48,687 bases of DNA, taken from assembly GCA_001784475.1 (NCBI GenBank), contig MFRE01000012.1:768-49454 (forward strand), given 5' to 3'. The DNA comes from Candidatus Magasanikbacteria bacterium RIFOXYD2_FULL_41_14 (GTDB lineage: Bacteria > Patescibacteriota > Patescibacteriia > Magasanikbacterales > GWA2-37-8). Positions 1-48,687 of this stretch are shown piece after piece. The position numbers and the translations under genes are program-made. The notes beneath the pieces were generated by a model. It was not told the DNA's origin, did not search any database, and worked only from the letters and a program-made list of their open reading frames with translations. Positions within the stretch are counted from its first letter, which is position 1; the number at the start of each line of letters is the position of its first letter.

Positions 1-404
1 ACCATCGCGAGCAACGTGGTAGGAACTTGAACATAGCGAACGCCACGCAAGTAGGTGGCGGCCACAAATCCGGCCAAATCGCCGACCACTCCCCCGCCCA
101 CGGCCACAATTACCGTGTCACGCCCTAACTGGCGACGCAATAATTCGTTTTGCAAACGAGTAACAGTAGTTTGATTTTTATTTTTTTCACCACCTGCAAA
201 AGTTAAAATTAATGGGCGCACTGATTTTAACGCTTGGCTGATTTTTTTGCCAAATAATTTTTTTACCCGGCTATCGGTAATTATCACCACTTGGCCACCC
301 TTGGCAGTCAATTTTTTAACAGTCATGAGAATTTGGCCACTCAAATTTTGACCGATATGGACTGGGTAACTTTTGGTTGAGTTGTGAACAATAATTGTAT
401 TCAT
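1..404 (-). CDS. aroB: 3-dehydroquinate synthase, N-terminal part (truncated by window start)
   Basis: Minus-strand reading from ATG at 404: MNTIIVHNSTKSYPVHIGQNLSG...VVIITDSRVKKLFG...GGGVVGDLAGFVAATYLRGVRYVQVPTTLLAM; the GGGVVGDLAGFVAATY/RG...QVPTTLLAM motif is typical of AroB. Confidence 0.93.
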   Translation of the reverse strand, partial: MNTIIVHNSTKSYPVHIGQNLSGQILMTVKKLTAKGGQVVIITDSRVKKLFGKKISQALKSVRPLILTFAGGEKNKNQTTVTRLQNELLRRQLGRDTVIVAVGGGVVGDLAGFVAATYLRGVRYVQVPTTLLAM

Positions 405-406
405 GC

Positions 407-1438
407 TTATTTGGCTATTTCTAAAATTAATTTTTTAGCATCCTCAAAACTCAAGCACGGATCAGTGATAGACAGCCCACTCCTGTCAACCGTTTCGGCT
501 GTTAACGCTTCTAATTTCTGATTGCCTTCCTTAATAAAACTTTCTATCATAAAACCTTTAACTAACGCTTTGAGTTGCGGATTGACATTCATGGTCGCGA
601 GCACTTCTTTGATTACCATCGGTTGCATCGTGCAATCCTTCACGCCATTAATTTTACAATTGTCATGACTCGCGTCAATTAACACGGCCGGATTTTGAAT
701 TTTATGTTTGATAAATAACGCCCGCGCTTCGTGCAAATATTCGGCGCCATAATTCGGCCCACTTATTTTACCACGTAAAATCAAATGTGCGTAGGGGTTA
801 CCATTGGTTTCTACGTGATAACCGCCAAAAACCGCATGGTGCTGATGTTGGGCGGCGATAATGCCATTTACCGCGAATTCAATTGAGCCAGTGGTAGTAT
901 TTTTCATCCCCACCGGACAGGGCATGGCTGAAGCAAAAATTCGGTGTTCCTGATCTTCCACACTGCGCGCGCCAATTGCCACCCACGACAATAATTCAAT
1001 AAAACCTTTGGCATTATGCGTAAACAAGGCCTCGTCCGCAATCGGCAAACCCATTTCAATAATTTTCACCATTAAACTCCGGCAGTATTTTATGCCCTCG
1101 GCAATATCCGGCGGAGAAAATGGATCCGGTTGATTAACTGGTCCAGTCCAACCATGCGTGGTGCGCGGTTTTTGAATGTAGGTGCGCATGATAATTTTTA
1201 TTTTATCTTTTACTTTATCGGACAATGCTTTTAATTTAACAGCATATTCTAGCACTGCATCTTTGGGCCAAGCCGAACAAGGACCAACGATGATAATCAA
1301 ACGATTATCTTTGCCCGATAAAATATCGCGAATTTCTTGACGATCCCGCGCCACTTGTTCGTGGCCATTTTCTGAAAGCGGTGCCAGCTGAACAATTTCT
1401 TCGGCGATTGGTAATTTTTTAATGATAGTAATGTTCAT
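407..1438 (-). CDS. 3-deoxy-7-phosphoheptulonate (DAHP) synthase, AroF/G/H class I type
   Basis: 343 aa; IIIVGPCSAWPKDAVLEYA, QKPRTTHGWTG, IDASHDNCKI motifs. Confidence 0.92.
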   Translation of the reverse strand: MNITIIKKLPIAEEIVQLAPLSENGHEQVARDRQEIRDILSGKDNRLIIIVGPCSAWPKDAVLEYAVKLKALSDKVKDKIKIIMRTYIQKPRTTHGWTGPVNQPDPFSPPDIAEGIKYCRSLMVKIIEMGLPIADEALFTHNAKGFIELLSWVAIGARSVEDQEHRIFASAMPCPVGMKNTTTGSIEFAVNGIIAAQHQHHAVFGGYHVETNGNPYAHLILRGKISGPNYGAEYLHEARALFIKHKIQNPAVLIDASHDNCKINGVKDCTMQPMVIKEVLATMNVNPQLKALVKGFMIESFIKEGNQKLEALTAETVDRSGLSITDPCLSFEDAKKLILEIAK

Positions 1439-1472
1439 ATAATTTTTATTTACTTTAAATTATGAAATTCAC

Positions 1473-1572
1473 TTGTCATTCCGAACCAATGTGAGGAATC
1501 TCTATCCCGTTGGCCAATTTTCGCCATAATGGAGATCCCTCGTCGGATGCGAATCCTCGCTCGGGATGACAA
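1473..1572. repeat. Palindromic element overlapping the aroE 3' end
   Basis: TTGTCATTCCGA (1473-1484) / TCGGGATGACAA (1561-1572), 12 bp with one G-T wobble; internal GAGGAATCTC / GAGATCCCTC. Confidence 0.8.
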
Positions 1573-2410
1573 AATGGGGTGTTTTGTAATTCAAAGTAAT
1601 TAAATTAACTTCCAGATAACTTCGGTAATCATAAGGAGTTAACGCCCGTTCCAACCACAATTCTTCCTGCGCCAAACCTTGCGCGACAAACATCTCTAAA
1701 CCGGAAATAGTTTTTGCCCCGCGCAGGCGCGCTAATTGTAATAATTTTGTTTGGAGTGGGTTATAAACGCAATCAAATACCACTTGATTACTGCTGATTA
1801 ATTTTTCCGGCACGGGCAACAAATCAACTAAATCCCCTTTCATACCCAAAGGCGTGGCATTAATTATTACATCAATATCTTTAGTGTCTAATTGATCTAA
1901 ATCCACCGCTTGTCCGGAAAATTTTTTAACTAATGACAGGGTTGATTTTTTATCGCGATTGGCACACAATAATTTTCCGCCACACTTCGTAATATAATAA
2001 GCAATCGGTTGCGCTACGCCACCTGCTCCGACGAGCAGAACATTTTTATTTTTTAACAACGCCGAATTTAGAGTGCGTTCTATACCGACAATATCAGTAT
2101 TATAACCAAATAATTTTCCCTGGCGATTTATAACCGTGTTAACCGCGCCAATTTCACGAGCGACATTATCAACTTCATCTAACAACGGAATAATAGTTTG
2201 CTTGTGCGGAATAGTAACCGCGACTAAATTAAACGGAGTGAATCGAATCATGGCAACCAACTCTAAAATATTTTCATTGGCCACCGCCCGCATTTGCGCT
2301 TCAATTCCTTCCTGTTCATAAATATGATTATGAAGAGTGGGGCTAAGCGAATGGCCCAAAGGAAAACCGATAACGGCGTTTAATTTAATTGTTTCAGTCG
2401 TGCCAGTCAT
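1502..2410 (-). CDS. aroE: shikimate dehydrogenase; the last ~23 codons are encoded by a palindromic repeat element
   Basis: GFPLGHSLSPTLHN, TIPHK, GAVNT, NATPLGM motifs; C-terminus FVIPSEDSHPTRDLHYGENWPTG overlaps the 1473-1572 inverted-repeat element. Confidence 0.93.
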   Translation of the reverse strand: MTGTTETIKLNAVIGFPLGHSLSPTLHNHIYEQEGIEAQMRAVANENILELVAMIRFTPFNLVAVTIPHKQTIIPLLDEVDNVAREIGAVNTVINRQGKLFGYNTDIVGIERTLNSALLKNKNVLLVGAGGVAQPIAYYITKCGGKLLCANRDKKSTLSLVKKFSGQAVDLDQLDTKDIDVIINATPLGMKGDLVDLLPVPEKLISSNQVVFDCVYNPLQTKLLQLARLRGAKTISGLEMFVAQGLAQEELWLERALTPYDYRSYLEVNLITLNYKTPHFVIPSEDSHPTRDLHYGENWPTG

Positions 2411-2415
2411 AAAAT

Positions 2416-2856
2416 TTAATCTACGGCTAATCTTTCGGCTAATAATTTTAAAGCATCAGCATAACCGGCAACACCTTTGCCTGAAATTTGCCCGATGCAC
2501 GCCGGCGCGGTGACGGAAATCTGGCGCCATTCTTCTCTACTCTTAATATCAGACAGATGAACTTCTACTGTCGGCAGACCAGCGTCCACAAGCGCATCGT
2601 GGAGAGAATAACTATAATGCGTTAAAGCGCCCGGATTAATTATAATCCCAACCGCCGATTTACTTTCGGCTTGAATAAAATCAATCAGCGCGCCCTCGTG
2701 ATTAGATTGAAAAGATTTTATTTCCAAACTAAAACGTTTAGCGTCTTCGGTAACTTTGGTTTCTAAATCCGCCAAGGTTAAAACGCCGTAGTGGGCGGCG
2801 GCGCGCTCACCAAGTTTATTTAGATTCGGTCCGTGAATTAGTAAAATTATTGGCAT
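2416..2856 (-). CDS. aroQ: 3-dehydroquinate dehydratase, type II
   Basis: 146 aa; LLIHGPNLNKLGER, FQSNHEGALIDFI, INPGALTHYSYSLHDAL motifs. Confidence 0.95.
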   Translation of the reverse strand: MPIILLIHGPNLNKLGERAAAHYGVLTLADLETKVTEDAKRFSLEIKSFQSNHEGALIDFIQAESKSAVGIIINPGALTHYSYSLHDALVDAGLPTVEVHLSDIKSREEWRQISVTAPACIGQISGKGVAGYADALKLLAERLAVD

Positions 2857-2860
2857 ACAA

Positions 2861-3391
2861 TTAAACTTTTTTAGCCATGTTAATAATCAGCTCGTCAACC
2901 GCTTTGCTCAATGTCTCACCGTTATTAACGGTAATTTGTGCTAAACGTTCATACTGAGGCAAACGCTCTTCCCAAATTCTGGTAAACGCGACATACGGCT
3001 CAACATCGCGCGGAAAAAAAGCCGGCCAGCCGTTCATCATAATCCGCTCGTAGACCGCGCCTTTCGGGGCGGTAACGTGAACAATAGTATGGTCGCGCAA
3101 TAATTCTTCGTTATTCTTTTGCAAAGGTGCTCCTCCGCCCACGGCCACTACCACACTCTCTGGACGCGCCAAAGTCGCGCGCAAGGCCTCGTGTTCTAAA
3201 GCCCGAAATTTTTCTTCACCTTCCAAACGCATAATTTCACGACAGGATAATTTTTCGCCTGACAACTCGGCAAAATGTTCTTCTAACACCCGGTCGGTAT
3301 CAACAAAATCGCAACCTAAAACTTTTGCCAATTCGCGCGCGACGCTGGATTTACCGACATTTTTGAAACCGATTAATAAAGTATGTGACAT
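2861..3391 (-). CDS. aroK: shikimate kinase
   Basis: Walker A-like GFKNVGKSSVARELA, DTDRVLEE, GGGAPL motifs. Confidence 0.92.
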   Translation of the reverse strand: MSHTLLIGFKNVGKSSVARELAKVLGCDFVDTDRVLEEHFAELSGEKLSCREIMRLEGEEKFRALEHEALRATLARPESVVVAVGGGAPLQKNNEELLRDHTIVHVTAPKGAVYERIMMNGWPAFFPRDVEPYVAFTRIWEERLPQYERLAQITVNNGETLSKAVDELIINMAKKV

Positions 3392-3395
3392 ATAT

Positions 3396-4706
3396 TTATA
3401 TTAAGTTACACTTCGCTCCCAATCGTTGCATTAACGCCACGTAATTGGGAAAAGTTTTGTTAATGCTCTCAGCAGTACTAATTTCAGTTTGACCAGAAGC
3501 GATACAACCGGCCAGCGCGAGTGCCATCACAGTACGATGGTCGCCATAGCCGTTGACAGACGCGCCCTGCAAGTTGCTTGGTTCGATTATGAGCCCATCA
3601 GATAATTCGGTAATCTTTGCGCCCATTTTTGTTAAACCTTCAGCCATTGAACGCAGACGATCGGTTTCTTTTAAACGCGCTTGCGGAACATTTATTAATT
3701 CAGTTTTGCCTGTTGCCGTTGTCGCGATTACCGCTAAAGTGGGAACAACGTCTGGAATATCATTGCAGTCAATTTTCAAACCGTGCAATTTACTTCCGCC
3801 CCGAACAATTAATTTATTTTCCTGTCTGGTTATATTAGCGCCCATCGCGATTAAAATTTCCACCAATCTTTTATCACCCTGCGCGTCATTAAAATCTAAT
3901 CCTGATAAAATTATTTCTCCACCGCGCAACACTCCGGCGGCGATTAAATATGAAGCGGAAGAAAAATCTCCGGGAATAATTTTATGAAAGGGGCGATAAC
4001 TTTGCCGACCGGTTATTTTGATAATATCTTGTTCTCGTTTGCGTTCCCAACTATACTTTATCCCCTGCTCATTTAACCAATAGGCGGTCATCTCGGCATA
4101 CGGACGCTCGTTTAACCGGTTAACAGTTAAAACTGAATCCAAAGGCACGAGCGGTAAAGTCAAAAGTAAAGCGGACAAAAATTGCGAAGTGGCGCCGTCA
4201 ACGATGGTGTCCCCGCCGATCAGCTCACCTTGTATTTCTAATGGATAAATTGTTGAAATATTTTGTTTAATTTTGATTCCGAGATTTTGTAAGGAATCTA
4301 CTAGCGGTTTAATCGGACGGGAACGCATCTGCGCGCCGCAATCCAAAATTACCGGAACGGAACAATCCGCGCGCAACCCTAAAATTGGTAAAATAAATCG
4401 GGTGGTAATTCCGGAATTATCGGTATGTAAATTATTTTTAATAGGTGCTATCGGCGTGCCAGTGCTTTCAACAATAATGTCCACGCCGCCACTGGCATCT
4501 GACCGGTTAGTAACTGATAATTTCGCTCCCAGCGCCTCACACACGGCTCGCGTCGCTACCGTATCGGCGCAATCCAAAATATTTTCCAACTGCGATTGTC
4601 CATTAGCGAGTAGCGCCAACAAAAGCGCGCGAATAGAATGCGATTTGGAAGCCGGCACCAGCACTTGCCCGCTTAATTTTTCAGTTGTACTTACAATTAA
4701 TTTCAT
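3396..4706 (-). CDS. aroA: 5-enolpyruvylshikimate-3-phosphate synthase
   Basis: PASKSHSIRALLLA, NSGITTRF, GDFSSASYLIAAG, RLKETDRL, YGDHRTVMALALAG motifs. Confidence 0.95.
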   Translation of the reverse strand: MKLIVSTTEKLSGQVLVPASKSHSIRALLLALLANGQSQLENILDCADTVATRAVCEALGAKLSVTNRSDASGGVDIIVESTGTPIAPIKNNLHTDNSGITTRFILPILGLRADCSVPVILDCGAQMRSRPIKPLVDSLQNLGIKIKQNISTIYPLEIQGELIGGDTIVDGATSQFLSALLLTLPLVPLDSVLTVNRLNERPYAEMTAYWLNEQGIKYSWERKREQDIIKITGRQSYRPFHKIIPGDFSSASYLIAAGVLRGGEIILSGLDFNDAQGDKRLVEILIAMGANITRQENKLIVRGGSKLHGLKIDCNDIPDVVPTLAVIATTATGKTELINVPQARLKETDRLRSMAEGLTKMGAKITELSDGLIIEPSNLQGASVNGYGDHRTVMALALAGCIASGQTEISTAESINKTFPNYVALMQRLGAKCNLI

Positions 4707-4716
4707 AAAACGCTCT

Positions 4717-4747
4717 AAAAAAGAAAAGAACCTCGCTTCCGAGGTTC
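4717..4747 (-). terminator. Intrinsic terminator/attenuator upstream of aroA
   Basis: Minus-strand RNA GAACCTCG-GAAG-CGAGGTTC (8 bp stem, 4-nt loop) followed by UUUUCUUUUUU, ending ~10 nt before the aroA ATG. Confidence 0.9.
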
Positions 4748-4770
4748 CTGATAATTTGGTGTAATCTTAT

Positions 4771-4845
4771 TTACGCAGATACACTAAACAGGGCCTCGGT
4801 GAGGTTGCTCCAAAAGTAGAAATATGAGGCCTGTTTTTTAATCAT
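4771..4845 (-). CDS. Putative aromatic amino acid leader peptide MIKKQASYFYFWSNLTEALFSVSA (24 aa), regulatory
   Basis: Read directly: ATG ATT AAA AAA CAG GCC TCA TAT TTC TAC TTT TGG AGC AAC CTC ACC GAG GCC CTG TTT AGT GTA TCT GCG TAA. Five consecutive Tyr/Phe/Trp codons upstream of the terminator at 4717-4747. Confidence 0.85.
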   Translation of the reverse strand: MIKKQASYFYFWSNLTEALFSVSA

Positions 4846-4853
4846 ATGTATTT

Positions 4854-4882
4854 ATAGTAACATAGTGCTAAGTTGCTGTCAA
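4854..4882 (-). promoter_or_regulatory. Putative sigma70-type promoter of the aro leader/operon
   Basis: Minus-strand TTGACA (4882-4877), 17-nt spacer, TACTAT (4859-4854); predicted start within a few nt of the leader ATG. Confidence 0.65.
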
Positions 4883-4953
4883 ATGGGTTGTGTGGATAAA
4901 GTAAATCATTTTCCCTACGTCAGGAAAATGATCTAGGATTATGGCTTTACAGT

Positions 4954-5127
4954 TTATTTCTTCCAATCCCTCACCACAAACCCGCCGCGCGTTTTTTTCA
5001 CTGTTACCTTTTGTTTTTCTTTCCAACCGAGCGCGCGCATTATTTCAATTGGAATAGTAACCGAGAAACTATCCCCTAGTTTAATTATTTTTCTAATTTC
5101 TTGCTTGTCTAGTTTTCTTAGTGGCAT
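4954..5127 (-). CDS. AbrB/MazE-type (SpoVT-AbrB fold) DNA-binding protein, 57 aa
   Basis: Not in the ORF track; reads MPLRKLDKQEIRKIIKLGDSFSVTIPIEIMRALGWKEKQKVTVKKTRGGFVVRDWKK*; GDSFSVTIPIEIMRALGWKEKQKV is a typical AbrB-like motif. Confidence 0.85.
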   Translation of the reverse strand: MPLRKLDKQEIRKIIKLGDSFSVTIPIEIMRALGWKEKQKVTVKKTRGGFVVRDWKK

Positions 5128-5209
5128 ATATATTTAAATAATGATTTAAATAATTATTTATTTCTCAATAATCAACAAAAACTCCCAACCAAATACCACG
5201 CACTACACA

Positions 5210-7837
5210 TTATACGTATCTAATCCCACGCCCGCCTATCAAATCGCTCAAATCTTCTTTTTCAACTACTTTAAAATCAACACCAATTGCAGCAAAATGT
5301 CTTTTTCCACAAATTATTTTTTGTAATTCATTTAAAGACAGCTCTTGTTCAGTATTTTTATAACCAAATTTTGTTTCTCTCACAAAATACAATTTTTCCT
5401 TCCCATTTTCTTGCCACACAATTGCCCAATCCGGGATATAATCTCCAAGCGGCGTATCAATTCGAAAATCTCTTGGCAATTTAGTATACACTTTTACATA
5501 ACGGCTACCTTCTAATGCTTCGGCAAACTTTCGCTCTCCATCACTATCAAAGAGCACCCTGTCAAAAACAGACAACCTGCTTGGAATACTTCTGCTCGAC
5601 AATGCTTCAAACGGTTCAAACAAGCTCATTTCCCACGTATCGCCGGTAGGAATATATTTCAGACCCTCGTTGATAAGCAGATTATTAAGACACGATTCGG
5701 TAATTAAAATAATACTTCTAACATATTCTTCCGGATTTTTAAATAATATTTCCAAATTTTCTAATTCTGACAACATGGCAAATACTGTTTTTTGCGTTAC
5801 CCCTGTTTCTCTAGCCACCCGCCCAACAATATTTTCAACTACTACATTCTTATTTATGCGCATACCCGCAGCGCCGGGTTCACGCGATATTTGCATTCGA
5901 TTTTTCTCATCAAAAAATATTTGCCCACGTTCCACGGTCACCATGGGATTACGAATATCCAATTCGTTAATTTTTGAAACTGCCTCTTTGATAAGCTTAT
6001 TAGTAGAAACTTCCAAATTATATTTTGTTTTTTTACTAATCCGTTTCCACAATTCTTTAAAATCGGCTGATTCAAGATGTTTAGTGGTTTTAACTAATAC
6101 TTTTTTTTCTTTGGCATCAGTTGTGTCAAGAGTTTGAGTATAACCTGCCTCTATAAATTCCGCTTGCAATTGGCCAACATACCGCTGATAGCTTTCGTTT
6201 GCCACGACAGTCAATACGTTAATTCGTGAATCATAAACACGGTCTCCGTCAACATTAAGCGCCAGACGAAGCCCACGACCAATTTCCTGACGTTTTTTCA
6301 TGAGTGAATGCGTTTCTTTAAGTGTGCAAATTTGAAATATATTAGGATTATCCCAACCTTCTTTCAGGGCTGAATGAGAAAAAATAAAAGATACCGGTTC
6401 ACTAAATGATAGTAATCGTTCTTTGTCTTTCATAATTAAATCATAAGCGTCTTTGTCAATTTTAGAATCACCTTTCGTGTCTTGGTATACTATTTCCCCT
6501 TTTTCTTTTTTATTAGCAAAGTATCCTTTATGTACCGCACCAACATCTACTTTTTTAAATTTATCGTAATTTTTCTTCAATTTTTCAAATTCTTCAATAA
6601 AAATAGTACGGATCATCCCATCATTTGCAACATAATTATGCACTCTGTCAATAAAGAATAAGGATAGAACTTTTATTTCCTCACCCAGCTCTTCCTGTTT
6701 ATCAAAATGTGCTTTAATGGTTTCGTGAATTTGTGTTCTAAAAATTGCTTCTTTATTTTCGCTTTCCGCTTCTAATATATAAAATTTACCATCGGATAAC
6801 TCTACGCGATTACGCGAAGCGTTAACATCGCGCACTTCCAGACCAACATATTTAGGATTCTTGGTTTTCTTTTCTAATTCATCACCCGCTTTAAATACCA
6901 CTTCTTTAACCGCAAATTTCCCGTCGGCATTTTTAACTTCTACCAGCACCTTCGCTTTTGGATACTCCCCTTTTTTTGTTTCTATATTTAGAACCTTAAA
7001 ATTAAAAGCGCTAGCATCATCGGCCTGTACCCCAAAAACTGCTATCTTTTTTACAAGACCTCTCTTATACGCTTCTACCGGAGTTAACCGATAAACAAGA
7101 TTAATAATCTCTTTATGGGTAGCACTATAGCGCAATTTAAACAATGGTTTTAAGTCGGCAATTGCGGCTTGTGAAAGATCTGAAGCCATATTTTGCGGTT
7201 CGTCCATTATTATCACGGGCTTAGTTGCCGCCACCAGACCAATCGGGCTTTCACCGTTGAATCTATCTGGTGTTTGACGCATTACACGGTCATCACTGTT
7301 AAACGACTGGATAGTCATTATCATTATCTGTATATCCAACGATTGGGCAAATTCACGAACTTTAGAAAGTTTAGATGAATCATAGGCAAAAGAACCAAAC
7401 CCAACATTATATAATTCTCGAAAATGTTCTTTTGTTTGCTCAATTGTTTTGAGCACGCCCTCACGAATAGCCACACTCGGCACCAATATAATAAATTTTT
7501 TTAAACCGTATTTTTGATTTAATTCTAAAATCGTCCGCAAATATACATAGGTCTTTCCGGTTCCGGTTTCCATCTCAATAGAGAAGTCACTCACGTTATC
7601 ATCCCCGCCAGTGCGGGGATCCAATTCAATTCTATTTGTTTTCTGAATAGCCAACACGTTTTTTCTAATTCTCTCATTATTAATTTCTAATTCATTAGAA
7701 ATTATAGGACTGGCGGAATCACGTAAAACAAAAGGCCGTTCTGCCTGCACAATATTTTTTCCAGTATCAAAAATCCCGACGACCGCGTCGATCGCTTCTC
7801 TTTGGTAATCTAGGTTTTTGGAAAATTTAAATTTCAT
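5210..7837 (-). CDS. Type III restriction enzyme Res subunit (SF2 helicase plus nuclease)
   Basis: 875 aa; METGTGKTYVYLRTI, IIMDEPQNM, GWDNPNIFQICTLKE, QEIGRGLRLA; C-terminal D...YIPDWAIVW...KLYFVRETK nuclease-like region. Confidence 0.92.
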   Translation of the reverse strand: MKFKFSKNLDYQREAIDAVVGIFDTGKNIVQAERPFVLRDSASPIISNELEINNERIRKNVLAIQKTNRIELDPRTGGDDNVSDFSIEMETGTGKTYVYLRTILELNQKYGLKKFIILVPSVAIREGVLKTIEQTKEHFRELYNVGFGSFAYDSSKLSKVREFAQSLDIQIMIMTIQSFNSDDRVMRQTPDRFNGESPIGLVAATKPVIIMDEPQNMASDLSQAAIADLKPLFKLRYSATHKEIINLVYRLTPVEAYKRGLVKKIAVFGVQADDASAFNFKVLNIETKKGEYPKAKVLVEVKNADGKFAVKEVVFKAGDELEKKTKNPKYVGLEVRDVNASRNRVELSDGKFYILEAESENKEAIFRTQIHETIKAHFDKQEELGEEIKVLSLFFIDRVHNYVANDGMIRTIFIEEFEKLKKNYDKFKKVDVGAVHKGYFANKKEKGEIVYQDTKGDSKIDKDAYDLIMKDKERLLSFSEPVSFIFSHSALKEGWDNPNIFQICTLKETHSLMKKRQEIGRGLRLALNVDGDRVYDSRINVLTVVANESYQRYVGQLQAEFIEAGYTQTLDTTDAKEKKVLVKTTKHLESADFKELWKRISKKTKYNLEVSTNKLIKEAVSKINELDIRNPMVTVERGQIFFDEKNRMQISREPGAAGMRINKNVVVENIVGRVARETGVTQKTVFAMLSELENLEILFKNPEEYVRSIILITESCLNNLLINEGLKYIPTGDTWEMSLFEPFEALSSRSIPSRLSVFDRVLFDSDGERKFAEALEGSRYVKVYTKLPRDFRIDTPLGDYIPDWAIVWQENGKEKLYFVRETKFGYKNTEQELSLNELQKIICGKRHFAAIGVDFKVVEKEDLSDLIGGRGIRYV
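7601..7620. repeat. 20-nt perfect hairpin unit (8+4+8) inside res
   Basis: ATCCCCGC-CAGT-GCGGGGAT; encodes part of ...ELDPRTGGDDN.... Confidence 0.8.
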
Positions 7838-7932
7838 CTATTTTTTAGTTTTATTACCTAGTTATTATCTAATAAACTCGCAGAAACATCATATTTTAAG
7901 CAGAAAAAAATAGGTATTCCTTCGGACATTAT

Positions 7933-9564
7933 CTAGTTATTATCTAATAACCAACGACCGCTTCGTTTATTCCCAGTAAATTTAATTCGTCCGCTTCTTC
8001 TTATTTCCTGAAGTATATTAGTAACATCCTTGGAAGATAGTTCTGGAAAAGCCTGACTGAATTCCATTATAGATCCGCTATTATTTTCAGTAATGTGTTT
8101 AAGAATCATCTCTTTATACTTCTCCCTACTTAAACCAGTAATTTTTGTATATTTACCAAGCAAATTATGGTCTTTATAATATTGTTTAGCTAAAAAATAT
8201 TTTGTCCCTCTTCCACGACCAATACTCGTTACCACACCGACGTCGATAAATTTTTCTACATCATTACGCCTCACATTAGTTACACCAACATCTTGATCCT
8301 TTATTGTTTCTAACATTATTAAATCATCTACAGTTAAAATAATTCCGCGTTTAGCTGTGATTTGATCCAGATAAGAGACAAACTCAGCGTCTTTTACAAT
8401 AGCGGATATCTGCAAAATAACCTCGGCATCGGAAGAATTAAAATAATTTGGAATTCCCTTGCCTTCTTTGATACTACTTTCAAATATTAGATCCGCACCC
8501 TGACCAGACCGTTCCACTAGACCTATTTTCTCAAAAGTTTCAGCCAGCCGTCTGTTTCGCCATGCAGTCTTCTTATATATATTCTGCGGTGTAATTCCCG
8601 ATAAAAAACCACCAGGATTTTTAAATGTTACTTGAGCATTATCTTGTAAAATAAACACAGAAGATGGCAATTCATAGTCACGATGCACAACGGCGTTTAA
8701 TATCGCCTCTCTGACCGCTTCTTCATTATAGGCATTAATATCTCTACGAAACAATCCTTCCCGTAATTGTATAACATAATTACGATCATTAATTTTTTTC
8801 CATAATTCGTCCAAAGAAAAAATCATAGGTTTTCTTAGATTCAGACGATCTGCGTACTTAATGTCTCCTGGATTATTCCTGTACTCAAAAATTATTTCAG
8901 CATTTGGTATTACATCCCTCAAATACACTTCTTTTCCCAAGAGCAAAAGTGCTGCATTGTTTATTTTATTACCCTTTAATAACCCCAGATCGGTCAAAAA
9001 CTGCTTCATTGGTAAATTTTGAACAACATTATTGCGATTTTTATCCTTATACATTTCTTTCAGCTTCGACAGTGCGTTTTCGTCTAAAACTTCCATACCC
9101 AAATTCAAAAACTTGGCAGAATAATCATCCTGCGTCTCATTCAGAATTGTTTTGATTTCGCTCTCTTTCATTTCAACCAGTTCTTCTCCAACTCTTGTTA
9201 AATATTTACCAAAAAAATTAAACAATTGCCCCTTCTGTCGATCTGGAATCGAGACAACCAAAACACGCTTGCCTTCTATATTAAGCTCCTGAATATCAAT
9301 CTTTGCTTTAAGTTGAGAATATATTTGCGATCTAATATCAGCAAGATTTGAAAATGCATTTGTGCCGACAATCTCTTTATTATTTGAAACCCCAAATATT
9401 ATTTTTCCACCGCCACAATTACCAATAGCCACGCAATAACCAAAAAGACATCTTTTTTCTTTTTCTTTCCCGCCAAAAATTGAAAAATCATTGATGGCAG
9501 ATTTAAATTCCAAATTTTCTCTTTCAAATTCTTGACATAGTTTTAAAAAGTCGCTCTTATTCAT
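7933..9564 (-). CDS. AlbA_2 (Schlafen-like) / HATPase_c_4 putative DNA-binding ATPase or regulator
   Basis: ERENLEFKSAI...GNCGGGKIIFGVSNNKEIVG N-terminus; ...REAILNAVVHRDYE...QDNAQVTFKNPGGFLSGITPQNI... central region. Confidence 0.82.
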   Translation of the reverse strand: MNKSDFLKLCQEFERENLEFKSAINDFSIFGGKEKEKRCLFGYCVAIGNCGGGKIIFGVSNNKEIVGTNAFSNLADIRSQIYSQLKAKIDIQELNIEGKRVLVVSIPDRQKGQLFNFFGKYLTRVGEELVEMKESEIKTILNETQDDYSAKFLNLGMEVLDENALSKLKEMYKDKNRNNVVQNLPMKQFLTDLGLLKGNKINNAALLLLGKEVYLRDVIPNAEIIFEYRNNPGDIKYADRLNLRKPMIFSLDELWKKINDRNYVIQLREGLFRRDINAYNEEAVREAILNAVVHRDYELPSSVFILQDNAQVTFKNPGGFLSGITPQNIYKKTAWRNRRLAETFEKIGLVERSGQGADLIFESSIKEGKGIPNYFNSSDAEVILQISAIVKDAEFVSYLDQITAKRGIILTVDDLIMLETIKDQDVGVTNVRRNDVEKFIDVGVVTSIGRGRGTKYFLAKQYYKDHNLLGKYTKITGLSREKYKEMILKHITENNSGSIMEFSQAFPELSSKDVTNILQEIRRSGRIKFTGNKRSGRWLLDNN

Positions 9565-9577
9565 ATTACACTGGCAA

Positions 9578-11536
9578 TCATATAACCCTTAAATTAAAAT
9601 TCCTTACTAAATTAACTTTAGTGGTATCATCTAACGCCGAATCCAAACAAACAAAAATATCCTTTTCAACTAATCCCAAAGAACCCGCTTGCTCCTGTGT
9701 TAGTTTTTTGGCGAATGTTACAAACATGCGTCTTTCGCCATCAATAATTTGCCAAACCTTAATTCCCAATTTACCTGGGATAACCGATTGTGATACTTGA
9801 GAATTTAAACTAAATCCTTCTTTAACTAACACTTCATACACCACCGACTCTTCGTCGTAGCCATCCACCAACGGCTTTTCCAAAAATAACTGCATTTGTG
9901 TTTTAAGTTTTTGCTCATCGTCTTTATCGGTTATTGTGTTCCACTGGCGATAATTTGATTTTGACAATTCGTAGGACTTAAAACCGATATCACCTTTGCT
10001 GAATTGTTCGCCAGCCCGTCTAATCCGTTCACGAGATATCTCCGCAACATTTAAAGGCTTATTAATAGAAGTAAGAAAATCAATCGCCGCTTTCGCTACT
10101 TTTTTTTCTTTATTTGACATTCCTCCTTCAATCTTAATCATTTCCGGTAACTGTACGCAGATAAAATTTCTTTTACCATCATCTTGGGCATTAATTTGAA
10201 AAACGGCTTCGCCGACTGTCCCTGATCCAGCAAAAAAATCTAACACAGTCAAATTTTTGTCGTTACAATTTTTTACGAAATCATAAATTACGCTTCGCGG
10301 TTTTGGATTTGAAAACGGAGTTATTGGTGTTCCAAAAAGTCTTTTTAAGTGATCCGTGTCTTTTCGGGTCTGAACTTTGTTATACGATCTTAGAACATCC
10401 GTGCGATCAGAATAAATATATGTTTTCTTGGATGGCGCAACCATATCATCATGTGGAAACTGAATCAAGTTATCTTCGATCCATTCACTCCACGTATCGA
10501 TCGTGCAACTCCAGCCCCTGTTTGGAATCTTGCACGGTTTACCAGTCAATGGATTTAGCCTAACATCTTTTGGGCCACTATTCTGCGGATCGTCGATTGG
10601 TCCAATTCTATAAACGCCATCTTCATCTGCAAATTTATAATTTGATAAATTGTCACTTTTTAAATTATTTATTAAAAAATACTCTTTTAATTTAGATTCA
10701 ACTTTCTTATAATCAGGCTGATTACCAACCCAAATTTCTTGAATCGCAGAATAATGCGGATTAGTCAACCCGTATCCAGCGAGCTTAGCTGCATCAAGAT
10801 TTTTTACGTATACTATACAATATTCGTGGGAAGTTGATACAACATAGGGATCATTTTTGGGAGTACCATCAATTACTATCTGTGCCACGAAATTCTCCTC
10901 CCCAAAAATTTCATCCATTATCAATCGTAAATTTGCCACTTCATTATCATCGATTGAAACAAAAATAACCCCATCCTCACGGAGTAAATTGCGCGCCAAA
11001 AACAAACGCGGATACATCATCGTAAGCCAATCGCTATGATAACGACCGTTTGATTCTAAATTACTGGTAAGTTTTACCCCGTCTTTGCTCTGCCCAGTAC
11101 GCTCATAATAATCCGAGGTATTTTCGGTAAAATTATCTTTATAAATAAAATCCTTGCCTGTGTTGTAAGGCGGATCGATATAAATCATTTTTATCTGTTC
11201 ACGATAATGCTTTTGCAATAACTTTAACACTTCCAAATTATCCCCTTCAATAAATACATTTTCGGTTTTATCCCAATCTACACTTTCTTTTTCTTGCGGA
11301 ATCAGCGTTCCTGTCGCCGGGACGCGAATTGCCTTAAACGCGTTGGCCTTACCTGCCCAAGACAATCCATACTTCTCTACTTTTTCATCAATTTCCGCAC
11401 CAAGAGTTAATTTTAACTTCTCCCAATTAATTTTTCCTTCTGCAAAAGCCGATGGAAAAATTTGTTTGAGTTCTACCATCTTTTCTTCCGGGATATCTTC
11501 CGATGTCATTGCTACTTTTTTAATACTTTTTGGCAT
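9578..11536 (-). CDS. Type III R-M modification methyltransferase (Mod)
   Basis: DPPYNTGKDFIYKDNF and LDFFAGSGTVGEAVF motifs; start chosen at MPKSIKKVAMTSED rather than the ORF-track start. Confidence 0.92.
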   Translation of the reverse strand: MPKSIKKVAMTSEDIPEEKMVELKQIFPSAFAEGKINWEKLKLTLGAEIDEKVEKYGLSWAGKANAFKAIRVPATGTLIPQEKESVDWDKTENVFIEGDNLEVLKLLQKHYREQIKMIYIDPPYNTGKDFIYKDNFTENTSDYYERTGQSKDGVKLTSNLESNGRYHSDWLTMMYPRLFLARNLLREDGVIFVSIDDNEVANLRLIMDEIFGEENFVAQIVIDGTPKNDPYVVSTSHEYCIVYVKNLDAAKLAGYGLTNPHYSAIQEIWVGNQPDYKKVESKLKEYFLINNLKSDNLSNYKFADEDGVYRIGPIDDPQNSGPKDVRLNPLTGKPCKIPNRGWSCTIDTWSEWIEDNLIQFPHDDMVAPSKKTYIYSDRTDVLRSYNKVQTRKDTDHLKRLFGTPITPFSNPKPRSVIYDFVKNCNDKNLTVLDFFAGSGTVGEAVFQINAQDDGKRNFICVQLPEMIKIEGGMSNKEKKVAKAAIDFLTSINKPLNVAEISRERIRRAGEQFSKGDIGFKSYELSKSNYRQWNTITDKDDEQKLKTQMQLFLEKPLVDGYDEESVVYEVLVKEGFSLNSQVSQSVIPGKLGIKVWQIIDGERRMFVTFAKKLTQEQAGSLGLVEKDIFVCLDSALDDTTKVNLVRNFNLRVI

Positions 11537-11587
11537 AAAAAATACATTTAAAAAAAACCTTAAACACTGCACAGTTTAATATCTCTA

Positions 11588-11616
11588 ATTTTACCACTTT
11601 TCAAGCCGACTGTCAA
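11588..11616 (-). promoter_or_regulatory. Putative promoter of the mod-AlbA-res operon
   Basis: Minus-strand TTGACA (11616-11611), 17-nt spacer, TAAAAT (11593-11588). Confidence 0.75.
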
Positions 11617-11645
11617 AACAAAAAAACCGCCAATTACAGCGGTTT
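11617..11645 (-). terminator. Intrinsic terminator of the toxin-antitoxin operon
   Basis: Minus-strand AAAACCGC-tgtaattg-GCGGTTTTTTTG. Confidence 0.8.
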
Positions 11646-11648
11646 TGC

Positions 11649-11900
11649 CTAATATATTCCCTGCCGGTGGCCAATACGGATAATAACCAGTAAAACTAAA
11701 TTTTTATATACCCGATAGATTATTCTGTATGGCCAAACGCGGAAACTATAACAACCATTATATTCACCCTTCAGTTTCTTGCCAATAAAAGGATTCTCTG
11801 CCAAAGCCGGCAGAGATGCGAGAATGCGGATCTTGAAATCTTCGGGTATCCTATCAAGATCTTTTTTTGCTTTGTTTTCTAACCTTACTTCCCACTTCAT
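11649..11900 (-). CDS. RelE/ParE-family toxin
   Basis: 83 aa; VRLENKAKKDLDRIPEDFKIRI...YNGCYSFRVWPYRIIYRVYKN...IIRIGHRQGIY. Confidence 0.88.
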   Translation of the reverse strand: MKWEVRLENKAKKDLDRIPEDFKIRILASLPALAENPFIGKKLKGEYNGCYSFRVWPYRIIYRVYKNLVLLVIIRIGHRQGIY

Positions 11901-12213
11901 ATTTCTTTTTACTTTTATCAGCTACCGCAAAACCATAATCAGACATTACATCGACCAAAGTCGGCCATTTTTTGTATGCTCCCGATTTTACGGCGCGGTC
12001 GGTGGCTTTGATATCCTTATCTAAATCCGGAAAAATACGGCTGACCTCTAAAGTTTCTTTCCAAGATTCAAACTCATCTACGCTCATAAACACGACTTTT
12101 GGTTTGCCATTTTCGGTAAAAGTATAATGATTGCCCGGGCGTTGGACTTCGTCGGCTAAATCAAAAATCCGCTTGCGGGCTTCGGTGATGGAGATGGTAG
12201 TTTTGGGGTTCAT
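11854..12213 (-). CDS. Phd/YefM-family antitoxin
   Basis: TTISITEARKRIFDLADEVQRPGNHYTFTENGKPKVVFMSVDEFESWKETL; overlaps the toxin start by 47 bp. Confidence 0.85.
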   Translation of the reverse strand: MNPKTTISITEARKRIFDLADEVQRPGNHYTFTENGKPKVVFMSVDEFESWKETLEVSRIFPDLDKDIKATDRAVKSGAYKKWPTLVDVMSDYGFAVADKSKKKYEVGSKVRKQSKKRS

Positions 12214-12226
12214 AGGGTTTATTGAT

Positions 12227-12262
12227 ATATGTACATAATAACGTACATATGTAGTTTTGTCA
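12227..12262 (-). promoter_or_regulatory. TA promoter with palindromic operator flanking the -10
   Basis: Minus-strand TTGACA-17-TATTAT; inverted repeat ATATGTAC (12227-12234) / GTACATAT (12243-12250) brackets the -10. Confidence 0.75.
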
Positions 12263-12273
12263 AGTGGACAGAG

Positions 12274-12293
12274 ATCCCGACTTTCGTCGGGAT
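12274..12293. repeat. 20-nt perfect hairpin unit (8+4+8), intergenic
   Basis: ATCCCGAC-TTTC-GTCGGGAT. Confidence 0.8.
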
Positions 12294-12309
12294 GACAACA
12301 GTGAGATTA

Positions 12310-12972
12310 CTACATCTGCCCCAATTCTTTTAAACTGGCAAATTTTTCGCGCGTGATAATTATATGATCCAACAATTCCACGCCCAACAACTCCCCCGCT
12401 TGTTTTAGGCGTTTGGTAACGGCGATATCTTCGGGCGAAGGTTCGGTATTGCCGGAAGGGTGGTTGTGGGCGACGATTATTTGCGCGGCGTGATGGCCAA
12501 TGGCCGGTTCAAATACTTCGCGCGGATGCACCAAATTGGCGTTGAGTGTGCCGACGGAAATAATTTCGCGTTGAATTTCTTGATTGCGCGTGTCTAAATA
12601 AAAAACCACAAAATGTTCTTTTTTGTGGTCGCGGATATCTTTGAGTTCGTCCCAAACATCTTGGGGCGATAATATCAAAACAGATTTCTTATTTTGCAAC
12701 AAACGCCGTCCCAATTCAAAACAAGCAATAATTTCACAGGCCTTGGCCGGGCCTAAGCCAAAAGTGTTTTTCAGCTCTTTGTAACCAGCGCTATTTAAAC
12801 CTTGACCACTGAATTTTTTCAAAATTTTGTTGGACAGTTCCACTACATTTATACCTTTCGCGCCAGTGCGCAGTAAAATGGCCAATAATTCGGAATTGGA
12901 AAGTTTGCCCGGGCCGTATTTTGCTAATTTTTCACGGGGGCGGTCAACTTTTGGCACCTCCTTCATCTTCAT
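12310..12972 (-). CDS. radC: RadC/JAB-domain DNA repair-like protein
   Basis: RPREKLAKYGPGKLSNSELLAILLRTG; IIVAHNHPSGNTEPSPEDIAVTKRL JAMM motif. Confidence 0.95.
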   Translation of the reverse strand: MKMKEVPKVDRPREKLAKYGPGKLSNSELLAILLRTGAKGINVVELSNKILKKFSGQGLNSAGYKELKNTFGLGPAKACEIIACFELGRRLLQNKKSVLILSPQDVWDELKDIRDHKKEHFVVFYLDTRNQEIQREIISVGTLNANLVHPREVFEPAIGHHAAQIIVAHNHPSGNTEPSPEDIAVTKRLKQAGELLGVELLDHIIITREKFASLKELGQM

Positions 12973-13103
12973 AAAAATTTTTATTATATTGGGATTGTTT
13001 TAGTCGCACTACTCTCTCACAATGACAGCGGATCACATCTATATCATAACAAATTTTTATCAATCGGTAAATATCATGATTTAAATATATATTTAAATAC
13101 TAA

Positions 13104-13901
13104 TTAAGATTGATCACGCGCGCTTACCAATTCTTTTAACTTATCTTCCACCCCGCTTAAACCACCTTCATTATATGATTTTAAAAAGGCACTGCCAACA
13201 ATGGCAATATCAGCTCGGCCTTTTAGCGCTTGTATCTGTTCACCACTAGAAATCCCAAAACCGACCGCGAGCGGTTGTTTAAATATATTTTTTAATTTAC
13301 CCAAATAATCATCTAAATTTGGATCTAAATCGGGACGAACGCCAGTAATACCGCGCCGTGAAAAACAATAAATAAAACCACCAGCGTCTTTGGCTTGGGC
13401 TACCAAACGATTGGCTTCGCTATCCAAACCGGCGAAACGCTGTAAAATTAAATTATGTTTGCGGCACAGTTCATCAAAATGTTCACGGCTTTCCATGTCT
13501 AAATTATAATCCGGAATAATGAGTCCGCTAATCCCGATTGCCGCACTGTCAGCACAAAATTTTTCCAAACCATAAGAAAAAGGAATATTAAAATAGGTCA
13601 TGAAAAAAAGTGGCGTTTGAATTTTATCAGTTTGTTTTAATTTTTTTACCAACTCAAACGCGTCTTTAACTTTTACGCCTTGCGCGAGCGCGACTGTGTT
13701 GGCATCACGAATAACCGGCCCGTCTCCCACCGGATCGGAAAAAGGAATTTGGAGTTCAATAAAATCCACGCCAAAGCGCGCCATCATCAAGACAATTTTT
13801 TGCGTCTCTTCCAAATTTGGATAACCAACCACGACATGGCTCATTATTCCCAATCTTTTTTCTTGTTTAATTTTTTGACATTGTAATTCTATTTGATTCA
13901 T
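13104..13901 (-). CDS. trpA: tryptophan synthase alpha subunit
   Basis: FIELQIPFSDPVGDGPVI, GLIIPDYN, GFGISSGEQ motifs. Confidence 0.95.
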   Translation of the reverse strand: MNQIELQCQKIKQEKRLGIMSHVVVGYPNLEETQKIVLMMARFGVDFIELQIPFSDPVGDGPVIRDANTVALAQGVKVKDAFELVKKLKQTDKIQTPLFFMTYFNIPFSYGLEKFCADSAAIGISGLIIPDYNLDMESREHFDELCRKHNLILQRFAGLDSEANRLVAQAKDAGGFIYCFSRRGITGVRPDLDPNLDDYLGKLKNIFKQPLAVGFGISSGEQIQALKGRADIAIVGSAFLKSYNEGGLSGVEDKLKELVSARDQS

Positions 13902-13931
13902 ATAATTAAGTTATGAAATGGTAATAGGCGC

Positions 13932-14045
13932 GACATAATTAATTTTCTGACTGTGGGTCTTACTCAGCCCCGGCGCCACGCTCCCAGAGGGAACTCGCCG
14001 GTGCGTCTACGCAAGCGGTCCTCGCTAGCGAAAATTAATTATGTC
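13932..14045. repeat. Structured element copy A between trpB and trpA
   Basis: 16-bp perfect inverted repeat 13932-13947 / 14030-14045 (GACATAATTAATTTTC / GAAAATTAATTATGTC) enclosing a core homologous to copy B (42991-43113). Confidence 0.85.
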
Positions 14046-14048
14046 AGG

Positions 14049-15299
14049 CTATCCGGACTTGGTTTTTAAATATTCTTTCCACTTAACATCACCCACGGCT
14101 TCGGCCACGATAAAAATATCCTTATCGCCGCGTCCGGACAAATTAACCACAATGGTTTTATCTTTTGGCAAAGTTGGCGCTAGACGAATTGCTTCCGCCA
14201 CAGCATGAGAAGATTCCAAAGCCGCGAATATTCCTTCGGTGCGTGCCAAAGTTTTAAACGCTGCTAACACTTTATCGTCGGTGGCGTAAGTATAATGCAC
14301 GCGTCCGGTTTCAAACAAACGCGCGTGCTCCGGACCAATACCGGCGTAATCTAGACCGGCTGAAATACTGTGCGTCGGTTGCACTTGACCGTCATCATCA
14401 GTTAAAAAATATGATTTATACCCTTCTACCACACCTAACTTCCCTTGACCCTGCAAACGCGCGGCGTGATCGCCAATTTTTTCTACTCCCCGCCCACCCG
14501 CTTCCACGGCAATCATTTTAACATCTGGCTCGTTCAAAAAATCATTGAATAAACCAATGGCGTTGCTACCGCCACCAACACACGCTACTAAATAATCGGG
14601 TAATTTATTTTCCATTTCATGGTGTTGCGCGCGCACCTCTCGGCCAACAATATTTTGAAAATCGCGCACCATCGACGGATATGGATGTGGACCCAAAGCC
14701 GAACCCAAAAGATAATAAGTATCATTGGGGTTGGCAATCAAATCTTGCAACGCGGCGGTAACCGCGTCTTTCAAACGTTTCGTGCCGTGCTCAACTGCAA
14801 CCACTTTTGCCCCTAACTGTTCCATCCAAAAGACATTCGGGCGTTGACGCTCAACATCTACCGCGCCCATATATACCACGCATTCCAGGCCAAATCTGGC
14901 CGCTACCGTGGCCGTGGCGAGCCCATGTTGGCCGGCGCCGGTTTCGGCAATTAAACGTTTTTTACCCATCCGTTTGGCCAGGAGCGCTTGACCCAAACAG
15001 TGATTGATTTTATGCGCGCCCGTATGATTTAGCCCTTCGTTTTTAAAATAAATTTTAGCGCCACCGAGTTGTCGCGTGAGGTTCTCAGCAAAATATAACG
15101 GCGTCGGACGACCGGAATAATTTTTATACAAATTTTCCAATTCCGCGATAAAACTCGGATCGTTTTTTGCCTCTTCGTACGCTTTAGTTAATTCTTCTAA
15201 AACGGGCACTAATAATTCTGGCACAAAACTGCCTCCAAATTGACCAAAATAGCCGAGTTGGTCAGCGTCGTATTGATTGGGTGAGAAAAAATTTTTCAT
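14049..15299 (-). CDS. trpB: tryptophan synthase beta subunit
   Basis: [65 protein letters not shown] motifs. Confidence 0.97.
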
Positions 15300-15334
15300 A
15301 TATGCTATATATAATTATGGCCGTGAGATAATTA

Positions 15335-15958
15335 TTATTGATTAATAATTCCAACCGCCGCTACAGCCGCGCGAATTTTGTCCACGTCTTTTTTTCCGGG
15401 AGCGGATTCCAGCGCGCTGTTAAAATCAACTATTTGCGGATGGACAATTTGAATTGCCCGAGCAACATTGTAGGTGCCGAGTCCGCCAGCCAAAATATCA
15501 ACCGCAATATTTTTTAATAACGTCAAATCAATTTCTTGACCGATCCCCTTACCGGCATCAAATAAAATTTTATCCGCCGTTGCTTGATAATCTGCCAAAT
15601 TTTTCAAATCTTCCGGAGATTTTATCACTAGCGCTTTCCATACCTCTACTTTTTTACGCAAAGTCGCGCAATAATCTGGCGTTTCTGAACCGTGTAATTG
15701 AATAACATTCAAACCAATTTCAGACACTAAATTTTCAGCCACGGATAAATCTTGATTAACAAGTACGCCCACAAATTTAATTTTTGGAAAATTTGGTTTA
15801 ATCGCGCCAATTATTTTTCTTACCGCTTCTGGCGACATGTGGCGCGGACTTTTGGGAAAATTAATAATGAAACCTAAATAGTCAGCGCCCGAACGCGCGG
15901 CCGTAAGCGCGTCACTTAAAGATGTCAAACCGCAAATTTTTATTTTGGGAATGCTCAT
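15335..15958 (-). CDS. trpF: phosphoribosylanthranilate isomerase
   Basis: KICGLTSLSDA, GADYLGFI, FVGVLVN, IQLHGSE, DILAGGLGTYNV, DFNSALE motifs. Confidence 0.94.
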   Translation of the reverse strand: MSIPKIKICGLTSLSDALTAARSGADYLGFIINFPKSPRHMSPEAVRKIIGAIKPNFPKIKFVGVLVNQDLSVAENLVSEIGLNVIQLHGSETPDYCATLRKKVEVWKALVIKSPEDLKNLADYQATADKILFDAGKGIGQEIDLTLLKNIAVDILAGGLGTYNVARAIQIVHPQIVDFNSALESAPGKKDVDKIRAAVAAVGIINQ

Positions 15959-15959
15959 A

Positions 15960-16802
15960 TTATTCTAAACTTAATTCTTTCATCTTGGCGGGCAGATCGA
16001 TTGCTTTCATTAAAGTGGTACCTACTAAAATTGCTTTCGCGCCGACATTTTTTAAACGCAACACATCAGCACTACTTTCAATACCAGATTCAGCCACGAG
16101 TAATCGGTCAGCTGGAACCAAAGGCGCCAAATCAGTAATATTTTTTAAATCCACCTCAAAAGTGCGTAAATCGCGCGCGTTAATTCCCAAAATTTCCCCT
16201 TTGGTCGTGAGTGCTTTATCCAAATCTTCTCGGTTGTGTGATTCTATGAGACAGCGCATTCCTAATTCATGAGTTAAATCAACTAACTCGTTCAAACGCT
16301 CGGCAGTAACAATAGAGGCAATCAAAAGCAAAGCATCGGCGCCATAATATTTTGATTCATAAATTTGATAAGGATCAAAAATAAAATCTTTGCGCAGAAT
16401 TGGGATAGTCGTCACATTTTTTATCTGGCGCAAAAAACTTAATTCGCCTTTAAAATGCGCGTCAGTTAAAACCGACAATGCGCGCGCTCCGCCGATTTCA
16501 TAAGCGCGTGCTTGCGCCAAAATGTCCACACCCACATTGATATCGCCGGCCGAAGGTGAGGCCTTTTTAATTTCTGCGATTAACGCCATAGTTTTGGCTT
16601 GGCGCAATGAGCCATAAAAATCACGAATCGGTGAGGAATTATTTTCGGCGAATTGTTTTTTTATTTCCACGAGCGGCAACGACATTTTGGTTGCTTCCAA
16701 TTCTTTAATTTTATCAGACACAATAGTGTCTAACTCATTGTTTCCACCTACTAAAATTATGCCTTGATCCATATGATTATAAACTATTGGTAATCTTGGC
16801 AA
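15960..16802 (-). CDS. trpC: indole-3-glycerol phosphate synthase
   Basis: ALIAEIKKASPSAG, LSVLTDAHFKG, ILRKDFIFDPYQIYESK, GINARDL, ESGI motifs. Confidence 0.95.
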   Translation of the reverse strand: MPRLPIVYNHMDQGIILVGGNNELDTIVSDKIKELEATKMSLPLVEIKKQFAENNSSPIRDFYGSLRQAKTMALIAEIKKASPSAGDINVGVDILAQARAYEIGGARALSVLTDAHFKGELSFLRQIKNVTTIPILRKDFIFDPYQIYESKYYGADALLLIASIVTAERLNELVDLTHELGMRCLIESHNREDLDKALTTKGEILGINARDLRTFEVDLKNITDLAPLVPADRLLVAESGIESSADVLRLKNVGAKAILVGTTLMKAIDLPAKMKELSLE

Positions 16803-17778
16803 TTTGTAAAACTTTTTTCAACGGCGCGTCGGTTAATAAAATTTCCCGCGCGCGCTCAATGCCGATATTAATTGAATCGGCAACACCACCCAAATATAAA
16901 CTTAGGCCAGCGTTAAGCGCGATAAATTCTCTTTCTGCTGAGTTGCCGCGACCTTCCAGTATAGCGCATGAACGCGTAAAATTTTCGGCCGGCTGTCCGC
17001 CTTTGATTTCTGCTAAAGAAAATTTTTGGCCGGGCTCAATCTCAAATTTCTTAATTTCTTGTCCGGCGATAAATTCGTAAACAGTGGTCGGTGCCGCCAC
17101 ACTGACTTCATCTAAACCATCCTGGCTACTAACAATTAAAATATGTTCTGAACCCAAAGCCAAGAGCGCCTCGCCCAATTTTTTAGCCAAATCTCCCGAC
17201 GACACCCCGATCACCTGTTTTTTTACTCCCGCTGGATTTAAAAGTGGGCCTAAAAAATTAAAAATAGTGCGTACGCCTAGTTCCTTGCGAATCGGCATAA
17301 TATGTTTAAAAGCCGGATGAAAATTCGGGGCAAATAAAAATACCAAATCGGTTTTATTAAAACAATCTTGCGCTTGTTCGCTATTTAAATTAAAATTAAT
17401 TCCAAATTTTTCAAGCAAATCAAAACTGCCACATTTGGAACTAATAGCGCGATTACCGTGTTTGGCAATCGGCACACCGGCTACGGCGGCCACAAACGCG
17501 CTTAAAGTGGAAGCGTTTAAAGTAGAACTGCCGTCCCCGCCCGTGCCACAAGTGTCAATGGCGTCTTTGCTAATTTCAACTTTTATCATCGCCGTGCGCA
17601 AAACTTTCACCAGAGCGACAATTTCTTCGACGGTCTCACCTTTCATCGCCAGTGCTGTTAAAGTGGCCGATGCCAAAACCGGCGACAATTCGCCGCGCAC
17701 GAGTGCCAAAGCAATTTGCTCGGTCTCTACGGCCGACAAATCTTCATGGCGCAATAATTTTTTTAAATATTGTTGCAT
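16777..17778 (-). CDS. trpD: anthranilate phosphoribosyltransferase
   Basis: DTCGTGGDGSSTLNAST, KHGNRAISSKCGS, GVRTIFNFLGPLLNP motifs. Confidence 0.96.
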   Translation of the reverse strand: MQQYLKKLLRHEDLSAVETEQIALALVRGELSPVLASATLTALAMKGETVEEIVALVKVLRTAMIKVEISKDAIDTCGTGGDGSSTLNASTLSAFVAAVAGVPIAKHGNRAISSKCGSFDLLEKFGINFNLNSEQAQDCFNKTDLVFLFAPNFHPAFKHIMPIRKELGVRTIFNFLGPLLNPAGVKKQVIGVSSGDLAKKLGEALLALGSEHILIVSSQDGLDEVSVAAPTTVYEFIAGQEIKKFEIEPGQKFSLAEIKGGQPAENFTRSCAILEGRGNSAEREFIALNAGLSLYLGGVADSINIGIERAREILLTDAPLKKVLQIAKITNSL

Positions 17779-17784
17779 ATATTT

Positions 17785-26882: not shown

Positions 26883-29405
26883 ATGGACACAAATGAAATG
26901 TCGGCTATTTTTAGTAACCACAAACAATATTTGGGCTTAACTGCAAGCGAAGCCAATAAACGCCTGGATCTTTATGGCCCAAACTCACGGCCCGCTCCCG
27001 CCAAAACACATTGGTACAAACGGCTTTTGGTCATAATTTCCGAACCAATGATTCTGTTATTATTGTCCGCATCCGCAATTTATTTTTTTATTGGCGATAA
27101 AATTGAAACGATTATTTTATTAATATCAATTATACCAATCTTAGTAATTGAATTTGTCCATGGACAAAAAACCGACACCGCCGTTAGCGCTCTCGACAAA
27201 GTTCTGGTCCAATTTGCTTCGGTGTATCGCGACCATACCGTAGTCAAGCTAGAAGTCGCTAACATCGTTCCGGGAGATTTAGTTTATTTAACAGCGGGTG
27301 ACAAAATACCAGCCGACGGCATCATCATTAATTCGCCAGGTTTAATGGTTGATGAATCAATTTTAACCGGAGAATCTGTCTCCGCACCAAAACAAGAAGC
27401 AATAAATGAAAAAGAAAATAACGCTGACACTCTTCTCCAGCAAGGTACACTTGTCACTCAAGGCGAAGCAAAAATGCTCGTTACCACAACTGGAATTAAA
27501 ACCGCCTACGGCCGACTTGGAGAATTGCTAAAAAATATTGACGAACAAAGCACGCCACTTCAAAAAAAAATCCGCCGCTTAATCACCAGTATTGCCATAA
27601 TAGCCGGAGTGGTTGCTTTTACAATTGGTATAATTATGGGACTCCGAATCGGCTGGGCCAACGGAATTCTAAGCGCCATCACAATGGCAATGTCTTTGAT
27701 CCCGGAGGAGTTCCCCATAGTGTTTAATGTATTTCTAATTATGGGCGTCTGGCGGATGACACACAAAAACGCATTGGTCAGAAAAATGGCGATGGTGGAA
27801 ATTTTGGGGTCCACCACAGTTATTTGTACTGACAAAACTGGAACATTGACTACCGGAAAAATGTTGCTACAGAAAATTTTTTATAAAGACCAACTAATAG
27901 AAGCTGACGATCTTCTTAAAAAATCTAGCACCATAATTGAACCGGTAACCGCCGCCCTTTTGGCACTTGAACAAATTGCGATTGACCCGATGGAAATTGA
28001 AGTACAACGCTTTGCTAAACAAATACACATTAATTTAGAAAATCTTTACCAAAGCCACGAATTAATTGAGGACCGCACTTTCGAAAGTAAAACTAAAATG
28101 GTTCACCACCTTTGGCAGGATAAGGCGGGAAACTTACGACAGTATTCCGCCGGAGCTCCTGAAAATATTATTAACAATTCTTTAATATCCGATAAGGAAC
28201 GCGCGCGTCTTAAGGTCGCGTACGAATCTATGGCCGCACAAGGATACCGAGTAATTGCTATAGCCACCAAATTATTAAAAGACAACGAGCAAATAGGAAT
28301 TGATAACCTTGAATTTCAAGCGCTGTTTGCGCTTTACGACCCACCGCGAGACGGTGTCAAGGAAGCAATTCAACTATGCCAAAAAGCCGGGATAAGAATT
28401 ATTATGATAACTGGTGACAATAAATTAACCGCTCATAATATTGCTGAACAAATTGGCTTAAAACATAACGAAGAATTAATTGGTGAAACTGAATTAAAAA
28501 ATCTATCACCGGCCGCCTTAGAACAAATGGTAAAAACTCATGACATTTTTGCCCGCATTAAACCAGAAGAAAAATATTTATTAGTTGAAGCACTACAAAA
28601 AAACGGCGAGATTGTCGCAATGACTGGCGATGGCGTCAATGATGCTCCTGCTTTAAAAAAAGCAGATATCGGTATTGCTATGGGCGAAAGAGGTACAGAG
28701 GTGGCCCGGGCGGCCGCCGGCATAATTTTAACAGATGACAATTTTGCATCAATCGCCAATGCCGTAAAAGATGGAAGAAAAATTTATGACAATTTACGAC
28801 AAGCATTTGTGTTTTTATTAACTTTCCACATACCAATTGTGGTCTTAGCATTTTTCCCACTATTCTGGGGGGACACCCTGATTTTTCACCCAATTCATAT
28901 AATTTTTTTGGAGTTATTTTGCGATCCGGCGGCAGTACTTGGCTTTGAACACGAAAAAGCGCGACACAACCTGATGAATGAACCGCCGCGACCTTCAAAC
29001 GCTCCACTTATTAATCGCGCCATGATTTGGCAAATTATCATTCAGGGCTTAGGGATTGCTGTAATCAGTTGTGGTTTTTATATTTACTGGTCATTTTATC
29101 AAAACGACATTGCTTTAGGGCGCACCACCGCTTTTGTCAGTTTAGTTTTTGGTCAGATTTTGATTATATTTTTTTCACGTGAGTGGGAACAGATTAAGAG
29201 CAACAGTTTATTACTAATAATAGGGCTCGCTACTATTACTGCCATTATCTTAATTATTGAAATCAAACAACTAACGGGAATATTCCAATTTAGTCACCTC
29301 AGTCAATCCACTTTAATAGCCACGACAATAATCTGCGCGATTTTTACCTTCGCCTTTGCTCGGCTAGGACGTTGGGCAAACAGATTTACAGCTAAAAAAA
29401 TATAG
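26883..29405 (+). CDS. P-type cation-transporting ATPase
   Basis: DESILTGESV, ICTDKTGTLTTGKM, MITGDNKLTA, MTGDGVNDAPALKKADIGIAMG motifs. Confidence 0.95.
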   Translation: MDTNEMSAIFSNHKQYLGLTASEANKRLDLYGPNSRPAPAKTHWYKRLLVIISEPMILLLLSASAIYFFIGDKIETIILLISIIPILVIEFVHGQKTDTAVSALDKVLVQFASVYRDHTVVKLEVANIVPGDLVYLTAGDKIPADGIIINSPGLMVDESILTGESVSAPKQEAINEKENNADTLLQQGTLVTQGEAKMLVTTTGIKTAYGRLGELLKNIDEQSTPLQKKIRRLITSIAIIAGVVAFTIGIIMGLRIGWANGILSAITMAMSLIPEEFPIVFNVFLIMGVWRMTHKNALVRKMAMVEILGSTTVICTDKTGTLTTGKMLLQKIFYKDQLIEADDLLKKSSTIIEPVTAALLALEQIAIDPMEIEVQRFAKQIHINLENLYQSHELIEDRTFESKTKMVHHLWQDKAGNLRQYSAGAPENIINNSLISDKERARLKVAYESMAAQGYRVIAIATKLLKDNEQIGIDNLEFQALFALYDPPRDGVKEAIQLCQKAGIRIIMITGDNKLTAHNIAEQIGLKHNEELIGETELKNLSPAALEQMVKTHDIFARIKPEEKYLLVEALQKNGEIVAMTGDGVNDAPALKKADIGIAMGERGTEVARAAAGIILTDDNFASIANAVKDGRKIYDNLRQAFVFLLTFHIPIVVLAFFPLFWGDTLIFHPIHIIFLELFCDPAAVLGFEHEKARHNLMNEPPRPSNAPLINRAMIWQIIIQGLGIAVISCGFYIYWSFYQNDIALGRTTAFVSLVFGQILIIFFSREWEQIKSNSLLLIIGLATITAIILIIEIKQLTGIFQFSHLSQSTLIATTIICAIFTFAFARLGRWANRFTAKKI

Positions 29406-29407
29406 CT

Positions 29408-30454
29408 ATGAATAATTTAATTGAAATATTGGCGAATGAGCCACCCTACCGCCAAAAACAAATTCAAGCGGCTTGGTTTGATATAAAGGTACGCTCTTAT
29501 GACCAAATCAGCACATTGCCACAAAGTTTGCGTTTCAAACTCGCCAACGCAGATTTCCTAACAGTGGCACCAACTGGTGTAGCTGAAGACAAAGATGATC
29601 AAACATTCAAAACACTGCTGCATTTAAAAGACGGCGTCGCTATTGAAACGGTTTTGATGGGACGTGTCAATAAGAAATTGGTCGGACGAGAAGGTGAAAC
29701 CCGCTATACCATTTGCGTTTCTTCACAAGTCGGTTGTCCGATGCGTTGCACTTTTTGCGCTACCGGTCGGCTCGGTTTAAAAAGAAATTTAACCTGGCAA
29801 GAAATTTTAGATCAATATCGCTTTTGGAATTACTTCATCGCAGACAATCTGAAAGGACGAATCGACAATATAGTTTTTATGGGTCAGGGTGAGCCAATGT
29901 TAAACTATGAAAATGTTAAACAGACAATCAATCTCATCTTAAAAAATACTGATTTAGGCCCGCGTCAAATTACTGTTTCTACTGTTGGCGTCAAAGCCGG
30001 TATGGAAAAAATAGTGACCGACCCAGAGTGGCCACCAGTTCGATTTGCGCTTTCACTGCATAGCGCAATTACTGAAACTAGACAAAAATTAATCCCCTCT
30101 CATTCTGGTGGATTTTTAGAGTGGCTTCCTGAGTGGTCAAAACAATATCACGAACGTTTTCCATCACGCAATCATTTTGTTGGTTTGGAATACACCTTTA
30201 TTAATGGCACCAATGATGACGACAAACACTTAAAGGCACTGGTAAAATTAGCATCTAAACTAGGTAAAGTTCGCATTAATCTTATCCCTTACAATTCCAC
30301 CGACCCGAACATGCTTGGTAGCCCAATAGAAACAATTGAACACTGGCGCGACGAACTCATGAAAAAGGATTTTGTAGTTACCATTCGCCGCTCCCAAGGA
30401 CAACGAATTGCCGCGGCCTGCGGACAACTCGCCAATAAACAATCTGAAAAATAA
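29408..30454 (+). CDS. rlmN: 23S rRNA (adenine2503-C2)-methyltransferase, radical SAM
   Basis: SSQVGCPMRCTFCATGRLGLKRNLT; VFMGQGEPMLNY; STVGVKAGM; ACGQL C-terminus. Confidence 0.95.
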   Translation: MNNLIEILANEPPYRQKQIQAAWFDIKVRSYDQISTLPQSLRFKLANADFLTVAPTGVAEDKDDQTFKTLLHLKDGVAIETVLMGRVNKKLVGREGETRYTICVSSQVGCPMRCTFCATGRLGLKRNLTWQEILDQYRFWNYFIADNLKGRIDNIVFMGQGEPMLNYENVKQTINLILKNTDLGPRQITVSTVGVKAGMEKIVTDPEWPPVRFALSLHSAITETRQKLIPSHSGGFLEWLPEWSKQYHERFPSRNHFVGLEYTFINGTNDDDKHLKALVKLASKLGKVRINLIPYNSTDPNMLGSPIETIEHWRDELMKKDFVVTIRRSQGQRIAAACGQLANKQSEK

Positions 30455-30471
30455 ATTTATAAGTAATAATT

Positions 30472-31461
30472 ATGAACATAACAATCCTCGGTGCCGGTAA
30501 TATGGGAACGGCCTTAGCCCAAGTCATAGCAAAAAATGGTCATAAAGTAACATTGTGGAACGTGGAAATTGATCCAGAACCATTGGAACAAATTGCGCGC
30601 TTTAAGGAAAATAAAAAATATTTACCGGGAATAAAATTATCAAAAAACATAAAACCGGAACCGGATTTGAAACGAGCACTAAATGGCGCACAAGTATTGG
30701 TGCTGGCTATTCCAAGTAAATATATTTTAACAATTTTAAAACGCGCACGGCCATATTTAAAAGGAAAAATAATTTGTCTTAATGCTTCTAAGGGTTTTAC
30801 TGATAATTTAGAAACAATATCGGTTACAGCCAAGAAATTACTACCGAAATTATCACAAACATCTTTGGGAAGCTTATCCGGACCGGCCATTGCCACTGAT
30901 TTGGCACTTGGTAAATTTACCGCCATGGACATAGCATCTAGTAATAAACATACAATTAAGGTGGCGCGTGAAATTTTGGGAAAAAATAAACTAAAATTAA
31001 ACGCCTCATCTGATTTAATTGGCGTCGAAACCGCTGGCGCAATTAAAAATGTGTACGCGATCGCGCTCGGTATAGCGGTAGCCCTTGATTATTCCCACAA
31101 CACTATTTCCGCTTTAATGGTTGCCGCTCTCAAAGAAATGTCTGTACTGATCAAAGCCGCCGGCGGACAAAGTAACACCGTACTCGGACTTTCTGGTGTT
31201 GGCGATCTCATTGGCACCGGTCTTTGCCCGACTTCGCGCAATCACCGTTTCGGCAACTGCTTGGCGCATGGATTGTGTACAGCCGATGCACTTCTCCAAG
31301 TGAAACAAATAGTGGAAGGCGTCCCAGCCACAAGCACCATAGAACGACTCGGCAAAAAATACCAAATAAAATTACCATTAGCCCACCTGGTAGCGCTCTG
31401 TGTTAAAGGAGCAAAGACAAAAATTGAATTTGAAAAATATTTAAGTAAATATTCACAATGA
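30472..31461 (+). CDS. gpsA: glycerol-3-phosphate dehydrogenase [NAD(P)+]
   Basis: ILGAGNMGTALAQVIAKNGHKVTLW; NASKGF; SGPAIA; ETAGAIKNVYAIALGI; GLSGVGDLIGT motifs. Confidence 0.95.
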   Translation: MNITILGAGNMGTALAQVIAKNGHKVTLWNVEIDPEPLEQIARFKENKKYLPGIKLSKNIKPEPDLKRALNGAQVLVLAIPSKYILTILKRARPYLKGKIICLNASKGFTDNLETISVTAKKLLPKLSQTSLGSLSGPAIATDLALGKFTAMDIASSNKHTIKVAREILGKNKLKLNASSDLIGVETAGAIKNVYAIALGIAVALDYSHNTISALMVAALKEMSVLIKAAGGQSNTVLGLSGVGDLIGTGLCPTSRNHRFGNCLAHGLCTADALLQVKQIVEGVPATSTIERLGKKYQIKLPLAHLVALCVKGAKTKIEFEKYLSKYSQ

Positions 31462-33185
31462 ACCGAAGCGCCCAAAACACAGATAGCCGTTTTGCTGTTA
31501 TTGCAGTAGTTTTTTTGTTAATAACACTTGGAATAATTAGCAAATTATTTATTTTACAAATAATTGAACACGGATATTACGCTACGCTTGCTTTGAATAC
31601 GCGAGAGATTTATCGTCAACTTTATCCGGAACGCGGCAAAATTTTTTTTAAAGACGCCCGCACCGATGAAATACACCCAGCGGCCATCAATCGCGATTAT
31701 CACCAAATTTTTGCTGTTCCCAAAGAGATAGAGAAAGAACAAGTCGCAAGCACCACTAAAAAATTAACGGAAATACTAGCCATCACCGATCTTGACGAAA
31801 TAAAAAACATTGAGAATAAATTAAGTAAACAGAATGACCCTTACGAGCCCGTCGCTAAAAAAATTGACGATGATATTTGGCAAAAAATTCAAGAACTAAA
31901 CATGCCGGGCATATATTCTTCTCCAGAAGAGTGGCGGTATTATCCCGAAAAAGAAACCGGCTCATCAATTTTGGGGTTTGCTCGCCGCGAAGATGAGCGT
32001 CAAGTTGGAAATTACGGCATTGAGGGTTACTGGAATAAAACTTTAGCTGGTCAAGAGGGATTTTTACTTGGAGAAAAAAGCGCGCTAGGTTCAATTATAT
32101 CTTTGGCTGGCCAAACTCTTAAAGACGCGCAGCCTGGATCTGATATTATATTAACTATTGATCGGGCGCTTGAAACAGAGTTGTGCTCATATCTGCGTGA
32201 CGGTTTAGAGGAATATCAGGCTAAAAGTGCGGCATTGGTTTTAATGAACCCACAAACCGGAGCAATTTTAGCGATGTGCAGCGCGCCCGATTTTGACCCC
32301 AATAACTACTCCGCCGCTAATGAAATTGATAATTATAACAATACAACGATTTTCACACCATATGAACCAGGTTCAGTATTTAAACCGATCACAGTCGCCA
32401 TGGCTATTGATCAAAATTTAACCACACCTAATAGTTATTTTGATGACCCTTGTCAAAGAAAAATTGATGGTTTTACCATTAAAAACGCCATGCAAAAATG
32501 TTATGGTACGATTACCATGACAGAAGCTTTGGAAAATTCTGTCAATACGGCGATGATTTATCTTGAAGAAAAAATGGGTTCGAAAAACTTTTTACAATAT
32601 GTAAAAAAATTCGGATTTGGGGAAAAAACCGGACTACGACTTAACACTGAAGAGCCCGGCAACATCAGCTCCCTTGAAAAAACCGGGCAAGTTTACGGCG
32701 CGGTTGCATCTTTTGGACAAGGTATCACAGTCACACCTTTACAAATCGCAGTTGCCTATTCAGCAATTGCAAATGGTGGTAAACTGCCTAAACCGATCAT
32801 TGTTTCCGAAATCCAACACCCCAACGGCCAAACTGAAAAAACAACTCCCCAAACCACCGACACAGTTGTATCAGCGCGGGCCGCCAAATTAACCGCCGGC
32901 ATGATGGTATCAGTAATTGAATCCACCCACGGGCAAACCGCACGCCTTAATCATTATTTTATGGCCGGCAAAACTGGCACCGCTCAAATTGCCGGTCCAG
33001 GCGGATATACTGAAGAAACCAACCATACTTTTGCCGGATTTGGACCGGCTGAAAAACCGGAGCTCGTCTTAGTGGTTAAATACGAGTCGCCCCAAAGACA
33101 ATGGGCTGAATCAACGGCTTCTCTAACTTTTAAAAAATCAATGGATTTTGCCTTAAAATACTTAGGCCTAACCGAAGAACGTTAA
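31458..33185 (+). CDS. ftsI: Peptidoglycan D,D-transpeptidase FtsI-like (class B PBP)
   Basis: YEPGSVFKPITVAMA (SxxK), SVNTAMI (SxN), AGKTGTAQI (KTG). Confidence 0.93.
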   Translation: MNRSAQNTDSRFAVIAVVFLLITLGIISKLFILQIIEHGYYATLALNTREIYRQLYPERGKIFFKDARTDEIHPAAINRDYHQIFAVPKEIEKEQVASTTKKLTEILAITDLDEIKNIENKLSKQNDPYEPVAKKIDDDIWQKIQELNMPGIYSSPEEWRYYPEKETGSSILGFARREDERQVGNYGIEGYWNKTLAGQEGFLLGEKSALGSIISLAGQTLKDAQPGSDIILTIDRALETELCSYLRDGLEEYQAKSAALVLMNPQTGAILAMCSAPDFDPNNYSAANEIDNYNNTTIFTPYEPGSVFKPITVAMAIDQNLTTPNSYFDDPCQRKIDGFTIKNAMQKCYGTITMTEALENSVNTAMIYLEEKMGSKNFLQYVKKFGFGEKTGLRLNTEEPGNISSLEKTGQVYGAVASFGQGITVTPLQIAVAYSAIANGGKLPKPIIVSEIQHPNGQTEKTTPQTTDTVVSARAAKLTAGMMVSVIESTHGQTARLNHYFMAGKTGTAQIAGPGGYTEETNHTFAGFGPAEKPELVLVVKYESPQRQWAESTASLTFKKSMDFALKYLGLTEER

Positions 33186-33212
33186 AAAAAATAAAATTAT
33201 TTTAAATATATT

Positions 33213-34505
33213 ATGTTAAAATCAATTCTTCAATATTTACTCAAATATTTTTCACAAAAAATAATTGCCAAATATTCACCCGACATTGTCGGTATTACTG
33301 GTTCAATTGGTAAAACTTCAACTAAGGAGGCAACAGCAGCAGTACTAGCAACAAAATTCAGTATTCGTAAAAGCGTTAAAAATTATAACAATGAAATTGG
33401 CTTACCTTTAACGATTATCGGCATAGAAGAAACTCCCGGGCGTTCCATTTTGGGATGGCTCAAAGTATTTAATAAAATTCGCAAACTAATTTTTTTCCGT
33501 TCAAAAAATTATCCGGAAATTTTGGTACTGGAAATGGGTGCAGATCGACCAGGAGACATAAAATATCTTACCAGTTTGGCACCGTGCAAAGTAGGCGTAC
33601 TCACATATATTTCACATGCCCACACTGAATATTTTAAGACCTTAAAAAAAATTGCCCAAGAAAAAAGACAGATTATTACTCACTTAAATAAAGACGGCTT
33701 CGCCATATTAAATTACGACAACGCCCTTGTGATGGAGAATGCTCACCTCACCAAAGCCGAAGTAATTACCTTTGGTTTTAATGAGGGAGCCGATTTGCGG
33801 GCCAGCGATATTAATATTATTTATAACGAAATTGACTGGCCCGCTGGTTTAAATTTTAAGTTAAACTACAAAGGCAATATTGTACCGGCATTTTTACCAG
33901 ATGCCGTGGCCGAACATCTTATTCCTTCCGCCTTAGCTGGCTTGGCTATCGGATTAGTATTTGGCATTAATCTTGTCGAAGGAATTGAAGCGATTAAAAA
34001 AACAACGCCGGTCGCCGGGCACATGCGCTTAATTCCCGGAATTAAAGGTACAATGCTGATTGACGACACTTACAATTCATCACCAGAACCAACAAAATCC
34101 GCTTTGCGCACCCTCCAAAAAATTGGGACTAAACCTAACGCGCGTCGCTTCGCGGTTTTGGGTGATATGCTAGAACTTGGATCGGAAACAGAAAATGCTC
34201 ACCGGGAGATCGGATTTATGACGGCTGAAACCGGTGTTGAATTTCTCATTACAGTTGGAACAGCGAGTAAATACACCGCCCAAGCCGCCCGTGAAGCCGG
34301 ACTAAGCGATGATCAGATTGCCTCATTTGATGATAGTTTTGCGGCTGGAAAATTTTTGCAACAAAAAATCGCGCAAAATGACATCGCTCTTATCAAAGGT
34401 TCACAAGGGGTGCGCATGGAAAAGATTGTCAAAGAATTAATGGCCGAACCGCTCCAATCTCGTGAATTGCTAGTGCGACAAGACCACAACTGGCTTCAAA
34501 ACTAA
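33213..34505 (+). CDS. murF: MurF-like UDP-MurNAc-tripeptide:D-Ala-D-Ala ligase
   Basis: GITGSIGKTSTKEATAAVL; EMGADRPGDI; DDTYNSSPEPTKSAL; AVLGDMLELG motifs. Confidence 0.92.
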   Translation: MLKSILQYLLKYFSQKIIAKYSPDIVGITGSIGKTSTKEATAAVLATKFSIRKSVKNYNNEIGLPLTIIGIEETPGRSILGWLKVFNKIRKLIFFRSKNYPEILVLEMGADRPGDIKYLTSLAPCKVGVLTYISHAHTEYFKTLKKIAQEKRQIITHLNKDGFAILNYDNALVMENAHLTKAEVITFGFNEGADLRASDINIIYNEIDWPAGLNFKLNYKGNIVPAFLPDAVAEHLIPSALAGLAIGLVFGINLVEGIEAIKKTTPVAGHMRLIPGIKGTMLIDDTYNSSPEPTKSALRTLQKIGTKPNARRFAVLGDMLELGSETENAHREIGFMTAETGVEFLITVGTASKYTAQAAREAGLSDDQIASFDDSFAAGKFLQQKIAQNDIALIKGSQGVRMEKIVKELMAEPLQSRELLVRQDHNWLQN

Positions 34506-34551
34506 AACTTGATTTTTACGGTTTTTGAGCGTAAAATGTCAAAACAAACAT

Positions 34552-35664
34552 ATGAACCTAAATTTACTGCAAACTTCACTCACTTTTCTGCTGGCTGCCT
34601 GCATTGGCGCTTTTTTGTGGGCACCACTTTTAACCAAGTTTTTATATAAATATAAAATTACTCGCCGTGGTGATTTTGATTATACTTTGCGTGGTGAAAA
34701 ACAATCCAAGGTGGGCACGCCAATAATGGGTGGACTACTTGTAATTATTACAGTGATTGTAATTACCTTACTATTTAATTGGGATAGACGATATACTTAT
34801 GTGCCTATGGGCGTAATGACCATCGCTGCCCTACTCGGCGCAGCTGACGACCTTTTGAATATATTTGGTATACAACGCCGCTTGCGTTCATTTCATCAGA
34901 CTTTAACACTTATCAAGGTTCACAAACATTGGCATGTCCGTCTTTGGCATACCCTCTCACTGCCATGGGTGGCTTTTAGACGGGCAGTACGAATATTTGG
35001 CTCGAAGCCCGGTCGAGGAATTTTTGTTCATGAAAAACTATTATTGCAATTCTTGGCAGGCGCGGTTGCCGCTTGGTGGGTTTATTTTAAATTAGGCGAA
35101 ACCTGGCATTCAATTTGGATGCCGTTTAATGGCCAAGTAAATATTGGTTGGTGGATAATTCCGTTAATAATTTTCTTTGTAATGTTTACCGCGAACGCGG
35201 TAAACTTTGCCGATGGCTTGGACGGTCTGGCGGGCGGGGCGCTTATTATTACTTTCTCGGCGCTTGCTTTTATCAGCTGGGCAGAAGGTCGCACCGCTTT
35301 TGCTCCACTTAATGCTACCGTTGTCGGCGCGCTAATCGCCTACACTTATTTTAATGTCAAACCAGCGCGTTTTCAGATGGGTGATGTGGGATCGCTCGGA
35401 CTGGGGGCACTACTTGCCATCAACGCTATTGCCATTGATCGTATTTTACTTTTGCCCTTCTTGGGTTTTATTTTCTATCTTGAAATTATTACCGTAATTA
35501 TACAAGTTTTATCTCGGCGCCTTTTGGGCCGGCGTATTTTTAAAATGGCCCCCTTACACCATCACTTTGAATTTTTGGGTTGGAGCGAAGAAAAGATTGT
35601 CATGCGCTTTTGGATAATACATGGATTCGTAGTTTTCGTCGGACTATGGGTGGCGTTTTATTAA
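34552..35664 (+). CDS. mraY: phospho-N-acetylmuramoyl-pentapeptide-transferase
   Basis: KVGTPIMGGLLV, GAADDLLN, TANAVNFADGLDGLAGG, FQMGDVGSLGLG, PLHHHFE; start placed at ATG 34552 rather than upstream TTG 34525. Confidence 0.95.
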   Translation: MNLNLLQTSLTFLLAACIGAFLWAPLLTKFLYKYKITRRGDFDYTLRGEKQSKVGTPIMGGLLVIITVIVITLLFNWDRRYTYVPMGVMTIAALLGAADDLLNIFGIQRRLRSFHQTLTLIKVHKHWHVRLWHTLSLPWVAFRRAVRIFGSKPGRGIFVHEKLLLQFLAGAVAAWWVYFKLGETWHSIWMPFNGQVNIGWWIIPLIIFFVMFTANAVNFADGLDGLAGGALIITFSALAFISWAEGRTAFAPLNATVVGALIAYTYFNVKPARFQMGDVGSLGLGALLAINAIAIDRILLLPFLGFIFYLEIITVIIQVLSRRLLGRRIFKMAPLHHHFEFLGWSEEKIVMRFWIIHGFVVFVGLWVAFY

Positions 35665-35723
35665 AAATTGCAAATTTTTGATTTATAATTTCAAAATATC
35701 CAATTAACATTTCGCGATTTGCA

Positions 35724-36386
35724 TTGAAAAATTTAAAATTAATTGTGTATCTCACTTTCTCCCAAAAAACCATAACCGACTTTACCGAAACCAACATCGA
35801 AAACCTATACAACACTGGTTTTGTTTTTACGCGCCAAGGTAAAGGTGAGATGGACCAAACCAGAAGTGTGCGGGTGAATTTGGCTAAATTTAAATTGTCC
35901 AGTGAGAACCGCCGGATATTGCGCAAAAACGAAAATTTAAAATTTGAAATTATCGCTCTCCCCCACCCCAATTATGAGTGGACGATCCATAAACTTGGAC
36001 ATGATTTTTATTCAAAAAAATTTGGCAACAAGACTTTTTCGGCTAATAAAATCAAAGAACTACTGACTGATAAAAATAAAAGTAACTTTAATTTATTATT
36101 ATCTTTTAGCAAGCCCAAACCAATCGGATTTGCCATTTGCTTTCAAACTAAAAATATTTTACATTATTCTTATCCTTTTTACGATTTAGAGTCCGAAATG
36201 CCTAATATTGGTATCGCAATGATGACCGAAGCGATTATCTGGGCGCAAGAAAATAACAAAAAATATGCTTACCTTGGATCTGCCAAAGACGCGAAAGCAT
36301 TATATAAATTCCAATTTAGCGGCACAGAATGGTTTGACGGTGATAAGTGGAAAACTAACACTGATGAACTAAAACAAGTTATATGA
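35724..36386 (+). CDS. Ate1/Bpt-like aminoacyl-tRNA-protein transferase family (GNAT fold), divergent
   Basis: NTGFVFTRQGKGEMDQTRSVRVNLAKFKLSSENRRILRKNENLKFEI; C-terminal AYLGSAKDAKALYKFQFSGTEWFD resembles the GYYI..P.M.YK..F.P.E end of the family. Confidence 0.6.
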   Translation: MKNLKLIVYLTFSQKTITDFTETNIENLYNTGFVFTRQGKGEMDQTRSVRVNLAKFKLSSENRRILRKNENLKFEIIALPHPNYEWTIHKLGHDFYSKKFGNKTFSANKIKELLTDKNKSNFNLLLSFSKPKPIGFAICFQTKNILHYSYPFYDLESEMPNIGIAMMTEAIIWAQENNKKYAYLGSAKDAKALYKFQFSGTEWFDGDKWKTNTDELKQVI

Positions 36387-36808
36387 AAATAACGATTTGC
36401 TATAGTATGCAATTCGCAGAAAAGGCGACCAAGGCACAGACATGGCTAAACGCTCGTGGTTATGAAACGTTTGTATCCAGCGTTAATGCTGGTTATATTG
36501 GTTTGGATGATAAGGCAAAAGAAAAGCTAAAGTTGCATCATAAATATAAAGAAGACGCTATTCGCAATCATTTCAATTTGATAAAAAACTGTGATGCTAT
36601 TTTAGTTTTGAATTATGATAAAAACGGCATTGAAAACTACATCGGTGGTAATGCTTTTTTAGAAATGGGAATTGCTTACTTTTTAAAAAAACCAATCTAT
36701 CTGCTAAATCAAATTCCCAAAATGCCCTACTATGAAACTGAAATCATCGCGATGAAACCGACAATTATAAACGACGACTTGTCTGTAATTCTGAAATCCA
36801 CAATCTAA
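36383..36808 (+). CDS. Nucleoside 2-deoxyribosyltransferase-like small protein
   Basis: ITICYSMQFAEKATKAQTWLNARGYETFV...NCDAILVLNYDKNGIENYIGGNAFLEMGIAYFLKKPIYLL. Confidence 0.55.
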   Translation: MKITICYSMQFAEKATKAQTWLNARGYETFVSSVNAGYIGLDDKAKEKLKLHHKYKEDAIRNHFNLIKNCDAILVLNYDKNGIENYIGGNAFLEMGIAYFLKKPIYLLNQIPKMPYYETEIIAMKPTIINDDLSVILKSTI

Positions 36809-36819
36809 AATCTGAAACT

Positions 36820-38253
36820 ATGAAACACATTCACTTTATCGGCATTTGTGGCGTGGGCATGGGGGCGCTGGCTGTTTTATGGCATAAAAAAGGCTGGAAA
36901 GTGACTGGTTCAGATGCGGGGTTTTATCCGCCGATTTCTACGCATTTAACAAAACATAATATTAATTATTATGCCGGTTGGCACCCCGAGAAAATTGGCG
37001 CGCTCCCGCCCTCTCTTAATCTCCCCCTCGGGCAGGGGGAGACAGCCCGACCGGATTTGGTGGTCGTGGGCAATGTCGCGGGCTCACAAAACCCTGAATT
37101 AAAATATGTTTTGGATAATAATATTCCAAATCTTTCTTATCCGGAATTAATAGAACAAAATTTAATTAAAACCAACTCCATTGTCTGCGCCGGCACTTTT
37201 GGCAAAACTTCCACTGCCGCTCTGCTCGCAAAAATTTTTATTGACGCCAAATTTAATCCGGCCTATATGTTCGGAGCAGTGGCCTCTGATTTGGATATGT
37301 CGGCTGATGATTTAGGTGGCGAATGGAGTATTGTGGAAGGCGACGAATATAAAACCGGGCGGACTGACTTGAAAGCGAAATTTTTTCATTATCACCCCAC
37401 CCATTTACTTTTAACTTCCGCCACTTGGGACCACGCTGATGTTTATCCCACTGAAAAATTATATTTAGAAACGTTTCAAAAAATAATCACTCAACTGCCA
37501 AAAAACGGGTTACTCGTGGCGTCGGAAAAAGTTATTAATATTCAATCATTGGGTGTTATCCAGTCATCTTGCCCAATAATTACCTATGGTCCAGCAGTTG
37601 AAAATGACTATCAGTACTTTGATGTTACCCCCACTAAAAATGGCCTTACATTTAAAATTAAAAATAAAACTGAAACCTACAATTTAAAATCCGAAATTTT
37701 AGGTACCTACATGGCCGACAATATCTGCGGTGCCTTTGCTTTAGCACATACAGTCGGCATTGATTCTAAAACAATTATAGCCAGCATTAAAAATGCCGGC
37801 GGGGTTAAACGCCGTTTAGAAAAACGCGGAACAACAACCATTACCAATGCCACGGTATTTGATGACATTGCTCACTCCCCAGCCAAAGCCCAAGCCGTTC
37901 TTTCAACTTTACGCCAAATTTATGACGGTAAAATTTTTGCCGTTTATGAACCCAACACTGGCAACCGCCAACCCGAATCAGCGCCCGCCTACGACAATGC
38001 CTTCGCAGATGCATCCGAAGTCATCATCCCCCGCCTTACCAAAATTAAATCAGATAACAAATCCAAGCATTGGGACGGGAACGAGCTCGCCTGCGTAATC
38101 AGCAGCACCAAACCCGCCACCCAATATATTGCTGATGATGAAAAATTAGTAAATTATCTATTAAAAAATGCCGGACCAAACGATGTAATCGTATTTTTAG
38201 GTAGCCACGGTTGGCGTGGCATGATTGAAGCAATTATAAATAGTAATTCATAA
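36820..38253 (+). CDS. Mpl/MurC-like UDP-N-acetylmuramate ligase, carrying an in-frame palindromic insertion
   Basis: HIHFIGICGVGMGALAVLWHKKGWKVTGSDAGFYPPIS; AGTFGKTSTAALLAKIF; VEGDEYKTGRTDLKAKFFHYHPTHLLLTSATWDHADVY. Confidence 0.88.
   Translation: MKHIHFIGICGVGMGALAVLWHKKGWKVTGSDAGFYPPISTHLTKHNINYYAGWHPEKIGALPPSLNLPLGQGETARPDLVVVGNVAGSQNPELKYVLDNNIPNLSYPELIEQNLIKTNSIVCAGTFGKTSTAALLAKIFIDAKFNPAYMFGAVASDLDMSADDLGGEWSIVEGDEYKTGRTDLKAKFFHYHPTHLLLTSATWDHADVYPTEKLYLETFQKIITQLPKNGLLVASEKVINIQSLGVIQSSCPIITYGPAVENDYQYFDVTPTKNGLTFKIKNKTETYNLKSEILGTYMADNICGAFALAHTVGIDSKTIIASIKNAGGVKRRLEKRGTTTITNATVFDDIAHSPAKAQAVLSTLRQIYDGKIFAVYEPNTGNRQPESAPAYDNAFADASEVIIPRLTKIKSDNKSKHWDGNELACVISSTKPATQYIADDEKLVNYLLKNAGPNDVIVFLGSHGWRGMIEAIINSNS
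37021..37041. repeat. Palindrome inside mpl/murC-like CDS
   Basis: CTCCCCCT-CGGGC-AGGGGGAG (8 bp stem), encodes ...LPLGQGE.... Confidence 0.75.
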
Positions 38254-38257
38254 ACTT

Positions 38258-38806
38258 ATGAAAATACCGGAGCAAGCCAAAAAAGTTTTTAACGGAGTGG
38301 TGTTTGATGTTTACCAATGGGATCAAAAATTATACGACAACAGTAACGCCACTTTTGAGATGCTCAAACGGCCAAACACTCTTTCTGTTATACCCACCAT
38401 AGAAAATAAAATAGTTATCGGTAGCCACGAACAACCTGGACTGCCACCCAGCTACGGATTTTTAGGCGGACGCCAGGATAAAGACGAAAGTCCGGAGCAA
38501 GGCGCCCAGCGGGAACTTTTGGAAGAAGGCGGACTCATGAGCGAAAATTGGGAGCTATATAATTCGTTTTCACCCCACGCCAAATTAGATTGGATAGTTT
38601 ACTATTTTATCGCGCGCGACTGCAAAAAAACTCAAGAACCAAATTTAGATGCTGGTGAAAAAATAAAAACCTTTGCTGTTAGCTTTGACGAATTAGTTGA
38701 TATGGTTTTAGGGGAAAAATTTTATGGCACGGACTTTGCCCTCCACGTCGCAAAATTAAAAATCCGCAACCGTTTGGACGATTTGCGGACTTTACTGTTT
38801 AAGTAA
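38258..38806 (+). CDS. NUDIX hydrolase
   Basis: Nudix box GGRQDKDESPEQGAQRELLEEGGL. Confidence 0.92.
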   Translation: MKIPEQAKKVFNGVVFDVYQWDQKLYDNSNATFEMLKRPNTLSVIPTIENKIVIGSHEQPGLPPSYGFLGGRQDKDESPEQGAQRELLEEGGLMSENWELYNSFSPHAKLDWIVYYFIARDCKKTQEPNLDAGEKIKTFAVSFDELVDMVLGEKFYGTDFALHVAKLKIRNRLDDLRTLLFK

Positions 38807-38864
38807 TCACCGGAAAATTACTTTTGTGTTACAGTGTTTATTTGTTGTAGTGCTGTAGTATTTG

Positions 38865-39029
38865 CTATTTCCCTTCTTCAACAATTTCCACTTTAATCGG
38901 ATCGCTTTCACAGTCCTTAATTTCCAGTGTCATACCACAAGAATCACATTCCACGACCACTCCGTCTTCGATGTCAACATAAGAAGTAAGGTCAACATCA
39001 TTTTTGCACTCTGGACAAATTAATTTCAT
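38865..39029 (-). CDS. LysW-like zinc-ribbon protein, 54 aa
   Basis: Not in the ORF track: MKLICPECKNDVDLTSYVDIEDGVVVECDSCGMTLEIKDCESDPIKVEIVEEGK*; two CxxC pairs in a very acidic protein. Confidence 0.75.
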   Translation of the reverse strand: MKLICPECKNDVDLTSYVDIEDGVVVECDSCGMTLEIKDCESDPIKVEIVEEGK

Positions 39030-39063
39030 ATAGTATTAAATATAGTATTACGGTCATTATTAT

Positions 39064-39945
39064 ATGCCAAAACCAAAAAAAAATCAAGTAGTTACTCCCC
39101 AACCCCAGGCCGACAAACTAGCCCGCGCCTTGGGACTCACGATGCCACTGTATCTCAAACGCGAAGATTTGCACCCTTTAAAATCCCACAAGGGTCGCTC
39201 CCTGCCACCCATGATTGATCATTATTTAAAATTTGGTCACAGTAATTTTGTTATTTCTTCTTCCGGTAATGCTGCTCTGGCCGCTGGGCTTTATCTTAAA
39301 AAAATCAATTCCTCTCAAAAAAATAAAATAAATTTAAAAATTTTTGTCGGTAAAAAAATCCCAGCCGACAAAATAAAACCACTGCAAGCTCTGACAAATA
39401 AAAATATTACCATTGTTCAAGTGACTAACCCCAAACAGAGCGCTTTTTTAGCCCAAAAACAAGGAGCAGTTTTATTACGCCAATCTTTGGATAATCTCGC
39501 GCCCAAGGGCTATGCCGACCTCTACGATGAATTAAGACGTATCAAGGAATTAAAAACGATCTTTATACCTACCTCATCTGGAACAACATTGGCGGGCCTT
39601 TTCATGGCCTCCAAAGGCAAAATTCAGCTAAACATAGTGCAAACCGACTTTTGCCACCCTTTTGTTAAATCAAACTTACCAACTCCCCAAAAATCCTTGG
39701 CGGGGGCTATTGTGGATAAAGTCGGACACCGCAAAACAGAAGTGCTAAAGGCCTTGAAAAAATCCAAGGGGGCAGGTTATGTGGCCGACGATTGGGACAT
39801 AAAAAATGCCATAAAATTAGCGTACAAAACCGAAAAAATTAAACTATCCCCCAACAGTGCTTTGGCATTAGTGGGGTTGCTTCATGCTTTGATAAAGGGG
39901 TGGCAACCGAAAGGAGCGATTGCACTTCTTATCACTGGAAAATAA
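39064..39945 (+). CDS. Fold-type II PLP-dependent enzyme (threonine synthase/cysteine desulfhydrase-like)
   Basis: LYLKREDLHPLKSHKGRSL; VISSSGNAALAAGLYLKK; FIPTSSGTTLAGL. Confidence 0.8.
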   Translation: MPKPKKNQVVTPQPQADKLARALGLTMPLYLKREDLHPLKSHKGRSLPPMIDHYLKFGHSNFVISSSGNAALAAGLYLKKINSSQKNKINLKIFVGKKIPADKIKPLQALTNKNITIVQVTNPKQSAFLAQKQGAVLLRQSLDNLAPKGYADLYDELRRIKELKTIFIPTSSGTTLAGLFMASKGKIQLNIVQTDFCHPFVKSNLPTPQKSLAGAIVDKVGHRKTEVLKALKKSKGAGYVADDWDIKNAIKLAYKTEKIKLSPNSALALVGLLHALIKGWQPKGAIALLITGK

Positions 39946-40053
39946 TTTTTTACATTTTCGTGTCTCAACACTGATTTTTAAAATGAGTATTAAGAGACGA
40001 GCCGCACCGATGATCCCCTAAGGCATCGGTGCGGGCAAATTGTGAGAAGGCGA

Positions 40054-40263
40054 TCAACAGCCGTAGCCACTCGGACCGAAACCCCCGCTGTCGTTGATGA
40101 TGGCGCGGTGGGGAATGGCCGCCAACAGCTCGGCGCGTTCGGCCGCGATAAACACCGACCGCGCATCGGGCGAGTTGGCAGCGATCTGCGCCACCTCACG
40201 CCACCAATCCTGGGGCTGTTCCCCCACGTCAGTTGTTACTGCCGGCAACTTGATCTCCAACAT
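40054..40263 (-). CDS. Orphan G+C-rich small protein, 69 aa
   Basis: MLEIKLPAVTTDVGEQPQDWWREVAQIAANSPDARSVFIAAERAELLAAIPHRAIINDSGGFGPSGYGC; strong Shine-Dalgarno AAGGAG just upstream of ATG. Confidence 0.65.
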   Translation of the reverse strand: MLEIKLPAVTTDVGEQPQDWWREVAQIAANSPDARSVFIAAERAELLAAIPHRAIINDSGGFGPSGYGC

Positions 40264-40637
40264 TTCTTTCTCCTTGCTCCTTGGAGCTGGGTCATGACTG
40301 CGCCCGACATTCAGACGCATTATTTGACCCAACTCCAAACTATAAAGAACAATAATTAAAAAAGCCATCCCGATATGCGGAATGGCTTTGTTATTTGATT
40401 ATTTATTCAAACTCAAACAACACATTCCGCGGAATGGCTAAAGTAAAAGAAAAACACTTGATTGTTTTTGTAAGTTTTAATCATACTATTTATATAGTAC
40501 CATACTAACCAAAGCTGTCAAATGACAGGTGTGAATAAATATATTGTTGGCCAAAATGACCATAGATATTGAAGGGGGGCCCGCGGATTACTCAACGCGG
40601 GCCAAGGCCGTTCCCCAGTTGGGGAAGGAAAAGAAAA

Positions 40638-40787
40638 TCAAACGAAAATGGATCGGTAGCACGCCTTGGGGCGGCGCCAACCAGCACCGTCCTCAAACCA
40701 ACGCCACCCCATTGGGTGGCTGAACTCGTCCACGACGAGTTCAGCGTGGTCGGGCACACCAGCCGGGCGAGAAAGCGGAGCATTCAT
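40638..40787 (-). CDS. Orphan G+C-rich small protein, 49 aa
   Basis: Read directly: MNAPLSRPAGVPDHAELVVDEFSHPMGWRWFEDGAGWRRPKACYRSIFV*; GGAGG Shine-Dalgarno before ATG. Different frame from the ORF-track entry 40592..40783. Confidence 0.6.
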   Translation of the reverse strand: MNAPLSRPAGVPDHAELVVDEFSHPMGWRWFEDGAGWRRPKACYRSIFV

Positions 40788-40907
40788 CGATCCTCCAGCC
40801 CCCTCACATTGAGGGGGGAACGGGTAAATTGGGGCGAAACTTCTCCCCCAAAAATAGACAAGCGTTATCTACTTTTGGAGAAAAATTTACACCCAAATAA
40901 AAAGAAC

Positions 40908-40936
40908 AAAAAAACCACCGCAATCGGTGGTTTTGT
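40908..40936. terminator. Bidirectional-looking terminator hairpin
   Basis: AAAACCACCG-CAAT-CGGTGGTTTT flanked by A and T runs. Confidence 0.75.
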
Positions 40937-41075
40937 TAACTATTAAAACTTAAACAAACCACCAAAATCGTGGAATAGAAATAATAATCAATTTTCCGTT
41001 CGCTAGTTTGTTGTGCATATATGTCTAGAATAGCACTAGTTAAAATTTTTGGCAAGATCGCCCGCTGTGGATAAT

Positions 41076-42146
41076 TTACCGCCCTACCATGGTACTTTCC
41101 AAATCAATATCCACGCCAGCTCGGCGCACTTTCAATCGCACCCCATCACCAACTTTTAAACCCAACCACAAATTATCGTTATTCATCACTTGGCCATTTA
41201 ATTCCAAAATAATATCGCCAGCACGCAATACCCCAGCACCCTTAGTCACAAAAAAGCCATCAATCTTTTCACCCGCGTCAATCAAAGGTTGCTCGGCGCT
41301 ATACCAACCTTCTACACCCAAACTGGCATAAATAATTTTCTGTTGGTCCAAAACTCCCGGCAACAAACGCGTAATATATTGGTAAGGTAAAAACTCTTGA
41401 CCACCAATAGTTAACCCAACCGCTCGCCCCTGACTATTTACCACCACTGCCCCAGCCAAAAAATTAGAGGACAAAGACATTAATTTAAGCGGGGCACTGT
41501 CCAAATGAGCGCTTACAAACGGACGCGTAATTTCTTCCACTTCACTGGCGCTCTGCCAATTTAAACCATTAAAAACAAACAGATCCACACCCAAATCTAA
41601 ATTGTCAACAAAACTAGCCACCTTAAATTGCAAACCAGCGCGACCAAGCGTGGCGCTTTGAGTTAAATCCAAACGCGCGAATACCAAACCAGAAATTTTG
41701 TCCGGCAACACTGTCGCCACACCATAAATCGCCCCATCCGATAACACTGCTTGCCAATTGCGATAATTGCCGGAATAGTTCCCGGGATAAATTACAAACC
41801 AACCATCAGAAGAAACCAAAAGTCCATTACCCAAAAAATTCTGACGTGGTAAATATTTAATTCCCCGATTGGTCTCCGAACCGGTATACACCGCTACTAC
41901 GCGCTCATCCATTTCCTGGCGAACACGACTTTCTAATTGAGTGTGATAATTTGGTAAAGAATAATGCGTACTACTAAAAACTTCACCCTCGCCAAAACCT
42001 GGCCAAATCCAACCAAGCATCACGGCCGCGCCAGAAATACCGGCCACCAAACCGAAAAAAGTGGCAGTAACCAATATTTTAATTCTTTGCCACTGGCGAT
42101 GTTTTTGAATATCGCAGGTAGGCGGTGGTAAATGAGGAGGAATCAT
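41076..42146 (-). CDS. HtrA/S1C-like protein with PDZ, catalytic residues apparently lost
   Basis: TM segment, LGNGLLVSSDGWFVIYPGNY, SNFLAGAVVVNSQGRAVGLT, PDZ-like GVLRAGDIILELNGQVMNNDNLW. Confidence 0.75.
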   Translation of the reverse strand: MIPPHLPPPTCDIQKHRQWQRIKILVTATFFGLVAGISGAAVMLGWIWPGFGEGEVFSSTHYSLPNYHTQLESRVRQEMDERVVAVYTGSETNRGIKYLPRQNFLGNGLLVSSDGWFVIYPGNYSGNYRNWQAVLSDGAIYGVATVLPDKISGLVFARLDLTQSATLGRAGLQFKVASFVDNLDLGVDLFVFNGLNWQSASEVEEITRPFVSAHLDSAPLKLMSLSSNFLAGAVVVNSQGRAVGLTIGGQEFLPYQYITRLLPGVLDQQKIIYASLGVEGWYSAEQPLIDAGEKIDGFFVTKGAGVLRAGDIILELNGQVMNNDNLWLGLKVGDGVRLKVRRAGVDIDLESTMVGR

Positions 42147-42155
42147 AATAATAAT

Positions 42156-42950
42156 TTATCGCCAGCGCGCTAAAAAAACCAAAAGCAAAATTAACCAGCC
42201 ACCATTAATAATTAAAAAATTTTTTTGCTTATGCCAATTGATGCCGGCACTGTTTAAATGAAAACGTACAAAAATCCACAAACAATACCAAAACCAAGCC
42301 ATCACTACTCCAGTAATAAAATATCCTATGGGCAGAAGGTAAATAACCCAAGCCAATTCTAAAATCATCATAAACATTGCCCCAAACCAAAGCCATTGTT
42401 TTTTGTCAAGCGTATTTTCATATTCTCGCCACCACCACAGCGCTGTCAAAGCAGAAATCAAAGCGCCCAATATGAGCCATAACCAAAAATTAACCTTGAA
42501 AATATTTAAAGTAATGGAAGCAAAAATTCCCATCCACATTCCGGAGAGTCCCAAAACAGACAGGGCCAAACGCGCCCGACGATATGGTTTAAAATCAATG
42601 AGCGCGGTATCGGATCGGGCCGGCAAAAGCCAAAAACTTACAGCGGGAGCAAAAATAAATAAAATATCCGCCAAAATTGTAGCGCCACGCCATTCCGTAA
42701 AAAGCAATACCAATAAAAATCCAAAATTAAATAGATAGAGCGACGCCAAATGACGCAAGCGGTTCCAGCCAGTTGGATAAAAAGTAAAGCGTACCAAAAC
42801 TGTAATAAAAAGCGCGCGACTAAAAATCCAGGCAATTAATTCCCAAGTTACATTCAAATGATTTAGCCACCATAAAAAAATAACTGCACCCAAAACATCA
42901 ACCACAGCGGTTAAGCGCGGATGAGAAGTGATTTGTTTCCAGTTGAACAT
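42156..42950 (-). CDS. Polytopic membrane protein, unknown function
   Basis: 264 aa with many hydrophobic helices; adjacent to and co-oriented with the HtrA-like gene. Confidence 0.7.
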   Translation of the reverse strand: MFNWKQITSHPRLTAVVDVLGAVIFLWWLNHLNVTWELIAWIFSRALFITVLVRFTFYPTGWNRLRHLASLYLFNFGFLLVLLFTEWRGATILADILFIFAPAVSFWLLPARSDTALIDFKPYRRARLALSVLGLSGMWMGIFASITLNIFKVNFWLWLILGALISALTALWWWREYENTLDKKQWLWFGAMFMMILELAWVIYLLPIGYFITGVVMAWFWYCLWIFVRFHLNSAGINWHKQKNFLIINGGWLILLLVFLARWR

Positions 42951-42990
42951 ACGACTATCAAAAAAATTATCAATTGAGCATTTTATTTAT

Positions 42991-43113
42991 GGCCGTCATA
43001 TATGAATTTTGTTGCTGCGGAACTTAATCAGTGTTGCCGCCACGCCACCCGAGGTGGCTCGGCAACACGGCTCCCCAAGCAGTCCTCACTACCAAAATTA
43101 ATATATGACGGCC
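42991..43113. repeat. Structured element copy B
   Basis: Inverted repeat arms GGCCGTCATATATgAATTTTG (42991-43011) / CAAAATTaATATATGACGGCC (43093-43113), 20 of 21 pairs, enclosing a core homologous to copy A. Confidence 0.85.
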
Positions 43114-43207
43114 AAAAAACTCAATATGATTAATGTCCTAACATTATCATTATCATACAACAAATATTAAAAAAAAACAACCGCGCCGGCAGTTGATCAC
43201 TTTGTCT

Positions 43208-43275
43208 GTCATCCCCGTGTAAACGGGGATCCGATGGCCGATATTTTATTGTCTGGATTCCCGTTTACACTGGAA
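43208..43275. repeat. Imperfect palindromic element (GTCATYCC family)
   Basis: GTCATCCCCGTGTAAACGGGGATCC facing GGATTCCCGTTTACACTGGAATGAC; same outer motif as 1473-1572. Confidence 0.75.
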
Positions 43276-43463
43276 TGACAATTAACGATCGGAAGGGAGG
43301 AGAGGTGCCAGAACTTTCACAAACTCACTCCCCTGCCTCTTGCCAAAATTAATTGGCGATTTTGCGCCGCTGTGACCTATTAGGTCCCACGCGGCGACTG
43401 GCGCTCATTTTATACGCATTGCGCGTACACCCCGAGCGCCCGAGGGGCTTGGCCAACTGGTGG

Positions 43464-44171
43464 CTACTTGGGAGGAGGCTCGCACTCCAAGATGTCCACC
43501 CCATCTCCAGACGAGATGAGGCGCCCAGGCCGCCCGTTGCAGGCGGCGATGATTGCCGCTTCCTTGGTAAGGAAGCAACCATGCGAACCGCCCTCAGTGC
43601 GGGTCAAACTAGTGGGGCTAGAATTAGCCCCATCCTGCTGGGCGGTCGCGACCGACCAGCAGTCCTCTTCCATGGTGGCGTTTGAGACGCCATCTTCCTC
43701 CCCCTCACCGTCGGAAGGGACGAACCGGATGGGGGCCGCGGCCGGAATCGGCTTCGGGCGAGGGGCGGGGCGGGTGGCGTCGGCCACAGCGGGTGGGGTC
43801 ATGGCGACTCCACCCTTAGCCTTCATGGCTTCGATGTGAAGCCAAGCACGCCGAATCCGCTCTTCGGCGTCGTCCATCCGCTGATGGATGGAGGCCCGGT
43901 CCTCCACGACCTCGGCGAGCTTCTCGCCGAAGACAGCGGTCGCGAACTCGGCATGGACCGCGACCGACCTCGCGACGGCCGCGTCGGCCATGGCCGCGTC
44001 GGCCATGGCCGTGGCGGTCGAGGCCTCGGCCTCGACGACGTCGAGCCTCCCCTCGAGCTCGGCGAGGCGAGCCTGGGCGGCCTCGTCGTCGCCATCGCAC
44101 CCACGACCCAGAAAAAAAACACCGACGACCAGAGCGAGACCAAGGAACAGAACCACATGCTTCGCCTTCAT
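43464..44171 (-). CDS. Orphan G+C-rich TM plus coiled-coil protein with Cys-containing C-terminus
   Basis: MKAKHVVLFLGLALVVGVFFLGRGCDGDDEAAQARLAELEGRLDVVEAEAST...DILECEPPPK; GGAG Shine-Dalgarno 6 nt before ATG; start moved from the ORF-track start. Confidence 0.7.
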   Translation of the reverse strand: MKAKHVVLFLGLALVVGVFFLGRGCDGDDEAAQARLAELEGRLDVVEAEASTATAMADAAMADAAVARSVAVHAEFATAVFGEKLAEVVEDRASIHQRMDDAEERIRRAWLHIEAMKAKGGVAMTPPAVADATRPAPRPKPIPAAAPIRFVPSDGEGEEDGVSNATMEEDCWSVATAQQDGANSSPTSLTRTEGGSHGCFLTKEAAIIAACNGRPGRLISSGDGVDILECEPPPK

Positions 44172-44341
44172 CACGATCTCCGCCACTTACCCAACTTGGG
44201 CTGTGGCTCAAAAAGAGCAAAGGGCAAACCGAAAAAACTGACCGGTTTGTCATTTCCAATAGAAACACTACCATATTTTACTACTTTGTCAATGCCGGCG
44301 CTACTTGTTTTTTGCTAAATAATCTGATAAAATAGCCACAT

Positions 44342-44782
44342 ATGTCTCTCGCCCAAAACAAAAAAGCCCTATTTGATTATGAAATCCTAGAAAAATTCGA
44401 GGCCGGTTTAGTATTGACTGGCGCCGAAACCAAAGCGGTTAAAGACGGGCAAGTTTCCCTTAAAGGGGCCTATGTTACTTTTCACAATGGTGATGCTTAT
44501 TTATTAAACGCCCATGTGAGCGCCTACAAACCCGCCGGGAAATTAGTGGACTACGACCCCACCCGCAGTCGCCAACTATTGTTGCGTCAAAAAGAAATCC
44601 GCTATTTACAGGGAAAAACCCAAGAAAAGGGCTTGACAATAGTGCCACTTTCAGTGTATACTAAACAACGCTTTATCAAAGTAGAGATTGCAGTCGGTCG
44701 CGGCAAACAAAAATACGATAAAAGAGAAACAATTAAGAAGCGCGATTTAGACCGAGAAGTTAAACGTTCATTAAAAAATTAA
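44342..44782 (+). CDS. smpB: SsrA-binding protein
   Basis: LAQNKKALFDYEILEKFEAGLVLTGAETKAVKDGQVSLKGAYV; GRGKQKYDKRETIKKRDLDREVKR. Confidence 0.97.
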   Translation: MSLAQNKKALFDYEILEKFEAGLVLTGAETKAVKDGQVSLKGAYVTFHNGDAYLLNAHVSAYKPAGKLVDYDPTRSRQLLLRQKEIRYLQGKTQEKGLTIVPLSVYTKQRFIKVEIAVGRGKQKYDKRETIKKRDLDREVKRSLKN

Positions 44783-44787
44783 AATTC

Positions 44788-44806
44788 GTCCCGACTAAGT
44801 CGGGAC
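44788..44806. repeat. Short palindrome downstream of smpB
   Basis: GTCCCGACT-A-AGTCGGGAC; same core CCCGACTAAGTCGGG as in tRNA copy 2. Confidence 0.8.
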
Positions 44807-44848
44807 TCAAAAATTTTCCATTTTGATTTTTAAATTTTGAATTTAAAT

Positions 44849-45247
44849 GGGGGCGTTGGGCATCGACGGTAAAGCCGACGATTGTTCGCAAGCCGAGGCG
44901 GCCTCAGTCCTCGTAAATAGATGGGGCAAATTAATAAGTGCCAACTTGTTATCAAAAGCAAAAGCAATGTTAGCCTCCGCCTTCGGTGGTGGCTGTTGCC
45001 TCGCTCCGACTTTGGCCTAAGGGCCACAAGTCCATCGTCCGCGTAAGCTTCCGTAGCGCGATCGCGGTGTAACCCACGGAAGGTAGTTTGCATGTGTTGC
45101 CGATCGCCTGCAAATGAAATTCAATCGGCTAGGCCCGTACGGCTTTTGCGTCTTTTATACGGCCGGGTCAAAAAAAATAAAAACGCTAAGCTTGTAGACG
45201 GCAGTAGTCACTCTTATCGGACGCGAGTTCAACTCTCGCCGCCTCCA
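44849..45247 (+). ncRNA. ssrA: tmRNA
   Basis: 5' GGGGGCG pairs with 3' CGCCTCC; T-arm GCGAG-TTCAACT-CTCGC; tag frame AATAAGT-GCC-AAC...TAA at 44940-45020; immediately downstream of smpB. Confidence 0.95.

Positions 45248-48687: not shown

Follow-up and report, generated by a model that had tools for sequence, protein, structure and literature searches.

In the window, the 48,687-nucleotide stretch of Candidatus Magasanikbacteria DNA analysed here, trpB (14049-15299; TIGR00263, 605 bits) and trpA (13104-13901; TIGR00262, 195 bits) lie on the minus strand and are separated by a hairpin element, hereafter denoted copy A (Table 1). The perfect 16-bp inverted repeat by which the first-pass annotation had delimited this element, between the two genes, is present exactly as described. 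Inside the arms lies a two-part head, its motif reading TGTGGG...TCCTCGCT on the plus strand, with a middle hairpin between its halves. Folded as a single strand, copy A has a z-score of -3.41 on either strand, and 1 of 200 shuffled sequences folds as well. A Rho-independent terminator, which would consist of a GC-rich hairpin followed by a run of T, was considered and rejected, since along the stem the head is preceded by a T-tract and followed by an A-tract, and no run of T comes after copy A; some outer arms in genome G138 are terminator-like in appearance. An empty counterpart of the copy A site was sought in the sister species, in whose genome trpB was undetectable.

Table 1. Features of the two hairpin elements in the window.
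Feature	Position	Strand	Sequence or remark
Copy A, whole hairpin element between trpB and trpA	13932..14045	- (probable folding strand)	
Copy A, left outer arm	13932..13947	+	GACATAATTAATTTTC; perfect complement of 14030-14045
Copy A, head, 5' half	13951..13957	+	C-[TGT]-GGG of the conserved internal loop; from alignment, structure and sequence
Copy A, middle hairpin	13970..14001	+	CCGGCG-CCACGC-TCCC-AGA-GGGA-ACT-CGCCGG; conservation limited to own genome
Copy A, head, 3' half	14019..14024	+	TCC-[TC]-G; from alignment, structure and sequence
Copy A, right outer arm	14030..14045	+	GAAAATTAATTATGTC
Copy B, same family as copy A	42991..43113	- (probable folding strand); head motif reads on +	arms GGCCGTCATATATGAATTTTG / CAAAATTAATATATGACGGCC

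Copy A matches other copies in its own genome with 80% identity over 76 nt (E about 1e-11), and copy B matches the same copies with 79% identity over 126 nt, which bears out the proposed homology of the two elements. The compensatory stem changes reported between them are likewise present in the sequences. The core had been described as aligning without gaps; the full alignment of A with B needs a one-base gap in the arm of A. Their outer arms do differ, as had been stated, but are not wholly unrelated, AATTTT/AAAATT standing beside the head in both. The GCCACGC loop is indeed shared by A and B but, together with the middle hairpin, is local to this genome rather than typical of the family. 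The element had been left without a known class, and in our comparison with Rfam 15 no model matches A or B; at a permissive E-value, nothing relevant was returned at copy A. The LOOT RNA (RF03000), a structured RNA of the same genome whose model matches neither copy, lies at 48175-48293 of the window (+; 65.5 bits, above the gathering score), with a tmRNA (44849-45250) and a tRNA (47789-47862) nearby. Adjoining copy B, at 43205-43280, is an imperfect palindrome, TCTGTCATCCCCGTGTAAACGGGGATCC...GGATTCCCGTTTACACTGGAATGACAAT, possibly of a separate repeat family.

At least five further copies in the same genome, complete or partial, form a subfamily of ~190 bp (the L subfamily), comprising three complete, near-identical copies and at least two that are partial or masked. 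Its members end in TGTAA...TTACA, with long, imperfect terminal repeats. By eye, 7-bp direct repeats flank three of the four testable L copies (AATTATC/AATTATC, CTTTAGG/CTTTAGG and TATTATT/TATTATC), and the fourth, C11, has no clear matching flanking repeat. The apparent target duplications at these three sites suggest that members of the family have been mobile, in this L form at least; by eye, none was seen at A, B or the copies of genus g180.

An initial model, built from five copies of the window's own genome, gave weak matches in other genera; these sequences have a common core, GCTGCGGA...TCCTCGCT, and arms that are unrelated yet complementary. A scan of 85,488 species genomes with the core pattern yielded 14 matches, five of them in named Patescibacteria (Magasanikbacteria, Uhrbacteria and Ess09-17) and one in a metagenome-assembled genome titled only 'bacterium' (FK3.bin42). 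The flanks are complementary at 16-21 of 25 bases in these six matches and at 7-10 of 25 in the eight from other bacteria, a comparison that serves as an internal control because the flanks stood outside the scan pattern. With a second, covariance model, the family was found in 42 of 390 genomes of the class (38 of 296 genera), with up to ~26 copies in 1.2 Mb (genome G227, about 26 copies); one candidate (L025, in G024) was left out because it is without the head and may be a chance hairpin. The covariance-model search of genome and relatives that the first-pass annotation had proposed thus uncovered a family with extreme covariation. Neither Rfam 15 nor the literature searched contains a description of this hairpin family, which is previously uncatalogued, and no relevant account of MITEs or palindromic repeats in Patescibacteria emerged from a literature search.

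Several candidate partners and carriers were considered. Exact-pattern scans of IMG/VR for viral carriage gave no match, and no large copy bearing an open reading frame inside the hairpin was found in the 2.4 Mb scanned. Neighbouring genes of ~500 amino acids, which had looked like a common partner, proved to be mostly unrelated and an artefact of the edges of the fetched loci. A Y1/HUH transposase was also rejected as the driver: Y1_Tnp is present in 28 of 42 carrier genomes vs 182 of 348 non-carriers, which is no clear enrichment, and a resident enzyme of this type is not required, because the copy-rich G227 has none.

The family-wide conserved part consists of the head motif, TGCGGA...TCCTCGCT, and a stem that is constant in length and unconstrained in sequence. 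The head forms an asymmetric internal loop, C-[UGC]-GGA over UCC-[UC]-G, with T and A tracts on its flanks; in many copies and genomes it continues as ACTCGC...GCTCAAACAG, and the segment between its halves ranges from about 20 to >100 nt. The stem, of about 20-30 bp, is nearly perfect and its sequence is specific to each copy; in g180 the distance between the head and the end of the arm is 25.5-28 nt (10-90% range). By eye, the flank listings contain no fixed motif at the hairpin foot across genomes, and conserved terminal inverted repeats occur only in the L subfamily and, in part, in G275.

The proposal of a selected, covarying single-strand structure is upheld by the wider data. Across 92 matches, in an alignment fitted to the structure, 94.6% of cells pair vs 67% after shuffling, and the covariation score is 0.649 vs 0.145 +/- 0.008 for shuffled data and 0.09-0.12 with the partners slid. 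In a MAFFT alignment of 14 sequences the score is 0.444 vs 0.154 +/- 0.025, a value that, like the first, leans towards the result because the structure was read from the same sequences. Among 18 G227 copies of one head type, cores are 90% identical and outer arms 27% (chance about 25%), each outer arm nonetheless matching its own partner; similarly, three copies in G138 have near-identical cores of 54-55 nt and outer arms that are unrelated between copies but perfectly self-matching. The arms are therefore not simply inherited with the head.

Mismatches within the stems are informative as to which strand folds. Counted over 14 bp within the arm, 41 mismatches are A.C and 9 are G.T (bootstrap 71-92% A.C); with gapped arms included, the counts are 48 and 8. 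As an A.C mismatch on the given strand is a G.U pair on its complement, pairing is probably selected on the complementary strand. The mismatch statistics thus mark the complement of the given strand (minus for A and B) as the one probably under pairing constraint; for copy A it coincides with the trp sense strand. In g180 it is the antisense strand of the upstream gene that the bias indicates. Some mutational cause could lie behind the A.C excess. The given strand in g180 is rich in G, and from a simple C-to-T bias there the opposite excess would be expected. In the GC-skewed half of G227, one strand carries 22 of 23 copies vs about 66% of long open frames (P 0.0009), and in G364 11 of 11 vs 64% (P 0.007); the two tests share many orthologous sites and so do not count as independent. 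In both genomes (G227 C3 and G364 C1; L157-L276), about half of the chromosome is strongly GC-skewed (about -0.13 or +0.11) and the rest almost not at all, and hairpin copies concentrate in the skewed half.

G227 and G364 carry many hairpins at the same gene borders. At orthologous site 1070808 two double (both-side) pair changes and no single change were found, and at site 1052238 two double changes vs 0.2 expected. At the atpD end and the L108 site, the hairpin is present in all three species of the genus with matched arms that are largely or wholly different. In each species the atpD right arm mirrors the last codons of the gene; that of G264 reads GTG GCT GGG TGA vs GTG TCT GGA TAA in the present gene, and appears to keep an older state of the gene end. 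Nothing resembling an arm is present at the empty gatC site of G364 or at the empty L109 site of G227/G364, so the target is not invariably the source of an arm; the empty counterpart in G094 of G138 site b holds one arm only, ATCCGTATTT, which suggests that it sometimes is. In several species a hairpin has been retained in the gap that follows atpD, dnaK or gatC. Many copies have been inherited vertically and are old, a history compatible with a host function and equally with a selfish element. Two copies stand in tandem in the gatC-gatA gap of G227 (L103, 1512-1688), and tandem and decayed copies occur at other gene borders in G364; near 614121, 710029 and 174164 of G364 C1, a GTCATCCCGGCC-like palindrome repeat occupies or interrupts the places of G227 hairpin copies.

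We favour, with about an even chance of being right, the reading that copy A belongs to a family of non-coding, non-autonomous, mobile Patescibacteria hairpins that are recognised by their structure and in whose stem selection on folding maintains the pairing. The active form would be one folded strand, probably the complement of that given, as RNA or single-stranded DNA, in which a putative host or transposon-encoded protein may recognise the head and about two turns of duplex of any sequence. Pairing would be kept by selection for the fold, probably helped by template switching during replication, the head folding back and one arm being recopied from the other. Stems are known to arise and to be repaired by template switching, which is documented for RNA stems (PMC8794818). 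Presumably the head itself primes such switching. Copies may spread sometimes embedded in an ordinary inverted-repeat transposon such as the L subfamily with its apparent 7-bp target duplications. Against this reading we count that a search for an enzyme partner among Y1/HUH transposases yielded none, that C11 is without a flanking repeat, that many old copies are inherited vertically, that two empty sites bear no trace of arms while the G094 site suggests copying from the target, and that the A.C bias is possibly mutational. A bolder version, which we consider unlikely, has the mobile head fold back on the growing DNA strand and prime the recopying of ~two helical turns of flank into an inverted arm; were this so, a perfect stem of local sequence would be imposed wherever the head lands, and the orientation of the element would follow the direction of replication.

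The main rival, which we regard as possible if rather unlikely, is an RNA that benefits the host: lying closely behind a stop codon, in a 3'-UTR or between cistrons, the hairpin would stabilise mRNA or direct its processing, acting as an RNase III site or exonuclease barrier, with a head that binds protein and a stem that needs only length and pairing. The strong pairing constraint fits this, as do the persistence of hairpins after atpD, dnaK or gatC and the placement of most g180 elements 9-38 nt after the stop codon of the upstream gene in a single orientation. In genomes outside g180, however, orientation relative to genes is mixed and some copies lie between divergent genes; the sporadic distribution over genera and the antisense strand indicated in g180 also count against it. 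Inverted duplication of the target would make the arms a product of mechanism rather than of selection: on insertion of the head, about 12-25 nt of flank would be written again in inverted form as the right arm. The unrelated but matching outer arms on the G138 heads, the single arm at the G094 site and the atpD arms that mirror each gene end, apparently in an older version in G264, are what it would leave behind, but the gatC and L109 empty sites are without any such sequence, the arms go on changing in concert long after insertion, and the G094 site could be a deletion remnant; we find this explanation doubtful. Ordinary MITEs, with palindromic transposon ends by chance and a middle kept only through recent common origin, would account for the terminal repeats and apparent target duplications of the L subfamily, but the divergent termini and conserved middle within a genome are the reverse of what MITEs show, and the head motif and fold are common to many families of the class. 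Largely contradicted by the copy-specific arms, this last explanation is very improbable. That the element is not a simple MITE, as first proposed, is thus borne out, but the family is dispersed and partly mobile.

The hairpin family constitutes a sizeable, strand-biased repeat class in Patescibacteria, with members inside the trp, atp and gat operons and adjoining dnaK. Compensatory stems are usually read as the outcome of slow, mutation-by-mutation selection; the same head on unrelated, matched stems in dozens of copies, many at shared gene borders, offers a natural series for both-side stem replacement. Among known systems, the REP/BIME sequences of Gammaproteobacteria, which are associated with RAYT (a Y1 transposase), are likewise short, dispersed, intergenic and non-autonomous hairpins, often located after stop codons. 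REPs have a conserved foot (GTAG) and a conserved stem, whereas our family has a conserved tip on a free stem, and Y1_Tnp is not clearly enriched in carriers. Fungal and algal organelles, as in Allomyces and Volvox, contain selfish-looking, intergenic palindromic and double-hairpin elements that are able to fold, and resemble our family as short palindromes spread through intergenic DNA (PMC2670323); in the portions of that source drawn on here, the Volvox palindromes are reported to be repeats with consensus sequences, and no asymmetric conserved head on copy-specific perfect arms is mentioned. MITEs share the non-autonomous state, the terminal inverted repeats and, in the L subfamily, the apparent target duplications, but the terminal arms of our family are not common to the copies of one genome. 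Integron attC sites are recognised as a folded single strand, with variable stem sequence and extrahelical bases, and have boxes conserved at the base and a tip that varies. No cassette array was seen, inspection by eye brought up neither an R box consensus nor an integron integrase, and the pattern of conservation is the reverse of that in attC, the tip being the conserved part.
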